A DNA stretch of 64,000 nt from positions 3,272,001 to 3,336,000 of the forward strand of contig NZ_CP030265.1 in NCBI RefSeq assembly GCF_008843145.1, read 5' to 3'. The notes beneath the pieces were generated by a model. The model did not search any database. It had not been told where the DNA came from and worked only from the letters and a program-made list of their open reading frames with translations. A program made the position numbers and the translations under genes. Shown one piece after another: positions 1 through 64,000 of the stretch. The stretch comes from Skermanella pratensis (GTDB lineage: Bacteria > Pseudomonadota > Alphaproteobacteria > Azospirillales > Azospirillaceae). Numbering within the stretch: position 1 is the stretch's first letter; every line of letters begins with the position of its first letter.

Positions 1-647
1 GCCATGGAGCGCAGTTGCCGTTCGGTCGTGGCATACAGCCGGTTCAGCAGAAGCCGCGCGAACTCGGGATCGGCATGTCGGTAGGTGATCCGGCGGAGCG
101 GCGTGATGCCGACCTGCTGGATCCGCACCTCCTTCTGCAGGTATCGCACCAGGGTCCGGGCATCGGGTTCGGTCCAGGGGATCCGGCCCACCAGCCCGTT
201 GAAGAAACGGCGCAGCCGCGGCATGGGAGAGTTGTCGGGCACCCAGATGCCGGCGTCGGCATCCCACATCCGCTCGAACACCCGGCGCATCACCTCCGGC
301 GCGGCCGCAAGCTCCTCGGCGACGGGAAAGGACGTGACCTCGTAAAGGAAACGCTCATAGTTCGACATGGTCTCGCCGGCACCCTGGACGGTCGAAGTCT
401 CGCTGCCCGGCGGTATCGCCGGCAGCGGAGCGGCGCGGCCGAGCAGTCCGCCCGCGGCGGTCGGCCCGACGATCAGGGTGGCGGTGAAGACGGGCTCGAT
501 CTGGCGTAGCGCCAGCACGGCGCAGACGGCCGAAAGCGCCGTGACGCCCAGGATCAGGCGGCGGCCGGCAAGCGCGATCATCACGCCGTGGCGCAGCAGT
601 TTCTGGACTTCGCCCAGGGGGCCGATCAGGTCCTTGTCGAGGGACAT
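1..647 (-). CDS. Wzz/GNVR-like polysaccharide chain-length protein (3' end off window)
   Basis: The reading frame starts at an ATG at 647 (MSLDKDLIGPLGEVQKLLRH) and runs off the left edge, so only about the first 215 residues are visible. A hydrophobic segment lies at about residues 24-43, after a short basic cytoplasmic N-terminus, and the rest is presumably periplasmic. This layout, together with the upstream polymerase and glycosyltransferase, fits a Wzz/GumC-type inner-membrane protein that sets exopolysaccharide chain length or couples export. The start sits next to the stop of the glycosyltransferase gene (TGA at 649-651), so the two are probably co-translated. The family call rests on topology and context; I see no diagnostic motif. 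Confidence 0.55.
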   Translation of the reverse strand, partial: MSLDKDLIGPLGEVQKLLRHGVMIALAGRRLILGVTALSAVCAVLALRQIEPVFTATLIVGPTAAGGLLGRAAPLPAIPPGSETSTVQGAGETMSNYERFLYEVTSFPVAEELAAAPEVMRRVFERMWDADAGIWVPDNSPMPRLRRFFNGLVGRIPWTEPDARTLVRYLQKEVRIQQVGITPLRRITYRHADPEFARLLLNRLYATTERQLRSM

Positions 648-648
648 G

Positions 649-1899
649 TCAGCCGCCGCCGACGGTCATGCAGCGGGAGGGCGCCGACGGTCGCGCCGTC
701 TCGCCGCCGGAGGCGGTGCGGACGACCGAGACCGCCACGTTCAGGAAGGCATCGGCGGCCCGGTCGACCGACCACGACGCAGCCGTCGCCCGTGCCCGCT
801 CGCACGCGGCGCGGTGGAAAGCGGTATCGCGGGCATGGGACTGGATCGCCGCCGCCAAGCCCTCCCCGTCATCGGGGTCGAGGACGGTTCCGCAGCGGTT
901 CTCCACCAGCATCCGCGCCGCCGCGCTGCCCGTCGGGCCGAGCAGGATGCAGGGCCGCCCCGCGGCCAGGGCGCCGGCCACCTTGCTGGGAACCAGCATG
1001 CCTTCCGCGCGCCTGTCCATGACGGCGAGATGCAGGTCGGCAGCCCCCAGGCTGGCCGCAAGGGTCCCGGACGGCTGCAGGGGCAGGAGCCGCAGGTTCT
1101 TTGGGGCGTTCCGCTCGACGGCGCGCCTCACGCGCGGCAGTCCCCGCCCCTCCCCGATAAGAAGCATGGCGATGTCGGGCGCGCTCACGGCGAGGGAGAA
1201 AGCGGCGTCGAGCACGGCATCCATCGGATGGGCGAGCCCGAAGTTCCCCGAATAGGCGACCGTGAAGCGCCCCCCCAGGCCCAGGGCGGCGCGCACCGGA
1301 TTGCCCTCCCGCGGGATCGGGCGGATCACCGGATCGGACCAGTTCGGAATGGTAACGATCCTTTGGGCCGGGATGCCCTGGTCGGAAAGCCGGTCCGCCA
1401 TGCAGGAGCCGATCGCGATCACCGCGTCGCACCGGCGCAGCGCCGCCGTGGCGGCCCGGCGCAGCAGCGACAGGGCTGGCCATGGCAACCTGACGCCGAT
1501 GACGGGGAACAAGTCCGGATAGAGGTCATGCGACCAATGGATCACGCCGCATCCCCAGCGCCGGCCGAGCAGCGGCCCGAGCACCGCGAGCATCGGCGGG
1601 TCGGTCATGGTGACGACCAGGTCGTGACGGGGCATCCGCGACGCCGCGTGATGGAGGCGGCGCAGGGCCGAGAGGTAACCCAGGCCGCCTGCGGCGGAGC
1701 CGCCGATCCGGTTCCCCGCCCGGGTCACGCCGACCCCCTCGGGAGCATCCGAGGGGGCGTCGGGGGCGCCGCATGCCAGGACCGAAACCCGCCACCCGTG
1801 CGAGGCGAACCGCGCGGCGAGGTCGTAGAGGCAACGCCCAGTTGCTCCCCGGTCCGGCGGAAACACACGATTTATGAAGAGGATGGACGGCTTGCACAC
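649..1899 (-). CDS. Glycosyltransferase family 4 (WcaI-like)
   Basis: About 416 residues with a GT-B fold pattern. The N-terminal Rossmann half begins with KPSILFINRVFPPDRGATG; the C-terminal nucleotide-sugar half carries FTVAYSGNFGLAHPMDAVL, then GEGRG and EGMLVPSKVAGALAAGRP, the usual donor-binding region of GT4 enzymes. It resembles colanic-acid-type WcaI transferases and should add a sugar to a lipid-linked exopolysaccharide intermediate at the cytoplasmic face of the membrane. I chose the GTG at 1899 because homologous sequence starts there; the frame stays open far upstream only as a shadow of the polymerase gene. A TTG 15 bases further upstream is an alternative start. Confidence 0.8.
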   Translation of the reverse strand: MCKPSILFINRVFPPDRGATGRCLYDLAARFASHGWRVSVLACGAPDAPSDAPEGVGVTRAGNRIGGSAAGGLGYLSALRRLHHAASRMPRHDLVVTMTDPPMLAVLGPLLGRRWGCGVIHWSHDLYPDLFPVIGVRLPWPALSLLRRAATAALRRCDAVIAIGSCMADRLSDQGIPAQRIVTIPNWSDPVIRPIPREGNPVRAALGLGGRFTVAYSGNFGLAHPMDAVLDAAFSLAVSAPDIAMLLIGEGRGLPRVRRAVERNAPKNLRLLPLQPSGTLAASLGAADLHLAVMDRRAEGMLVPSKVAGALAAGRPCILLGPTGSAAARMLVENRCGTVLDPDDGEGLAAAIQSHARDTAFHRAACERARATAASWSVDRAADAFLNVAVSVVRTASGGETARPSAPSRCMTVGGG

Positions 1900-1967
1900 C
1901 CTGAGAGATCCCAACCCTGCGCGATACACGCATACAGAAGCATTCCCGAACCGGGCAGGCAAGAGGA

Positions 1968-3185
1968 TTAAGCCCGGAGGTCGCGATACTGCGCGGTACG
2001 CGTGGTGATGATCGACAGGATCAGACCGAAGCAGAGATACTTGAAACTGGTATGGGCGAACAGCCCGATCGCCAGGGGCGGCAGAAGCCCGAATGCCAGG
2101 GCGGTCTCCCGCTTCATCAGCATGACCAGCGGCGGGACGAGCGACAGAAGATAAGCCACGACGGCGATCATGCCGGCGATGCCGGTCTTCAGCAGCATGT
2201 AGGTCGCGAAGGAATGGGTGTAGGAAACCCACATCTCCCCGACCGCCGGGTTTCGCACCAGGGCTCCCCAGCCGGCGCCGAACACCAGGGAGGCAAACGA
2301 GGAGCCGATGTGGTCGGCGACGGCCGCCGCCTCGGAAGCCCGCTCGTTCAGGCCGTAGATTTCGGTTTTCCAGGCGATCTGCGCGACCGTTCCGAGGATC
2401 GTGTCCTGCAGCGCGACCGCGACTCCGCCGCCGGCCAGGGCGATGGCCCCCAGGATCAGCGGGGTCCGCCGCCCCAGGATGAGGACGCGGCAGGCGACCG
2501 CGGCAACGGCCGTCAGGATCGCCGCGCGATGGACGGCTCCCGCGAGCGCCGCCGCCGCGACGGCACCCGCCGCGACCATCAGGGCGGATCCCGCGATGGC
2601 GAGGATCGCCGAGCCCGAGCGCCGCCGGCGCACCAACCCCGCGGCCCCTTCCAGCGGCAGCCAGACCGCGGCGAAGAGCACGGCCGGGCTGTTCAGCAGG
2701 TACAGGTCGCCCTCCGCCATGGCAGCCCGCCCGACCGACCCGACATCGACGCCCGGCCACCACCAGCGCAGGCCGAACAGCAGGCCGACGCCGGCCAGGC
2801 CGGCGGGCAGCAGACGGCTTGCGAGCGGCCCCGCCGGAGCCAGCAGCACCGGCAGGAAAAAGAAGCCCAGCGGCACGACGTCGCGGACGACATCCTCGGG
2901 CGCCGCCCCGGCGACCGCAGCACCCAGCAGGGGAACCCAGAGGAGGTAGAGGAACGCCGCCGTGCCCACGACTTCGTGCAGCCTGGCGGACGGGGCGGTC
3001 AGCATCAATCCGCTCCCCACGCACAGGGGGCGGACCAGCCCCAGGGCGCAGGCCAGTCCCGCGGCCATGACCGCCTCGGTCCAGCCGATCCCGGGCGGCG
3101 CCGGAGCGCCGGACAGGCCGTAGGCGGCCAGCGCCACCGCAAGTCCGCCGGCCCGGATCATGTCTCCCGGTCCCCGATCACCCAT
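1968..3185 (-). CDS. O-antigen ligase/polymerase-like membrane protein (Wzy-type)
   Basis: A 405-residue polytopic protein with about 11-12 hydrophobic helices and a long loop in the C-terminal half around the QDTILGTVAQIAWKTEIYGL stretch, as in Wzy polymerases and WaaL ligases. Those families have little sequence conservation, so the assignment is by topology, length and position. It is first in a minus-strand run with a GT4 transferase and a Wzz-like protein, so it most likely polymerises the repeat unit made by this locus. The start is MGDRGPGDMIRAG. A 68-base gap separates it from the next gene. Confidence 0.6.
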   Translation of the reverse strand: MGDRGPGDMIRAGGLAVALAAYGLSGAPAPPGIGWTEAVMAAGLACALGLVRPLCVGSGLMLTAPSARLHEVVGTAAFLYLLWVPLLGAAVAGAAPEDVVRDVVPLGFFFLPVLLAPAGPLASRLLPAGLAGVGLLFGLRWWWPGVDVGSVGRAAMAEGDLYLLNSPAVLFAAVWLPLEGAAGLVRRRRSGSAILAIAGSALMVAAGAVAAAALAGAVHRAAILTAVAAVACRVLILGRRTPLILGAIALAGGGVAVALQDTILGTVAQIAWKTEIYGLNERASEAAAVADHIGSSFASLVFGAGWGALVRNPAVGEMWVSYTHSFATYMLLKTGIAGMIAVVAYLLSLVPPLVMLMKRETALAFGLLPPLAIGLFAHTSFKYLCFGLILSIITTRTAQYRDLRA

Positions 3186-3434
3186 GCCGCCGCCTGTTCC
3201 CCGCCGTCACGCCGCATGACTCCACCCGCATGGCTCCATGCATGCCGGACAGTGCGTGCATCTCCCGGAACTCCGCAATCGGAAGAAGGGCCAGCGGCAC
3301 CATGCCCCAGGCGTCCCAAGGCGCCTCATTCAACCGTGGAAACGGATTGCATTCTAAAGTAAAGCTACTGGAACCTGCCGGCATTACTCCGCATGGAGTA
3401 GGCCGCGGGCCACCCCTTCCTGAAGTGAGCGCCC

Positions 3435-3926
3435 ATGGCCGCCGGACTGAGACTCGACGAAATCAGCCTTCTGGTCGTTGAAGACGACACTTTCACGCGG
3501 AACCTGATCCTGTCGATCCTGCGGAACCTCGGCGTGCGCACGATCGCCGAGGCGAACGGCGCAGGGATGGCGCTGGAGATGATGGCGACCACCGAAGTGG
3601 ACATCATCATCAGCGACATCCAGATGTCCCCCGTCAACGGGATCGATTTCCTGCGGCATCTCCGCGCGGGCACCCGGCCCGCCGGCGTCGTCCCGCCGCA
3701 GGCGCCCCCTTCCCAGATCCCGGTCATCTTCCTGACCGCCCACGCCCAGGCCAAGCTTGTGGAACTGGCCCGCGCCGCCGGAGTCTCGGCCTTCCTCACC
3801 AAGCCGATCCGGCCGGCCTTGCTCCGAGACCGCCTGCTGCAGATCTCGGCCACGCTGCGCCGGCAGGAGCCGGCACCGACGCCGGACCAATCCGCACAGC
3901 CGGGAAGCGCCGGGGTCCCGGCGTGA
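3435..3926 (+). CDS. Single-domain response regulator (receiver only)
   Basis: 163 residues making one CheY-like receiver. The acidic pocket is in LLVVEDDTFTRN, the phospho-acceptor is Asp61 in IIISDIQMSPVNG, the conserved Thr is in VIFLTAHA and the Lys in FLTKPIRP. An insertion containing RAGTRPAGVVPPQAPPSQ precedes the fourth beta strand, and a Pro-rich tail follows the domain. There is no output domain, so it must act through protein contact or phosphotransfer. It lies 109 bases upstream of the binding-protein/hybrid-kinase pair on the same strand and is a plausible partner of that kinase's Hpt domain, which is inference. Confidence 0.85.
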   Translation: MAAGLRLDEISLLVVEDDTFTRNLILSILRNLGVRTIAEANGAGMALEMMATTEVDIIISDIQMSPVNGIDFLRHLRAGTRPAGVVPPQAPPSQIPVIFLTAHAQAKLVELARAAGVSAFLTKPIRPALLRDRLLQISATLRRQEPAPTPDQSAQPGSAGVPA

Positions 3927-4035
3927 TCCGGACCGGCCTTGTTTCGACTTCGTAAGACACCTTCAGAGAGTTAGTTGTATTCGATGAACGCATGGCGTTC
4001 GGACATGCAAGGCAGACCCGGACAGAGAGGCAAAG

Positions 4036-5103
4036 ATGGGCATCGCAGGGACTTCCGCCGTCACAACCCCATACCGGGAGCCGCGTCCGCTGCTGAGGAC
4101 GACTGCGAGGGCCTTGAGCGGATTGCTTGCCGCGGTCTTCGCGACCGTCTGGCTGACCGCCTGCGACGACCCCAAGCCGGCCGACAAAGGCTCCATCGCC
4201 GACCGGAAGGAGAGCGCCGCCCAGCCGGCCGATCCGGTGCCGGAACGACACCGGATCGCCCTGGTCATGAAGACCCTGACCAATCCTTTCTTCATCGAAA
4301 TGGAACGCGGGGCCCGTGCGGCCGAGTCGGAGCTCGGGGTCGAACTGCTGGTCAAGACCGCGGCGCAGGAGACTTCCATCGAACAGCAGGTCGCCATCGT
4401 CGAGGAACTGATCCGGCAGAAGGTCGACGCGATCGTCATTGCGCCCGGCGACAGCGTCAAGCTGATCCCGGTGCTCAAGCGGGCGCAGGCAGCGGGCTTG
4501 GCGGTGGTCAACATAGACAACCGCCTGGACGCCGAGTTCGCGCAGAATGTCGGGATGGCCCCGGTACCCTTCATCAGCGTCGACAACGAGAACGGCGCCT
4601 ATCTCGCCGGGATGGCCCTGGCCGAGGGCGTCGCCGAGCCGGCGAAAGCCGCGATCATCGAGGGCATCCGGAGCGCCGCCAACGCCGAGGCACGCAAGGC
4701 CGGGGCCCTGCGGGCCTTCGCGACGAACCCGGCGATCACCGTGGTCGCCCAGGAAAGCGCGGACTGGAAGATCGACGAGGCGTACGATGTCGCCAAGTCG
4801 ATGTTCGAGCGCGAGCCCGGCATTTCGCTGCTGTTCTGCGCCAACGACATGATGGCGCTCGGCGCCGCGAGATATGTCCAGGAGGCGGGGCGGCGGGATG
4901 TCAGGATCGCCGGATACGATGCCCTGAACGACGCCGTCGAGGCGGTCAAGGGCGGCACCCTGGTCGCGACCGTAGACCAGCAGGCCGGCCGCCAGGGCTA
5001 TCTGGGCGTCGTCTACGCCAACCGGATGATTTCCCGCGAGGCGGTGCCGCTGGAGACGATGGTCGAGGTGCGCGTCGTCACGGCACGTCCAGAGAGGCCG
5101 TGA
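4036..5103 (+). CDS. Periplasmic sugar-binding-type lipoprotein
   Basis: 355 residues of the type-I periplasmic binding fold (RbsB/LacI-like, PF13407 type): [20 protein letters not shown], then [22 protein letters not shown] and [21 protein letters not shown] hydrophobic segment ending in the lipobox LTAC, with Cys43, predicts a lipid anchor rather than a free periplasmic protein. No ABC permease or ATPase is nearby. The gene is followed after 7 bases by a hybrid histidine kinase with a periplasmic domain. This is the arrangement seen in LuxP-LuxQ or TorT-TorS, where the binding protein presents the ligand to the kinase. The ligand is unknown; sugars or autoinducer-like molecules are possible. 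Confidence 0.85.
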
Positions 5104-5110
5104 CGCCGCG

Positions 5111-8704
<3,594 letters not shown>

Positions 8705-8790
8705 TCCATCCGGAGCCGAAAAATCCTCCTTGTGCCCGGGCGGGCCGCGTCGCTTAGATTGCCGGGATAGAACCCGGTATCGGATGCTCC

Positions 8791-9933
8791 ATGCCCAAGA
8801 CCACCGTCACCCTCCCCTTGCCCGCGCAGCACCTCGGAACGGCAAGACAGATCACCGTGCATCGCTACGGCACGCCCGGCGCGCGCCCCAAGGCCTATAT
8901 CCAGGCGGGGCTGCATGCGGACGAAATCCCCGGCATGCTGGTCGCGCACCACCTGATCGCGCGCCTCGACGAGGCGGGCCGGGACGGCACCATTCGCGGG
9001 GAGATCATCGTCGTGCCGGTGGCGAACCCGATCGGGCTGGACCAGTACCTGGCCGGCCGCCTCCACGGCCGCAGCTCCCTGGAACAGGGACAGAATTTCA
9101 ACCGCGGCTTCGCCGATTTGGTCGAGACGGTCGCACCGCTGCTCGAGGACAGGCTCGGTGCCGACGCGGCGGAAAACGTCGCCGCCATCCGGGCGGCGCT
9201 GCTCGACGCCCTGGGGGAAGTCCGCTCGGTGAACGACGTCCAGGAACTGCGCCGGATGCTGCTGACCATGGCGGTCGACGCCGATATCGTCCTGGACCTG
9301 CACTGCGACCTCGACTCGCTGATGCATATGTACGTCTCCGACGATCTCTGGCCGGAGGCCGCCGACCTCGCTGCCCAGTTGGGCTGCCGGGCGGTGATGC
9401 TGGCCGGCGACAGCGGCGGCGATCCGTTCGACGAAGCCTGCTCCATGCCCTGGTGGAAGCTGAGGCTCCGCTTCGGCGACCGGTTCCCGGTGCCGTCCGC
9501 CTGCCTCTCCGCGACGGTGGAGCTGCGCGGGAAGTCCGATGTCGAGGATGGGACCGCCGCTTCCGATGCGGACAACATCCTCCGTTTCCTTCAGCGCCGC
9601 GGTCTGGCCGCCGGGCCTCCCGGCCCGGTCCCGCCGGCACGCTGCGCGGCGACGCCGTTGTCGGGCGTCGACCGGCTGATCGCCCCTCTCCCCGGAGTCG
9701 TCGCCTTCCGGCGGGAGATCGGCGATTTCGTCAAGGCCGGCGAGGTGATCGGGGAAATCGTCGATCCGACGGCGGAGGACCCGCGGGCGGCACGGACTCC
9801 CCTGGTCAGCCGGACCTCCGGCCTGTTGTGGTCCCGGACGCAGATGAAGATGGCGGCGGCCGGCGAAACGGTAGCCGCCGTGGCCGGGACGATGCCTTTG
9901 AGCGACCGTACCTGGTCTCTCCTGGTCGATTGA
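8791..9933 (+). CDS. AstE/AspA-family zinc hydrolase (succinylglutamate desuccinylase/aspartoacylase-like)
   Basis: 380 residues of the M14-like deacylase family. Zinc ligands are visible as His42 and Glu45 in AGLHADEIPG and His171 in IVLDLHCDLD. The catalytic-Glu region is near SATVELRGKSD. The C-terminal quarter (VVAFRREIGDFVKAGEVIGE) looks like the hammerhead extension found in this group. It should hydrolyse an N-acyl amino acid or similar amide in the cytoplasm. The exact substrate cannot be read from sequence; the ast operon genes are absent, so a dedicated role in arginine catabolism is unlikely. The start follows a short 86-base gap after the kinase. Confidence 0.8.
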   Translation: MPKTTVTLPLPAQHLGTARQITVHRYGTPGARPKAYIQAGLHADEIPGMLVAHHLIARLDEAGRDGTIRGEIIVVPVANPIGLDQYLAGRLHGRSSLEQGQNFNRGFADLVETVAPLLEDRLGADAAENVAAIRAALLDALGEVRSVNDVQELRRMLLTMAVDADIVLDLHCDLDSLMHMYVSDDLWPEAADLAAQLGCRAVMLAGDSGGDPFDEACSMPWWKLRLRFGDRFPVPSACLSATVELRGKSDVEDGTAASDADNILRFLQRRGLAAGPPGPVPPARCAATPLSGVDRLIAPLPGVVAFRREIGDFVKAGEVIGEIVDPTAEDPRAARTPLVSRTSGLLWSRTQMKMAAAGETVAAVAGTMPLSDRTWSLLVD

Positions 9934-10011
9934 TGCCCGTAACGTCGGCCTTGATACCGGGCGGCGGAAACCTGATCTCTAAGTATTGAACCGCCGGATC
10001 GGACCTATTCC

Positions 10012-10359
10012 ATGCTGAAGCATACCTCCGCCAAGGATCTCCCCGCCCACCTGCGTCTTTCGGAGGATCAGACCACCGAGTTGGCGGACATGTTCCGCCT
10101 GATGAGCGACCCGAGCCGGCTGCGGATCATCCTTGCCTGTCTGGAAACTCCCGCATCGGTCGGCGACATGGCGAGCCAGCTCGGGCTTTCGGCGTCGCTG
10201 GTAAGCCACCACCTGCGTCTCCTGCGGGCCGGGCGCCTGATCCAGGCCGAGCGGCGCGGCAACCGCGTCTTCTACCTGATCACCGACGAGCATATCCGCC
10301 GGGTGTTGTCCGACATGGTCGACCACGTCGCCGAAAGCGAGCCGGATCTCGAGACCTGA
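10012..10359 (+). CDS. ArsR-family winged-helix repressor
   Basis: 115 residues. FRLMSDPSRLRIILACLETP opens the winged helix, and the recognition helix is LGLSASLVSHHLRLLRAGRL, followed by the wing AERRGNRVFYLITDEHI. This is the SmtB/ArsR fold. The ELCVC-type metal-binding Cys pair of arsenic or cadmium sensors is missing from the recognition region and there is no obvious metal-ligand cluster, so it may sense something else or use other sites. No metal-efflux gene is adjacent. The target is unknown; autoregulation is likely for the family. Confidence 0.88.
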   Translation: MLKHTSAKDLPAHLRLSEDQTTELADMFRLMSDPSRLRIILACLETPASVGDMASQLGLSASLVSHHLRLLRAGRLIQAERRGNRVFYLITDEHIRRVLSDMVDHVAESEPDLET

Positions 10360-10556
10360 ACGCTGCGGCATGGGGACCCGAGCGGGCCTGCAACCGCTTA
10401 ACAAAATCTACATATCGTTTGACCCCCGAACGATCTTCATCGATAGTGCTTTGGTCATAGCCGGACAGCGGATCGGATGACCGCTGCCGACAACCTGCCA
10501 AGTCTTCTTCTGGCTGCCCCGCCCCGACCCGGGGGTTCGCGGGATGTGAGGAACCG

Positions 10557-11381
10557 ATGGAGAGTTACCGATTCCAACCCGGAGAAACTCCGGTACTGAT
10601 CAGCCTGCCCCATGTGGGCACCGACCTTCCCCGGGAAATCGCCGTCGGGATGACCGATCTGGCGCATCAGGTGCCGGATACGGACTGGCATCTGGATCGT
10701 CTTTACAATTTCGCCCCGGCTCTCGGCGCAGGCTTTCTCGCGGCGACCCAGTCGCGCTACGTGATCGACCTCAACCGCGATCCGTCGCGGAACGGACTTT
10801 CCGTCGGTCGCGGCTTCACCGAGCTATGCCCCACCGGAACGGCCGACGACCTTCCCCTCTACCTGGATGGTTGCCAGCCCGACGCGGTGGAAGTCAGGCG
10901 CCGGATCACGACCTACTGGCACCCCTACCATCGCCAGCTCCAGGCTGAACTGGCCGCCTTGAAGGATCGCTTCGGCGTCGCGGTCCTGTTGGACGCGCAC
11001 TCAGCCAGAACCGCCGGCGATACCCAGCCTCACGGTCCGAGCGACTTCAACCTGGTCACGGCCGACGACACCAGCGCCAGCCCCCATCTCTCCAGGCGCC
11101 TGTTCAACGTGCTGGCCTGTACGGACAATTTCACGTCCCTGTTCGACCCGCGCTCGGCAGGCGGCTACATCGCCCGTCACTACGGCCGGCCGGAAGACAA
11201 CATCCATGTCGTCCAGCTCGAGATAAACCAGGGCACCTATATGGATGAAACCTCGCCTTTCCGGTACCGCAGCGACCTTGCCGCGTCGGTTCGGCCAGTA
11301 CTGGAGCGTTTCGTATCGGCGTTGGTGGAGTGGTCGTGGGATCATGCTGAAGGCCGGCGACAGCGCGTGGCATATTATTAG
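10557..11381 (+). CDS. hutG: N-formylglutamate amidohydrolase (HutG type)
   Basis: 274 residues of the N-formylglutamate deformylase family: LISLPHVGTDLPREI, the TDWHLDRLY stretch, RYVIDLNRDPS and LLDAHSARTAGDTQ. These carry the conserved Asp/His residues that bind the metal. The enzyme releases formate and glutamate in the last step of the five-step histidine degradation route. The other hut genes are not in this window, so it is either a detached hut gene or acts on other N-formyl amino acids. A clear ribosome site (GAGGAA) precedes the ATG. The 197-base upstream gap is locally AT-rich (around 10400-10445) and probably contains its promoter. Confidence 0.88.
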   Translation: MESYRFQPGETPVLISLPHVGTDLPREIAVGMTDLAHQVPDTDWHLDRLYNFAPALGAGFLAATQSRYVIDLNRDPSRNGLSVGRGFTELCPTGTADDLPLYLDGCQPDAVEVRRRITTYWHPYHRQLQAELAALKDRFGVAVLLDAHSARTAGDTQPHGPSDFNLVTADDTSASPHLSRRLFNVLACTDNFTSLFDPRSAGGYIARHYGRPEDNIHVVQLEINQGTYMDETSPFRYRSDLAASVRPVLERFVSALVEWSWDHAEGRRQRVAYY

Positions 11382-11472
11382 GGGAGTGCGGCCGGGGCAT
11401 CGACCCCGAGCGTCGGGCCCAAGGACCGACCGCACGGCATCACCCCCCGCCTCGGCCGGCCCCACCCGCCCG

Positions 11473-12081
11473 TTACGGCGAGGAAGCATCACCCGGCCAT
11501 AATCCTTCCCGGTCGGCGCGCCGGTACAATTCCTCCACGATGGTTCTCAGCGCCGGGTCGGCCGCCATCGGCAAGCCGGTTCGCTGGTAGGTCCGTTCCC
11601 GCGCGATGCCGTTCTCCCGCCATGCCCGTCCGCCCGAATTGTAGTTCTGCGCGAAGCCCTGGAGCCGATCGATCGCCTTGGCGAACCGCGCTTCGGGCGT
11701 TTCGCCGGCCTCGAACTCCCGCCACCAGGCGTGCAGGCCGGCCCCCAGGTCCGGCGGCAGTTCGGCGAACAGGCGCTCCGCCGCGGCGATTTCCCGCTCG
11801 GCCTGCCCGACGCAGCCGGCCTCGTCGTAAGCGTAGGTGTCCCCGGCATGGATCTCTACCAGGTCATGGACCAGGACCAGCGTGAGGACGCGTCCCAGGT
11901 CGACCTCGAATCCGAGTTCCTTGTGAAGCAACAGGGCGAACAGCCCCATATGCCAAGTATGCTCCGCATCCGTCTCGCGGCGCGAGCCGTCGGCTATGTA
12001 GCCACGCCGCTCGATCGTCTTGAAACGGTCGATCAGCAGAAGGAAATCGAGAATCTGCGCGAGGCGCGGTTCAGCGGTCAT
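11473..12081 (-). CDS. HD-domain phosphohydrolase (YfbR-like)
   Basis: 202 residues with the HD signature: the first His in ETDAEHTWHMGLFALLL and the His-Asp pair in LVLVHDLVEIHAGDTYAYD. This is the arrangement of the HD_3/YfbR group of 5'-deoxynucleotidases and related metal phosphohydrolases. It probably cleaves a nucleotide phosphate in the cytoplasm; the substrate is not determined by sequence. A 14-bp perfect inverted repeat lies immediately upstream, and its right arm supplies the GGGGAGA that would serve as ribosome site. The gene is downstream of fabI on the same strand and may be weakly co-transcribed with it. Confidence 0.82.
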   Translation of the reverse strand: MTAEPRLAQILDFLLLIDRFKTIERRGYIADGSRRETDAEHTWHMGLFALLLHKELGFEVDLGRVLTLVLVHDLVEIHAGDTYAYDEAGCVGQAEREIAAAERLFAELPPDLGAGLHAWWREFEAGETPEARFAKAIDRLQGFAQNYNSGGRAWRENGIARERTYQRTGLPMAADPALRTIVEELYRRADREGLWPGDASSP

Positions 12082-12084
12082 GGT

Positions 12085-12117
12085 TCTCCCCTCTCCCCGG
12101 GCTGGGGAGAGGGGAGA
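12085..12117. repeat. Perfect 14-bp inverted repeat between fabI and the HD gene
   Basis: TCTCCCCTCTCCCC (12085-12098) and its exact complement (12104-12117) flank a 5-base loop. There is no T-tract, so it is not a standard intrinsic terminator. It may be a REP-type palindrome or an attenuator, and in the minus-strand transcript its second arm would sequester the ribosome site of the HD gene. Confidence 0.7.
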
Positions 12118-12137
12118 CTACCATCAGCTGCCGGGGT

Positions 12138-12908
12138 TCACCCGACGATGTTGTAGCCGCCGTCGATGAAGGCGACCGACCCGGTCAGCGACTTGGCGGC
12201 GTCGCTCGCCAGGAACGCCGCGTAGGCGCCGACATCCTCGATGGTGACCAGATGGTGAGTCGGGGCGCGTTCCGTGACCCGGGCCATCAGCTCGTCGAAG
12301 CGGTCGATGCCGGACGCCGCGCGGGTCGCCAGCGGGCCGGGCGACAGGGCATGGACGCGGATGCCCTTGGTCCCCAGCTCGGCCGCCATGTAGCGGGTCA
12401 CGCTTTCCAGGGCGGCCTTGACCGGCCCCATCAGGTTGTAGTGCTCGACTACTTTCTCACCGCCGTAGAAGGATACCGTCTGCAGGCATCCGCCATCGGT
12501 CATCAGCGGCTCCGCCAGCTTGGCCATCCGCACGAAGGAGTGGCAGGAGACGTCCATGGCCAGCAGGAAACCCTCGCGCGAAGCATCGACGACGCGGGCG
12601 TGCAGGTCTTCCTTCGGGGCGAAGGCGATGGAATGGAGCACGAAGTCGAGCTTGCCCCATTTCTCCCCGATCGCGGAGAACACGGCCTCCAGTTCGCCTT
12701 CCTCCCGAACGTCGAGCGGCAGGAACAGCGAGGCTTCCAGCTCGTCGGCCAGCGGCTTGACGTGCCGCTCGGCCTTGGCGTTGAGATATGTCACCGCCAA
12801 CTCGGCGCCGAGCGCCCGGAAGGCCTTGGCGCAGCCGTAAGCGATGCTGCTGTCATTGGCAATGCCGACCACCAAGCCGCGCTTGCCTTCCAAGGTAATG
12901 AGCGACAT
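12138..12908 (-). CDS. fabI: Enoyl-ACP reductase (NADH), FabI type
   Basis: 256 residues of the divergent SDR enoyl-ACP reductase family. The N-terminus GLVVGIANDSSIAYGCAKAF is the FabI cofactor-binding variant. The catalytic pair is Tyr157-x6-Lys164 in EHYNLMGPVKAA, with the second conserved Tyr148 in SFYGGEKVV. The C-terminus carries the substrate-loop region (LSPGPLATRAASGIDRFDEL) and ends GSVAFIDGGYNIVG. It performs the last reduction of each fatty-acid elongation cycle. The start has a strong AAGGAG ribosome site. Some alphaproteobacteria have several FabI paralogues; whether this is the essential copy cannot be judged here. Confidence 0.93.
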   Translation of the reverse strand: MSLITLEGKRGLVVGIANDSSIAYGCAKAFRALGAELAVTYLNAKAERHVKPLADELEASLFLPLDVREEGELEAVFSAIGEKWGKLDFVLHSIAFAPKEDLHARVVDASREGFLLAMDVSCHSFVRMAKLAEPLMTDGGCLQTVSFYGGEKVVEHYNLMGPVKAALESVTRYMAAELGTKGIRVHALSPGPLATRAASGIDRFDELMARVTERAPTHHLVTIEDVGAYAAFLASDAAKSLTGSVAFIDGGYNIVG

Positions 12909-13071
12909 TCAGGCTCCTTATCGACCCGCAGGTTTGTTTGTGCGGCGCAGCATAAGGGAGCTTCGTTAACGCTTCAATGCATGGAACGATTACGGCTTGG
13001 TGACATCAGCATCCGCGAACTAGACTAAATGACGCACCCCTCGTTCCGCACAAATATCGGCATACTCCACT

Positions 13072-14472
13072 ATGAAGAATGATCCGGCCCTGCTATCCGC
13101 CACTGAACTTCTGGTTCTCTATCGAAGCCGCCGGCTTTCCCCCGTGGAAGTCACCCAAGCCTGCCTCGACCGCATCGCCGCCATCGATGCCGAACTCAAC
13201 GCCTTTACCCTGGTCGACGGCGATGCGGCGATGGAGTCGGCGCGCGCCAGCGAGGAGCGCTGGCTGAAAGGCAAGCCTTTGGGCCTGGTGGACGGCGTTC
13301 CGGCAACCATCAAGGACCTCCTCCTGACCAAGGGGTGGCCGACCCTGCGGGGCAGCAAGGCGATCATGCCCGACCAGCAGTGGGAGGAGGATGCGCCGGC
13401 GACAGCCAGGCTGCGCGAACAGGGTGCGATCCTGTTGGGAAAGACGACGACTCCGGAACTGGGACACAAAGGCGTGACCGACAGCCCGCTGACCGGAATC
13501 ACCCGCAACCCTTGGAATCCGGCCATGACGCCCGGCGGGTCGAGCGGAGGCGCCGCGGTGGCGGCGGCCACCGGCATGGGAGCGCTGCATGTCGGTACCG
13601 ACGGTGGCGGGTCGATCCGCATTCCCGCGTCGTTCACCGGCATCTTCGGACTGAAACCGAGCTTCGGCCGGGTTCCGGCATATCCGGCGAGTCCCTTCGG
13701 CACGGTCTCCCATGTCGGTCCGATGACCAGGACCGTTCCCGACGCGGCGCTGATGCTCCGGGTCCTGGCATGCCCCGACCCGCGCGACTGGTACGCCCTG
13801 CCCCCCGCCGACAAGGATTACCTGGCGGGGCTGGACGACGGCGTGGCCGGACTGAAGGTCGCCTTCGCGCCGACGCTGAACGGCGCGCCGGTGGACCCTG
13901 AAGTCGCCGCCCTTGTCCGGCGCGCTGCCGGGGAGTTCACGGACCTGGGCGCCGAGGTCGAGGAAGTGACGCTCGACATGCCGGACGTCACCGATGTTTT
14001 CTTCGCCCACTGGTCCACCGGCGCCGCCACCGTGATGGCCGGCTTCACCGAGGAGCAGAAGGCCCTGATGGACCCGCATCTCCGCGGGTTCGAAAGCGCG
14101 GGCGCATCGCTTTCCCTGCTGGACTATCAGCGGGCCGTCCTGGCGCGCGCCCGCCTCGGCATGCAGATGAGCCTCTTCCACCAGCGCTACGATATCCTGC
14201 TGACGCCGGCCATGCCGATCCCGGCCTTCGAAGCCGGCCAGAACGAGCCCAGCCGTCCGGACGAGACCGGCTGGATCGACTGGACCCCGTTCAGCTATCC
14301 GTTCAACCTCACCCAGCAGCCTGCCGCCTCGATCCCCTGCGGCCTGACCGCGGCGGGCCTGCCGGTCGGGCTGCAGATCGTCGGGCCGATGCACAGGGAC
14401 GACCTCGTGCTGCGGGCGGCGCGGGCCTACGAGTTGCAACATCCCATCGCGCTCCCGCCCGAGCGGACCTGA
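13072..14472 (+). CDS. Amidase-signature family hydrolase
   Basis: 466 residues with the full Ser-cisSer-Lys triad of the amidase-signature family: Lys81 in ATIKDLLL, Ser157 in PGGSSGGAAVAAA and nucleophile Ser181 in GGGSIRIPASFTGI. It hydrolyses a carboxamide. GatA, indole-acetamide hydrolase and general amidases share this core; length and the lack of GatB/GatC neighbours favour a catabolic amidase rather than the tRNA amidotransferase subunit. Its start lies 163 bases from the divergent fabI gene, so the shared gap probably holds two promoters. The DUF2256 gene follows 5 bases after the stop. Confidence 0.9.
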   Translation: MKNDPALLSATELLVLYRSRRLSPVEVTQACLDRIAAIDAELNAFTLVDGDAAMESARASEERWLKGKPLGLVDGVPATIKDLLLTKGWPTLRGSKAIMPDQQWEEDAPATARLREQGAILLGKTTTPELGHKGVTDSPLTGITRNPWNPAMTPGGSSGGAAVAAATGMGALHVGTDGGGSIRIPASFTGIFGLKPSFGRVPAYPASPFGTVSHVGPMTRTVPDAALMLRVLACPDPRDWYALPPADKDYLAGLDDGVAGLKVAFAPTLNGAPVDPEVAALVRRAAGEFTDLGAEVEEVTLDMPDVTDVFFAHWSTGAATVMAGFTEEQKALMDPHLRGFESAGASLSLLDYQRAVLARARLGMQMSLFHQRYDILLTPAMPIPAFEAGQNEPSRPDETGWIDWTPFSYPFNLTQQPAASIPCGLTAAGLPVGLQIVGPMHRDDLVLRAARAYELQHPIALPPERT

Positions 14473-14477
14473 CCGCA

Positions 14478-14681
14478 ATGGCGGCGGTCCGGCGTACCGG
14501 CCCCATTCAGCGCGGGATGCGGCGCAAGGGCGACCTGCCGACCAAATCCTGTGCCGCCTGCGGCCGGCCGTTCGCCTGGCGACGGAAATGGGCCGCCGTC
14601 TGGGAAGAGGTGAAATATTGTTCCGACGCATGCCGCCGGCGCCGCCCGCCGGCAATCCCCGACGATGTTACCCCGCCATAG
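14478..14681 (+). CDS. DUF2256 small zinc-ribbon-like protein
   Basis: 67 residues with the DUF2256 signature: KGDLPTKSCAACGRPFAWR, then KWAAVWEEVKYCSDACRRRR. The two CxxC-type pairs (CAAC and CSDAC) suggest a small zinc-binding fold. The function of the family is unknown; it often lies beside photolyase/cryptochrome-like or oxidoreductase genes, but here it follows an amidase. An internal Met (MRRKGDLPTK) could be the true start, since family members begin close to KGDLP. Confidence 0.85.
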   Translation: MAAVRRTGPIQRGMRRKGDLPTKSCAACGRPFAWRRKWAAVWEEVKYCSDACRRRRPPAIPDDVTPP

Positions 14682-14706
14682 CCGGGACATCGATGCGACT
14701 TGGTTT

Positions 14707-14732
14707 TGAACTCCGCGACCTGTTCAGCCGTT
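14707..14732 (+). promoter_or_regulatory. Possible EcfG-type general-stress promoter upstream of glsB
   Basis: TGAAC, 17 bases, CGTT. The alphaproteobacterial EcfG sigma consensus is GGAAC-N16/17-CGTT, so this has one mismatch in the -35. It lies about 40 bases before the start of a stress-type membrane protein gene, with phyR just beyond. Short motifs like this occur by chance, so confidence is low. Confidence 0.35.
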
Positions 14733-14772
14733 ACTGGGTCATCAAAGGGGCAAATCCAAAGGGATCGACACT

Positions 14773-15030
14773 ATGGGCATCATCGGTACAATCATCATCG
14801 GCCTGTTGGCCGGCATCGTCGCCAAGTTCCTGATGCCGGGCCGCGACCCCGGCGGCTTCATCATCACGATCCTGCTCGGCATCGCCGGAGCCTTCGTGGC
14901 GACCTATCTGGGCCAGGCCGTCGGCTGGTACCGGGCCGGCGAAGGGGCCGGATTCATCGGCGCCGTGGTCGGCGCGGTCATCATCCTGGCGATCTACCGC
15001 ATGATCGCCGGCCGTTCCCGGGCGGTCTGA
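14773..15030 (+). CDS. GlsB/YeaQ/YmgE-family stress membrane protein
   Basis: 85 residues with three hydrophobic segments: GIIGTIIIGLLAGIVAKFLM, GFIITILLGIAGAFVATYLG and GFIGAVVGAVIILAIYRMI. The Gly-rich pattern, with AKFLMPGRDPGG between the first two helices, is characteristic of the transglycosylase-associated (PF04226) family. These are small inner-membrane proteins linked to acid or general stress, with no proven biochemical activity. It is followed by a hairpin terminator and sits back to back with phyR, whose pathway is expected to control genes of this kind. Confidence 0.9.
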   Translation: MGIIGTIIIGLLAGIVAKFLMPGRDPGGFIITILLGIAGAFVATYLGQAVGWYRAGEGAGFIGAVVGAVIILAIYRMIAGRSRAV

Positions 15031-15057
15031 CGCCCGGCAGGTTCGAAGAAGGACATG

Positions 15058-15091
15058 GGATCGCCCCGGCATCGGCCGCGGCGATCCTTTT
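15058..15091 (+). terminator. Rho-independent terminator after glsB
   Basis: GGATCGCC (15058-15065) pairs with GGCGATCC (15080-15087), with a smaller GC-rich hairpin in the loop and TTTT directly after. It lies between the convergent glsB and phyR genes. Confidence 0.7.
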
Positions 15092-15110
15092 CCGTCATGG
15101 CAGCCGAGCG

Positions 15111-15893
15111 TCAATGCAGAAGCATCTCGGGCATCGGCGCGAACACCGCCTGCGAGATGGCGTCCCGGACCGCGGTGGTCGTATAGGGCTTTCGGATGAC
15201 CGGCCCCAGACCCTCCTCGTCGAGAAGGCGCAGGTCGCCGGCGTAGGCTGTCACGAAGATCACCGGGACGGCGAAACGGTCGCGCAGCATCCGCGCCACC
15301 GATATGCCGCTTCCGCCGCGCGCCAGGCGGATATCGAGCACCGCCAGCGTGGGGCTTTCCGCATTTGCAAGCGCCAGGGCCTCTGGCTCCGTCGCGGCCG
15401 TTCCGCAGACGACGTGCCCCATATCGCTGATCATCTCGCTGAGATCCACCGCGGCGAGGGCATTGTCCTCGACCACCAGCACCCGCGCGGTCATTGCGAG
15501 CCGCAGGAATTCCCGGACCGCGGTCAGCTTCTCCGTCGCCTGTGCGACGGTCAGGTCGACCAGTTTGGCGGCCTCCACGACGGGGAGGTCCTCCAGGGCG
15601 ACCAGCAGGTAAAGCCGCCTCTCGATCTCCGGCCGGCGGGCCAGCGCCCGCTCGATCGGGTGCGGCGACTTGTCCGGCCTGCCCTCCCCGTCCTGGTCGA
15701 ACAATGCATGCAGGAGAGCGTAGAGGCCGCCGGCGTATGCCAGCGGCACGCCGAAGCGGGTCGGCGCCATGACGGCGATTTCGACGCAGCGCGTCACCAA
15801 GTCGTCACCCCGCTCGACCGACCCGGTCAGGGCGCGCGCGTACCGTCGGAGGCTCGGCAGATGCTCGTTCAATTCCCGTGCATAGACACGCAT
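15111..15893 (-). CDS. phyR: PhyR-like general stress response regulator
   Basis: 260 residues. The N-terminal half is a sigma-factor-like domain beginning HLPSLRRYARALTGS; the C-terminal half is a receiver with VLVVEDNALAAVD, phospho-acceptor Asp187 in AVLDIRLARGG and IRKPYTTTAVRDAI. In this family the phosphorylated protein uses the sigma-like half to titrate the anti-sigma NepR and release EcfG. I chose the ATG at 15893, which has GAGGAAA at good spacing; an upstream GTG adds nine residues without homology. NepR and EcfG are not adjacent, which is unusual because they commonly cluster. It could be a second, paralogous PhyR. Confidence 0.85.
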   Translation of the reverse strand: MRVYARELNEHLPSLRRYARALTGSVERGDDLVTRCVEIAVMAPTRFGVPLAYAGGLYALLHALFDQDGEGRPDKSPHPIERALARRPEIERRLYLLVALEDLPVVEAAKLVDLTVAQATEKLTAVREFLRLAMTARVLVVEDNALAAVDLSEMISDMGHVVCGTAATEPEALALANAESPTLAVLDIRLARGGSGISVARMLRDRFAVPVIFVTAYAGDLRLLDEEGLGPVIRKPYTTTAVRDAISQAVFAPMPEMLLH

Positions 15894-15978
15894 TGGCCTT
15901 GCTTTCCTCGGTCCTTCCACCGGTGAGCGGAAGACACATTAGGCACCGGAGCAAGCCCTGTCATCAAGTTAAGTTTGA

Positions 15979-16503
15979 TTAACGTTCGGAGACACCCTTC
16001 TCATTGAGCTTGCGCGTCCGCCAGAGCCAGGGCGCCTCGACCCGTCCGGCCCACATGCCCGCGCGGCGCGACTGCGCCCGGGCTTCGAGCCCGTGATAGT
16101 CATGGCTGAGATGGCTGTAGGCGAAGGCCCAGCCCCGCACGAGCATCGCCGCCGCCAGATCCTTCCCCAGGACCCTGCAAACGCCGACACGCTGCTGCGA
16201 ACGGTCCAGTTCGCTGACCCTGCAGGTCACCGGCCCCAGGTCCAGCATGGATTGCAGCTGGTCGCGGGACGCGGCGAAGCAGTCGTACTCGACCCCGCGC
16301 AGGGATCGGCAGATCTGCCCGGCATCCGGAGCATCGATCCCGCGCAGGCGCACCATGGTGCCGTTCAGCGTGAGCACGTCCCCTTCCATCGCGCTGCCGC
16401 TCCCAGACATCTCGGACAGCGACGCCGCCACGACGGAAGAACCCCAAGTTGCGGTAAGTAGGGCCAGCAGCAGAACGAGTGGTGACACAGACATGCGGAG
16501 CAT
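15979..16503 (-). CDS. Thermonuclease-fold (SNase-like) secreted protein
   Basis: 174 residues from the chosen ATG. The signal peptide is MLRMSVSPLVLLLALLTATW, followed by a short SNase-type OB fold: MEGDVLTLNGTMVRLRGIDA, CRVLGKDLAAAMLVRGWAFAY and the GLEARAQSRRAGMWAG motif typical of the family. The catalytic Arg/Glu set is only partly visible: RLRGIDAPD is present, but the second Arg and Glu of staphylococcal nuclease are not obvious, so activity is uncertain. Such proteins are common in Rhizobiales and Rhodospirillales. The frame is open further upstream to 16611, and an ATG at 16560 is an alternative start without a clear ribosome site. Confidence 0.75.
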   Translation of the reverse strand: MLRMSVSPLVLLLALLTATWGSSVVAASLSEMSGSGSAMEGDVLTLNGTMVRLRGIDAPDAGQICRSLRGVEYDCFAASRDQLQSMLDLGPVTCRVSELDRSQQRVGVCRVLGKDLAAAMLVRGWAFAYSHLSHDYHGLEARAQSRRAGMWAGRVEAPWLWRTRKLNEKGVSER

Positions 16504-16757
16504 GGCCGACACTAGCCAATAATTGGTTAACGTTGCTTTAATAGTGATTTCATGATCCATCCGAATATTTTCTTCGCAGGTGCGGCAAAATTTTGCGGCG
16601 CATGAAATCATCTTTAGGGTAAGCTATCATAATCTGTCCGGGAACGAACCGTGGCAGAGTTCATCCCTGGCCAAGCCGGCCCGGACAGCCGTTCCTTCAA
16701 GCATCCAGGATACTTCGACAGAATGCTTTCACGAAGCCGCGGACGGAACCCCTGACC

Positions 16758-18899
16758 ATGGATCCGGCGGGTCAATACATGGACGTGCTCTGGCTCAGCG
16801 TCGCCGCCATCCTCGTCTTCCTGATGCAGGCCGGGTTCGCGTGCCTCGAAGGGGGCCTCGTCCGTGCCAAGAACAGCATCAACGTCGTCATCAAGAACCT
16901 GGTCGATTTCCTGATCGCCGCCTTCAGTTTCTGGCTGATCGGCTTCGCCCTGATGTTCGGGGCAAGCTGGGCCGGCCTGATCGGCACCAGCGGCTTCCTG
17001 TTCGACGGCGGCGAGACGCCCTGGTCGGGAGCATTCTTCTTCTTCCAGATGATGTTCTGCGGCACGGCCACCACGATCGTCTCGGGAGCGGTGGCGGAAC
17101 GCATGCGGTTCGCGGGCTACTTCCTGTGCGCCGCCATCCTCTCGACCCTGATCTACCCGGTGGTCGGCCACTGGAGCTGGGCAGGCCTGGAGACGGGCCA
17201 GGCCTTCGGCTGGCTCGCGTCCCTGGGTTTCATAGATTTCGCCGGATCGACCGTCGTTCACAGCGTCGGCGGCTGGATCGCGCTGGCGGCCATCCTGGTG
17301 ATCGGCCCGCGGTCCGGCCGCTTCGGTCCCGAGCCCGGCTCCGGGAACAAGGAGATCGAAGGACACAACCTGCCGGTCGCGGTGCTCGGCGTCTTCCTGC
17401 TGTGGGTCGGCTGGTTCGGGTTCAATGCAGGCAGCACGCTCAGGCTGAGCCCGGAGATCCCCCGCATCCTGATCAACACCGTCCTGGCGCCCGTGGCGGG
17501 CGGCCTCGCGGCCCTGCTGATCACCTGGAGCGTCCACCGCAAGCCGAAGGTGGAGATCATCATGAACGGCGTGCTGGGCGGCCTGGTGGGCATCACGGCT
17601 CCCTGCCACGTGGTCGGCCCCGCGGGGGCCCTGGCGATCGGCGCGGTTTCCGGGATCATCCTGTTCGTCGGCATGCGTGTGCTGGAGGAGGTCCGCGTCG
17701 ACGACGCCGTGTCGGCGGTCCCCGTCCACCTGATGTGCGGGATCTGGGGAACGCTGGCGGTGGCCCTGATCGGCCGGCCGGAGCTGTGGAACAACGGCCA
17801 TACCCGCTGGGAACAGTTCCTCATCCAGCTCGGCGGCATCGGCGCGATCGGCGCCTTCTCGTTCGGCGGCGGCCTCGCCCTCCTGTCGCTGGTCAACCGC
17901 CTGTATCCGCTGCGGGTCTCGCGGGAGGACGAGCGGATCGGCCTGAACGTCGCCGAGCACGGGGCGAACACCGCCTTGCTGCGGCTGCTGGTGGAGATGG
18001 ACCGGCAGAGGCGCGACGGCGACTTCTCCCGCCCGGTCCAGGTGGACGCGGAAACCGAGGCCGGGCAGATCGCCACGCTCTACAACCGGGTGCTCGAGCG
18101 GGTGCGGGTGGAGACCAGGCGGCGGGAGAAGGCGGTGCAGGACATGCGCGTCGCCAAGGAGGCGGCGGAGCAGGCCAACAAGGCGAAGTCGCACTTCCTG
18201 GCCAGCATGAGCCACGAGTTGCGCACGCCGCTGAACGCAGTCATCGGCTTTTCCGAAATGATCAACCAGGAAGTCTTCGGCCCATTGGGCAACGAGCGGT
18301 ACCGCGAGTACATCACCGACATCCACGCGAGCGGGACCCATCTGCTGAACCTGATCAACGACCTGCTCGACCTCTCGAAGATCGAGGCGCGGAAGTACGA
18401 GCTGAACGAGCAGGATATCGACCTGGCCGTGATCGCCCTGGCGGCTGGCCGCTTCATCCAGAAGCCGGTGCACGACAAGCGGCTGAAGTTCAACACCCAC
18501 ATCCCGCCGAACCTGCCCATCCTGCGCGGCGACGAGCGGGTGCTGCGCCAGGTGCTGCTCAACCTGCTTTCCAATGCCGTCAAGTTCACGCCGCGCGGCG
18601 GCTCCGTCGACCTGAAGCTCGAGTGCGAGCCCGACGGCCGCGTGGCGATCACCGTCAGCGACACCGGGATCGGCATCGCCCGGAAGGACCTTGCCCGCGT
18701 CATGGAGCCGTTCGGACAGGTCAACGGCAAGTTGCAACAGGAAACGTCGGGAACCGGCCTGGGACTGCCGCTGACCCGGTCCCTGGTCCGCCTGCACGGC
18801 GGCACCATGGTGCTGCGCAGCGCGGAGCAAGCGGGCACCCATGTCACCGTCCGGCTGCCGCTGTGGCGGATCGTCCGACGGGGCCGCCACGTCGCCTGA
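16758..18899 (+). CDS. Ammonium transporter-histidine kinase fusion (Amt-HK)
   Basis: 713 residues. Residues about 8-395 form an Amt/Rh-type channel with 11 helices. The twin-histidine pore pair is retained: His168 in STVVHSVGGW and His324 in VPVHLMCGIWG. GWFGFNAGS and FFFQMMFCGTATTIVSGAVA mark the conserved pore helices. A linker (HAMP-like, about 400-470) leads to HisKA with His486 in ASMSHELRTPLNAVIG, then an ATPase with LLNLLSNAVKFTP, SDTGIGIA and GTGLGLPLTRSL. No receiver is attached or adjacent. Related Amt-kinase fusions are known as ammonium sensor/transducers (Kuenenia Amt5). It probably reports external ammonium to an unlinked response regulator. Confidence 0.93.
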   Translation: MDPAGQYMDVLWLSVAAILVFLMQAGFACLEGGLVRAKNSINVVIKNLVDFLIAAFSFWLIGFALMFGASWAGLIGTSGFLFDGGETPWSGAFFFFQMMFCGTATTIVSGAVAERMRFAGYFLCAAILSTLIYPVVGHWSWAGLETGQAFGWLASLGFIDFAGSTVVHSVGGWIALAAILVIGPRSGRFGPEPGSGNKEIEGHNLPVAVLGVFLLWVGWFGFNAGSTLRLSPEIPRILINTVLAPVAGGLAALLITWSVHRKPKVEIIMNGVLGGLVGITAPCHVVGPAGALAIGAVSGIILFVGMRVLEEVRVDDAVSAVPVHLMCGIWGTLAVALIGRPELWNNGHTRWEQFLIQLGGIGAIGAFSFGGGLALLSLVNRLYPLRVSREDERIGLNVAEHGANTALLRLLVEMDRQRRDGDFSRPVQVDAETEAGQIATLYNRVLERVRVETRRREKAVQDMRVAKEAAEQANKAKSHFLASMSHELRTPLNAVIGFSEMINQEVFGPLGNERYREYITDIHASGTHLLNLINDLLDLSKIEARKYELNEQDIDLAVIALAAGRFIQKPVHDKRLKFNTHIPPNLPILRGDERVLRQVLLNLLSNAVKFTPRGGSVDLKLECEPDGRVAITVSDTGIGIARKDLARVMEPFGQVNGKLQQETSGTGLGLPLTRSLVRLHGGTMVLRSAEQAGTHVTVRLPLWRIVRRGRHVA

Positions 18900-19012
18900 C
18901 CCCTGCCTGCCCCGGCCGGCAGAGTATCCCGGTATTGCCAAAGCCGCGGCGGAGCGCTAGCCCTGCTGCCTGCACCGGGCGTCCCGTACCGGTGCCCGAC
19001 AGGTGACGCGCA

Positions 19013-19906
19013 ATGGCACAAGTCTCCCTGGCTCCGACCGGCCGCCCGGTTTGGGTGCGGCTGACCCCGGCGGTCTTCGTCCTTCTGTGGAGCACGGGCT
19101 TCATCGGCGCCAAGTTTGGACTGCCCTATGCGGAGCCACTGACCTTCCTGCTGATCCGTCTCTCGCTGGTGGCGGCCGTGCTGGCCGTAGTGGCGCTGGC
19201 GACCCGCGCGCCCTGGCCGCGCCGCTGGAGCGAGGCGCTCCACATCGTCGTGGCCGGCCTGCTGGTCCACGGCGTCTATCTCGGCGGAGTCTTCACCGGC
19301 ATCGCCAACGGCCTGCCGGCCGGCGTTGCGGCGCTGATCGTCGGGCTCCAGCCCCTGCTCACGGCGTCGGCGTCGGGCCGGATACTGGGCGAAACGGTCA
19401 GCGCCCGGCAGTGGCTCGGCCTCGCGCTCGGACTGTGCGGCGTCCTGCTGGTCGTCTGGGAGAATCTGTCACTGCAGGCCGACTACTTGTCCGGCGTGGC
19501 GCTGTGCGCCGCCGCCCTGGTCGGCATCACCATCGGAACGCTGTACCAGAAGCGCTTCTGCGGCGGGATGGACTTGCGGAGCGGGACCGCCCTCCAGTAC
19601 GCCGCGACCAGCGTCGCCCTCCTGGCCTTGGCGTTGCGGTTTGAGACGATGGAGGTCCGGTGGACCGGCGAGTTCCTGTTCGCTCTCGCCTGGCTCGGGC
19701 TGGTGCTCTCGGTCGGGGCGGTTTTCCTGCTCTACATCCTGATCCGCCGTGGCGCCGCGGCACAGGTCGCCAGCCTGTTCTATCTCGTGCCCCCGGCCAC
19801 GGCGGTCATAGCCTACCTGATGTTCGACGAGCGCCTGGGTCTGCTGGCGCTGTCCGGCATGGCAGTCACCGCCGCCGGCGTCGGCCTCGTCAACCGGCGA
19901 CGCTGA
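19013..19906 (+). CDS. EamA/DMT-superfamily transporter
   Basis: 297 residues with ten predicted helices arranged as two EamA repeats. The first begins PAVFVLLWSTGFIGAKFGLP, the signature of the family; the second repeat ends LMFDERLGLLALSGMAVTAA. These proteins export amino acids or other small metabolites across the inner membrane by proton-coupled transport. The substrate is not predictable. The gene is monocistronic on the plus strand, converging with the next gene. Confidence 0.88.
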   Translation: MAQVSLAPTGRPVWVRLTPAVFVLLWSTGFIGAKFGLPYAEPLTFLLIRLSLVAAVLAVVALATRAPWPRRWSEALHIVVAGLLVHGVYLGGVFTGIANGLPAGVAALIVGLQPLLTASASGRILGETVSARQWLGLALGLCGVLLVVWENLSLQADYLSGVALCAAALVGITIGTLYQKRFCGGMDLRSGTALQYAATSVALLALALRFETMEVRWTGEFLFALAWLGLVLSVGAVFLLYILIRRGAAAQVASLFYLVPPATAVIAYLMFDERLGLLALSGMAVTAAGVGLVNRRR

Positions 19907-19920
19907 CCGGAAAGGGTTTC

Positions 19921-20412
19921 TCAGGCGGCTCGGCCGAAGGGATGCTGGTCGGTCGGCAGGTTAGCCAGGTGCAGCAGGATGTCGTCCGGATCCCCGATCT
20001 CCGGCGCCGGGCTGTGGATGGCGGCCACCTCCAGGCGCGAGCGCAGTCCGAGGTCGGCGAGTGCCGCATAGATCGACTGGACGGTCATCGCGTTGGTGAT
20101 CCGGCTGTCGATGTCCGTCCCGATCAGCAGCAGCGTGAATCCCCCGGCGGCCAGCGACGCGAACATGCCGCCCCTGCCGAAAGCCCGCTGCATGGCTATC
20201 GTCCCCTGCTCCGCGTCGACGTCGGTCAGGACGATCTTGAACAGGGACAGGTGCAGGCTGGTGCTGCGCAGCAGTTCGAGGGAATGGGCCAGCTCGGCGG
20301 TGTCGGCCGTCTCCGCCGCCCGCTCGGCCGCTTGGTCGGACCCGCGCGTGAAAGAGTACTGATATACCGCAGGCTTCTGAACTCCAGTCGCATCGCTATC
20401 AGGCAGGGACAT
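19921..20412 (-). CDS. Unknown protein, possibly a degenerate GGDEF-like domain
   Basis: 163 residues, no signal peptide or membrane helix. A stretch from about residue 53 (LHLSLFKIVLTDVDAEQG) through RGGMFASLAAGGFTLLLIG has the spacing of a diguanylate cyclase core, with AAGGFTLLLIG in the place where GGDEF and its following beta strand would lie. The catalytic residues are absent, so if the fold is right it is non-catalytic. I cannot name a family. The gene converges with the EamA gene. Confidence 0.55.
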   Translation of the reverse strand: MSLPDSDATGVQKPAVYQYSFTRGSDQAAERAAETADTAELAHSLELLRSTSLHLSLFKIVLTDVDAEQGTIAMQRAFGRGGMFASLAAGGFTLLLIGTDIDSRITNAMTVQSIYAALADLGLRSRLEVAAIHSPAPEIGDPDDILLHLANLPTDQHPFGRAA

Positions 20413-20539
20413 GACAGTCCATCCGTTCGGTATACGTTAGCTGACACGATATAGAGGTATACACGTCGTGGTCATGTGGCAAAGCTGTGATATGGCCGCC
20501 GCGCGTGCCTACCCCTCCGGACCCGCTTCGGGCGCACCG

Positions 20540-22135
20540 CTAAAGCGCCATCGGCAGGTCGACCCTGATCAACAATCCTCCGGCGTCCCGGTTCCTCGCC
20601 GTGACCCGACCGCCGATCGCCTCGATGTTCCGCCGGACGATCCACAGGCCGATGCCGAAATGGAGCGAGTCGCCGGTCCCCGCCGGCTGGACCGGCTGGT
20701 CGAAGGGAACCACCGTCCGCCCGCCATCGGTGCCCGTCGCGTCCAGTGTCCGGTGTTCCGCCGCGTCGGTCGCGTCGCGCTGCGAAAAATACCGTTCGAA
20801 GATGCGCTCGATGTTGGACGGATCGACCCCGGGACCTTCGTCCTCGACCGTCAGCACCGCCATGGTGCCGGACCGTGCCAGGCGTACCTGGATGCTGCCG
20901 TCGATTGGGGAGAAGCTGATCGCGTTCTCCACGATGTTCTCGACGACGGTTTCCAGAAGGTCCTCGCCGGCCCGCACGACGACGTGCGGCGTGATCAGAA
21001 GCCTGAGGTGCAGGTGCCGTTCCGCCAGCAGGCCGGCATAGCCGCTCAGCATGTCCTCCAGTAACTCCGACAGGTCCACCTTGCGGCGCGGCGGCTCCAG
21101 CAGGTCGGCCGCGGCCTCGTCCATGCGCCGGGCGAAGGACACCAGGCCGTCCAGCCGGTCGAGCGAGCGGTCTATCATGTCGATGGCCCGCGGCCCCCGC
21201 CCGTCGCTGCCGGGAATGATCCGCTTCAGGGGCTCCAGCGATTGGCGGATCACCGCGATCGGCGTCTTGAACGCGTGGGCGTTGTCCTCGGCGGCGCGGC
21301 GCAGGTTGTCGGCCGAGCTGCGCAGGGTGTCGACCAGCCGGTCGAAATCCTCGGCGACGCTGCGCAGTTCCGGCACGGTGTTCTGCTCGGCGAAGGAGGA
21401 CCGGCCGTTGCCGTCATGGTTCCCGATCTGGCGGGCCAGCAGGCCGAAGCGCCGCAGGTTGCTCCAGACCCCCAGGAACAGCAGCAGCACCAGCGCCGCC
21501 ATGGCGAGATAGATCAGGGCCGCGGCCTGAACCTCCGGCGTCTGCCAGTAGGGCTGGCCGATCGAGGAGCCGAGATATGTCGGTGTCGAATGGGACGTCA
21601 CGACGGCCCAGCAGCCGAAAGGACTGTTGATCGGCGTGATGGAAGTCAGGACCTCCAGCGCGCCCGACGCGGTCTGTAGCCGGATCGCCAGGGGCTGGTT
21701 GCCGCTGCAGGTATCCGCCAGACGGGCCAGGATGCCCTGTTCCAGCAGGCGCTGGCGCTCGATGTCGAGGTTCACGTTGGGGGCCTGCGGCGCCGCGCCG
21801 ACATAGTAGAAGCCCTGGGCACCCGGAACCCCCTTCGGCCGAAGCAGCAGCTTCAGCCGGGTGTTCTCGTCGGCGAACCGGGCGAGTTCCTCTCCCAGCC
21901 GCGTCAGCAGGGTGGCATCCGCCTTCGCGAGCAACGGCTCGAGCGCGCGGGCGATCAGCTGGCCCTGTTGCTGGGCACTCTGGAGAAGCAGGGTCTGTTT
22001 GTCCTCGTCGGCCGCCCGGAACTGCTGGTAGATCAGGATGGGCACGGCGATGAAGACGACCGAAACAAGCACCAGCCGGCTGGCCAGCGAGCGCAGAAGC
22101 CAACGGCCGCCGGTCTTTGCCCGCGGCTGGGCCAT
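20540..22135 (-). CDS. Sensor histidine kinase, ChvG-like
   Basis: 531 residues. One helix lies at about 14-36, a periplasmic domain reaches to about 215 and a second helix spans about 218-240. A HAMP-like linker leads to the dimerisation helix with the phospho-His in DNAHAFKTPIAVIRQSLEPL, and a degenerate ATPase contains VVENIVENAISFSP, VEDEGPGVDP and FGIGLWIVRRNIEAIGGRV. The AHAFKTPI box differs from the textbook HE-P form and matches ChvG/ExoS-type alphaproteobacterial kinases. It is the third gene of a lipoprotein-regulator-kinase operon and should phosphorylate the regulator encoded just upstream. The signal may be acid or envelope stress by analogy only. Confidence 0.82.
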   Translation of the reverse strand: MAQPRAKTGGRWLLRSLASRLVLVSVVFIAVPILIYQQFRAADEDKQTLLLQSAQQQGQLIARALEPLLAKADATLLTRLGEELARFADENTRLKLLLRPKGVPGAQGFYYVGAAPQAPNVNLDIERQRLLEQGILARLADTCSGNQPLAIRLQTASGALEVLTSITPINSPFGCWAVVTSHSTPTYLGSSIGQPYWQTPEVQAAALIYLAMAALVLLLFLGVWSNLRRFGLLARQIGNHDGNGRSSFAEQNTVPELRSVAEDFDRLVDTLRSSADNLRRAAEDNAHAFKTPIAVIRQSLEPLKRIIPGSDGRGPRAIDMIDRSLDRLDGLVSFARRMDEAAADLLEPPRRKVDLSELLEDMLSGYAGLLAERHLHLRLLITPHVVVRAGEDLLETVVENIVENAISFSPIDGSIQVRLARSGTMAVLTVEDEGPGVDPSNIERIFERYFSQRDATDAAEHRTLDATGTDGGRTVVPFDQPVQPAGTGDSLHFGIGLWIVRRNIEAIGGRVTARNRDAGGLLIRVDLPMAL

Positions 22136-22172
22136 CAGGACTCCGCTCCCGTCTCCGCCGGCCAGGGCCCCG

Positions 22173-23036
22173 TCAACTCAAGCCTCCCGCGTGCCCCCGC
22201 AGATCGTCGTCGCCGTCCGCATCGCCGCCGACCGGATCGTCGCTCCAGCGGTAGCCGAACCCGGGATAGTTGTCGATCAGGTCGAAATCGCCGTCGACCA
22301 TCCTGAACTTCTGGCGGATGCGCTTGATGAAGGCGCGGACATTGGCCCGGTATCCGGCCGGACCGTAGCCGGCGACGAAACCCTTGCCGTGCACCAGGTC
22401 GTAGATCTCGCGATAGGAGATATCCTCGCCCGGCCGGGTCGCCATCAGCCGCACGATGTTGAACTCGGTCAGGGTCAGGTCGACCCGGGTGCCCTTCCAG
22501 AAGGCCCGGCTGCCGTCGAGCCGCAGCTCAAGCTCGCCGCGGTTGAACAGGTTGGGATTGCCGCCGCCCGCAGGCGCCGCACCGGGCTGAGCGCCCGGCA
22601 TCACGGCGGAATCGCCCTCGTCCGGGCCGGTCTTGCGCCCGCCCAGGATGAGCTGCATGCGCTTCAGCAGGATCGGCAGCGACCGGGATTTCTCGACGAA
22701 ATCGACCGCGCCGCCGGCCAGCGCCGCCTCCTCGTAGATCTGGTCCGACAGCACGGTCAGGAAGATCACCGGCACCTCGATGCCGCTAGCCCGGAGCTGG
22801 CGCAGCACGTCGATGCCGTCCATCTTGGGCATGCGCCAGTCGAGCAGGACCACGTCGGCGTTTCCGCCGCGCAGGAAATAGTCGAGCGCCGGAGCGCCGC
22901 GGTCGAAGGGGATCACCTCGTATCCCTCGTCGGCCAGGTTCATGCCCAACGACTCCCGGAACAGGTCGTCGTCGTCGACCAGGGCGACCTTGGACGGCAC
23001 GACGCCGGCAGCCGGGTTAGTTGATGCGGTTGCCAT
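22173..23036 (-). CDS. OmpR-family response regulator, ChvI-like
   Basis: 287 residues from the chosen ATG. The receiver has VALVDDDDLFRESLG, the phospho-acceptor in VVLLDWRMPKMDG, IFLTVL and the Lys in DFVEKSR. A Gly/Pro-rich linker leads to a winged-helix DNA-binding domain (VDLTLTEFNIVRLMATRPGE to FIKRIRQKFRMVDGDFDLID). The pairing with the kinase 37 bases downstream suggests a ChvG/ChvI-type system. The start at 23036 overlaps the end of the upstream lipoprotein gene by 20 bases; the frame is open to 23105, but the extra residues look like the antisense of a real gene. Confidence 0.85.
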   Translation of the reverse strand: MATASTNPAAGVVPSKVALVDDDDLFRESLGMNLADEGYEVIPFDRGAPALDYFLRGGNADVVLLDWRMPKMDGIDVLRQLRASGIEVPVIFLTVLSDQIYEEAALAGGAVDFVEKSRSLPILLKRMQLILGGRKTGPDEGDSAVMPGAQPGAAPAGGGNPNLFNRGELELRLDGSRAFWKGTRVDLTLTEFNIVRLMATRPGEDISYREIYDLVHGKGFVAGYGPAGYRANVRAFIKRIRQKFRMVDGDFDLIDNYPGFGYRWSDDPVGGDADGDDDLRGHAGGLS

Positions 23037-23742
23037 GGGCCGTCTGACGGCCTGAAGCCTGGGCGAGGAGTTGTGCGAAGCACCGTTCATGGACATTGGG
23101 GGCATCGTCGCTACTCGTCAGTTCATAGGAAAGGGCACGGAAGTTCTGCGTTGTCATCTCCATGAAGAAGAAGACGCGCAAGACGCAGGAGGGAGTGGCG
23201 TATTGCCAGTACTTCGCGGGCGGGACGTCCTCGGTCCAGGACGGTTCGCCGAGAAGCCGGACGGTGGCCTGTTCGTCCAGGCCGACCAGGGCCTTGGGTC
23301 CGGGATGGTCGGAGGGCGGGGCGGCCGGCGCCAGGGCCGGGGCGGCGGGAGTAGCCGGGGACGGCAGCGCTTCGGCGGGCGCCGGCAACGGCTCCGGCAA
23401 GGGTGCCGCGGGCGGCACCATGACCACGGAGCCACCGTTCGCCTCGGACTCTTCCGAGGCGCCGCGGCGCTCGGCGGAGGCGCCTGAATCGGGAGCGAAG
23501 GCGGTGCCCCGGCTCAACGCGGCTGCGTCGGGCACCGGCTTGCGGCTGGCGGGAACGCCGGCGGTCGCGGCAGCCGAAACCGGCGGCTTCGGCTTGGACC
23601 TGGGTACGGGAGCCTGGGAAACCTCGGCGCTGGCGGGGGGCGGTTCCGCACGGGTGATCAGGAGCGGCACGGTCTTCCCCTGCTCAACGCAACCAGCCAG
23701 CATAATAGCCGACATCGAGACAATAGCCGCTAAAATACGCAA
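23017..23742 (-). CDS. Pro/Ala-rich lipoprotein upstream of the two-component pair
   Basis: About 241 residues. I chose a TTG start at 23742, preceded by CGGGGG, because it gives a clean lipoprotein signal (RILAAIVSMSAIMLAGC). A long Pro/Ala/Ser-rich region spans about 25-150. A conserved-looking C-terminal domain follows: ALVGLDEQATVRLLGEPSWT, then YWQYATPSCVLRVFFFMEM. That last part resembles the SmpA/OmlA-type fold with small lipoprotein domains, but I cannot assign a family. It overlaps the response regulator by 20 bases, so it is probably a periplasmic accessory of that system. Confidence 0.65.
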   Translation of the reverse strand: MRILAAIVSMSAIMLAGCVEQGKTVPLLITRAEPPPASAEVSQAPVPRSKPKPPVSAAATAGVPASRKPVPDAAALSRGTAFAPDSGASAERRGASEESEANGGSVVMVPPAAPLPEPLPAPAEALPSPATPAAPALAPAAPPSDHPGPKALVGLDEQATVRLLGEPSWTEDVPPAKYWQYATPSCVLRVFFFMEMTTQNFRALSYELTSSDDAPNVHERCFAQLLAQASGRQTAHGNRIN

Positions 23743-24468
23743 TGAATGCCCCCGAGCGGAGACTCCCCCGCTTGTCCAGTCCAAGGCATGCAGCACACCG
23801 GCACGACAAATGCTTTTGCCGAAGTACAGGTTGTGCGTATCTGCATTTTGTCGCCCAAAGTTATACAGCGTTACGTTCGGCGTTGGCTTCACCATCCACG
23901 CTGTATACATCGTATGACTAATGAAGGGCAAACTGGTGAATAGAAGCTTAAGATTTCTCCCAATTCGGCACCCCTACCACCATTGCGCTGGGGAAAACGA
24001 CAGGCAAGGCGGCACAGCACCGTCAATCAGGCGGCGGGGCCGACTTCCGTCGATCCCGCCGCCTCCCAGTCGGATGGGCAAAAGCACATTCTAGTCCGTC
24101 GGCCATGCCGCGGAGGCTTTGCCATCGGGATATCCGACCGCGTTCCCGGCCGGCGACACCGCGCGCCGGGTTGGTCAAGCCGTGGCGTTCCTGAGGCGGG
24201 AGTGAACACCGCGCCGCAACAAGCCGCCGCCTGACATTCCTATACTGTCGATAGTGACAGGGCGGGTCAAGGCTTGGGGATCGCCAAAGGTTTACGCATT
24301 CGGCGCAGAACTACCCACTTCGAACCGGGGTTCCGCGCCGGGGTGTCGTCTGGCCCATCCGGCACCCCTTTGGAACTGAAATCCGTTGCCCGCTGTTCCT
24401 TGGGAGATCTTTTGTCTGAATGCGTTAATGAGCGCAACGAAGAACAGCGTCATGAGGAGGTCCTGAAT
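23743..24468. other. 726-base intergenic region
   Basis: This divergent gap is AT-richer than its surroundings near 23800-23960 and must hold promoters for both flanking operons. One possible EcfG-like element is GGAAC at 24372-24376 with TGTT 17 bases later (24394-24397), 70 bases before the next gene. I see no gene, repeat or RNA structure that I could support. Confidence 0.5.
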
Positions 24469-25449
24469 ATGGCTACGCGCGACACGAATGGGTCCCTGGG
24501 CGGTTCCCCGGGCAGTTCCACCGGGTCGGGATTGGGCGCCTCCCGCAGCGGCACCTCTACGACCGGCACCGGCTCCCCCGCCGGATCGGCCCGCGATACG
24601 GCATCCAACACCATCGAGCAGGCCAAGCAGCAGGCCGGAGAGGAAGGCAACCGTCTCGCCGGCGCCGCCCGCACCCGTGCCCGCTCGGCTTTCGAACATC
24701 AGCAGCATCGCGTCGCCGACAGCATCGGCAGCGTGGCGCAGGCGCTTCACCAGGCCGCGGACCAGCTCAGCGAGCGGAACGAGGACATGGTCGCGCGCTA
24801 CACCGACACGGCGGCCCAGCGAATCGAGCAGTTCGCCGACAGCCTGCGCGACCGCGACCTGGACGACCTGATCGGCCAGGCCGAGCAGTTCGCGCGCCGT
24901 CAGCCGGAACTGTTCCTCGGCGGCGCCGTCGTGGTCGGCTTCGCCATCGCGCGTTTCCTGCGCACGTCCGGCAACCGCTCCGCGCAGTACCGCGGCGGCA
25001 CGAGCCAGGGCGGTTATGGCGGCAGCTATGGCCGGCAGACCGGCGGATACGGTGGCAGCACCGGCGAATTCGCCCGGCGCGAAACCGGCAGCCGCGGTTA
25101 TTCGTCGGGAGCCGGCACCTCGCCGTCTGGCATCGGCGGCACCTCCGCCGGCACCGCCTCGGGAACGATGCCCGGGTCCACGGGCGCGGCCACGACCGGC
25201 TCCCCCGCCGGGACGGCCGGAGTTTCGGGCATGGGAGCGGGCGGCTCCGGTCTTGGTGCTGGAGCCGGCAACGCCGGCGGTGCCGGTGCCATGCAGCGTA
25301 ATACCGGCGTCGTCGGGACGTCGGCACACGAAGAGCGCTCGACCAGCGGCCTGGGCACGGCGGTTCCTTCTTCCGGGAGCACCGCTTCGACGGTGAAACC
25401 CGACACCGAAACCAAGGGGACGACCCCGCCGCGGGGGACCACTCCATGA
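24469..25449 (+). CDS. Gly/Ser/Thr-rich membrane-anchored stress-type protein
   Basis: 326 residues. GAGGAGG before the ATG at 24469 decides the start. Residues 1-45 are Gly/Ser/Thr-rich; 45-140 are amphipathic helices (EQAKQQAGEEGNRLAGAART, then AALHQAADQLSERNEDMV-like heptads). One hydrophobic segment, ELFLGGAVVVGFAIARFLR, is at about 145-163, and a long Gly/Ser/Thr tail ends the protein. This pattern matches proteins annotated as nutrient-deprivation-induced in Azospirillum relatives, of unknown function. The stop overlaps the start of the next gene (ATGA), so the two are translationally coupled. Confidence 0.75.
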   Translation: MATRDTNGSLGGSPGSSTGSGLGASRSGTSTTGTGSPAGSARDTASNTIEQAKQQAGEEGNRLAGAARTRARSAFEHQQHRVADSIGSVAQALHQAADQLSERNEDMVARYTDTAAQRIEQFADSLRDRDLDDLIGQAEQFARRQPELFLGGAVVVGFAIARFLRTSGNRSAQYRGGTSQGGYGGSYGRQTGGYGGSTGEFARRETGSRGYSSGAGTSPSGIGGTSAGTASGTMPGSTGAATTGSPAGTAGVSGMGAGGSGLGAGAGNAGGAGAMQRNTGVVGTSAHEERSTSGLGTAVPSSGSTASTVKPDTETKGTTPPRGTTP

Positions 25450-25883
25450 CCGGCAGGCCGGACGACAGTTTCCGCGGATATGACGATCCGCAGCCGACTG
25501 GTGCCGACCGGCCGCTGACCGGATTGCTGACCGAACTCGCCAACGAGACCACCACCCTGGTCCGGAAGGAGGTCGAACTCGCCAAGGTCGAGATGTCCGA
25601 GAAGGTCAACCAGGCGACGACCGGAGCGGTCTCGCTGGCCGCCGGCGGCATGGTCGCCTTCGCGGGCGTGATCTTCCTGCTGCTCGCCCTGACCTACTAT
25701 CTGGCGACGCTGATGGAGCCGTGGCTGGCCGCGCTGATCGTCGGCGGCGTCGTGACGGTGATCGGAATCATCCTGGTGTCGATGGGCAAGAGCAAGCTGG
25801 CGGCCAAGAACCTCCAGCCGAACCGCACCATTTCGACCCTCCAGGACGACAAGGATTGGGCGAAGGCACAGATGGGCCGCTGA
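25446..25883 (+). CDS. Holin-X-like membrane protein (phage holin superfamily III type)
   Basis: 145 residues. The hydrophilic N-terminus contains ELANETTTLVRKEVELAKVE, the hallmark of the Holin-X (PF07332) family. Two adjacent helices follow: VSLAAGGMVAFAGVIFLLLA and LAALIVGGVVTVIGIILVSM. Despite the family name, these chromosomal proteins occur in stress operons and are not linked to phage here. It is the middle gene of a three-gene unit with the Gly-rich membrane protein and the next gene. Confidence 0.88.
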   Translation: MTGRPDDSFRGYDDPQPTGADRPLTGLLTELANETTTLVRKEVELAKVEMSEKVNQATTGAVSLAAGGMVAFAGVIFLLLALTYYLATLMEPWLAALIVGGVVTVIGIILVSMGKSKLAAKNLQPNRTISTLQDDKDWAKAQMGR

Positions 25884-25984
25884 CGGGCCCGCCGGCCGGA
25901 ACAGCTCGGTCGAACATTCCACAAGGGCGCGCCCGCTCCATTCCGGGGCGGCGCCGCAGCCCGCAACCTATCAGGCGGAACACC

Positions 25985-26776
25985 ATGAACAGAAATTATT
26001 ACGAGAGCTACGGCAACCATCCCAACGACGACGAGGACCGCTCGATCCTCGGCAGTCCGGTGCCGCTGGCGCTGATCGGCCTCGGCGTGGGCTGGCTCGT
26101 GTGGAGCAACACCAGCCACCCCGGCGTCGACTCCCGTCTTCGGGACGCACGCCGGCGCGCCCGGCAGTACGGCAACACCGCTCTCCACCGGGCGGAGGAG
26201 TTGCGCGACCAGGCTCTCAACCGGGCCACGGAATTCCGTGAACAGGCGACGAACCGCGCCACCGAGTGGCGCGACCAGGCCGGGAACTCGGCCCAGTCCA
26301 TGCGCGACCGCGTGCAGAGCCGGACGGGCGGCCAGGGTCAGGGCTTCTCCGACAATTCCGCCGGCGACGCCTACGGCGGCACCGGCCACCAGACCGACTA
26401 TCGCGAACGCGCCCGCCAGTATGGCGACAAGGCTTCGCGGCGCGCCCGCCAGGGCTACGGAAGCGTCGTCGGGCTGGTCGACGAGCACCCGCTGATGGCC
26501 GGCATCATGGGCATCGCGGTCGGCGCGGTGCTTGGCGCCAGCATCCCCGCCAGCCGCTACGAGAACGAGCTGCTGGGTGAGTACAGCGACGAGTTCTACA
26601 ACCGTGCCCGCGAGTACGGCAGCGACGCGGTCGACCGCGCCACCAGCGTGGTCCGCACTGCCGCCGAAGCGGGCGTCGGAGCCGCTCGCGATGCCGGTCA
26701 GGACGAGGCCGAGAAGCAGGGCCTGACCGCCGAGCAGGTGCAGAAGCGCGCCGAGGAGAAGGCCGGCAACGCCTGA
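25985..26776 (+). CDS. Membrane protein with long amphipathic helices (DUF3618-like neighbourhood)
   Basis: 263 residues. One hydrophobic segment near residues 23-42 (GSPVPLALIGLGVGWLVWSN) is followed by repeated Arg/Ala/Glu-rich amphipathic helices (EELRDQALNRATEFREQATN). A second hydrophobic segment is at about 168-188 (PLMAGIMGIAVGAVLGASIP), and an acidic/basic helical tail ends EEKAGNA. The pattern is of a membrane-bound, helix-bundle-forming protein such as those co-occurring with Holin-X genes in Rhizobiales. The function is unknown. It starts 101 bases after the holin-like gene and is followed by a strong terminator. Confidence 0.75.
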   Translation: MNRNYYESYGNHPNDDEDRSILGSPVPLALIGLGVGWLVWSNTSHPGVDSRLRDARRRARQYGNTALHRAEELRDQALNRATEFREQATNRATEWRDQAGNSAQSMRDRVQSRTGGQGQGFSDNSAGDAYGGTGHQTDYRERARQYGDKASRRARQGYGSVVGLVDEHPLMAGIMGIAVGAVLGASIPASRYENELLGEYSDEFYNRAREYGSDAVDRATSVVRTAAEAGVGAARDAGQDEAEKQGLTAEQVQKRAEEKAGNA

Positions 26777-26810
26777 GGCGACTTACCGGATTGACGATGC
26801 AAGCGGAGAA

Positions 26811-26848
26811 GGGCGCCGCCGGCCGGCCAGGTCGGCGGCGCCCTTTTT
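26811..26848 (+). terminator. Strong rho-independent terminator
   Basis: GGGCGCCGCCG (26811-26821) pairs with CGGCGGCGCCC (26833-26843), followed by TTTTT. It ends the three-gene stress-type operon and lies before the convergent aldolase gene. Confidence 0.9.
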
Positions 26849-26864
26849 CCGTCCGGTGTCCGGC

Positions 26865-27674
26865 TCAGTAGAGGCCGACCGCCTTTCCGTCCGAAGGCCT
26901 CTCCGGCGAGGCCCCCTGCCCGGCCGCTTCAAGCACCGCCGCGCGGGCGCCGGCCGCCATCAGATGGACGTCGGAGCCGGCGGTCACGAACCGGTAGCCC
27001 AGTTCGACCATCCGCCGGGCGTAAGTCGCGGAACCGCAATGGATACCCGGCATGACGCCGCGCGCCGCGGCCCGCGCCCGGATGTCCATGATAGCATCGT
27101 AGAGCGGCGGCTCCGTATGGTCGAAGCCGAACTTGCCGGTCAGCGCGTAGCAAAGATCCGCCGGACCGATATAGATCGCGTCCAGCCCCGGCGTGCCGAG
27201 GATGTCGTCCAGGTTCTCCAGCGCCTCCTTCGTCTCGATCATCGCGAAGACGACGACGCTGGCATTGGCATGCTCGGGATAATCCCCGCCCGAGGTCAGC
27301 ATCGCCCGGTTCGGCCCGAAGCTCCTGTAGCCTTGCGGCGGGTAGCGGCAGGCGCCCACAAGGCGCTCCGCCTCCGCCCTGCTGTTCACCATGGGACAGA
27401 TGATGCCGGCGGCACCGGCGTCCAGCGCCTTCATGACGTATCCCTCGTCCAGCCAGGGCACCCGCACCAGCGGCGCCACGGCGGTGGTCGAGATCGCGGT
27501 CATCATGGCGACCGAGGCGCGGTAGTCGATCACGCCGTGCTGCATGTCGATGGTCAAGCTGTCCCAGCCCTGATGCGCCATGGTCTCCGCCGCGTACCCG
27601 TCCGGGATCGACAGCCAGCAGTTCAGGGCACTGCCGCCGTCACGCCAGATCGAGCGAAGTTTGTTCTCTTTCAT
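26865..27674 (-). CDS. HpcH/HpaI-family aldolase
   Basis: 269 residues of the class II pyruvate-type aldolase family: NCWLSIPDGYAAETMAHQGW, DSLTIDMQHGVIDY, then FAMIETKEALENLDDILGTP and LDAIYIGPADLCYALTG. The metal ligands (Glu in AMIETKEAL and Asp in GPADL) and the catalytic His/Arg region (DMQHG, VPWLD) are present. It catalyses reversible aldol cleavage of a 2-keto acid such as 4-hydroxy-2-oxovalerate or 2,4-dihydroxyheptenedioate; the substrate is not determined. The ribosome site is GGGGAGGATAC. It lies 46 bases after the stop of the glycosyltransferase gene on the same strand. Confidence 0.88.
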   Translation of the reverse strand: MKENKLRSIWRDGGSALNCWLSIPDGYAAETMAHQGWDSLTIDMQHGVIDYRASVAMMTAISTTAVAPLVRVPWLDEGYVMKALDAGAAGIICPMVNSRAEAERLVGACRYPPQGYRSFGPNRAMLTSGGDYPEHANASVVVFAMIETKEALENLDDILGTPGLDAIYIGPADLCYALTGKFGFDHTEPPLYDAIMDIRARAAARGVMPGIHCGSATYARRMVELGYRFVTAGSDVHLMAAGARAAVLEAAGQGASPERPSDGKAVGLY

Positions 27675-27720
27675 GTATCCTCCCCTTGTCGGACCGAGCT
27701 TAAGGGGTGAGGCCGGGGCG

Positions 27721-28920
27721 TCAAGCCGCACGTTCCGACGACCGGCGGCTGAAGTCCTCGAAGAGCCGGTCGTAGGTCTCCAGCATCGAACCTTCGTCAT
27801 ATTCCCTGACGACGCGGGCGCGGTTCGCGTTACCCAGCCGGCGGCGGAGCGTCGCGTCGGTCAGCAGGCGGTGGAGCGCCGCGGTCAACGCCGCCTCGTC
27901 ATCCCGGCTCACCACGAGCGGCCGGTTCTCGTCGGTGACCATGGCCCTCACGTCGCCGACATCCGTCGAGACGACGGGCCGGGCCGCCGCCATGGCCTCC
28001 AGCAGGCTCAGCGGCATCTGCTCGGTGTCGGACGAGATCGCGAAGACGTCAAGCAGGCCCAGCGCCCGCGCCGGGTTCATCATGTTGCCCGCGAAATCGA
28101 CCCGGTCCTCGATGCCGAGGCCGCGGGCGGCCGCCTCCAAGGCCGGCCGGTCGGGACCGTCGCCGATCAGGGCCAGCCGGACCGCCGGCGTTGGGGGCAA
28201 CGCCGCGAAGGCGCGCAGCAGGCGACCGAAATTCTTCTCGCGGCGGAGCGTCCCGACCGACCCGACCAGCAGCTCGCCGGGGCGACGCGGCGGCAGCGCC
28301 GTCCCGTCGGGAGCGGCGGCGAACCGTGCGCAGTCGATCCCGTTCGGGATGAAGCGGACGCGCTGCCGCGGGATCCGCCAGCTCTCCAGCGCGATCCCTT
28401 CGAGCAGCCGGCTCGGCACGATCACTTCCGTGGGTCCGGCCAGAGCCACCCGCCGGAACCAGATGCGCCGGCGGAAATGCCGCCCGATCGCCTCGTCCGG
28501 CCCGAAACCGTCCTCGAAATGCAGGTGCGGGCAGAGGGCCGGGAGCCGGTTCGCCAGCCCCCATTCGACCGCGCCCCAGGCATAGGTCAGCAGCAGGTCG
28601 GGCCGTCGGTCCCGCAGCACCTTCCGGAAGCGCAACAGGTTGCGCAGGCTGAAGGCCCTGCCCTTCTCGACCTCCACCGGAAGCAGCGTCACGTCAAGGC
28701 CGGGGTCCAGCCGGTCGAGGCAATCGGTGTTGCCGTCCACCGCCACGATGGTATGCCGGTAGCGCGATCCCAAGCGGTTCGCGATCTTCGCGAAACGCAT
28801 CTGCTGGCCGCCGACCTCGAAGGAAGAAAAGACATGAAACAAATGCGGCGGATCACGGGTTACCACCTCGGGAACACTTGGGTGGAACTGTGGGGGTGTG
28901 GCCCGATCGGCGATTGTCAC
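27721..28920 (-). CDS. Glycosyltransferase family 4
   Basis: 399 residues with GT4 architecture: HLFHVFSSFEVGGQQMRFAK (acceptor half), IPNGIDCARFAAAPD, LLVGSVGTLRREKNFGRLL, LIGDGPDRPALEAAA, and the donor-binding EQMPLSLLEAMAAARPVV-V region. It probably adds a hexose in exopolysaccharide or lipopolysaccharide synthesis. The start is a GTG at 28920 (VTIADRATPP), preceded by AAAGAAGAG; the frame is open to 28983, but the extra residues lack homology and overlap the neighbouring divergent gene. It lies apart from the 31-35 kb sugar cluster by one small gene and a tRNA. Confidence 0.85.
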   Translation of the reverse strand: MTIADRATPPQFHPSVPEVVTRDPPHLFHVFSSFEVGGQQMRFAKIANRLGSRYRHTIVAVDGNTDCLDRLDPGLDVTLLPVEVEKGRAFSLRNLLRFRKVLRDRRPDLLLTYAWGAVEWGLANRLPALCPHLHFEDGFGPDEAIGRHFRRRIWFRRVALAGPTEVIVPSRLLEGIALESWRIPRQRVRFIPNGIDCARFAAAPDGTALPPRRPGELLVGSVGTLRREKNFGRLLRAFAALPPTPAVRLALIGDGPDRPALEAAARGLGIEDRVDFAGNMMNPARALGLLDVFAISSDTEQMPLSLLEAMAAARPVVSTDVGDVRAMVTDENRPLVVSRDDEAALTAALHRLLTDATLRRRLGNANRARVVREYDEGSMLETYDRLFEDFSRRSSERAA

Positions 28921-28964
28921 GGCGTCTCTTCTTTGGCTAGGGTCGCGGCAAGTCAGGAGGCACG

Positions 28965-29321
28965 ATGTTCCACCCGCGGACAAGCCGCAAGAAGCTCGAA
29001 CAGGTTATCCGGACGCTCGATGCGGCGGCTCGAATTGGTCATGGAACGGATGCCGACGGCTTCCGCATCTCCACGATCGGGGAACGGCGCGCCACCACGC
29101 GGTACGATGTCCTGATCGAGGCGCTGGAACAGGGCATGAAGACAAAGAAGTTCGAGCTGTCCCGCGACGACGCGCGGCTGCTGGTCACCGCCCTGGACCT
29201 CTACAATGTCCGGCGGACAGACGGTGTCGGCCAGTCCTGGGACGATGGGGTCGAACAGCTCTTCCAGGAACTCCAGTCGCTGTTCGCCAAAACCTACGGC
29301 GAGGCGCTCTACGCCGCCTGA
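28965..29321 (+). CDS. Unknown small protein
   Basis: 118 residues with GGAGG in front of the ATG and normal high-GC3 codon use, so it is a real gene. It begins with a basic segment (HPRTSRKKLEQVIRTLDAAA) and is mostly helical: YDVLIEALEQGMKTKKFELS, then LVTALDLYNVRRTDGVGQSW and FQELQSLFAKTYGEALYAA. There is no signal peptide, membrane segment or recognisable domain. It ends 13 bases before the tRNA gene. I cannot assign a function. Confidence 0.7.
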   Translation: MFHPRTSRKKLEQVIRTLDAAARIGHGTDADGFRISTIGERRATTRYDVLIEALEQGMKTKKFELSRDDARLLVTALDLYNVRRTDGVGQSWDDGVEQLFQELQSLFAKTYGEALYAA

Positions 29322-29334
29322 CACCCCGGATATC

Positions 29335-29409
29335 GGGGGAGTAGCTTAATCGGGAAAGCCCTGTCCTCCGGGACAGCAGTTTCAGGTTCAAATCCTGGCT
29401 CCTCCACCA
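29335..29409 (+). tRNA. tRNA-like gene with a 6-base anticodon loop (possible Arg-CCG)
   Basis: 75 bases including an encoded CCA. The acceptor arm GGGGGAG pairs with CTCCTCC (one G-U), the D arm is GCTT/AAGC with an 8-base loop, and the T arm is TCAGG/CCTGG with loop TTCAAAT. The anticodon stem CTGTC/GACAG leaves only CTCCGG in the loop. If the usual U33 position is kept the anticodon is CCG (Arg, codon CGG), but one of the seven loop bases is missing. An intact arginine tRNA would be expected to have CTCCGGA. It could be an unusual functional tRNA, a decayed copy or a specialised decoder; amino-acid identity is unsure. Confidence 0.65.
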
Positions 29410-29425
29410 CCTTCCCCGGCCCGCA

Positions 29426-30466
29426 TCACCGCCCCAGCAGCCGCCGGCGGATCAGACGCGGCAGATAGCGCCGGAGCGTGTGGGCGGCGCCGCAGGCGGT
29501 CGTCGGATCGTATGCGGTGACCGTCCACCGCTGGCGCCGCCGGGGCAGCCACTCCCTTTTGTAGGGATCGTCGCCGCAGCCGAAGTCGATCTCCGCGATG
29601 TCGCCGGACCGGAACGCCTCGCGCACCATGTGGCGCGTCAGGATCGAACCGGCGGAGAGCTTCCGGCGGTTCTCCGCGTAGGACAGCTTGAAGATGGTGG
29701 CGCGGCCGTGCCAGACGATCCAGAGTTGGGCGGCAACCGGTTCGCCGTCCGCCAGCAGCACGCCGACCCGGACGGCCCCAGCCTCCAGCCCGGCGCGGAT
29801 CAGGCTTGGGATGAAGAGCGGATAGGGCTCCGTCTCCTTCCAGGACTGGGCGTGGACGTGCTCGTACAGCGCGATCGCCCTCTCCGCGTCGGCTGCCGAC
29901 CGGAAGACTTCCAGGTCCACCCGGTAGTCGCGCCGCAACGCTCGCTCCTTGCGCTCGACGGTGTTGCGCAGGCGGGTGCCGCGCCCGTTCCAGTAATCCT
30001 CGAAACTGCCCGCGACAGGGTTGTACCAGTTGCCGAAATCCTCGACCGTCTCGACCAGGTACCCGGCGCGGCCCAGTCCCCGCCGCAGTTCATCAAGCGC
30101 GGCGGTCCCTCCGTCCAGCGCGGAGAACACCAGCCGGGCGGGGCGTGGATCGCGGCGGCGGACCTCCCGTCCCCAGTTCTCGAATGCCTCGGCCACATCC
30201 GCCGTTCCGGACAGGAGCGGGCCGAAGCGGCAGGTGTAGTAGTTGCCAAGCCAGGACAGTTGGACACCCCGGAACGGCCCGATGACGTCCGGACGCTCGC
30301 GCAGCGGCAGGACCAAGCCTTCCGGAGTCGCTTCCACCGACAGGCGGTCGCCGGGGTCCAGGCAGGTCTCCGCGAAGACCCGGTACCAGGCGGCGGTATC
30401 GTAGAAGTCGCCGTCCGCGGCGTCGGGCAGGACGGCGTCGAGGATGGCCGGATCGCGATGTATCAC
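29426..30466 (-). CDS. FemAB/CelD-type acetyltransferase (GNAT-like)
   Basis: 346 residues of the BioF2-like acetyltransferase family (PF13480 type). The C-terminal catalytic half contains RLRNTVERKERALRRDYRVD, ALYEHVHAQSWKETEPYPLF, LADGEPVAAQLWIVWHGRAT and the terminal IDFGCGDDPYKREW motif, which is typical of polysaccharide-associated members. They transfer an acyl group to a sugar or amino sugar, or act in cell-surface modification. It is the last gene of the galE-methyltransferase operon, 7 bases after the methyltransferase stop. Confidence 0.8.
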   Translation of the reverse strand: MIHRDPAILDAVLPDAADGDFYDTAAWYRVFAETCLDPGDRLSVEATPEGLVLPLRERPDVIGPFRGVQLSWLGNYYTCRFGPLLSGTADVAEAFENWGREVRRRDPRPARLVFSALDGGTAALDELRRGLGRAGYLVETVEDFGNWYNPVAGSFEDYWNGRGTRLRNTVERKERALRRDYRVDLEVFRSAADAERAIALYEHVHAQSWKETEPYPLFIPSLIRAGLEAGAVRVGVLLADGEPVAAQLWIVWHGRATIFKLSYAENRRKLSAGSILTRHMVREAFRSGDIAEIDFGCGDDPYKREWLPRRRQRWTVTAYDPTTACGAAHTLRRYLPRLIRRRLLGR

Positions 30467-30473
30467 CGGAGCT

Positions 30474-31058
30474 TCAGAGCTTGCACCCGACCACGGCGTA
30501 CTCCGGGCCGACCGGCAGGAAAGGAATGGCCCCGCCGTACCGGATCGCCACGTTCCAGAACCCGGCGTCCCTGACCGACCGGCGCGCCTCCCGCGCGCCG
30601 AACCGGCTCTCCCCGCCGGTCGGTTCGAACAGGATGAGCAGTCCGCCCGGTTTCAGCACCCTCAGGAGGTCTTCCAGGAGGAGCGGCCGGTGCTCGGAGG
30701 AAGCCTCCGTCAGGGCGCCGAAACCGGTGACGACATCGAAGCTGTCGCCGGCATAGGGAACCTTGATCCCTTCGAAGCGCCGGTAATGCGCCAGTCCGCC
30801 GAACCGCGCGATCGCAGGTGACGGACGCTCCGGCTCCAGGCACACGAGGCGGATGCCGCGGAACAGACTGCGATACCAGGGCACCGCCTCGGCATTGCCG
30901 ACCGCGATATCAAGGATGCCGCCGGAGCCGGGGAAAAGCTCGCGCAGGTCCTGCGTCAGGCGGAGGACTTCGCGCACGCGGCGCTCCGCGCGGGCTTCCT
31001 CGTCGCGCGGGTCCAACCGCCCGGCGCGGGCGCCGAGCGCGAAATCCTGGATCGACAT
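30474..31058 (-). CDS. Class I SAM-dependent methyltransferase
   Basis: 194 residues with the Rossmann methyltransferase motifs: motif I region GSGGILDIAVGNAEAVPW, the acidic end of beta 2 (LVCLEPERPS), VPYAGDSFDVVTGFGALTEA (motif II/post-I) and LRVLKPGGLLILFEP (motif III). The Gly-rich loop GNAE departs from the usual GxGxG, so binding may be atypical. The acceptor is unknown but likely a sugar, given its position between galE and the acetyltransferase. The start is directly after the galE stop (TGACATG), implying translational coupling. Confidence 0.8.
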   Translation of the reverse strand: MSIQDFALGARAGRLDPRDEEARAERRVREVLRLTQDLRELFPGSGGILDIAVGNAEAVPWYRSLFRGIRLVCLEPERPSPAIARFGGLAHYRRFEGIKVPYAGDSFDVVTGFGALTEASSEHRPLLLEDLLRVLKPGGLLILFEPTGGESRFGAREARRSVRDAGFWNVAIRYGGAIPFLPVGPEYAVVGCKL

Positions 31059-31059
31059 G

Positions 31060-32073
31060 TCAGGAAGCCCGGCGCGTCTTGAGGTCCTCGGCGGCGCGCC
31101 GTTCCCAGGCGAGCGCCGTTTCGACCATTTCCTCGAGGCTGTCATGGGCAGGCTTCCAGCCCAGCAGGCCATGGATCCGGTCGGCCTTGGCGACCAGGGC
31201 CGGCGGGTCGCCCGCGCGGCGCGGCGCATCGTTGACCGGCAACGGCCGGCCGATCACCTTCTCCACCGCTTTCAGCACCTCGCGCACCGAGAAGCCCCTG
31301 CCGTAGGCGCAGTTGACCAGCAGGTTGCCGCCCTTTCCGACCAGATGGCGCAGGGCCAGCACGTGGGCATCGGCCAAGTCCGAAACATGTATGTAGTCGC
31401 GGATGCAGGTGCCGTCGGGCGTGTCGTAGTCGGTCCCGAACACGGAGATGGCGGGGCGTAGTCCGAGCGCCGCCTGGACCGCCACCTTGATCAGGTGCGT
31501 CGCGGCCGGGGTGTTCTGGCCGGCCCGGCCGGCCGGATCGGCGCCCGCCACGTTGAAGTAGCGGAGGATGCCGGTGTTCAGCCCATGGGCCGCCGAGGCG
31601 TCGCGCAGCATCTGCTCGGTCATCAGCTTGGACTGGCCGTACGGGTTGATCGGCCGGGTCGGCGATTCCTCGTCGATCGGGTAGATCTCGGGTTCGCCAT
31701 AGACGGCGGCCGTCGAGGAAAAGATGAAGTGCTTCACGCCCAGGCGCACGCAGGTCTCGATCAGGCCCAGGCTGTTCTGCGTGTTGTTGCGGTAGTACTT
31801 CAGCGGCTTCTCGACCGACTCCGAGACCACGATGCTGCCCGCGAAATGCATGATCGCGCCGACCTGGAAGCCGCGGATCACTTCCGTCACATGCTCGGTA
31901 TCGGCGATGTCGCCTTCGATCAGCGGGATGCCGTCGGGCACGGCCGACCGGATGCCGGTAGACAGATTGTCGAACACGACGACCGGGAAACCGGCATCCT
32001 GCAAGGCCAGCACGGCATGGGATCCGATATAGCCGGCGCCGCCGGTGACCAGAACGACCGGATTTTCGTCCAT
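31060..32073 (-). CDS. galE: UDP-glucose 4-epimerase
   Basis: 337 residues of the extended SDR epimerase family. The NAD-binding TGGAGYIGSHAVLALQDAGF is at 10-29, the catalytic Ser region is FIFSSTAAVYGEPE, and the Tyr-Lys pair is in YGQSKLMTEQML. VSDLADAHVLALRHL and RRAGDPPALVAKAD are the C-terminal sugar-binding parts typical of GalE. It interconverts UDP-glucose and UDP-galactose and so supplies UDP-galactose to the glycosyltransferases nearby. It heads a minus-strand operon with the methyltransferase and acetyltransferase. Confidence 0.93.
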   Translation of the reverse strand: MDENPVVLVTGGAGYIGSHAVLALQDAGFPVVVFDNLSTGIRSAVPDGIPLIEGDIADTEHVTEVIRGFQVGAIMHFAGSIVVSESVEKPLKYYRNNTQNSLGLIETCVRLGVKHFIFSSTAAVYGEPEIYPIDEESPTRPINPYGQSKLMTEQMLRDASAAHGLNTGILRYFNVAGADPAGRAGQNTPAATHLIKVAVQAALGLRPAISVFGTDYDTPDGTCIRDYIHVSDLADAHVLALRHLVGKGGNLLVNCAYGRGFSVREVLKAVEKVIGRPLPVNDAPRRAGDPPALVAKADRIHGLLGWKPAHDSLEEMVETALAWERRAAEDLKTRRAS

Positions 32074-32224
32074 CAGACTTTCCTAGAGAGTAATGGATTT
32101 GACACAATCAAGTGCTCATTCGCGATTATCGCGCCTGCGCCTCGATATCTGAAGAACGCGAAGGAATACCGGAAAAATTCATTCACACTGCGCTGGGACA
32201 ACCGCTTATCCCGATGCACCGGCA

Positions 32225-32256
32225 TTGACACGCCGGCCTGATACTTTGGTATTAAT
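32225..32256 (+). promoter_or_regulatory. Possible sigma-70 promoter for the glycosyltransferase at 32375
   Basis: TTGACA at 32225-32230 matches the -35 consensus, with GGTATTAA or TATTAAT at 32248-32256 as a weak -10 after a 17-19-base spacer. The region 32074-32260 between the divergent genes is clearly AT-richer than its surroundings. The -10 fit is imperfect. Confidence 0.35.
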
Positions 32257-32374
32257 CCTCTATGGAGAGACTTGCGATGCGTCCCGGTTCGGGTACGTAC
32301 TTCCAGCAGTCCGGAATCAGCATTTCCGGATCCGACGTTCTTCATGCCCCCCTGGGGGATTTCAGGGTGCAGCC

Positions 32375-33556
32375 ATGCATCGGGAAACATCGCCGACATC
32401 TCCCAGGCCACCGCGGTTCATCCCGCCACGGTCGCGCCTGGTCGTCTTCAGCGACGACTGGGGCCGCCACCCCAGCAGCGCACAGCATCTGGTCCGGCAT
32501 CTCCTGGCGCGTTTCGACGTGGACTGGATCAATACGATCGGCACCCGCCGCCCCACCCTGTCGCGCGCCGATCTGGCGCGGGCACTGGAGAAGGCGGTAT
32601 CATGGACCCGGCCCGCCGGCGCCGCCGAGCCTGAAACGCCGGCAGGTCCGGCTCCCCGGGTCCATGCGCCGGCCCACTGGCCTGGTTTCAAGACCCGGGC
32701 GGAGCGCGCGCTGAACCGGCGGCTGCTCCGCAGGGCGCTGGCGCCTGTCCTGGAACGGGATCCCGCCCCGGCGGCCGTCATCACCACGGTCCCCATAACC
32801 GCCGATCTGGCCGCCGATTTCCCCGGCCTGAACTGGATCTATTACTGCGTGGACGATTTCGCCGAGTGGCCGGGACTGGACGGCGGGACCCTGCAAACGC
32901 TGGAACGTGACCTGCTGCCCCATGTCTCCGGCGTGATCTGCGTTTCCGAAGTGCTGCGCGAGCGCCTGTCCCGACTGGGCTTCGACGCGCGCCTCCTGAC
33001 CCATGGGATCGACCTGGACCACTGGAGCGGCGTGCGCCGCAGGCCGCTCTGCGGGCCGGGCCGGCGGCCAATCGCGCTCTACTGGGGGCACGCCGACCGC
33101 AGGCTGGACGCCGACATCTGCCTGACTCTGGCCGGAACCTGCGACCTGAGGATGGCCGGACGGCACCACGACGTGGACGAGCGGTTGGCCCGCAGCCGCG
33201 CGGTCACCTGGCTGGGTCCCGTCCCTTACGACCGCCTGCCGACCCTCGCGGAGGATGCCGACGTCCTGGTGATGCCCTACGCCGACCTGCCCGTCACCCG
33301 CGCCATGCAGCCCTTGAAGCTGAAGGAGTACCTGGCGACCGGTCTGCCTGTGGTGGCCACTCCCCTGCCCGCCAACCGGGCCTGGACGGACGCCCTTGAC
33401 CTGACCGCCGATCCGACCCGGTTCGCCTCGCTGTGCCTGGCCCGGGCGCGCCGCTCGCTGCCCGAGGCCCAGGCACGGGCCCGCACCCGCCTTGCCGGGG
33501 AGGGCTGGGATGCCAAGGCGGTGCAGTTCGAACGCTGGATCACCGCACCGTCATGA
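32375..33556 (+). CDS. Glycosyltransferase (GT4-like, exopolysaccharide)
   Basis: 393 residues from the ATG at 32375 (MHRETSPTSPRPPRFIPPRS); the frame is open to 32225 but without homology. GT-B features: LVVFSDDWGRHPSSAQHLVR, the acceptor-side WIYYCVDDFAEWPG, GVICVSEVLRERLSRLG, LYWGHADRRLDADICLTL and a donor loop around PLKLKEYLATGLPVVATPL. Such proteins often sit in exopolysaccharide clusters near hexosyltransferases. Its stop codon overlaps the start of the next transferase gene (ATGA), showing co-translation in one unit. Confidence 0.8.
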   Translation: MHRETSPTSPRPPRFIPPRSRLVVFSDDWGRHPSSAQHLVRHLLARFDVDWINTIGTRRPTLSRADLARALEKAVSWTRPAGAAEPETPAGPAPRVHAPAHWPGFKTRAERALNRRLLRRALAPVLERDPAPAAVITTVPITADLAADFPGLNWIYYCVDDFAEWPGLDGGTLQTLERDLLPHVSGVICVSEVLRERLSRLGFDARLLTHGIDLDHWSGVRRRPLCGPGRRPIALYWGHADRRLDADICLTLAGTCDLRMAGRHHDVDERLARSRAVTWLGPVPYDRLPTLAEDADVLVMPYADLPVTRAMQPLKLKEYLATGLPVVATPLPANRAWTDALDLTADPTRFASLCLARARRSLPEAQARARTRLAGEGWDAKAVQFERWITAPS

Positions 33557-34709
33557 ACATCGTCACCCCGCTCGATGACAACCCCGCCGATGACATCACG
33601 GTGCTGCATACGCGGATCGTGACCGGGACCGGCGGCGGACCGGAGAAGACCATCTTCAACTCGCCCCGCTATATGCGCGGCACCGGCTACCGCGAGCTGG
33701 CCTGCTACCTGCGGCCGCCCGGCGACCCCGGATTCGAGGTGCTGCGCGGACGGGCGTCCGCCAAGGGCTGCCCGCTGATCGAGGTGGACGACGCCTCCGC
33801 CTTCAGCCCGGCCAGCCTGCGCCGCTTGGCGGCCATCTGCCGGGAGAACGACGTCAAGGTCTGGCATGGCCACGACTACAAGACGAACCTGTTCGGCGTG
33901 CTGCTGAAGCCGCTGCTCGGCTTCAAGCTGGTGACGACGGTCCACGGCTGGGTCAGGCACACGTCGAAGACGCCGCTCTATTACGCGATCGACCGGTGGA
34001 CTCTGCCGCGCCACGACCAGGTGATCGTCGTGTCCTCCGACCTGTACGGGCGCTGCCGCGCCGGCGGGGTCCCGGAGAACCGGCTGCACCTGATCGAAAA
34101 CGCCATCGACACGGAGGATTTCCGCCGGTCCGGCCCCGCCGCCCTGGCCGCGGAGCGCGTCCATCTCCCCCGGGGCGCCTGCTGGTCGGCGCCGTCGGGC
34201 GGCTGTCCCCCGAAAAGGGATTCGACCTGCTGATCCGGGCCGTCGCGGCGTTGATCGACGATGGCCTGGACCTGGAACTGTGGATCGCCGGCGAGGGGGA
34301 GGAAAAGGCGGCGCTCGAGGCCCTGGCCGCCGCGACCGGGCACGCCGACCGCATCCGCCTGCCGGGCTTCCGGGCCGACACGGTCGGTTTGTTCGAGTGC
34401 TTCGACCTGTTCTGCCTGTCCAGCCTCCGGGAGGGCCTGCCCAACGTGGTGCTGGAGGCGATGGCGATGGAGGTCCCGGTGCTGGCGACCCGATGCGGCG
34501 GCATCGACACCTTCGCCCGCGACGGCGCCGACATGCTGACGGTCGAAGCCGGCTCCGTGGAAGCCCTGGCCGACGGGCTGCGCCGCCTGGCCGGAGCCCC
34601 GGCGCTACGCCATGGGCTCGCCCGCGCGGCCCGGCGGCGGATCGAGGCCGAGTTCAGCTTCCGCCGCCGCATGGACCGCATGGCCGAGGTCTACGGCCTG
34701 CTCTGGTGA
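33553..34709 (+). pseudogene. Glycosyltransferase family 4, split by a single-base frameshift
   Basis: The first part (33553 to about 34166) starts MNIVTPLDDNPADD and has VKVWHGHDYKTNLFGVLLKP and LTTVHGWVRHTSKTPLYYA-type acceptor sequence. The second part continues in another frame with LLVGAVGRLSPEKGFDLLI, WIAGEGEEKAALEALAAATG and LSSLREGLPNVVLEAMAMEV to the stop at 34709. Joining needs one extra base in the run CCCCC GGGG at 34167-34175; with six C the frame is continuous. Both halves have normal codon use, so the break is recent or a sequencing error. If real, the acceptor and donor domains are separated and activity is lost. The start overlaps the previous stop. Confidence 0.85.
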
Positions 34710-34718
34710 CGCACCGCC

Positions 34719-35684
34719 TCAGCGGCGCGCGGCGAACATCCCGGCGGCGACCAATCCGGCCGCGGCCAGCCCCGCGAGCATCAGGGGCTGCGAGCCGCTT
34801 GCCTGCTGCCGGTAGCCGCCGGATGCGCCGGTCCCGTGGGGCACCGGCCTGAACAGCGAGCCGTGGGTATAGGGCGCCGGTGCCGCACGCCGGAAATAGC
34901 GCCGCAGGCCGCGCGCCATCACTTCCTCCGTCAGGGCCGGGGCCAGGGTGTGGGCGAACTTGGTCAGCGGAGCCAGCGCGCCGACGCTGACGCCCCGCCG
35001 GGGACGCAGCGCCAGCCCGACCATCGCGTCGGCCACGCGCTCGGGCGGCACCAGCGGCGACCCGGGCTTCAGTTCCTTGCCCATGTAGTTGCCGCCGTGC
35101 TGGTACCCCGGCGTGTCGATCACGGCTGGGAACACGTTGCACACATGGATGTCAGGCCATTCCTCCAGTTCCAGCCGCAGGCTCTGGGTGAAGCCTTCCA
35201 GGCCGAACTTGCTCGCGGCGTAGGCGGCGGCGAAAGGCGGCGCGATCCAGGCGCCGAACGAGATGTTGGTGATCAGCGTGCCATGGCCCTGCTCCAGGAA
35301 ATAGGGCAGCACGGCGTGGGTGCCGTTCATGCTGCCGAACAGGTTCGTCTCGATCACCTGCCGGTGCGAGGCCATGGGCACGTCGGCGAACGGCCCGACC
35401 AGGCCGATGCCGGCATTGTTGATCCAGACGTCGATCTCGCCGAACCGCTCGGCCGCTTCCTCCGCCAGCAGGCGCATGTCATCCAGTTCGGTCACGTCGG
35501 ACGGAATGGCGATCACGTCGGCGCCATAGCTCCGGCACTCGGAAGCAACCTCGTCCAGCGCCTCGTCGCGCCGGGCGGCCAGGGCCAGGTTGGCGCCCTG
35601 CCGGGCGAAGGCGACGGCGGTCGCGCGGCCGATGCCGCTCGATGCACCGGTGATGACGACCGAGGAGTTCCGCAGTTTGCGCAT
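34719..35684 (-). CDS. SDR-family oxidoreductase with a C-terminal membrane helix
   Basis: 321 residues from ATG 35684, preceded by GAAAGG. The classical SDR motifs are present: VVITGASSGIGRATAVAFAR (cofactor loop), the NNAG motif in VWINNAGIGLVG, and the catalytic Tyr-x3-Lys in AAAYAASKFGLEGFTQ. A terminal hydrophobic segment (LMLAGLAAAGLVAAGMFAAR) suggests membrane attachment. It reduces or oxidises an alcohol/ketone of unknown identity, using NAD(P)H. It converges with the frameshifted glycosyltransferase 10 bases away. Confidence 0.88.
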   Translation of the reverse strand: MRKLRNSSVVITGASSGIGRATAVAFARQGANLALAARRDEALDEVASECRSYGADVIAIPSDVTELDDMRLLAEEAAERFGEIDVWINNAGIGLVGPFADVPMASHRQVIETNLFGSMNGTHAVLPYFLEQGHGTLITNISFGAWIAPPFAAAYAASKFGLEGFTQSLRLELEEWPDIHVCNVFPAVIDTPGYQHGGNYMGKELKPGSPLVPPERVADAMVGLALRPRRGVSVGALAPLTKFAHTLAPALTEEVMARGLRRYFRRAAPAPYTHGSLFRPVPHGTGASGGYRQQASGSQPLMLAGLAAAGLVAAGMFAARR

Positions 35685-35798
35685 GGGATGGCCTTTCTGT
35701 CTTGGATAGGATTCCCATGACAACAGCGCCGGTGCCCGGCCATCCCGGCCCGTGATCGATGGAACCGTAGGTTGGCTCTCCCCGGCCCGCGGGAAGGG

Positions 35799-36905
35799 CT
35801 ATCGCGCCGACACCTGCCGGTACTTTCCGCCCTGCCAGGAATAGATGACATAGGCCGGCTCGGTCAGGTCTCCCTTGTCGTCGAAGTCCAGCGACCCGAT
35901 CACCGTGTCGAAGGTGCCCTCGCGCATGGCGTCGGCCACCGCGTCGGGCTCCGGTTCGCCGGCCGCCTCGATCCCCTGGGCCAGCACCTGAAGGGCGGCG
36001 TAGCTGTACAGCGTGAAAAAGGCGGGATCGATGTTGTCCGCGCGGAGCTGCTCGATCACCGGGGCGGCGTTGGGGTTCGCGGTCGGATCGGGGCTGAAGG
36101 TGAACAGGGTGCCGGCTCCGCTCTCGCCGGTGATGGCCCAGTAGTCCGGGTTGGACAGGCCGTCGCCCGCGACCAGGACGGCGTTCATGCCGGCGTTGCG
36201 CATCTGGCGGACGATCTGGCCGGCCTCGGCGTGATAGCCGCCGAAATAGACCGTGTTCACGCCTTCCGACTTCATCTTCGTGACCAGGGCGGAGAAGTCG
36301 CTCTCGCCGGGATTGACCGAGCCGGTCATGACCGGCTGTATGCCCTTCTCGGCGAGCCGCTTGGTCGTGGCATCCGCCAGCCCGCTGCCGTAGGCCTGCT
36401 TGTCATGGATGACGGCGACCTTGGGGTTCCCGATGTGCGCCGCGATGTGGTCGGCGGCGACTTGCCCCTGCTGATCGTCGCGCCCCGCCACCCGGAAAAC
36501 GTTGTCCAGGCCGCGCTCGGTCAGCACCGGCGCGGTCGCGGTCGGCGAGATCATGACGATCCCCTCCTCCGAATAGACGTCGGAGGCCGGCACCGACGGT
36601 CCGGTGCACATGTGGCCGATCACGAACTGGATGCCGTCGTTGACGATCTGGTTGGCGGCCGTGACGCCCTGCTTCGGGTCGCAGGCGTCGTCATAGATCT
36701 TGACGGTGATCTCCTCGCCGTTGATTCCGCCCTTGGCGTTGATCGCCTTCGCGGCGGCCTCGACGCCGCTGCGCATCTGCTCGCCGAAGGATGCCATTGA
36801 ACCCGTCACGGCGGTCACGACGCCGACCTGGATCTCGGCCTGCGCGGCTCCCGCGGTCGAGGCGAGCATCGCCAGGGCCGCGAGGGAAACGGACGTCCTG
36901 TACAT
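35799..36905 (-). CDS. Branched-chain amino-acid-type ABC binding protein (LivJ/LivK)
   Basis: 368 residues. The signal peptide is MYRTSVSLAALAMLASTAGA, cleaved about residue 23. The type-I periplasmic binding fold is marked by QVGVVTAVTGSMASFGEQMR, YDDACDPKQGVTAANQIVND, the conserved VIHDKQAYGSGLADATTK and YFGGYHAEAGQIVRQMR. It should bind Leu/Ile/Val or a related compound for an ABC importer. No LivHMGF genes are present in the window, so it is an orphan that must share a transporter elsewhere or act in sensing. Confidence 0.9.
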   Translation of the reverse strand: MYRTSVSLAALAMLASTAGAAQAEIQVGVVTAVTGSMASFGEQMRSGVEAAAKAINAKGGINGEEITVKIYDDACDPKQGVTAANQIVNDGIQFVIGHMCTGPSVPASDVYSEEGIVMISPTATAPVLTERGLDNVFRVAGRDDQQGQVAADHIAAHIGNPKVAVIHDKQAYGSGLADATTKRLAEKGIQPVMTGSVNPGESDFSALVTKMKSEGVNTVYFGGYHAEAGQIVRQMRNAGMNAVLVAGDGLSNPDYWAITGESGAGTLFTFSPDPTANPNAAPVIEQLRADNIDPAFFTLYSYAALQVLAQGIEAAGEPEPDAVADAMREGTFDTVIGSLDFDDKGDLTEPAYVIYSWQGGKYRQVSAR

Positions 36906-36957
36906 CTCTGCTGGCTCCTACCCGAACTCTCAAGCTTTTCTTATGGACCGCCGACCG

Positions 36958-37509
36958 TCACTGGTCGTTCTGCTCCGGACCGATGATCGTCCTGGCTTCG
37001 GCGCCGTACTCGAACTCGGGGGCGTTATCCAGTTCCTCCTCGTTCAGGGTCGCGATCAGCGCATCCTCCTGCGGATCGACCCGGACCCGATCCCACGGCA
37101 GCGTCACCAGCTGTTCGCCCAATCCGAGCAGCCTCGACCGGGACATGACCAGGCTGGTTATCGCCGGGCTGTCCGGCTCGGTCACGAAATCGCGAACTTC
37201 GCCGATGTCCTCGCCGGCGGCGTTGCGCACGTTCCAGCCGACCACGTCCTCCGGCATGCGCCCCGCGATGGTCGGGACCTCGACGACGCGGATCTGGGGC
37301 TCCCCGGTGGTCTCGACCTGCACCTCGGCGGGCGCCGATTCGATCCGGATCTGCGGCTCGGCCGGCCGAACCTCGACCGTGCCCTGGCCCTGTACGACGG
37401 CTCCGGCCGGCGCCTGCTGCTGCGGCGCCGGGGCCGGCTGGTCCTGGGCGAAGGCCGGAGCGGCCAGGACAAGCGCCAGGGCCGGCGCCAGGAGAATCTG
37501 TCTCTTCAT
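36958..37509 (-). CDS. Secreted PRC-barrel protein, shorter paralogue
   Basis: 183 residues. The signal peptide is MKRQILLAPALALVLAAPAF followed by AQ. A Pro/Gln-rich spacer with three repeats of the form V-V/E-R/Q-A-E-P-Q-I precedes a PRC-barrel domain: MPEDVVGWNVRNAAGEDIGE, DSPAITSLVMSRSRLLGLGE and TLPWDRVRVDPQEDALIATL. PRC barrels bind other proteins or RNA and often act in envelope stress or photosynthesis assembly in this class. It shares its layout with the next upstream gene and lies 27 bases after that gene's end, so the pair is a tandem duplication in one operon. Confidence 0.75.
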   Translation of the reverse strand: MKRQILLAPALALVLAAPAFAQDQPAPAPQQQAPAGAVVQGQGTVEVRPAEPQIRIESAPAEVQVETTGEPQIRVVEVPTIAGRMPEDVVGWNVRNAAGEDIGEVRDFVTEPDSPAITSLVMSRSRLLGLGEQLVTLPWDRVRVDPQEDALIATLNEEELDNAPEFEYGAEARTIIGPEQNDQ

Positions 37510-37536
37510 GGGTTTGACTCCTGATTTCGGCGTTGG

Positions 37537-38415
37537 TCAGCGGGCAGGGCCGACGATGGCGTTGGCGCCTTCGGCATATTCGTGGTCGGGAGCAGCTTCG
37601 AGCTGCTGCCGGTCCATGGGCAGGGTAACCGGACCTTCCTGCGGCTCGGCATTCACCTGCCCCCATGGCACCGCGACCTCCTTGGGTGCGCCGAGATAAC
37701 CCCCCACGTCGACGACGGCGGTCTCCACCGTTCCGGCCGGCCCGAGCAGGAGATCCCGGATCTGCCCGACCGGCTCCCCCTGGGCATTGACCACGGGGCG
37801 TCCGATCATCTGTTCCGGCGCCACGCCGGCCACGGGCGCGTCGGCGGGCGCCGGTTCGGGCACTTCCGCCAGGGGTGCCGGAGCGGGAGGAACGGCCGGC
37901 GCGGGAGCAGGTATCGGGGCCGGCACGAGCGGCTGGACCTCGACACGCGGTTCGGGCTGCTCGATGACCACCTGCGGCTGGGCCTGCTGCACGTTGATCT
38001 GGGGCTGCGCCTGCTGCACCGTGACCCGCGGCTCCGGCTGCTCGACCTGAATTTCCGGCTGCGCCTGCTCGATGATCACCTCAGGCTCGCGCTGGCGGAC
38101 GATCACCTGGGGCTGGAACTGGCGGACCGTGATCTCGGGCGGCGGCTGGCGCACGATGATCCGGGGCGGCGCCTGCCGGACGATGATCTGCGGCGCCTGC
38201 TGCTCGATGATGATTTCCGGAGGCTGCTGCTCCACCGTCACTTCCGGCGCGGGCTGCTGCACGTCCACCGACGCAGGAGGCTGCTGGACGTTGATCTCCG
38301 GCCCCGGAGGCGCCACCGTGGTATCGGGCACGGGTGCGGGCTGCTGCGCACCCGCGGTCGAAGCCCAGGACCATGCGGCCAGCACAGCGGTCGTCATCAT
38401 CAAGCTCTTGCGCAT
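37537..38415 (-). CDS. Secreted PRC-barrel protein with long Pro/Gln repeat region
   Basis: 292 residues. A signal peptide (MRKSLMMTTAVLAAWSWAST) is followed by 140 residues of imperfect decapeptide-like repeats built on V-x-V-x-Q-x-Q-P-Q/E (e.g. QINVQQAQPQVVIEQPEPRV), then a Pro/Ala-rich stretch and a PRC-barrel near residues 205-285 (MIGRPVVNAQGEPVGQIRDL, then ETAVVDVGGYLGAPKEVAVP). The repeat region probably forms an extended, surface-exposed rod. It is paired with the shorter paralogue downstream. The function is unknown. Confidence 0.75.
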   Translation of the reverse strand: MRKSLMMTTAVLAAWSWASTAGAQQPAPVPDTTVAPPGPEINVQQPPASVDVQQPAPEVTVEQQPPEIIIEQQAPQIIVRQAPPRIIVRQPPPEITVRQFQPQVIVRQREPEVIIEQAQPEIQVEQPEPRVTVQQAQPQINVQQAQPQVVIEQPEPRVEVQPLVPAPIPAPAPAVPPAPAPLAEVPEPAPADAPVAGVAPEQMIGRPVVNAQGEPVGQIRDLLLGPAGTVETAVVDVGGYLGAPKEVAVPWGQVNAEPQEGPVTLPMDRQQLEAAPDHEYAEGANAIVGPAR

Positions 38416-38538
38416 CCCACTCTCCGACAGTCGTCATCCATCCCGGCATCCCTGATTCCGGGGCTATGTGGGACGAAGAACGAAACGGCGGTCGGAGTGT
38501 TCCTCGGCGGGACGCCTTTATCAGGTTCAGGTTCAGCT

Positions 38539-40755
38539 TCAGGTGAAGCGGTTGTTCTTCGGGAACCCGTTGGGCGGCAGCCGGCCGGAGGTGCCCCGGT
38601 TGCCCTTCCAGGGGGTCATGTCGGCCTCCAGCCGCGTGCGCTCACCGCTTTTCCACGACAGTCCTTCCGAGAACCTGAAGGTCGTCAGGTCGGCGAGGCT
38701 GCCATCGGTGTATTTCTGGATCATGACGCCGCGGCCCCGCGCCATTACCGGCACCTCCTCCAGCGGAAAGACCAGGAGCTTGCGGTTGTTGCCGATCGCG
38801 GCGACCGTGTCGCCCTCCACCGGGATGCAGAACTTCGCCTCGATGCCGTCGCCGAGAGTCATGATCTGCTTGCCGCCGCGGGTCTGGGCGATCACCTCGT
38901 CCTCCTCGACCTGGAAGCCGCGGCCGTCGGACGCCGCCACCAGCAGCCGGCGTCCCGGCTGGTGCTTGAACAGGGTGACCAGCTCCGCATCGTTGGCGAG
39001 GTCGATCATCAGGCGCAGCGGCTCGCCGAAGCCCCGGCCGCGCGGCAGCTTGTCCACCCCCAGCGTGTAGAACCGGCCGTTGGTCCCGAGCACGATCAGC
39101 TTGTCCGTGGTCTCCACCCGCAGCACGAAGCGCTCGCGGTCGCCGTCCTTGTACTTGATCTCGGACGTATCGGTCTGGTGTCCCTTGACCGTGCGGATCC
39201 AGCCCTTCTCGGAGCAGAAGACCGTGACGGGCTCGCGCTCGACCATGGCTTCCAGCGGAATGATCACGGCGGACGGGGCGTCGGCCACCACCGTCCGGCG
39301 GGCGCCCAGCTTGGTCGCCTTGCCGAACCGCTTGCGGGTCTCCGCGATCTGCTTGGCGATCGCCTTCCAGCGCCGGGGCTCGTTCTCCAGCAGGTCGAGC
39401 AGGTCGGCGCGCTCGGCCGACAGGCTGTCGTGCTCCTTGCGGATCTCGAACTCCTCAAGCTTGCGCAGCGACCGGAGCCGCATGTTCAGGATCGCCTCGG
39501 CCTGGACGTCGCTCAGCGAAAACGTCTTCATCAGCGAGCGCTTGGGCTCGTCCTCCTCGCGGATGATCCGGATCACCTCGTCCAGGTTCAGGTAGGCGAT
39601 CAGGTAGCCGCCCAGCACTTCCAGCCGGTGGTCGATCTTGCCCAGCCGGTGGCGCGAGCGCCGCTCCAGCACCTCGATCCGGTGCGCCAGGAAGGCTTGC
39701 AGGACCTCGCGCAGGTTCATGACGCGCGGGACGTTGTCCTTGTCCAGCACGTTCATGTTCAGGCCGAACCGGGTTTCCAGGTCGGTGGTCTTGAACAGGG
39801 ATTCCATCAGCACGTCGGGATCGACGTTGCGGTTCTTCGGCACCAGGACGAGGCGGATGTCCTCCGCCGACTCGTCGCGCACGTCGTCCAGCAGGAACAG
39901 CTTCCGCGCCGCCAACAGTTCGGCGATCTTCTCGATCAGCCGGCTCTTCTGGACCTGGTAAGGGATCTCGGTGACGACGATCTGCCAAGTGCCCTGCCCC
40001 AGCTTCTCGACCCCCCACCGGGCGCGCAGGCGAAAGCTGCCGCGTCCGGTGCGGTAGGCCTCGGCGATCGAGGCCACAGGCTCGACCAGGGTGCCGCCGG
40101 TCGGAAAGTCCGGCCCGGGAATGAACCTGATCAGTTCCTCGATCGTGGCGTCGGGCTTCTTGATCAGGTGGCCCAGGGCGTCGCACAGCTCTTCCGCGTT
40201 GTGCGGCGGGATGGAGGTCGCCATGCCGACCGCGATCCCCTGCGAGCCGTTGGCCAGCAGGTTCGGGAAGGCGGCGGGAAGCACGATCGGCTCCTCGCCC
40301 TCGCCGTCGTAGGTGCCGCGGAAATCGACGGTGTCCTCGTCGATCCCTTCGAGCAGCGCGCGGGCCACGTCGGTCAGCCGGGCCTCGGTGTACCGCATGG
40401 CGGCGGCGTTATCGCCGTCGATGTTGCCGAAATTGCCCTGCCCATCGATCAGCGGGTAGCGGACCGCGAAATCCTGCGCCAAGCGGACCAGCGCGTCGTA
40501 GACCGCGGTGTCGCCGTGGGGGTGAAACTTGCCGATCACGTCGCCGACGACGCGGGCGCATTTCTTCGGCGGCGTGTCCGGCTCCAGCTTCAGCTGGCTC
40601 ATGGCGTAGAGCAGCCGGCGGTGAACCGGCTTCAGCCCGTCGCGCACGTCGGGCAGCGAGCGCGCCATGATGGTGGACAGCGCGTAGGAGAGATACCGCT
40701 CGCCGAGCGCCTCGGAGAGCGGCTTGTCGTGAATGTCGAGTGCAGGGTCGGTCAT
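38539..40755 (-). CDS. parC: DNA topoisomerase IV subunit A
   Basis: 738 residues. The GyrA/ParC breakage-reunion domain occupies about 1-480: [20 protein letters not shown], the quinolone-determining [19 protein letters not shown], and the catalytic Tyr in [36 protein letters not shown] follows. The C-terminal beta-pinwheel is shorter than in GyrA; a degenerate [14 protein letters not shown] box stands where GyrA has QRRGGKG, favouring ParC. The enzyme decatenates chromosomes with ParE, not in this window. Thr occupies the position usually Ser in the quinolone loop. It is encoded next to recO, as in related species. Confidence 0.93.
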
Positions 40756-40758
40756 GTC

Positions 40759-41508
40759 TTATCTACTACCAGGAAGGGTAGCCATTTTGCGATAGCGTTC
40801 TATGAAACGGGTACGGGCCGCCGGCAAAGCCGCGACCGCCTGGGCGGAGGCATGGGCGAGCGCGTTGCGTTCGAGGAAATGCCCCGTCAGGTCGAGCCCG
40901 GCAAGCACTTCCGCCTCGCTCCAGCCGGGTTGCCCGGCCAGGAAGCCCGGCAGGGGCAGCAGCTTGTCGCGATAGGGCTCGCCGGCGGACAGGGACACCG
41001 CCCGGCCCGTGCGCGGACTGACATAGGCCAGCGCGTCGTTGCTGCCGGTGGCGGCGCAGGACGCCAAGTCGAGGCCGAAGCCCAACTCCTGGAGCAGCCC
41101 CAGTTCCCACCGGACATAGGCCGGCGCCCACAGCGGCGTCTCGAACGCCTCCAGCAACGCCGCCAGCCCGTGGAAAACCGGCTCGTGCGGCTCCCGGTCG
41201 GGCAAGGCCACCTCCGTCACCGTGCAGGCGGACACCAGCCCCGCCAGGCGCAGGGGGTCGTCCAGCATGCCTGCGGCGTTGTTGTGGATCGGCTCTATCG
41301 TGAAGGTCCCGAGATGGTCGGCCAGCCGGGCACGCCAGCGCGCGCTCACCCGGTTGCCGGGCTGCAGGTTGCCCCGCTGCCTGGACGACCGACCACCCTG
41401 CACCAGGCCGGAATGCCGGCCATGGGTGCGGGTCAGCAGGGTCGCCACCACGGCCGCCTCGCCGTGCGGCCGGGCGGACAGCACGATCGCCTCGTCAGTC
41501 CATTCCAT
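40759..41508 (-). CDS. recO: DNA repair protein RecO
   Basis: 249 residues. The N-terminal OB-fold signature is MEWTDEAIVLSARPHGEAAV, with VATLLTRTHGRHSGLVQGGR; the C-terminal helical region has YVRWELGLLQELGFGLDLAS, where the family's Cys-rich zinc site is partly kept (LASCAATG). It loads RecA onto SSB-coated single strands with RecR in gap and strand-break repair. The stop lies 3 bases before the parC start, and the recO start overlaps the end of the 51-bp-repeat gene upstream by 14 bases. Confidence 0.92.
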   Translation of the reverse strand: MEWTDEAIVLSARPHGEAAVVATLLTRTHGRHSGLVQGGRSSRQRGNLQPGNRVSARWRARLADHLGTFTIEPIHNNAAGMLDDPLRLAGLVSACTVTEVALPDREPHEPVFHGLAALLEAFETPLWAPAYVRWELGLLQELGFGLDLASCAATGSNDALAYVSPRTGRAVSLSAGEPYRDKLLPLPGFLAGQPGWSEAEVLAGLDLTGHFLERNALAHASAQAVAALPAARTRFIERYRKMATLPGSR

Positions 41509-42160
41509 GGGGATGTTCTAGCAGCCTGGGGGAGTAGACGCCATGGGGGCGCCGGATGGGGTCACTGCCGGGGATCGCCGCGAGGTCACTATCGGTCACT
41601 GCGGGGGTGGGGTCATTGCCGGGAACCGCCGAAAGGTCACTGTCGGTCACTGCGGGGGCGGGGTCACCGCCGGAAACCGCCGAAGGGTCACTATCGGCCA
41701 CTGCCGGGGCGGGGTCATCGCCGGAAACCGCCGAAAGGTCACTATCGGTCATTGCCGGGGCTAGTGGTCCTGCACAGTGATTTTGATGAGTGCTGCGGAG
41801 CAGGGTGGCGTAGGTCGGCCTTCGCCCGTCAGGGCGAACGCCGACACCCTGCGTCAACGCTCCGGCCACGCTGTCGGCGTCGGCCTTCGGCCGAGGCCGA
41901 CCTACGGCAAACCGATCAAAAACACTGTGCAAGACCACTACGTCACTGCCGGAGCCCCCGGCAAGGTCACTATCGGTCACTGCCGGGGCGGGGTCACTGC
42001 CGGAGTCACCGGAAAGGTCATGCAGGAAATGGCCGCGCTGCCTGACGCCGTGGGGCGAGTACCCCGCCCGCCGCGCGGCCTCCGCCGCCGACGCACCGGC
42101 GGCGATCTCCTCGCAGAAAAGTTCCTGCCGGACGGCGAGCCGGGGAACGGGGGCGGTCAT
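41495..42160 (-). CDS. Repeat-rich protein with terminase-small-subunit-like HTH, interrupted in frame by a MITE
   Basis: 221 residues. The first about 45 (VRQELFCEEIAAGASAAEAA, then RRAGYSPHGVRQRGHFL) look like the helix-turn-helix of phage terminase small subunits. The rest is a 17-residue repeat (core form D-S-D-L-S-A-V-S-G-D-D-P-A-P-A-V) encoded by 51-bp DNA repeats. Between repeats a stretch of about 59 residues (including RPRPKADADSVAGALTQGV) is encoded by an inserted mobile element; no stop is introduced. Its 3' end overlaps recO. Whether the protein is made is unknown; the low complexity and overlap suggest a recent, possibly non-functional frame. Confidence 0.45.
   Translation of the reverse strand: MTAPVPRLAVRQELFCEEIAAGASAAEAARRAGYSPHGVRQRGHFLHDLSGDSGSDPAPAVTDSDLAGGSGSDVVVLHSVFDRFAVGRPRPKADADSVAGALTQGVGVRPDGRRPTYATLLRSTHQNHCAGPLAPAMTDSDLSAVSGDDPAPAVADSDPSAVSGGDPAPAVTDSDLSAVPGNDPTPAVTDSDLAAIPGSDPIRRPHGVYSPRLLEHPHGMD
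41584..42025. repeat. 51-bp tandem repeat array, split by MITE copy A
   Basis: The element GGTCACTATCGGTCACTG recurs at 41584, 41635, 41686, 41737, then at 41965 and 42016 (last copy partial), always 51 bp apart except across the insertion. Subtracting 177 bp (MITE plus one TA) places 41965 exactly 51 bp after 41737. The unit length is a multiple of three, which keeps the minus-strand frame. Confidence 0.9.
41762..41940. mobile_element. MITE copy A, about 177 bp, TA target duplication
   Basis: The ends are imperfect inverted repeats: TAGTGGTCCTGCACAGTG at the left and the complement of TAGTGGTCTTGCACAGTG at the right, bounded by TA on both sides. The interior has a second palindrome pair, GTAGGTCGGCC and GGCCGACCTAC. 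A second copy lies at 53400. TA duplication and short terminal repeats fit a non-autonomous IS630/mariner-type element; the matching transposase is not in the window. Confidence 0.85.
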
Positions 42161-42302
42161 GGCGGCTTGCCTTTCGCTGGCGGTTAGCGGTACGGGATAT
42201 TGATCCTATTTTATTGCCTAATGTCAAGGTCTACAGGGGTGATGTAGGAATATCAATCTGATATGGGGTCGAAGATGACTCTGATCCCTCGGCGGTGACG
42301 GC

Positions 42303-42311
42303 GATGGGGGT
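42303..42311. repeat. Left 9-bp target duplication of the ISAs1-family IS
   Basis: GATGGGGGT directly precedes the left terminal repeat and is repeated exactly at 43566-43574 after the right terminal repeat. Confidence 0.9.
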
Positions 42312-43565
42312 CAGGGCAATCGCTTGAAGGGCTGTCATTGTAGGATTCCCTGGATTGTCGGGATCTGATTCAAAGGAATCTCCTTGAGGAGGAGGTTTCG
42401 ATGGCGGTTACGGCGGCGGGGACCGGGTTGCTGGCGCACTTCAGTGCGCTGGAGGACCCGCGGCAGAGTGGCAAGGTTTTGTACCCTCTGCCGGAGATCC
42501 TTCTGGTCGTGCTATGCGGAACGCTGAGCGGGTGCGACGACTTTGTCGAGATGGCGCTCTGGGGACGCGAGCACCTGAGCTTTCTGCGCAGCTTTGAGCC
42601 GTTTGCGCGCGGCATCGCCAGCCACGACACCCTCAACGACGTCGTCCGGGCGCTTGATCCGGCCCTGTTCGAGGATTGTTTCGTCAGCTGGATCAACAGC
42701 TTGCGCGGTGCGGCGGGAGCCGAGGAGATCGCCGTGCCGGAGACGATCGCGATCGATGGCAAGACCATGCGGCGCAGCGGCAGCCGGCGGGGTGCCGGAC
42801 CGCTGCATCTGGTCTCGGCCTGGGCGTGTGGCCAGCGTCTGGTGCTGGCCCAGGAAGCGGTGACCGGCAAGTCCAACGAGATCACCGCGATCCCGCGCCT
42901 GCTCGACCAACTGGTGCTCAAGGGCGCCCTGGTGACGATCGACGCCATGGGCTGCCAGCGCGCCATCGCCGAGCAGATCGTTGAAGCCGAGGCCGATTAC
43001 GTGCTGGCGATCAAAGGCAACCAGAAATCCCTGTATGGCTCGATCCAGCGCGCCATCGCCGAGGGGCGGGCCGAGGACGGCTTCGGCCTCGACATGGTGC
43101 GGACCGAAGACGCCGATCACGGGCGGAACGAGGTGCGCCGGCACTTCATCCTGCACGACGTCAGCACACTCAACCGGCGCCACGCCTGGCCGGGATTGGG
43201 CGCGGTCGGCATGGTCGAGGCCGAGGTCGAGCGCGACGGCAAGACCACCGTCACCCGGCGCTGCTTCCTGTGCTCCCGACCGATGAGCGCTGCTGAGTTC
43301 GCCGCCGTAGTCCGCTCCCATTGGCAAATCGAGAATTCGCTGCATTGGGTGCTCGATGTCGTCTTCCGCGACGACCATGCCCGCGTCCGCAAAGGCTATG
43401 GCGCTAGGAACATGGGCCTGATCAAGCGTATTGCCGTCAACCTGCTGAAATCCGCCACAGATAAAAACAGCCTCAAGGTCCGTCGAAAAAAAGCTTCCTG
43501 GTCAACCGGTTACCTCCACTCCCTCATAATTGGAACTGCCTGAGCGCCTTCAAGCGATTCCCCTG
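42312..43565 (+). mobile_element. Complete ISAs1-family insertion sequence (1254 bp)
   Basis: The left end CAGGGCAATCGCTTGAAGG and the complement of the right end (CAGGGGAATCGCTTGAAGG) form terminal inverted repeats with one mismatch. A 9-bp direct repeat GATGGGGGT flanks the element on both sides, showing transposition rather than fossil sequence. It carries one intact transposase. The element splits an otherwise uninterrupted stretch between the 51-bp-repeat gene and Rpn-related remnants; no coding sequence is visibly broken at the site. Confidence 0.95.
42401..43543 (+). CDS. ISAs1-family transposase (DDE)
   Basis: 380 residues with the DDE triad visible as Asp119 in TIAIDGKTMRRS, Asp181 in VTIDAMGCQ and Glu311 in HWQIENSLHWVLDV. 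The N-terminal HFSALEDPRQSGKVLYPLPE and the terminal YGARNMGLIKRIAVNLLKS are typical of the family. A GAGGAGG ribosome site precedes the start. The reading frame is intact and bounded by terminal inverted repeats, so the element may be active. Confidence 0.95.
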   Translation: MAVTAAGTGLLAHFSALEDPRQSGKVLYPLPEILLVVLCGTLSGCDDFVEMALWGREHLSFLRSFEPFARGIASHDTLNDVVRALDPALFEDCFVSWINSLRGAAGAEEIAVPETIAIDGKTMRRSGSRRGAGPLHLVSAWACGQRLVLAQEAVTGKSNEITAIPRLLDQLVLKGALVTIDAMGCQRAIAEQIVEAEADYVLAIKGNQKSLYGSIQRAIAEGRAEDGFGLDMVRTEDADHGRNEVRRHFILHDVSTLNRRHAWPGLGAVGMVEAEVERDGKTTVTRRCFLCSRPMSAAEFAAVVRSHWQIENSLHWVLDVVFRDDHARVRKGYGARNMGLIKRIAVNLLKSATDKNSLKVRRKKASWSTGYLHSLIIGTA

Positions 43566-43574
43566 GATGGGGGT
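43566..43574. repeat. Right 9-bp target duplication of the ISAs1-family IS
   Basis: GATGGGGGT, identical to 42303-42311, immediately follows the right terminal inverted repeat. Confidence 0.9.
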
Positions 43575-43657
43575 TTCGACCGGGGCATTTGAGTCCACGC
43601 GTTGGGCCACGGCCCAACGCCCGGAACCGAATGTCAGGGCCGGAACAGGAACGGTTC

Positions 43658-43734
43658 GCCGACCATCCCGGGCACGCCACACTACGGCCGGCGTTCGGCG
43701 AGGTGGTGGCGCACGCGGTCGCGGGCCTTGACGG
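43658..43734 (+). pseudogene. Rpn/YhgA-like nuclease C-terminal remnant
   Basis: A 77-bp stretch matches 48430-48506 closely and encodes the same HPGHATLRPAFGEVVAHAVA motif found just after the nuclease domain of Rpn-family recombination-promoting nucleases. No start or remaining domain is present, so it is a fragment. It lies directly right of the IS element and in the same orientation as the longer Rpn remnant near 48.4 kb. Confidence 0.7.
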
Positions 43735-43760
43735 ACGCCTTCGCCGATACCGCGCTGACA

Positions 43761-44210
43761 GTGACCCGTGCCCTCGGTCTGGAGCAATCAGACGCGGCCA
43801 TATCGGCGCTGGAGCTTGCCCGCGCGCTGGACGACACCGACCGTTTCGTCCGCTCCCTGAACGAGCGCCGCCGGACGGATCAGGTGTCCAAGGGAAAGTT
43901 CGCCGGCGAGCTGCTGTACTTCGTGCGCCAGTGCCGGCCGATCCGGTTGCTTGCCGAGCGGGACGCCATCGACAAGGGGGTCGATGCCACGCGGTTCCAG
44001 GATCTCCTCTGCGTCCGTTTGGTCTGCGAATACATCCCTCGATACCGGCCGCCCCGGGGAATACTGCTGGAACCGATCTTCCTGAGTCACCGGAACGATG
44101 TCAGCGTCGGCGCCATCGGATTGCTGTTCGAATCATTCCTGATCCTCACGCACCTGACCCCATGTCATGGGCGAGACCGTCGTCTGAACTTCGAAAGCAT
44201 CGTCGATATC
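43761..44210 (+). CDS. Fragment of an unknown gene, truncated at its 3' end (end approximate)
   Basis: From about 43761 the plus strand has normal coding composition (strong G/C at third positions) and reads TRALGLEQSDAAISALELAR, LDDTDRFVRSLNERRRTDQV and FVRQCRPIRLLAERDAIDKG. The frame has no stop until deep inside the antisense of the TPR gene (stop of that gene at 44165), so the natural 3' end is missing. I infer a recombination junction near 44165-44210, where this gene and the TPR gene were joined tail to tail. No domain was recognised. The GTG at 43761 is a guess for the start. Confidence 0.4.
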
Positions 44211-46678
44211 AGGCGCATTATCGGGCGGAGTCCCGCGGTGGCGGCCAGATCGTTGATGGTGCGCAGAGTGGCGGGATGCTCGGCGCCCAGCACCCGGCGG
44301 CGGAGCGCCAGCACCTGCTCCAGCAGCGCCCGGGCGCCGCCGTGGTCGCCCTGTGCCCCAAGCGTTCCGGCCAGATTGTTCATGCTGGTCAGGGTGTGGG
44401 GATGCTCGCCGCCCAGCACCCGGCGGCGGAGCGCCAGCACCTGCTCCTGGAGCGCCCGGGCGCCGCCGTGGTCGCCCTGTGCCCGGAGCGTTTCGGCCAG
44501 ATTGTTCATGCTGGTCAGGGTGTCGGGATGCTCGTCGCCCAGCACTTGGCGGATGAGCTCCAGCACCTGCTCCTGGAGCGCCCGGGCGCCGCCGTGGTCG
44601 CCCTGTGCGTTGAGCGTATGGGCCAGATTGTTCATGCTGGTCAGGGTGGCGGGATGCTCGTTGCCCAGCACCTGGCGGCTGAGCGCCAGCACCTGCTCCA
44701 GGAGCGCCCGGGCGCCGCCGTGGTCTCCCTGTGCCCCGAGCGTTGCGGCCAGATTGTTCATGCTGGTCAGGGTGTCGGGATGCTCGTCGCCCAGCACCCG
44801 GCGGCGGAGCGCCAGCACCTGCTCCTGGAGCGCCCGGGCGCCGCCGTGGTCGCCCTGTGCCCCAAGCGTTGCGGCCAGATTGTTCATGCTGGTCAGGGTG
44901 CCGGGATGCTCGCCGCCCAGCAGGCGTTTACTTGCTTCGAAGGTTCGGCGGTGGTCCGCCTCCGCGTCGGCGTAGGCTCCCCGCTCATCATTGAGCCGTC
45001 CAAGCCATACCAGGAGCGTGGCTGTCGGGGCGTCCGGCAGGTCCCCGGTCAGGGCGCGGGCGTGGGGGACCAGGGGCAGCAGGGGGGCATGGTTGCGGAT
45101 GTCTTCGGCTTCCTCCATCGCCTCGGTCAGCGCCGCCACGGCGGCGTCGCGCATCGCGGGCGGCGGGGTACCCCTATGGAAGCGCAGGGTGCGGCTGACC
45201 AGTACGTGGACCGATACGGCGTCGCCGGCATCCTCCCCGCCGCCCGGGATGTGTTCGGCCAGGGCTTCCCGCGCGGCCGCCTTGACGGCGCGGGCGGCTT
45301 CGGCCAGGCCGTCGTCGCCGCCGGGCAGCCGGGCGAGGACATCGGCCGCCAGGGACAGGGGGATCGGTGCCGGGGCCAGCAGGGCGGCGAGGTGCAGGAA
45401 GCGCAGGCCCGCCGGGTCCAGCCGGTCGATGCTGTCCAGCAGGGTGGCCGCGATCTGCCGGGCATGGCCGGTCGGCAGGTCGCCGGCCAGTTCGGCGGCC
45501 AGTTCCGTCGCATCGTCAGCGGGATCGCGCAGCCGGTCGCGGAAGCCGGCGTAGCCCAGCATCTCGACGGCGGCACCCGCCACGTCGACCGCCAGGGCGT
45601 GGTTGCCCAACAGGGCCAGGATCTCCCGCGCCGCCGCCTGCTCGCCATCGCCACGCGCCGGCCGGCGGCCGGTCAGAAGCTCATGGGCCTCGTCGTCCGA
45701 CAGCAGCCCCAGCCGGAGGACGAAGCCCGAACCGCCCAGCCCGGTGCCGCGGGTGGTAACCAGTGTCGCGCCGTTGGCGGTCGGCGCGCTCCAGGCGTTC
45801 AGCTCGGCCGTGCCGGCGTCGGGCGGCAGGTCGTCCACGACCCACAGGTAGGTTTCCCGCCCGGCCAGCCTGCCCTTCAGCAGGCCCGCGACCGCGTCCG
45901 GCCCAAAGCCGGCGGTCGCGATGCCGAGGCTTTCGGCGATGACCTGCCGCTGCGCGCCCAGGTCCTGCCCCTTGGCGGCACTCAGCCACATGATGCCGCC
46001 GGGATAGGCCGCGCCGAAGCGCCGGGCGTATTCCTCCGCCAGCAGGGTCTTGCCGATGCCGCCCATGCCCTGCACCTGGACGAGCCCGACGCTGTCGCCG
46101 GTGATCAGCGCGATCCGGTTCTTCGACAGGCGCCCGTCGATCCGCCACATGTCGGGGAAGCGGCCGACGAACCGGCTGGACCCGGCGCGCGGGTTGCCGC
46201 CGTGCCAGAGCGGGCCGCCGAACGCCTGGACCTCGCCGAAGCTGCCGGCCAATCCCTCCAGCAGGGCGGCGGCCCGGTCGGCCAGCTCCTCGGCCGGGGC
46301 GCCGCGCGCATCGACATATTTCTTCGCCAGGATATCGGCCGGCTGGAGATGCCCGGCGCCCGCCTCCGGGTTCAGCGCCAGGATGCGGCGCTCGACCGTC
46401 CTGCCGTCGGGGAACTCGTGCAGGGCGGCGACGAGGGCGGAGGTCAGCTCCCACTGGCAGGCGCGGCGGGTCGGGTATATGGCCGAGTACCAGGCCACCA
46501 GCATCCGCGCGCGGCCGAGCCCTTCCACGATCCGCCGCCGGATGGACTGCCCGTCCGTGATCTCCGTCTCGTCATGGAAGACGCGGAGCTTCCGGGACTT
46601 CAGCGCCGTGATGACCGGCAGCGCCGCGTCGCGGTCGGCGTGGGCATAGCTGAAAAAGACATCATAGTCCGCGTCCAT
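44165..46678 (-). CDS. TIR-NB-ARC-TPR STAND ATPase, candidate defence protein
   Basis: 837 residues. The TIR domain (about 4-130) opens DYDVFFSYAHADRDAALP and has ARMLVAWYSAIYPTRRACQW with Glu77 in CQWEL, the position of the catalytic Glu in NADase TIRs. NB-ARC (about 165-430) has Walker A VQVQGMGGIGKTLLAEEY, a Walker B-like LWVVDDLPPD and VTTRG. The C-terminal third is kinesin-light-chain-type TPRs, each 42 residues, starting LLGGEHPGTLTSMNNLAATL. In such STAND proteins the TPRs sense a trigger, the NTPase oligomerises, and TIR degrades NAD to stop phage growth. The 3' end looks abrupt (ends FRRRSRP) and may be truncated. Confidence 0.88.
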   Translation of the reverse strand: MDADYDVFFSYAHADRDAALPVITALKSRKLRVFHDETEITDGQSIRRRIVEGLGRARMLVAWYSAIYPTRRACQWELTSALVAALHEFPDGRTVERRILALNPEAGAGHLQPADILAKKYVDARGAPAEELADRAAALLEGLAGSFGEVQAFGGPLWHGGNPRAGSSRFVGRFPDMWRIDGRLSKNRIALITGDSVGLVQVQGMGGIGKTLLAEEYARRFGAAYPGGIMWLSAAKGQDLGAQRQVIAESLGIATAGFGPDAVAGLLKGRLAGRETYLWVVDDLPPDAGTAELNAWSAPTANGATLVTTRGTGLGGSGFVLRLGLLSDDEAHELLTGRRPARGDGEQAAAREILALLGNHALAVDVAGAAVEMLGYAGFRDRLRDPADDATELAAELAGDLPTGHARQIAATLLDSIDRLDPAGLRFLHLAALLAPAPIPLSLAADVLARLPGGDDGLAEAARAVKAAAREALAEHIPGGGEDAGDAVSVHVLVSRTLRFHRGTPPPAMRDAAVAALTEAMEEAEDIRNHAPLLPLVPHARALTGDLPDAPTATLLVWLGRLNDERGAYADAEADHRRTFEASKRLLGGEHPGTLTSMNNLAATLGAQGDHGGARALQEQVLALRRRVLGDEHPDTLTSMNNLAATLGAQGDHGGARALLEQVLALSRQVLGNEHPATLTSMNNLAHTLNAQGDHGGARALQEQVLELIRQVLGDEHPDTLTSMNNLAETLRAQGDHGGARALQEQVLALRRRVLGGEHPHTLTSMNNLAGTLGAQGDHGGARALLEQVLALRRRVLGAEHPATLRTINDLAATAGLRPIMRLISTMLSKFRRRSRP
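44273..44960. repeat. Six 126-bp units encoding the TPR array
   Basis: GGGATGCTC-type unit starts fall at 44273, 44399, 44525, 44651, 44777 and 44903, exactly 126 bp apart (42 codons). Copies differ at only a few positions, mainly at codons for the variable residues (Leu/Arg/Ser before QVLG or RVLG, and the middle of LEQ/LQEQ). Near-identity at DNA level indicates recent expansion or gene conversion. The last unit (nearest 44960) is more divergent. Confidence 0.92.
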
Positions 46679-47034
46679 CGCACGCCCCCGCCCGTGACTG
46701 GCCGGCCGCGACGGCGCCAAGCCTCTGGTATCAACCGACACGGGTAAAATAGCAGCGGGCATGATCCGACGGGAGTCCTTTCCGGAAGTTTCGCCACTTC
46801 CAAAGGGAGCTGCCACCGTGCCCGCCGGCCCGGAGCGCACGCGACAGTCCCGCGGCGAACCCATCCCTCGGTTGACCCGCCCGTCCAGGCGCCCACTTTG
46901 CAGAGTATTTGACAATGCACAGGCATTCGGCGCACAGTTCGCGCGCCGTCGCACCCCGCGAGGCGGCCGAGCAAGGAGTTACCAGCTCCCCACCCGGCCT
47001 GACCACCGATCAACCCGCTTAAGGAAGATTATCG
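46679..47034. other. 356-base divergent gap, no gene seen
   Basis: This stretch lies between the TIR-NB-ARC-TPR gene and a leftward-to-rightward divergent gene set. It is less GC-rich around 46740-46770 and 46905-46935, where promoters are likely. I recognise no gene, repeat or structured RNA. Confidence 0.4.
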
Positions 47035-47323
47035 ATGGCTACCGATCCGAATAGCACAACCGGCGCCTTGTTGCGCCAATCTTTGTTCTCCGCCGCCGCA
47101 GGGGTCCCGATCCCTGCGGCGGCGGGAACACCCGTTCCCGATCCGCGCCGTCACCGTCAGCACCGAGACCGTCCGCGCGGCACCCTCCGCGGTTCCTGAC
47201 CGCGACCAGGCTCCGGCAAGTCCCATCAGGTCCCGAGGCCGGGAGTCCCGGCCCGCTTTCGGCGAGCGCCCGGCGCTTTCCGGAAGGCGCTCTCCCGTTG
47301 CCGACGCTTCCGAACGCGCGTGA
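47035..47323 (+). pseudogene. Small unknown gene with a probable frameshift
   Basis: AAGGAAG precedes an ATG at 47035 that reads MATDPNSTTGALLRQSLFSA and on through GVPIPAAAGTPVPDP, then stops at 47199 in a low-quality Arg-rich tail. In a second frame, coding-like sequence continues as VTVSTETVRAAPSAVPDRDQ to a stop at 47321-47323. One base too many near 47140-47155 would explain it (total length is 3n+1). No family is recognised. Alternatively the first 54 residues alone are the product. Confidence 0.45.
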
Positions 47324-47336
47324 AGGTCCCATCCCC

Positions 47337-47624
47337 ATGCAGAACGATACCGCCGATGCCTCGGGCGCCGGCGACTCCACCGATGTCGCCGACCCCGCCA
47401 CCACCACCACCACTACCACCGCCGCCCCGTCGGCCGTGATGACCCTCGCCCTCGACGTCGTCGGCCTGCTGCGCGACACCGGGCTGGCCGTCGTCGAGCC
47501 CGAGCCGACCCCCGCCATGGTCGCCGCCGGCGTGGCCGCCTCCGGCCTCGGCGCCGACCGGGTCCGCGCCGTCTTCAAGGCCATGCTGGCGGCGGGCGGA
47601 ACGGTCGCCGGCCGGGTCCAGTAG
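47337..47624 (+). CDS. Small unknown protein
   Basis: 95 residues from the ATG at 47337, with AAGG ten bases upstream. The first 35 residues are Asp/Ala/Thr-rich with a run of Thr (DPATTTTTTTAAPSAV); the rest is a compact helical segment, LALDVVGLLRDTGLAVVEPE, then TPAMVAAGVAASGLGADRVR and VFKAMLAAGGTVAGR. There is no recognised domain, signal peptide or membrane segment. It is the one intact member of three adjacent small genes divergent from the TIR-NB-ARC-TPR gene. Confidence 0.5.
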   Translation: MQNDTADASGAGDSTDVADPATTTTTTTAAPSAVMTLALDVVGLLRDTGLAVVEPEPTPAMVAAGVAASGLGADRVRAVFKAMLAAGGTVAGRVQ

Positions 47625-47639
47625 CCCGGACCGGCCCCG

Positions 47640-48138
47640 GTGGTCCCCTACCGCTACCCGGCGTGCCGCTGGCGCACGCTGAACCCCCAGCTCGACCCGC
47701 TGCTGACGGTCTGGTGGAGCGTCCAGCGCCCCTGCGAGGGCCGGCAGCCGCGCTGGTCCGAGATCGAGCGCCGCCTGTGGATGCCGTTCCGCCGCCGCCT
47801 GATCCTGGTCCGCGACGGTCCGCGCGCCGACCCGCCGTTCTGCCTCGCCCTGTTCCCGCTGGCCGCCGAACTGCTCGGCCTGCCCGCCGGCTTCCAGGGC
47901 ACCGCCTGGGCCAGCCGCGCCCAGGCGGACCGGATCGGCTGCCTCACCCTCAACGCGGCGGCGGCCCAGGCCGCGGCCTCCGGCCCGATCCCGCCCGGCC
48001 CCCGCCGCCGAGCGGGACGGCATGCTCAAGGCCGTCGCCGTGCCCCTCGAGCCGGAGCCGGACGGCACCATCGCCCACGACCGCCCGGTGCTGATCGCGG
48101 TCGCGTGGCCGGACCCGAGGCGGCCAGACCCCTTCTGA
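47640..48138 (+). pseudogene. Unknown gene with a single-base frameshift
   Basis: Starts GTG at 47640 and reads VPYRYPACRWRTLNPQLDPL, then TVWWSVQRPCEGRQPRWSEI and RRRLILVRDGPRADPPFCLA. After about residue 120 (ASGPIPPGP) the frame must change to reach AAERDGMLKAVAVPLEPEPD and its stop at 48136-48138. Removing one C from the CCCCC run near 48001-48005 restores a continuous protein of about 165 residues. The family is unknown. The Trp/Arg-rich N-terminus is unusual for this genome but codon use is normal. Confidence 0.5.
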
Positions 48139-48244
48139 TGAATCGCGCCGGATCAGAAGGTCGCGGGAGAAGGTCGGGGCTTGCCGATGGTTGCGGGAGT
48201 ATGCTGTTGTTCGCGCGACCATCACCCGACCGGCGCCCGCGACG

Positions 48245-48852
48245 ATGCAAGCCTCCGACTCCCTGTACCACCGCCTGTTCTCCGACCCGGTGATGATCGA
48301 ACAGCTCGTGCGCGGCTTCCTGCCCGCCGGGATCGCCGCCCTGCTGGACTTCACCCGGCTCGAACGGGTCAACGCCAAGTTCCACGCCGCCCGCGGCGAC
48401 CGGCGCGAGGGCGACGTGATCTGGCGCGTGCCGAGCATCCGGGCCACGCGACGCTGCGGCTGGCGTTCGGCGAGGTGGTGGCGCACGCAGTCGCGGGTCT
48501 GGTCGGCGGCCGGGAGGCCGCGACGGTGCCGATGGATATCGAGGAGGTTCAGGGCATGCTGGCGGAACGCATCAAGAAGTGGGAACGGGAACTCCTCGCC
48601 AAAGGCGAGGCCAGGGGCGAGGCAAAGGGCATTGCCAAGGGCATTGCCCAGGGCGAGGCCAAAGGCGTCGCGCTTGGCCGGGCCGCCATGCTCAAGCGCC
48701 AATTCACCCGACGCTTCGGTGTCCTGCCGGCGGATGTGGAACGGTTGATCGATACCGCGACGCCGGATCAACACGACACCTACATGGACCGCCTGATGGA
48801 CGCCCAAGCACCGAGCGACGTTTTCCCCGGCCTCCTCCGCCCCGGCGAGTGA
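48245..48852 (+). pseudogene. Rpn/YhgA-family nuclease (transposase-like), internally deleted and frameshifted
   Basis: The N-terminus (MQASDSLYHRLFSDPVMIEQ, then GDVIWRVP) is that of Rpn-family PD-(D/E)XK recombination-promoting nucleases. It is joined directly to the post-nuclease segment EHPGHATLRLAFGEVVAHAV, which lies in another frame; the C-terminus then runs AERIKKWERELLAKGEARGE with Gly/Glu/Lys/Ala repeats to the stop at 48852. Intact relatives have about 150 residues more in the middle, including the catalytic core. So the gene is dead. The 77-bp piece 48430-48506 is repeated near 43.7 kb. Confidence 0.75.
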
Positions 48853-49500
48853 CCCGGTTCTCCGGCCGGAACGGACGATTCCCCGCTTCATCTTCTGCGG
48901 TGCGTGGGGCCGTGGCCCGACGCATCGCGGAACGTGTCGCGGGCCGGGTTCGCATACCAGGACGGCGCATCCCGCGAAGTCCTCGTCGGAACGCCTCGGC
49001 GATCACGGTTTTTCCGTAGATGGAATAACCAAATGCTGGGCTTCTGTGACATCGTCACGGAACAAAACTCGCCAGCCGCCGTTAACCACGATGTTAACCG
49101 GATAATAACCACGGTCGTTCAGGGTGGAGGTCATCAGCCAAGCTCGCGAAACCTCCAAGATGGTGCTGTCATGTGGAACAGCTTTTCCAAGGATTGGGCG
49201 CGTTGGTCGCCCGCAGAACGCTTCGTAGCCCGCATGGTTTTCCTTGCCGTGACGGTCGGCGCCGCAAGCCAGGCGGTCATCCACGTCATCTGACTTATAT
49301 GGTGTAAGGACCGTGTCCTTTCATCTTGTCCTTTGACCTTCGCCGCCATTTCATACGTTGTTCGAAGCCCGGCGCATGCGTTTGCGCCATTTTACCCTCC
49401 GCCTGGATCGTTGTAGTCATCTGCCCGGGCGCCAAGTGCGCCTCGGAAGGACCAGGACGAAGAAGGCACCGTGGCCAAACGGTGCTGCGCGGAGGAAACA
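48853..49500. other. 648-base gap with two weak small open frames
   Basis: 49171-49293 (+) could encode a 40-residue peptide with a hydrophobic segment (FVARMVFLAVTVGAASQAVI). 49003-49134 (-) could encode a 43-residue peptide (MTSTLNDRGYYPVNIVVNGG, then WRVLFRDDVTEAQ) with AT-rich codons unlike the surrounding genes. Neither has a convincing ribosome site, so neither is called as a gene. The stretch is lower in GC than its surroundings. Confidence 0.35.
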
Positions 49501-51213
49501 ATGGCCGAATCTACCCAGACTCCCCTGCTGACCCGGAGCTACGTCCACGGCGCGTCGCGGACGCCGCTGATCGGCGACACCATCGGCTTCCATTTGGACC
49601 GCATGGCCGAGCTGTCGCCGGACGCCGACGCCCTCGTGGTCCGGCATCAGGGCGTCCGCCTGACCTACGCGCAGTTCAAGGCGGAGGCCGACCGGCTGGC
49701 CGCCGGCCTGATCGCGCTGGGACTGAAGCCCGGGGACCGCATCGGGATCTGGTCGCAGAACAATTCCGAATGGGTGCTGACCCAGTTCGCCACGGCCAAG
49801 GCCGGTCTGGTGCTGGTCAACATCAACCCGGCCTACCGCACCCACGAGCTGGAATACGCGCTCAACAAGGTCGGCTGCAAGGCGCTGATCCTGGCGGCGG
49901 CCTTCAAGAGCAGCGACTATCTGGGCATGCTGCGGCAAGTGGCTCCCGAGCTGGACCGCTGCGAGCCCGGCCATCTCGATTCGCACAAACTGCCGACCTT
50001 GCGGACGGTGATCCGGCTTGGCACCGACCGCACCGCCGGCATGCTCAACTTCGCCGATATCGCGGCCGGCGCCCGGGACGAGCATTTCGCGGAACTGGAG
50101 CGGCTGCGCGACGTGCTCCAGTTCGACGACGCGATAAACATCCAGTTCACCAGCGGGACCACGGGCAATCCCAAGGGCGCCACGCTGACCCACCACAACA
50201 TCCTGAACAACGGCTTCTTCATCGGCGAGGCGATGCGGCTGACCGAGCGGGACCGGCTGTGCATCCCCGTGCCGTTCTACCACTGCTTCGGCATGGTGCT
50301 GGGCAACCTCGCCTGCGTCACCCATCGGGCCTGCATGGTGATCCCGGGCGAGGGCTTCGACGCCGAGGCCGTCCTGTCCACCGTGCAGGAGGAGCGCTGC
50401 ACCGGCCTGCACGGCGTGCCGACCATGTTCATCTCGATCCTCAACCATCCCCGGTTCAAGGAATTCGACCTGACCACCCTGCGCACCGGCATCATGGCCG
50501 GCTCGCCCTGCCCGACCGAGGTGATGAAACGGGTCGCCGACGAGATGAACATGGGCGAGATCACCATCGCCTACGGTATGACGGAGACCAGCCCGGTCAG
50601 CTTCCAGAGCTCGGTGGACGATCCGCTGGAGCGGCGCGTCTCGACCGTCGGCCGCATCCAGCCTCACCTGGAGGTCAAGGTCGTCGACGCCGAGGGCAGG
50701 ATCGTCCCGGTCGGCACGCCCGGCGAGCTGCTGACCCGCGGCTACTCGGTGATGCTGGGCTACTGGGGCGACGAGGAGCGCACCCGCCAGGCGATCGACG
50801 CCAGGCGGTGGATGCATACCGGCGACCTCGCCACCATCGACGCCGAGGGCTATTGCAACATCGTTGGCCGGATCAAGGACATGGTGATCCGCGGCGGCGA
50901 GAACATCTACCCGCGCGAAGTCGAGGAGTTCCTCTACACCCATCCGCGGATCAAGGACGTCCAGGTCTTCGGCGTCCCGGACGAGCGGTTCGGCGAGCAG
51001 CTCTGCGCCTGGATCCATGTCCAGGACGGCGAGACCCTGACCGAGCAGGAGGTGCTGGAGTTCTGCCAAGGCAGCATCGCCCACTACAAGGTGCCGCGCT
51101 ACGTCCGCTTCGTCGAGGGCTTCCCCATGACGGTGACCGGCAAGATCCAGAAATTCATCATGCGGCAGAAGATGATCGAGGAGCTGAAGCTGGAGGCCGC
51201 CAAGACCGCCTGA
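49501..51213 (+). CDS. Acyl-CoA synthetase (AMP-binding enzyme)
   Basis: 570 residues of the acyl-adenylate superfamily. [20 protein letters not shown] is the P-loop A3 motif; [11 protein letters not shown] is A5; [20 protein letters not shown] is A7; [20 protein letters not shown] is A8; the terminal Lys is in TVTGKIQKF. The substrate pocket and length match medium- to long-chain fatty-acyl-CoA ligases annotated FadD-like or AMP-binding. It activates a carboxylic acid to the CoA thioester via an acyl-AMP. I chose ATG 49501, with GGAGGAAACA just upstream; the frame is open 30 bases earlier. Confidence 0.92.
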
Positions 51214-51310
51214 ACCGCGCTCTCGCCAATGTGAAGGGCCTCCGGGTGTTTGCCGGCGCCCGGAGGCACCACATGGCAGGAGTACCGACGACTCAGGAGG
51301 ATCAAGCGTG

Positions 51311-51865
51311 ATGGCCGCAGATCGGCAATTGGCACAGGCGACTTTCGGCGGCGGCTGCTTCTGGTGCACCGAAGCGGTCTTCCAGCAGCTCCGCGGCGTG
51401 GAGAAGGTGCAGTCCGGCTATGCCGGCGGGCATGTCGAGAATCCCACCTACGAGCAGGTCTGCACCGCCCGGACCGGGCATGCCGAAGTGATCCAGGTCA
51501 CCTACGACCCGGAGGTAATCTCCTATCGCGACCTGCTGGAAGTGTTCTTCACCACCCACGACCCGACCACCATGAACCGCCAGGGCAACGATGTCGGCCC
51601 GCAGTACCGCTCGGTCATCTTCCACCACGACGCGGAACAGGAGCAGACCGCGCGCGAGGTGATGAAGTCCTTCGGCGAGCGGCGGATCTGGGACCGCGCG
51701 GTCGTGACCGAGCTGGCTCCCCTGCCCGTATTCTATCCGGCGGAGGCGTACCATGACGACTATTACGCCCGCAACTCGGCCCAGCCCTATTGCCAGGTCG
51801 TGATCGCGCCGAAGGTCGCCAAGGTCCGCAAGCAGTATATGGACCGCCTGAGGGGGACCGCCTGA
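51311..51865 (+). CDS. msrA: Peptide-methionine (S)-S-oxide reductase
   Basis: 184 residues. The catalytic Cys16 is in ATFGGGCFWCTEA, the MsrA signature, with FTTHDPTTMNRQGNDVGPQY and YRSVIFHH in the substrate loop and the C-terminal PYCQVVIAPKVAKVRK, where a resolving Cys lies in PYCQ. It reduces the S-epimer of methionine sulfoxide in oxidised proteins using thioredoxin. GTG at 51308 is immediately before the ATG chosen at 51311; GGAGG serves both. It is preceded by the acyl-CoA synthetase by 97 bases. Confidence 0.95.
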   Translation: MAADRQLAQATFGGGCFWCTEAVFQQLRGVEKVQSGYAGGHVENPTYEQVCTARTGHAEVIQVTYDPEVISYRDLLEVFFTTHDPTTMNRQGNDVGPQYRSVIFHHDAEQEQTAREVMKSFGERRIWDRAVVTELAPLPVFYPAEAYHDDYYARNSAQPYCQVVIAPKVAKVRKQYMDRLRGTA

Positions 51866-51892
51866 GGGCGTGATCCGCGGGACGGGGCCGGC

Positions 51893-52933
51893 CTACGACG
51901 CCTGCCCCGATTTCCCCAGCGCATCCTCCACATACAGCTTCCGGACCGCGACATAGGCCACGACGGTCAGCGGCGTCGCGAAGATCACCCCCAGGATGCC
52001 GAACATCAGGCCGAAGGCGACGACCGCGAACAGGGCGAGCGCGGGCGGCAGGGAGACCATCCTGCGCTCCACCATCGGCATGATCAGATTGCCTTCGACC
52101 TGCTGGATGACGATGTACAGGACCAGAGTATAGACGACCGTGGACATGTCCACGGTGGAAGCGGCGAGCAGCGCCGGGATCGCGGTCGCGAAGGCTCCGA
52201 CCAGCGGCACGAACTCGCCGAGCCCGGCCAGCAGGCCGAGCGCCAGGGCCGATGGCACGCCGAGCAGCCACAGGCCCAGGCCGGTCAGCGCCCCGACCAT
52301 CAGCATCGCGATGAACTGGCCCTTCAGCCACTTGCCCAGCGCCTCCCCCATGGCGTCCAGGACCTCGCGCGTCCGGGCCTCCGCCGCCTTCGGCACCAGG
52401 GCGACCACACCCTCCCGGTAGAGGCCCGGCTGAGCCGCGAGGTAGACGCCGCCCGCGACCAGCAGCAGCACGTTGCCGAGCCCGCCGACCACCGTCATCA
52501 GCAGGCTTCCCGCCTCGCGGACCATACCGCCCGAAACGCTGGCGGGATCGACCCCGCTGACGGCGTCGAGCGCCGCCCGCCCCCAGGACGAGCCCTCGAG
52601 TTGTTCGCGGACGCGCCCCCAAGCCTCGGGAACGACCCTGGTCAGTTGCTCGACTTGGCTCGACACCTGCGCACCGAACAGCCAGCCGCAGACTCCCGAT
52701 ATCACCACGATCGCCAGAAGCACCACCGCCAGCGCCCAGCCGGCCGACAGCGGGGTATGCTCGGCCAGCCAGTCGGCGGAACGCTTCAGCAGCACGGCCA
52801 GCAATATGGCGCCGAACACCAGCAGCAGGACGTCGATGATCTGCCACGCCATGAGGACGAGGCCGACGACCAGCACGACGACCAGTAGCAGGCGGGTGAA
52901 GCGTCCGGTCGTCAGGGCGCTGTCGATGGGCAT
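51893..52933 (-). CDS. AI-2E-family (PerM-like) permease
   Basis: 346 residues with about eight helices. It opens FTRLLLVVVLVVGLVLMAWQ and the conserved family segment is GLLAGLGEFVPLVGAFATAI, PALLAASTVD and the terminal VIQQVEGNLIMPMVERRMVS, a PerM/YdiK hallmark. Members export AI-2 or sodium, or are uncharacterised; there is no evidence for AI-2 transport here because LuxS-type genes are absent from the window. It converges with msrA, 27 bases away. Confidence 0.9.
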   Translation of the reverse strand: MPIDSALTTGRFTRLLLVVVLVVGLVLMAWQIIDVLLLVFGAILLAVLLKRSADWLAEHTPLSAGWALAVVLLAIVVISGVCGWLFGAQVSSQVEQLTRVVPEAWGRVREQLEGSSWGRAALDAVSGVDPASVSGGMVREAGSLLMTVVGGLGNVLLLVAGGVYLAAQPGLYREGVVALVPKAAEARTREVLDAMGEALGKWLKGQFIAMLMVGALTGLGLWLLGVPSALALGLLAGLGEFVPLVGAFATAIPALLAASTVDMSTVVYTLVLYIVIQQVEGNLIMPMVERRMVSLPPALALFAVVAFGLMFGILGVIFATPLTVVAYVAVRKLYVEDALGKSGQAS

Positions 52934-53095
52934 GGTCGCGAACTCCGGCGTTGGCGGTAAAGGCGATAAATCGCCTTCCCAACGTTACCCGATCGAGAAT
53001 GTTTCCACCCCATGCGGGACGAATCCGGCCGACGCCTGTTGTCCTGTATACGATCGCGTTTGCGGACGCGGCACATCAAGATCAAGGAATTCAAC

Positions 53096-53272
53096 ATGAC
53101 CGACGACCGGACCGAAGGCTCGATGAAGAAGATGAAGGGCGACCTGAAGGAAGGCGCCGGTAACCTGACCGGTGACAGCAAGCTCCAGTCCGAGGGCAAG
53201 TCCGACAAGGCCGAAGGCAAGATCCAGAACGCCCTCGGCGGCATCAAGGACGCGCTGACCGGCAAGAAGTAA
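53096..53272 (+). CDS. CsbD-family stress protein
   Basis: 58 residues of the CsbD family: EGSMKKMKGDLKEGAGNLTG, then KSDKAEGKIQNALGGIKDAL. These small, highly charged, helical proteins accumulate under general stress and are often EcfG/SigB-controlled; the biochemical role is unknown. It is monocistronic between a divergent permease gene and a strong terminator. I see no convincing EcfG box in its upstream region. Confidence 0.92.
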   Translation: MTDDRTEGSMKKMKGDLKEGAGNLTGDSKLQSEGKSDKAEGKIQNALGGIKDALTGKK

Positions 53273-53311
53273 GCGGATCGCTGAACCCCGTTCAGCTTGA
53301 CGCCGCAACGG

Positions 53312-53347
53312 AACGGCCTCGGCCCCTACCAGGGCCGGGGCCGTTTT
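53312..53347 (+). terminator. Rho-independent terminator after csbD
   Basis: AACGGCCTCGGCCC (53312-53325) pairs with GGGCCGGGGCCGTT (53332-53345) with one G-T pair, and TTTT follows. Confidence 0.9.
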
Positions 53348-53387
53348 CATATGTCCAGTTCGGCCATGTGGAATGAGACTAAAGAGA

Positions 53388-53647
53388 CCGTAGGTCGGCT
53401 AGTGGTCCTGCACAGTGTTTTTGACGACGTTCGGCGGAGCGGAGTGCCGTAGGTCGGCCTTCGCCCGTCAGGGCGAACGCCGACACCCTGCGTCAACGCT
53501 CCGGCCACGCTGTCGGCGTCGACCTTCGGCCGAGGCCGACCTACGATAAATCAATCAAAACCACTGTGCCGAGCCACTAGAGCGAAGCGCCAGCCGACAA
53601 GCAGGCGCGTTGGTGTCGGCTGCCGCTTCGCTCTAGCCGACCTACGG
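53388..53647. repeat. Palindromic element (34-bp arms) interrupted by MITE copy B
   Basis: With the insert removed, the left arm 53388-53399 plus TA plus 53580-53599 forms a 34-base arm starting CCGTAGGTCGGCTAGAGCG. The right arm (53614-53647) is its complement with one mismatch, ending CTAGCCGACCTACGG. The MITE entered at the TA of CTAG in the left arm. The CCGTAGGTCGGC end motif is shared with the inner palindrome of the MITE. It is probably a REP-like or miniature element in its own right. Confidence 0.85.
53400..53579. mobile_element. MITE copy B, 178 bp, TA target duplication
   Basis: Begins TAGTGGTCCTGCACAGTG and ends with the complement of TAGTGGCTCGGCACAGTG, bounded by TA on both sides. 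The interior is almost identical to copy A (41762-41940), including the GTAGGTCGGCC ... GGCCGACCTAC pair. The right terminal repeat differs from copy A at several bases, so the copies are not fresh duplicates of each other. Confidence 0.85.
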
Positions 53648-53670
53648 ATGTATTCGACGATCTGTCGCCG

Positions 53671-54951
53671 TCACCGCGCCCCCGTCGCGAACCCCACCCG
53701 CTCCGGCCTGCCTTCCAGGCTCAGCACCGCCTCGGCGGGGGCCGTCCGGCTGATCACACGGCCGCGCCGCAGCACGAACAGCCGGGTCGCCTTCAGGCGG
53801 ATCGCCTCGACCGGGTCGCGTGCCTGGAGCACCACCATGTCGGCGTTGCAGCCCACATCCAGCCCGTAGCCTTCCAGGCCCATCAGGCGCGCCGGGTTCT
53901 CGGTCACGGCGCGGAAGCAGGCGTTCATGCCGTCCACCGAGGTCATCTGCGCCACGTGGAGCCCCATGTGGGCGACTTCCAGCATGTCGCCGGAACCCAG
54001 CGAGTACCACGGGTCCATCACGCAGTCGTGGCCGAAGGCGACCGTCAGGCCTGCCGCCATCAGCTCCGGCACCCGTGTCATGCCGCGCCGCCTGGGGTAG
54101 GTGTCGTGGCGGCCCTGGATGGTGATGTTGATCAGCGGGTTGGAGATCACGCCCAGCCCGGCCTCGGCCATCAGCGGGATCAGCTTGCTGACATAGTAAT
54201 TGTCCATCGAGTGCATGGACGTCAGGTGCGAGCCCACGACCCGGCCGCCCAACCCCAGCCGCCGGGTCTCGTAGGCCAGGGTCTCGACATGCCGCGACAG
54301 CGGGTCGTCGGTCTCGTCGCAATGCATGTCAACCCGAAGGCCCCGCTCGGCCGCGATCTCGCACAGCATGCGGACCGAAGCCGCGCCGTCCGCCATGGTG
54401 CGTTCGAAGTGCGGGATGCCGCCGACCACGTCGACGCCCATGTCCAGCGCCCGCTCCAGCAGTTCCGGAGCACCGGGATAGCGCAGGTAGCCGTCCTGCG
54501 GGAAGGCCACGAGCTGGAGATCCAGGTACGGCGCCACCCGCTGCCTGACCTCCAGCAACGCCTCGACCGCCAGCAGGCGCGGGTCGCAGATGTCCACATG
54601 GCTGCGGATCGCCAGGAGCCCGCGCCCGACCGCCCAGTCGCAGTATTCAAGCGCCCGCTCGACCAGCGCCTCGCGGGTCAGCAGCGGCTTCAGCTCGCCC
54701 CACAGGGCGATGCCCTCCAGCAGCGTGCCGGACCGGTTGACGCGGGGCAGGCCGTAGCTCAGCGTCGCGTCCATGTGGAAGTGGGAATCGACGAAGGGCG
54801 GAGTCACCAGACGGCCCGTCGCGTCGATCTCCTCGCCGGCCCGGGCATCCAGCGCCGGCTGCACGGCGGCGATGCGGCCGCCGGTCACGCCGATATCGAT
54901 GCCGGTCCTGCCGTCGGGCAGGTTGGCGTTGCGGACGATCAGGTCGAACAT
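53671..54951 (-). CDS. codA: Cytosine deaminase-like amidohydrolase
   Basis: 426 residues, the length of E. coli CodA. Metal ligands are visible: His pair in FVDSHFHMDATL, His in VDMHCDETDDP with the catalytic Glu, a further His in RVVGSHLTSMH, and the Asp in VAFGHDCVMDP. The start MFDLIVRNANLPDG overlaps the permease stop (TGATG). It deaminates cytosine or a related pyrimidine or triazine. It is the last gene of the BMP-type ABC operon, so substrate import and deamination are probably coupled. Confidence 0.85.
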   Translation of the reverse strand: MFDLIVRNANLPDGRTGIDIGVTGGRIAAVQPALDARAGEEIDATGRLVTPPFVDSHFHMDATLSYGLPRVNRSGTLLEGIALWGELKPLLTREALVERALEYCDWAVGRGLLAIRSHVDICDPRLLAVEALLEVRQRVAPYLDLQLVAFPQDGYLRYPGAPELLERALDMGVDVVGGIPHFERTMADGAASVRMLCEIAAERGLRVDMHCDETDDPLSRHVETLAYETRRLGLGGRVVGSHLTSMHSMDNYYVSKLIPLMAEAGLGVISNPLINITIQGRHDTYPRRRGMTRVPELMAAGLTVAFGHDCVMDPWYSLGSGDMLEVAHMGLHVAQMTSVDGMNACFRAVTENPARLMGLEGYGLDVGCNADMVVLQARDPVEAIRLKATRLFVLRRGRVISRTAPAEAVLSLEGRPERVGFATGAR

Positions 54952-55901
54952 CAGTGTCGCTCCCCTTTGCGGAACGGAATCATCAGCGCCCGCGGATAGG
55001 CCGCGCGCCGCGACATCACCACGAGGGCCAGGATACTCAGCAGGTAAGGCAGCATCAGGAACACCTGGTAAGGCAGGGCCGGCCCGACGATCTGCTGGAG
55101 CCGCAGCTGGAACGCATCGAAGGCGGCGAACAGCACCGCGCCCAGCAGAGCCTTGCCCGGCCGCCACGACGCGAACACCACCAGCGCGATGCAGATCCAG
55201 CCCCGGCCGTTGATCATGTTGAAGAAGAAGGCGTTGAACGCCGACAGCGTCAGGAAGGCCCCGCCGACCGCCATCAACGCGCTGCCGCACACGACGGCGC
55301 CGATGCGCACCGCCGTGACGTCGATCCCCTGTGCCTCCGCCGCAGCGGGGTTCTCGCCGACCATGCGCACCGCCAGCCCCGCCGGAGTCCGGTAGAGCAC
55401 CCAGGCCACCAGCCCGACCGCCGCCAGGGCCGCATAGGTCAGCGGGGTCTGGTTGAACAGCGCCGGCCCGATCACCGGGATGTCCGACAGCACGGGCACG
55501 GCGAAGGGCTGGAACGGCTCGACCGTGGGCGGGCTCGACACCTGGGGCAGCGCCATGCGGTAGACGTAATAGGACAGGCTGGTGCCCAGCAGGGTCACCC
55601 CGATCCCGGTGACATGCTGGGACAGTCCGAGCGGCACCGTCAGCAGCGCGTGCAGAAGCCCGAGCAGCGCGCCCGCCAGGGCCGCGACCAGCACGCCGGT
55701 CCACAGGCCGGCGCCCTGGTAGACGGCCATCCAGCCGGCCATGGCGCCGAGCGTCATGATCCCCTCGATGCCGAGGTTCAGCACCCCGGCCCGCTCGCAC
55801 ACCAGCTCGCCCAGCGTGCCCAGGATATAAGGGGTCGCGATGCGCAGCGTCGCCGCCCAGAAGGTGGCGGACAGCAGCAGGTCGGCGATATCGCCCATCA
55901 T
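54951..55901 (-). CDS. BMP-type ABC importer permease, second subunit
   Basis: 316 residues with about eight to nine helices. It opens ATLRIATPYILGTLGELVCE, then RAGVLNLGIEGIMTLGAMAG, the conserved motif of nucleoside (YufQ/NupQ-like) permeases. PAGLAVRMVGENPAAAEAQG is the cytoplasmic coupling loop. It pairs with the neighbouring permease to carry nucleosides or nucleobases through the inner membrane. It lies 22 bases after the first permease and its stop overlaps the start of codA. Confidence 0.9.
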   Translation of the reverse strand: MMGDIADLLLSATFWAATLRIATPYILGTLGELVCERAGVLNLGIEGIMTLGAMAGWMAVYQGAGLWTGVLVAALAGALLGLLHALLTVPLGLSQHVTGIGVTLLGTSLSYYVYRMALPQVSSPPTVEPFQPFAVPVLSDIPVIGPALFNQTPLTYAALAAVGLVAWVLYRTPAGLAVRMVGENPAAAEAQGIDVTAVRIGAVVCGSALMAVGGAFLTLSAFNAFFFNMINGRGWICIALVVFASWRPGKALLGAVLFAAFDAFQLRLQQIVGPALPYQVFLMLPYLLSILALVVMSRRAAYPRALMIPFRKGERH

Positions 55902-55923
55902 GGCCGGGTCTCCAGACTGTACT

Positions 55924-56976
55924 TCACGGCGACCGCCGGATGCGGTAGCGGACCAGGAAGGACGACACCAGCACGCACAGCAGGCTGACCGCGACCAGCA
56001 CCTCCGCGATATAGTTCGGCACCGGCACGGTCCGGCTCATGGCGTCGGCGCCGACGAACACCGCCGCCACGAACACCGACGCCGCGACCACGCCCAGCGG
56101 GTGGAGCTGGGCCAGCATCGCCACCACGATCCCGCTGTAGCCGAAGCCCGGCGACAGGTCGAGCGTCAGGTAGCCCCGCAGGCCGGCTATCTCGGCGGCA
56201 CCGGCCAGCCCGGCCAGCCCGCCCGACAGCACCGCCACCTTCAGCATCACCCGGTTGACCGGGATGCCGGCGAAGGCCGCCGCCGCCGGGTTGGCGCCGA
56301 CCGCCTTGATTTCGTATCCCCAGGTCGTCCGGGTGTTCATGATCCAAAGGGCCACCGCCGCGACCAGCGCCAGCACCAGCCCGGCATGCAGCCGCGACCG
56401 TTCCAGCAGGCGCGGCAGTTCCGCTTCCGGCAGGACCGGGGCGCTTTGCGGCCAGCCCATGCCCATCGGGTCCTTCAGCGGCCCTTCCAGCATCATGGAG
56501 ACGAACAGAAGCACCACGAAGTTCAGCAGCAGCGTGGTCACCACCTCATCGACGCCCAGCCTTGTCTTCAGCAACGTCGGGCCGACCAGCAGGGCCGACC
56601 CGGCCAGCGCGCCGCCGAGCAGCGCCGCCGGCAGCAGCGCCCAGCCCGGCAGGTCCAGAATGCCGCCGCCCAGCACGACGGCGACCAGCGCCCCGGCATA
56701 GAGCTGCCCCTCGGCGCCGATGTTCCACAGCTTCGCGCGGAACGCCACCGCCGCCGCCAGCCCGGTCAGCATCAGCGGCGTCGCCCGGGTCAGCGTCTCG
56801 GCCAGCGCGAAGCGGCTGCCCAGCGCGCCCTGGAACAACAGCGCGTACGCCTCCCCCACGCCGGTCCCGGTCCAGGCGATCAGCGCCGCGCACAGCGCCA
56901 GCGCCGCGACGACCGCGCCGGCCGGGGCCAGCACCCGCAAGGCCGCGGACGGGTGCGCCCTCGGTTCAAACCACAT
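55924..56976 (-). CDS. BMP-type ABC importer permease, first subunit
   Basis: 350 residues of the NupP/YufP-like family: FALAETLTRATPLMLTGLAA, FRAKLWNIGAEGQLYAGALV and GYEIKAVGANPAAAAFAGIP, which is the coupling helix, with about ten helices. It forms the channel with the partner permease. Its ATG at 56976 lies in the last of four 13-bp repeats that contain further ATG codons. It is preceded by the ATPase gene (stop at 57018). Confidence 0.9.
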   Translation of the reverse strand: MWFEPRAHPSAALRVLAPAGAVVAALALCAALIAWTGTGVGEAYALLFQGALGSRFALAETLTRATPLMLTGLAAAVAFRAKLWNIGAEGQLYAGALVAVVLGGGILDLPGWALLPAALLGGALAGSALLVGPTLLKTRLGVDEVVTTLLLNFVVLLFVSMMLEGPLKDPMGMGWPQSAPVLPEAELPRLLERSRLHAGLVLALVAAVALWIMNTRTTWGYEIKAVGANPAAAAFAGIPVNRVMLKVAVLSGGLAGLAGAAEIAGLRGYLTLDLSPGFGYSGIVVAMLAQLHPLGVVAASVFVAAVFVGADAMSRTVPVPNYIAEVLVAVSLLCVLVSSFLVRYRIRRSP

Positions 56977-57017
56977 CTTCAGGCCACATCTTCAGGCCAC
57001 ATCTTCAGGCCACATCC

Positions 57018-57020
<3 letters not shown>
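56972..57020. repeat. 13-bp tandem repeat at the ATPase/permease junction
   Basis: CACATCTTCAGGC occurs at 56972-56984, 56985-56997 and 56998-57010, with a fourth partial copy (CACATCCTCA) to 57020 that overlaps the ATPase stop. On the minus strand every unit contains an ATG. The upstream ATGs start 7-codon frames (MWPEDVA or MWPEDVV) that stop before or across the true permease start at 56976. Confidence 0.85.
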
Positions 57021-58562
<1,542 letters not shown>

Positions 58563-58573
58563 CCCGGGGCCGC

Positions 58574-59590
58574 CTACAGCGACGACTTGGGCTCGCCGTC
58601 GTTCACCTTCACGGTGAAAGCTCCGCTGCGGATCTGCTCCTCGCGCTCCCTGACCTTCGCCACCGCCTCCTCCGGGACCTTGCCCTCGAAGGTGCCGAGC
58701 GGCGCCAGGCTCGATCCCATGAACTTCATGGTGCTGAACTGGCCGTAATCCTCGCCGATGAACTTGCCCTCGCGCACCGCGGCGATGGCCCGGAAGATGG
58801 TCGGCTCCATGTGCCACAGGGCGCTCGCCACCACCGTCTCCGGGTATTGCGGCTGGGTGTCGATGACGTTGCCGATGGCCAGCTTGCCGCGCTCCTTGGC
58901 GGCGTCCGACACGCCGAAGCGCTCGGCGTACAGGATGTCGGCGCCCCGGTCGATCATCGCGAAGGCGGCTTCCTTGGCCTTGGGCGGATCGAACCACGAG
59001 CCGATGAAGCTGACCATGAACCGGATGTCGGGCTTCACCTCCCTGGCGCCGTCCATGAAGGCGTTCATCAGCCGGTTCACCTCGGGGATGGGGTAGCCGC
59101 CGACCATGCCGATGATGCCCGACTTGGACATGGCGCCCGCGATCATCCCGGTCAGGTAGGCCGGCTCCTGGATATAGTTGTCGAACACCGAGAAGTTGTT
59201 GGCGACCGGCCCGAAGCTCGACCCCATCAGGAAGGCGGTCTTGGGATAGTCCTTGGCGACCGCGCGCGCCGGCCGCTCGACCGCGAAGGCCTCGCCGACG
59301 ATCAGCTGCTGGCCGCCCTCGGCATACTGCCTCAGCACCCGCTCGTAGTCGGTCGCGGCGACGGACTCGGCCCAGACATACTCGATCTCGCCGCGGCCCT
59401 CGGCCTCCTTCAGGGCCTTGTGGATGCGGCCGACCCATTGCTGCTCGATCGGAACGGTGTAAACGCCCGCAACCTTGACCTTCGCCTGCGCCAGGGCGGC
59501 GCCGCTTCCCAGGGCCGCCGCGCCCGCCAGGGCTCCCGCCACCGCAAGCACGGTCCGCCGCCCGATCATCCGTCCCATCGTCTTCCCCAT
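58574..59590 (-). CDS. BMP-family nucleoside-binding protein
   Basis: 338 residues. A signal peptide with a twin-Arg stretch (MIGRRTVLAVAGALAGAAAL, then GSGAALAQA) precedes the Bmp/PnrA-type fold: VKVAGVYTVPIEQQWVGRIH, ATDYERVLRQYAEGGQQLIV, TGMIAGAMSKSGIIGMVGGY and AERFGVSDAAKERGKLAIGN. It delivers a nucleoside, purine or similar ligand to the two-permease ABC complex in the same operon. The start at 59590 could be four codons later. Its twin-Arg motif suggests Tat export is possible. Confidence 0.88.
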   Translation of the reverse strand: MGKTMGRMIGRRTVLAVAGALAGAAALGSGAALAQAKVKVAGVYTVPIEQQWVGRIHKALKEAEGRGEIEYVWAESVAATDYERVLRQYAEGGQQLIVGEAFAVERPARAVAKDYPKTAFLMGSSFGPVANNFSVFDNYIQEPAYLTGMIAGAMSKSGIIGMVGGYPIPEVNRLMNAFMDGAREVKPDIRFMVSFIGSWFDPPKAKEAAFAMIDRGADILYAERFGVSDAAKERGKLAIGNVIDTQPQYPETVVASALWHMEPTIFRAIAAVREGKFIGEDYGQFSTMKFMGSSLAPLGTFEGKVPEEAVAKVREREEQIRSGAFTVKVNDGEPKSSL

Positions 59591-59822
59591 TCCGTCAGCC
59601 CCTCGTAACCGGCATCATCGCGCCGGCACCCCAAGCAACCCCCATGCCATCCCGGCCATCAGCGGCGGTACGGGTGTTTCGGGCTGGTACTCGGGTACTC
59701 CGGCATGACGATTTCCCGGGCACCGCCTGCTTTCCAGGCGCTGGCGGGCGTAACCTAGCCTGGAAGATGCCGGCACGCTCCCGGCCAAAAGCGGTATGAC
59801 CAATAAACCGTCCAGCTCAGCC

Positions 59823-59838
59823 GTCCAGCATGCTGGAC
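59823..59838. promoter_or_regulatory. 16-bp perfect palindrome upstream of the BMP operon
   Basis: GTCCAGCATGCTGGAC is a perfect inverted repeat with no loop, in the 280-base gap between the BMP operon start and the end of the acyltransferase gene. It could be a dimeric repressor operator, about 235 bases before the BMP gene. The rest of the gap shows nothing else I can identify. Confidence 0.4.
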
Positions 59839-59870
59839 AGGTTAGAAAGCTATGTATACGGCCGGGCCGT

Positions 59871-61040
59871 TCACGGAACGGCCGACCTGAGTTCCTTGGC
59901 GGCAGGAATCCGGAAGGTCGGAAGATCGTTGAAGAACCTCTGCCCCGGCTTCTCGACCAGACGGTAGGTCAGTTCCGCGACGAGGACGACGGCGATCACG
60001 TATGCCAGCGTGAAGATGTCCATCATCCATGCTTCGCCGAACACCAGGACTTCCGCCTCGCCGCCGTCGCGCGCCAGGGACGACTTCAGCCGCCAGCCGG
60101 TCATCTTCTCGATGATGTTGGCCCCCTTCATCATCAATTCGATGCCGAAGCCGTGGATCATGTAAATGGAGAACGAGAGCTCTCCCAGCCTGCGCATGGG
60201 GCGGGTATTCAGCAGCCTCGTGAAGATCCCGCAGCCGGAGGCGAAGACATGGATCACGGCGCCGAACAGCAGCGGCGCGGCCATGCTCGCCGGACCGACG
60301 CCGACCAGGGAAACGAACAGGACCACGGCGACAAGGGATGCCGCCTCGGCCAGGGAACCGAACCGGGAGCCGGTACCGGCCGCTTCGTCTCCGGACCGGC
60401 GAAGCCGACAGACCAGGTGCCCGACGGTGAAGCCGAACAGGCAGCGGAGCACGCCGAACTCCTGCTGGGTGTCCATGTAGGTGGGCGAGAAGGTAAACAC
60501 GGCGAACGCGCCGGCGGTCGCCAGCACGCCCAGCACCACGGCGATCCGCGACCTGAAAGCCAGGAGCCCCACGGCGAAGATGGCATAGACGACGAACTCC
60601 GCGCTGATCGACCAGCTCGGCCCGTTCCACGACATGCCGATGTCGTGGATTCCGGTGGCATGGATGAGCAGGATGTTCGTGACCAGCGACGGAAGCGATG
60701 TTTCACCCGTGAACGGGGCATGGGAGGCATCGCCATACCAGCCGCTCAGCATCAGCTTCATCGTTTCGAGCGCGACGAAGAGAAACAGCACGAAAAGATG
60801 CAGCGGCCAGATCCGGCCGATCCGCCGAACCATGAATTCCGCTGCCGAGCCCCAGTCCAAGATCCTGCCGCCATAGGAGTGGGTTATGACAAAGCCGCTC
60901 AGCACGAAGAAAAAGTCGACGAACAGGTAACTGTTGCGAAGGAACGGAAGATCATAAAGATGCCCGAGCACCGGAAGGTGCATCAGGGCGACCAGGATGG
61001 CGCAGATTCCGCGCCAGCTGTCGAGAGAATGGAAACGCAC
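59871..61040 (-). CDS. Acyltransferase 3 family membrane protein (OafA-like)
   Basis: 389 residues, about ten helices. It opens MRFHSLDSWRGICAILVALM, with the catalytic His in MHLP, FVDFFFVLSGFVITHSYGGR, and the Arg-rich FMVRRIGRIWPLHLFVLFL, all typical of the family. PTRRLGELSFSIYMIHGFG and the terminal YRLVEKPGQRFF complete it. It transfers an acetyl or other acyl group to a sugar of an envelope polymer or lipid at the inner membrane. It is monocistronic and lies away from both sugar clusters. Confidence 0.9.
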   Translation of the reverse strand: MRFHSLDSWRGICAILVALMHLPVLGHLYDLPFLRNSYLFVDFFFVLSGFVITHSYGGRILDWGSAAEFMVRRIGRIWPLHLFVLFLFVALETMKLMLSGWYGDASHAPFTGETSLPSLVTNILLIHATGIHDIGMSWNGPSWSISAEFVVYAIFAVGLLAFRSRIAVVLGVLATAGAFAVFTFSPTYMDTQQEFGVLRCLFGFTVGHLVCRLRRSGDEAAGTGSRFGSLAEAASLVAVVLFVSLVGVGPASMAAPLLFGAVIHVFASGCGIFTRLLNTRPMRRLGELSFSIYMIHGFGIELMMKGANIIEKMTGWRLKSSLARDGGEAEVLVFGEAWMMDIFTLAYVIAVVLVAELTYRLVEKPGQRFFNDLPTFRIPAAKELRSAVP

Positions 61041-61216
61041 TGGTGCCTCCGAAGGTTATCGGAAACCGATCCCTGACCGGAACGGCGGTGCACCATGCTT
61101 TTTAAGAAAATGCGCGTAAACTGCTTTTCCGGGAACGGCCCAGGCCGTACCTCCCCTGCGACAAGCGCCGCAAGGAAGTACGTCGCTCAGGATCGCGAAA
61201 GGGTTGTCCGCCCCCT

Positions 61217-62416
61217 TCACGCCGAAAGCGCCGCCTGCCGCTCCCGTCTCGTACCGGCGGCGTACCACAGCGTCACCGCCAGCGCGGCCGCCAGGAACGG
61301 CAGGGCGCCGTAGTTGACCGCCTGCCAGCCCAGCGCATTGAGCAGGCCGGCGGACCCGAAGGAGGCGACGGCGGCGCAGGCCGCGATCGAGGTCTCGGCG
61401 AAGCCCTGCACCCTGCCGCGCTCCTCCGGGCGGTAGGACCGGGTCAGCAGGGTGGTTCCGGCGATATACATGAAGTTCCACCCCACGCCGAGCAGCACCA
61501 GGCCGGCCTGGAAGTTCAGCAACTGCTGGTCCCAGGCGGAGACGGCGGCGCTCAGGCCCAGGATCACGGTCCCCAGAGCCGCGATAGCCGGCGCTCCCAA
61601 GCGGTCGATCAGGCGCCCGGTGAAGAAGGACGGAACGAACATGCCCAGCACATGGGCTCGGATGGTACCGGCCGCGTCGCCGACGGTCAGGTTGCAAGCG
61701 ACCATGGCCAGCGGCGTGGCGTGCATCACCAGCACCATCACGGCATGGCCGACCGCCGCGCTCGCCAGGGCCGCCAGGAACACCGGCTGCCGGGCGATCT
61801 CGGCCATCGACCGCCCCTGCCCCGCCACCTCGGCCGCCTGCGCCTCCCGGGGCGCCATCAGGGCGAGCGGGATGAGCGTCAGGACGCTCAGCGCGGACAG
61901 TGCCAGGAACGAGCCGGCGAACAGCACCGGGGCGAACAGGTCCTTGGTCCACAAGGCCAGCGGCGGCGCGATCAGGGCCGCGACGATGCCGCCGGCAAGC
62001 ACCAGCGAGACGGCCCGGCCGCGCCGTTCGGGCTCCACCCTGTCCACTGCCGCCAGCCGGTAGTACTGGGCCGCGGCCTGGTGCGCTCCCAGGACGACGT
62101 TTCCCAGGCAGAAGATCAGGAAGTCGGCACGGAAGATCCCGACCGCGCAGATCACGCCCCCGGCCGCCCCGGCCAGCGCACCGGCATGGAAGCCCGCCCG
62201 GCGGCCGTGCCGCTGCATCAGCAGCGAGATGGGCCGGGCCAGCACGATGTTCGACACCATAAGCAGGCCCACGGGAAAGGTCGCGAGCGCCGCGACCGGC
62301 GCGATGGTTTGGCCGATCAGCCCGGTCAGCGTGATGCTGATCATCAGGCCGGCCCAGAACAGCGCTTGGCAGACGCAGAGAATCAGGGCGTCGCGGCCCT
62401 CGCGCAGGATCCACAT
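61217..62416 (-). CDS. MFS transporter
   Basis: 399 residues, about twelve helices in two six-helix halves. It opens MWILREGRDALILCVCQALF, then VGLLMVSNIVLARPISLLMQ with the basic loop RHGRRAGF; the second half has HVLGMFVPSFFTGRLIDRLG and RSYRPEERGRVQGFAETSIA. Substrate and coupling are unknown; the family exports drugs or metabolites. The nearest regulator is the GlxA-type gene just upstream on the same strand, 24 bases away, so the two may be a regulator-transporter pair. Confidence 0.88.
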   Translation of the reverse strand: MWILREGRDALILCVCQALFWAGLMISITLTGLIGQTIAPVAALATFPVGLLMVSNIVLARPISLLMQRHGRRAGFHAGALAGAAGGVICAVGIFRADFLIFCLGNVVLGAHQAAAQYYRLAAVDRVEPERRGRAVSLVLAGGIVAALIAPPLALWTKDLFAPVLFAGSFLALSALSVLTLIPLALMAPREAQAAEVAGQGRSMAEIARQPVFLAALASAAVGHAVMVLVMHATPLAMVACNLTVGDAAGTIRAHVLGMFVPSFFTGRLIDRLGAPAIAALGTVILGLSAAVSAWDQQLLNFQAGLVLLGVGWNFMYIAGTTLLTRSYRPEERGRVQGFAETSIAACAAVASFGSAGLLNALGWQAVNYGALPFLAAALAVTLWYAAGTRRERQAALSA

Positions 62417-62440
62417 GATACTCTCCCCGGGCAATGCGTT

Positions 62441-63409
62441 TCAGGCCGCCGGCACCGCCGCTTCGGCCCGGAAATGGCTGCGATAATCCTGCGGCGTCAC
62501 GCCGAGCCGGCGCAGGAAGGTCCGGCGCATGGTCTCGGCCGTTCCGAATCCCGCCGCCTCAGCGATCCGCTCCACCGGGTCTCGGGTGCGTTCCAGGCGG
62601 GCGCGGGCGGCGTCCAGGCGGGCGCCCTCGACGAACTTCTGGGGCGTCGTGCCGGTCTCCCGCAGGAAGACACGGGCGAAGTTGCGCGGGCTCATGCCGG
62701 CGCGGGCCGCCAGTTCCTCGACCCGGAGGTCCGCCGACGGGTTCGCGACGATCCGGTCCTGCACGGCGCGGACCGGCGACCCGGCGCCGGCCTCCGCCAT
62801 CACGTGGCTGCTGAACTGCGACTGCCCGCCCGGCCGCTTCAGGAACAGCACTAGCTGCCGCGCGATCTCCAGCGCCGCCCGGTGTCCCCGGTCCTCCTCG
62901 ACCATGGCCAGCGCCAGGTCCATGCCGGCCGTCACCCCGGCCGAGGTGTAGATGTCGCCGTCGCGGATATGCAGGGCGTCCGGCTCCAGCCGCACCCGCG
63001 GAAACGCCGCTCGGAACTCGTCGCACCGCGCCCAGTGCGTTACCGCCCGGCGTCCGTCGAGCAATCCCGCCGCGGCCAGCACGAAGGCGCCGGAACAGAC
63101 CGACCCGAGCCGCCGAACGCGCGGGCGCATTCCGTGAAGCCAATCATGGACGCGGGGATCCGCGGCAGGCGCTCCGACGCCGACGCCGCCCGCCACCAGA
63201 AGCGTATCGATCCCGCCGGAGACCTCCGCGAAGCCGCGCTCCGCGACGAGCTGCATGCCCGACGAGGTGCGCATCGGGCCGGCCTCCAGCCCGATGATCT
63301 CGACCGGATACCCGGCATGGCAGAACACCTGGAGCGGTCCGGCCACGTCGAGGATCTGGACATCGGGATAGGCCAGCACGGCCATGCGGGGGCGCGGGAT
63401 CGTCGTCAT
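62441..63409 (-). CDS. GlxA-type transcriptional regulator (DJ-1/PfpI plus AraC)
   Basis: 322 residues from ATG 63409. The N-terminal DJ-1/PfpI fold (about 7-180) has VQILDVAGPLQVFCHAGY and the nucleophile-elbow region LGSVCSGAFVLAAAGLLDGR with Cys. The C-terminal AraC helix-turn-helix pair is VEELAARAGMSPRNFARVFL and VERIAEAAGFGTAETMRRTF. In GlxA-like regulators the N-terminal domain binds a small ligand. Its position before the MFS gene suggests it controls that transporter. The frame is open 99 bases upstream, without homology. Confidence 0.9.
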   Translation of the reverse strand: MTTIPRPRMAVLAYPDVQILDVAGPLQVFCHAGYPVEIIGLEAGPMRTSSGMQLVAERGFAEVSGGIDTLLVAGGVGVGAPAADPRVHDWLHGMRPRVRRLGSVCSGAFVLAAAGLLDGRRAVTHWARCDEFRAAFPRVRLEPDALHIRDGDIYTSAGVTAGMDLALAMVEEDRGHRAALEIARQLVLFLKRPGGQSQFSSHVMAEAGAGSPVRAVQDRIVANPSADLRVEELAARAGMSPRNFARVFLRETGTTPQKFVEGARLDAARARLERTRDPVERIAEAAGFGTAETMRRTFLRRLGVTPQDYRSHFRAEAAVPAA

Positions 63410-63623
63410 GGCGGCAGTATCCCACCACCGCGAGGCTGGCAGCAATGACAAAGAGCCCACGCTTCCTGCCAACCCCAAGGCGCCACCCCGACTTTTCTCG
63501 GACGTCAATCCAATGGCGTAGGGCGGAGTACCGCACCGGCACCCCCACCGGGCGGAGTAGCGGTTCCGGGATTTTTACTACAATGCGCGGAGATGCACTC
63601 GACCAATCATCAATGGGATTGAA

Positions 63624-64000
63624 ATGAAGATCACCGGGCTCCTGCTGTCCACCGCCGGTTTCCTCGGCCTCACCGCCGGCGCCGTCCTCGAGTTCAGCAC
63701 CGGGAGCGGTCTCGACCGGCTGATCAATTACGGACTCGTGTCCGCCCTGCTCGACCATCGCATGCTGATCGTCCTGATCTCCGGCTTCGCCCTGGTCGCG
63801 GGCGCCGTGCTCTACGGCTTCGCGCTGACCCAGGAGGCGCTGGGCCGGATGACCGGAATGATCGGCGCCGCGATCGACGCCCCCGATACCTGCCCGGCGA
63901 TGCCGCTCCTGCTGACCACCCCCGTGGCGCCGCCGGCCGACATCACCGCCCCGCGCCCCGCTCCCGGCGGCACGATCCTGAAGATGATGCCCGAAAGCGT
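63624..64000 (+). CDS. Small membrane protein, 3' end off window
   Basis: The visible 125 residues start MKITGLLLSTAGFLGLTAGA at 63624, preceded by a purine-rich GGGATTGAA. Two hydrophobic segments are present (about 4-24, and LIVLISGFALVAGAVLYGFA at about 49-68), then a Pro/Ala-rich soluble tail. There is no recognised domain. The 214-base gap upstream (63410-63623) carries the divergent promoters. The 3' end is truncated by the window. Confidence 0.6.
   Translation, partial: MKITGLLLSTAGFLGLTAGAVLEFSTGSGLDRLINYGLVSALLDHRMLIVLISGFALVAGAVLYGFALTQEALGRMTGMIGAAIDAPDTCPAMPLLLTTPVAPPADITAPRPAPGGTILKMMPES

What the first reader, a model, noticed from the sequence alone, without database searches (positions are those of the whole stretch)
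44165..46678. TIR-NB-ARC-TPR protein with freshly amplified 126-bp TPR units: candidate anti-phage sensor
One gene combines a TIR domain with a Glu at the NADase position (Glu77), an NB-ARC STAND ATPase and a sensor of six nearly identical 42-residue TPRs at exact 126-bp spacing. Near-identity at DNA level means the sensor is being expanded or converted now, as expected of an immune receptor under arms-race selection. It sits in the window's only accessory region, beside an IS element, a MITE and Rpn remnants. TIR-STAND proteins are an established class of bacterial immune NTPases; the trigger of this one is unknown and no identical system is known to me.
Basis: partly seen in the sequence, partly recalled or inferred. 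Interest (0 to 1): 0.85.

Follow-up and report, generated by a model that had tools for sequence, protein, structure and literature searches.

The report
Fast-diversifying bacterial NLR-like immune receptor
A soil bacterium carries a likely immune-receptor gene whose repeated sensor part is copied, reshuffled and varied at just the residues expected to touch its target, an evolutionary pattern known from fungal immune receptors.

Summary
The gene is real: window 44165-46678 (minus) encodes 837 aa with TIR_2 (Glu77 in CQWEL), NB-ARC (Walker A/B) and kinesin-light-chain-type 42-residue TPRs. There are five complete near-identical 126-bp units, plus a degenerate first unit and a partial last one, not six. 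The genus is Skermanella. The gene lies in a 7.45-kb insert; the empty site is intact in two congeners. It belongs to a multicopy family: two copies here, five loci in S. mucosa, two of them on plasmid pSM-2. At syntenic loci unit number differs between species (5 vs 4; 3 vs 4 vs a broken copy), and units do not follow the history of the gene that holds them. Within arrays, amino-acid variation concentrates at TPR positions 2, 9 and 12. At literature-defined concave positions pN exceeds pS 2.5-fold in Skermanella, beyond a neutral GC-biased null; the same positions lead in 12 genes outside the family. The NLR-like immune-receptor reading is thus strengthened. TIR-STAND-TPR proteins are already known (one is anti-phage in E. 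coli), as is this repeat regime in fungal NLRs; I found no report of it for bacterial TIR-NLRs. Phage defence, NADase activity and ligand are untested, and this copy lacks its relatives' C-terminal cap. New variant of a known kind.

The parts
44165..46678 (-). TIR - NB-ARC - TPR protein (837 aa), NLR-like receptor
46298..46660 (-). TIR_2 domain, aa 7-127, with Glu77 (codon 46448-46450)
   Evidence: Pfam; Glu77 identical in 15 of 15 aligned sequences
45644..46108 (-). NB-ARC (STAND) match, aa 191-345; Walker A GMGGIGKT, Walker B LWVVDD
   Evidence: Pfam; motifs printed (motif names recalled)
44270..44899 (-). five complete near-identical 126-bp units, each one 42-residue TPR (units 1-5 at 44774-44899, 44648-44773, 44522-44647, 44396-44521, 44270-44395)
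44900..45025 (-). degenerate first TPR unit
   Evidence: helices
   Evidence: DNA homology to relatives ends near 44238
41524..48973 (.). 7.45-kb insert between recO and an AMP-binding-enzyme gene; empty site intact in G002 and G003
42312..43565 (+). ISAs1-family IS element (transposase 42401-43543, 19-bp inverted repeats)

Best explanation
An NLR-like intracellular immune receptor. The concave groove of the 42-residue TPR array binds a trigger, most likely an extended protein segment from a phage or other invader. Binding releases autoinhibition of the NB-ARC switch; the protein exchanges ADP for ATP and oligomerises; the clustered TIR domains cleave NAD+ (by depletion or by a signal) and stop infection by shutting the cell down. 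Specificity is renewed by gain, loss and reshuffling of near-identical units and by selection on the residues at groove positions 2, 9 and 12 (and 13, 31). Shown here: architecture, conserved Glu, repeat turnover, excess amino-acid change at groove positions, and multicopy, partly broken, partly plasmid-borne distribution. Inferred: ligand class, ATP switch, NADase activity, phage defence.
For: Architecture and fold: first PDB fold match is the TPR-sensor STAND 6mfv (TM-score only 0.36/0.45 over the whole chain, so domain by domain); TIR-NLR RPP1 (7dfv) and KLC TPRs with bound cargo peptide (6swu, 6fv0) follow; model mean pLDDT 83.9. TIR Glu in 15 of 15. Diversification: 29 units of 7 Skermanella genes, pN(2,5,9,12,13)/pS(all) = 2.47 (bootstrap 1.77-3.03); 0 of 800 neutral simulations reach it; the other 33 positions have pN/pS 0.29. 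Twelve genes outside Azospirillaceae: ratio 1.41 (1.01-2.04), top positions 9, 2, 12, 13, 1 of 800 simulations. Variation lies on one face of helix A (81 of 10000 permutations). Turnover: syntenic arrays of 5 vs 4 and 3 vs 4 units; ortholog arrays G002c/G003a 89.7% identical although codons 1-560 are 93.9%; G003a's array is 92.1% identical to the window array although codons 1-560 are 89.2%. Mobility: private insert, plasmid copies, broken copies. Two copies overlap a SIR2 gene by 4 bp. TIR-STAND-TPR is anti-phage in E. coli (PMC9122126, passages).
Against: PADLOC hits are weak (best E 4.6e-11, on the TIR part). In 50,697 phage records only three Wolbachia phage records match, by the TPR part alone. 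Neighbours are mixed and not a dense defence island: of 10 scanned with Pfam at five other copies, two are SIR2_2, one HipA, one cyclase-domain, the rest transporter, metabolic, terminase-like, DUF389 or unmatched; at the pSM-2 copy mostly metabolic genes are annotated. Over the whole unit pN is below pS (ratio 0.81 Skermanella, 0.57 Azospirillum), so selection is site-limited. Units within a gene are only slightly more alike than between genes (pS 0.118 vs 0.146), so homogenisation inside each gene is weak overall; it is clearest in the window. In Azospirillum the five-position excess is not convincing (1.27, bootstrap 0.85-1.46; 28 of 800 simulations reach it). The window copy lacks its relatives' C-terminal cap. 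No comparison within one species was possible: one genome per species is held.
Confidence: 0.66

Rival explanations
1. Neutral repeat turnover: unequal crossing-over and conversion keep the 126-bp units alike, and groove residues vary because they are unconstrained, without an arms race.
For: Homogenisation alone explains near-identity; TPR groove positions are the most variable in TPRs in general (PMC1261162, passages); the Azospirillum excess over pS is weak; over the whole unit pN is below pS.
Against: Relaxed constraint alone should not give pN above pS: 2.47 in Skermanella with 0 of 800 neutral simulations, 1.41 in 12 distant genes with 1 of 800.
Confidence: 0.12
2. A non-defence signalling or kin-recognition receptor, for example of the FxSxx-COOH peptide type or like fungal allorecognition NLRs.
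For: Best NCBIfam hit is FxSxx_TPR (284 bits, cut-off 300), and copy G002c (L123) passes the cut-off (346 bits). The same repeat regime serves non-self recognition in fungi (PMC4986451, passages).
Against: None of 10 neighbour proteins scanned at five other copies matches a radical-SAM or peptide-processing family in Pfam at E 0.01, nor is one annotated at the pSM-2 copy. The best stretch of the FxSxx hit is in the TPR part (566-814). Patchy, multicopy, partly broken distribution suits defence.
Confidence: 0.14
3. The family is functional but the window copy is a decaying remnant: inserted near an IS, C-terminally altered, on the way out.
For: C-terminal cap absent; a 93% identical copy on pSM-2 is already a fragment; broken copy G003b.
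Against: 837-codon frame fully open, catalytic Glu and nucleotide motifs present; five repeats with low pS and pN above pS (0.082 vs 0.062); C-termini of other open copies also differ (G002d, G004a).
Confidence: 0.25

Closest known systems
Anti-phage TIR-NLR (TIR-STAND-TPR) of E. coli P4-like satellites (Rousset 2022, PMC9122126)
   Same: N-terminal TIR, central STAND NTPase, C-terminal TPRs in one protein (passages)
   Different: Direct sequence comparison not made; no P2- or P4-type record among the phage records matched our protein at E 1e-5. High-identity arrays are not mentioned in the passages I read
Fungal NLRs with highly conserved repeats, e.g. P. [quoted passage not shown]
   Same: NB-ARC plus TPRs modelled on kinesin light chain, high internal identity, unit-number changes, selected sites on the concave face (passages)
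   Different: Ours is bacterial, has a TIR effector and shorter arrays, and the evidence is between species, not within a population
Avs and other antiviral STANDs
   Same: STAND switch with C-terminal sensor and N-terminal effector (PMC10907252 passages)
   Different: Those are described there as binding conserved phage proteins; this sensor is variable
DGR-diversified STAND sensors (PMC10907252)
   Same: Diversified sensor on a STAND or TIR protein
   Different: No template copy of the repeat in the genome; the nine RT matches are elsewhere, in 479-515-aa frames. Repeat recombination plus selection instead of templated mutagenesis
Plant TNPs (TIR-NBARC-TPR; PMC9806590)
   Same: Domain order; bacterial TIR-NB-TPR proteins are noted there (passages)
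   Different: Plant TNPs are described there as highly conserved; similarity between the kingdoms rests on the NB domain, not on TIR or TPR

Membership tests
TIR-NLR / antiviral STAND | N-terminal TIR with NADase Glu | tested here: met
   TIR_2 above cut-off; Glu77 in 15 of 15; that this Glu is the catalytic one is from knowledge of the family; activity not tested
TIR-NLR / antiviral STAND | Central STAND NTPase with Walker A and B | tested here: met
   NB-ARC above cut-off; motifs; STAND fold match 6mfv
TIR-NLR / antiviral STAND | C-terminal repeat sensor | tested here: met
TIR-NLR / antiviral STAND | Protection against phage | not testable with these tools
   needs a plaque assay
TIR-NLR / antiviral STAND | Homologue carried by a phage or satellite | tested here: not met
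   3 of 50,697 phage records match, TPR part only; this is an occasional setting rather than a strict criterion
High-internal-conservation NLR (Dyrka 2014) | More than 85% identity over at least 100 aa of repeats | tested here: inconclusive
   window array mean 86.7% (81.0-90.5) over 5 x 42 aa, about at the threshold; most relatives 71-85%; their method was not used
High-internal-conservation NLR (Dyrka 2014) | Repeat-number polymorphism at one locus | tested here: met
   between species only: 5 vs 4; 3 vs 4 vs a broken array
High-internal-conservation NLR (Dyrka 2014) | Positive selection at concave positions | tested here: met
   pair counts, for Skermanella, for distant genes; not convincing for five positions in Azospirillum; no codon model was run
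Thoeris | ThsA partner beside a TIR protein | tested here: not met
   no ThsA- or SIR2-like hit among the window neighbour ORFs scanned; two congeneric copies have a SIR2_2 neighbour with at most weak ThsA similarity
FxSxx-COOH system TPR protein | NF040586 score of at least 300 bits | tested here: not met
   284 bits in the window copy; 346 and 291 bits in two relatives
FxSxx-COOH system TPR protein | Linked peptide-processing genes | tested here: inconclusive
   absent from 10 neighbour proteins and from the pSM-2 annotation; the genome was not searched for them
DGR target | Template repeat and DGR reverse transcriptase near the gene | tested here: not met

The most novel reading that the evidence does not exclude
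The array is a modular, programmable protein reader. Each near-identical 42-residue TPR grips the backbone of an extended ligand with its nearly invariant Asn (unit residue 7) and reads side chains with positions 2, 9, 12 and 13. Bacteria build new immune specificities by shuffling interchangeable units among paralogous loci and plasmids, a combinatorial receptor repertoire in a prokaryote, with TIR outputs in some genomes coupled to a SIR2 effector.
Probability: 0.22. Interest if true: 0.88.

Novelty: new variant of a known kind. Interest (0 to 1): 0.62.

Why it matters
If right, bacteria evolve NLR-type receptors in the same way as fungi: a fixed switch and effector with a recombining, positively selected repeat sensor. 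That makes the ligand question directly testable, because the residues that set specificity are few and known, and natural arrays that differ mainly there exist in one genus. It would also add a non-DGR route to a diversified sensor repertoire in prokaryotes.

Tried and rejected
Targeted mutagenesis by a diversity-generating retroelement: rejected; in the window's genome the repeat occurs only in the two genes plus one 25-bp match, and the nine reverse-transcriptase matches are 479-515-aa frames far from the gene. FxSxx-COOH membership: score below cut-off. Thoeris membership: no partner. Promoter scan: nothing (0.3 expected by chance, so uninformative). Conserved operon: none seen at the copies examined except a SIR2 gene at two syntenic loci; the SIR2 homologue in G034 (51%, 46%) is in a genome without a TIR-NLR match. 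The SIR2 protein has no match in 72,556 plasmid records or in the PDB.

Limits of the counts. pN/pS are Nei-Gojobori-type pair counts, not a codon model; pairs are not independent, hence bootstrap by gene and simulation. The concave list 2,5,9,12,13 was recalled for after I had looked at the units, and was then confirmed in PMC1261162; that paper also names 33 and 34 as variable and 6 as ligand-contacting. I left out 33 and 34 because they do not map onto 42-residue units, and 6, which is the conserved Asn. The subset 2,9,12 was chosen after seeing the Skermanella units; only the Azospirillum and distant sets test it independently. Units dropped before counting: degenerate first units, diverged last units (except that of G042, which passed the filter), one 41-residue unit of G002e, the G003b unit with a stop, units not ending in the EHP-type motif (one of G025, one of G036), one starting with Ala (G025), and the copies G003b, G004a, G004b and G037 as a whole. 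In one search units under 60% identity to their array consensus, and genes left with fewer than three units, were dropped. G042, G025 and G017 are the same contigs as L042, L043 and L044, which were therefore left out of the distant set. The loci (best 80 of 98 kept, 78 distinct) were partly found with the peptide DTLTSMNN, so conservation of those residues there is partly a search effect. The first neutral simulation (60 runs per kappa) was repeated with 400 runs per kappa, which stopped with an error on a last extra set (window alone); its three completed sets are used. In one search five of 120 runs reached the Azospirillum five-position value and none the others.
Full report
WHAT IS THERE. 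Window 44165-46678, minus strand, is one open frame of 837 codons. Pfam finds TIR_2 at 7-127, NB-ARC at 191-345 and TPR_10/TPR_12 over the C-terminal third, all above cut-off. Glu77 lies in CQWEL, and Walker A GMGGIGKT and Walker B LWVVDD are present. Tandem Repeats Finder gives 5.4 copies of 126 bp at 91% matches. Five units are complete and near-identical (44270-44899; mean DNA identity 92.4%; mean protein identity 86.7%). An AlphaFold2 model from 18 sequences has mean pLDDT 83.9 and regular TPR helix pairs. Foldseek's first PDB hit is a STAND protein with a TPR sensor (6mfv; TM-scores 0.36 and 0.45, so a domain-level likeness); kinesin-light-chain TPR structures, several with bound peptide, the near-identical Podospora TPR repeats and the plant TIR-NLR RPP1 follow. 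By sequence the TPRs are closest to kinesin light chain 1 and to the same Podospora repeats.

WHERE IT SITS. The genus is Skermanella: contig 3 of congener G002 has the length and match coordinates of S. mucosa plasmid pSM-2, NZ_CP086108.1. Window 41524-48973 (7,450 bp) is an insert: the flanks abut in G002 and G003 with a 3-bp overlap and lie about 60 bp apart in G004; in G001 the site was not resolved. The insert holds an ISAs1 element, 51-bp tandem repeats, a roughly 170-bp element that occurs many times in the congeners and this gene. A 93% identical fragment of the gene lies on pSM-2 beside a 97% identical stretch of the same insert, so the cassette has moved between replicons.

THE FAMILY. 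In the genus search 5 of 5 genomes have a match: two copies in the window's genome, both open (the second has 778 aa counted from its tblastn start and 3 units), five loci in G002, two of them on the plasmid (one a fragment), two in G003 (one broken), two in G004, and a 74-aa stretch with stops in G001. In the family 30 of 82 genomes match at all; alignments that run from the TIR into the TPRs occur in 10 of 82 (G000, G002, G003, G004, G017, G025, G033, G036, G037, G042), the one in G033 at only 30% identity. Among the loci of the GTDB contig scan, 12 of the 24 ORFs listed have both TIR and NB-ARC by models built here; three of the 12 are Azospirillum, nine lie outside the family (Rhodocyclaceae, Oceanospirillaceae, two acidobacterial MAGs, two deltaproteobacterial MAGs, Dadabacteria, Streptomyces, an unnamed bacterium).

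REPEATS TURN OVER. Syntenic loci, with about 94-97% DNA identity in the flanks, hold different numbers of units: G002c 5 and G003a 4; G000b 3, G002e 4 (one of 41 residues) and G003b a broken array. For G002c/G003a, codons 1-560 are 93.9% identical but the units average 89.7%, with no clear unit-to-unit pairing. The G003a units are nearer to the window's array (92.1%) than to their own ortholog, although the bodies of those two genes are only 89.2% identical; for G002c the two values are about equal (90.0% to the window, body 89.6%). The arrays therefore have a history of their own: exchange between loci or very fast turnover. Synonymous divergence within the window array (0.062) is below that between paralogue NB-ARC regions (0.11-0.26), so amplification or homogenisation is recent there. 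This is weaker elsewhere: within-gene pS of the units runs from 0.062 to 0.218 in the seven Skermanella genes and averages 0.118 against 0.146 between genes. Most pairs of variable positions are unlinked; only 9 with 12 stands out among 15 pairs (17 of 2000 permutations).

SELECTION ON THE GROOVE. In 29 units of 7 Skermanella genes the variable residues are unit positions 3, 10, 13, 25, 32, 38 and 42, that is TPR positions 2, 9, 12, 24, 31 and two sites near the loop. Magliery and Regan (PMC1261162, passages read) name 2, 5, 9, 12, 13, 33 and 34 as the most variable and concave positions. At 2, 5, 9, 12, 13 pN/pS(all) is 2.47 (bootstrap by gene 1.77-3.03); within the remaining 33 positions (those five and 24, 31, 37, 41 left out) pN/pS is 0.29, and over the whole unit 0.81. 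A neutral simulation with the observed GC3 and kappa 2 or 4 gives means of 1.22 and 1.17; none of 800 runs reaches 2.47. The same ratio is 1.41 (1.01-2.04) in 12 genes outside Azospirillaceae (64 units; 7 of the 12 with a TIR by my model), where 9, 2, 12 and 13 are the four most variable positions and 1 of 800 runs reaches it. In Azospirillum (16 units, 4 genes) it is 1.27 (0.85-1.46), reached by 28 of 800 runs: consistent in direction but not convincing. In helix A the variation lies on one face (81 of 10000 permutations). Unit residue 7 (Asn) is invariant in the Skermanella set and nearly so in the distant set (pN 0.01). That such asparagines hold peptide backbones in kinesin-light-chain-type TPRs is recalled, not from a call.

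HOW IT MOST LIKELY WORKS. The anatomy is that of an NLR: ligand in the TPR groove, ADP/ATP switch in NB-ARC, oligomerisation, TIR activation, NAD+ cleavage, growth arrest or death of the infected cell. The last steps are inference from published TIR-NLR and STAND systems (PMC9122126 passages; PMC10907252 passages). Two relatives (syntenic copies in G002 and G004) overlap by 4 bp a downstream 815/808-aa gene with SIR2_2, a second NAD-linked domain known from defence systems; this supports a defence setting but is absent from the window's genome.

WHAT SPEAKS AGAINST. The window copy lacks the cap that ends five relatives (G000b, G002a, G002c, G003a, G002e) and no convincing remnant of it was found within 10 kb (best E 0.70), so this copy may be impaired. 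PADLOC similarity is weak. The neighbours examined do not form a dense defence island, though a HipA-like gene and a cyclase-domain gene with PycC similarity lie near copy G000b. Nothing here tests phage or NAD+.

KNOWN AND NEW. TIR-STAND-TPR proteins are known, one with proven phage defence (PMC9122126). Bacterial TIR-NB-TPR proteins are noted in PMC9806590 (passages), and TIR-AP-ATPase genes with C-terminal TPRs beside peptide-processing systems in PMC7159879 (passages). The regime of highly alike TPRs with selected concave residues and changing unit number is described for fungal NLRs in PMC4986451 (passages); high internal conservation of WD40 repeats in bacteria is mentioned in PMC12222747 (passages). 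The ten searches listed no paper that, by title, abstract start or the passages I read, reports this regime for bacterial TIR-NLRs; only part of the listed papers were opened, and none in whole. Subscription papers (for example Dyrka 2020 J Mol Biol, seen only as a reference, and Marold 2015, not held) could not be checked. I therefore call it a new variant of a known kind.

Noticed in passing
L124:5245-7692 (-) and L125:11149-13575 (+): SIR2_2 proteins (815 and 808 aa) start inside the last codons of two syntenic TIR-NB-ARC-TPR genes (4-bp ATGA overlap): a TIR-NLR plus sirtuin operon in two Skermanella species. One homologue in Azospirillum G034 (46-51% identity) is in a genome without a TIR-NLR match.
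   Followed up: partly
L124:7689-10760 and L125:8216-11152: These SIR2-linked TIR-NLRs have a longer C-terminus (1018 and 978 aa from the tblastn start) than the single-gene copies; its role is unknown.
   Followed up: no
window 41558-41761: Four copies of a 51-bp tandem repeat (88% matches) at the left edge of the insert.
   Followed up: no
   Followed up: partly
window 43602-44168 (+): Open frame beside the altered 3' end of the receptor gene with no Pfam match; this stretch may be what replaced the missing C-terminal cap.
   Followed up: no
L120:11829-14974: A HipA-like gene and a cyclase-domain gene (PADLOC PycC similarity, E 3e-16) lie near the second copy of the receptor in the window's own genome.
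   Followed up: no
G000:C1, nine places: Nine reverse-transcriptase matches in 479-515-aa frames, seven of them with the same score: probably mobile group II introns in this genome.
   Followed up: no
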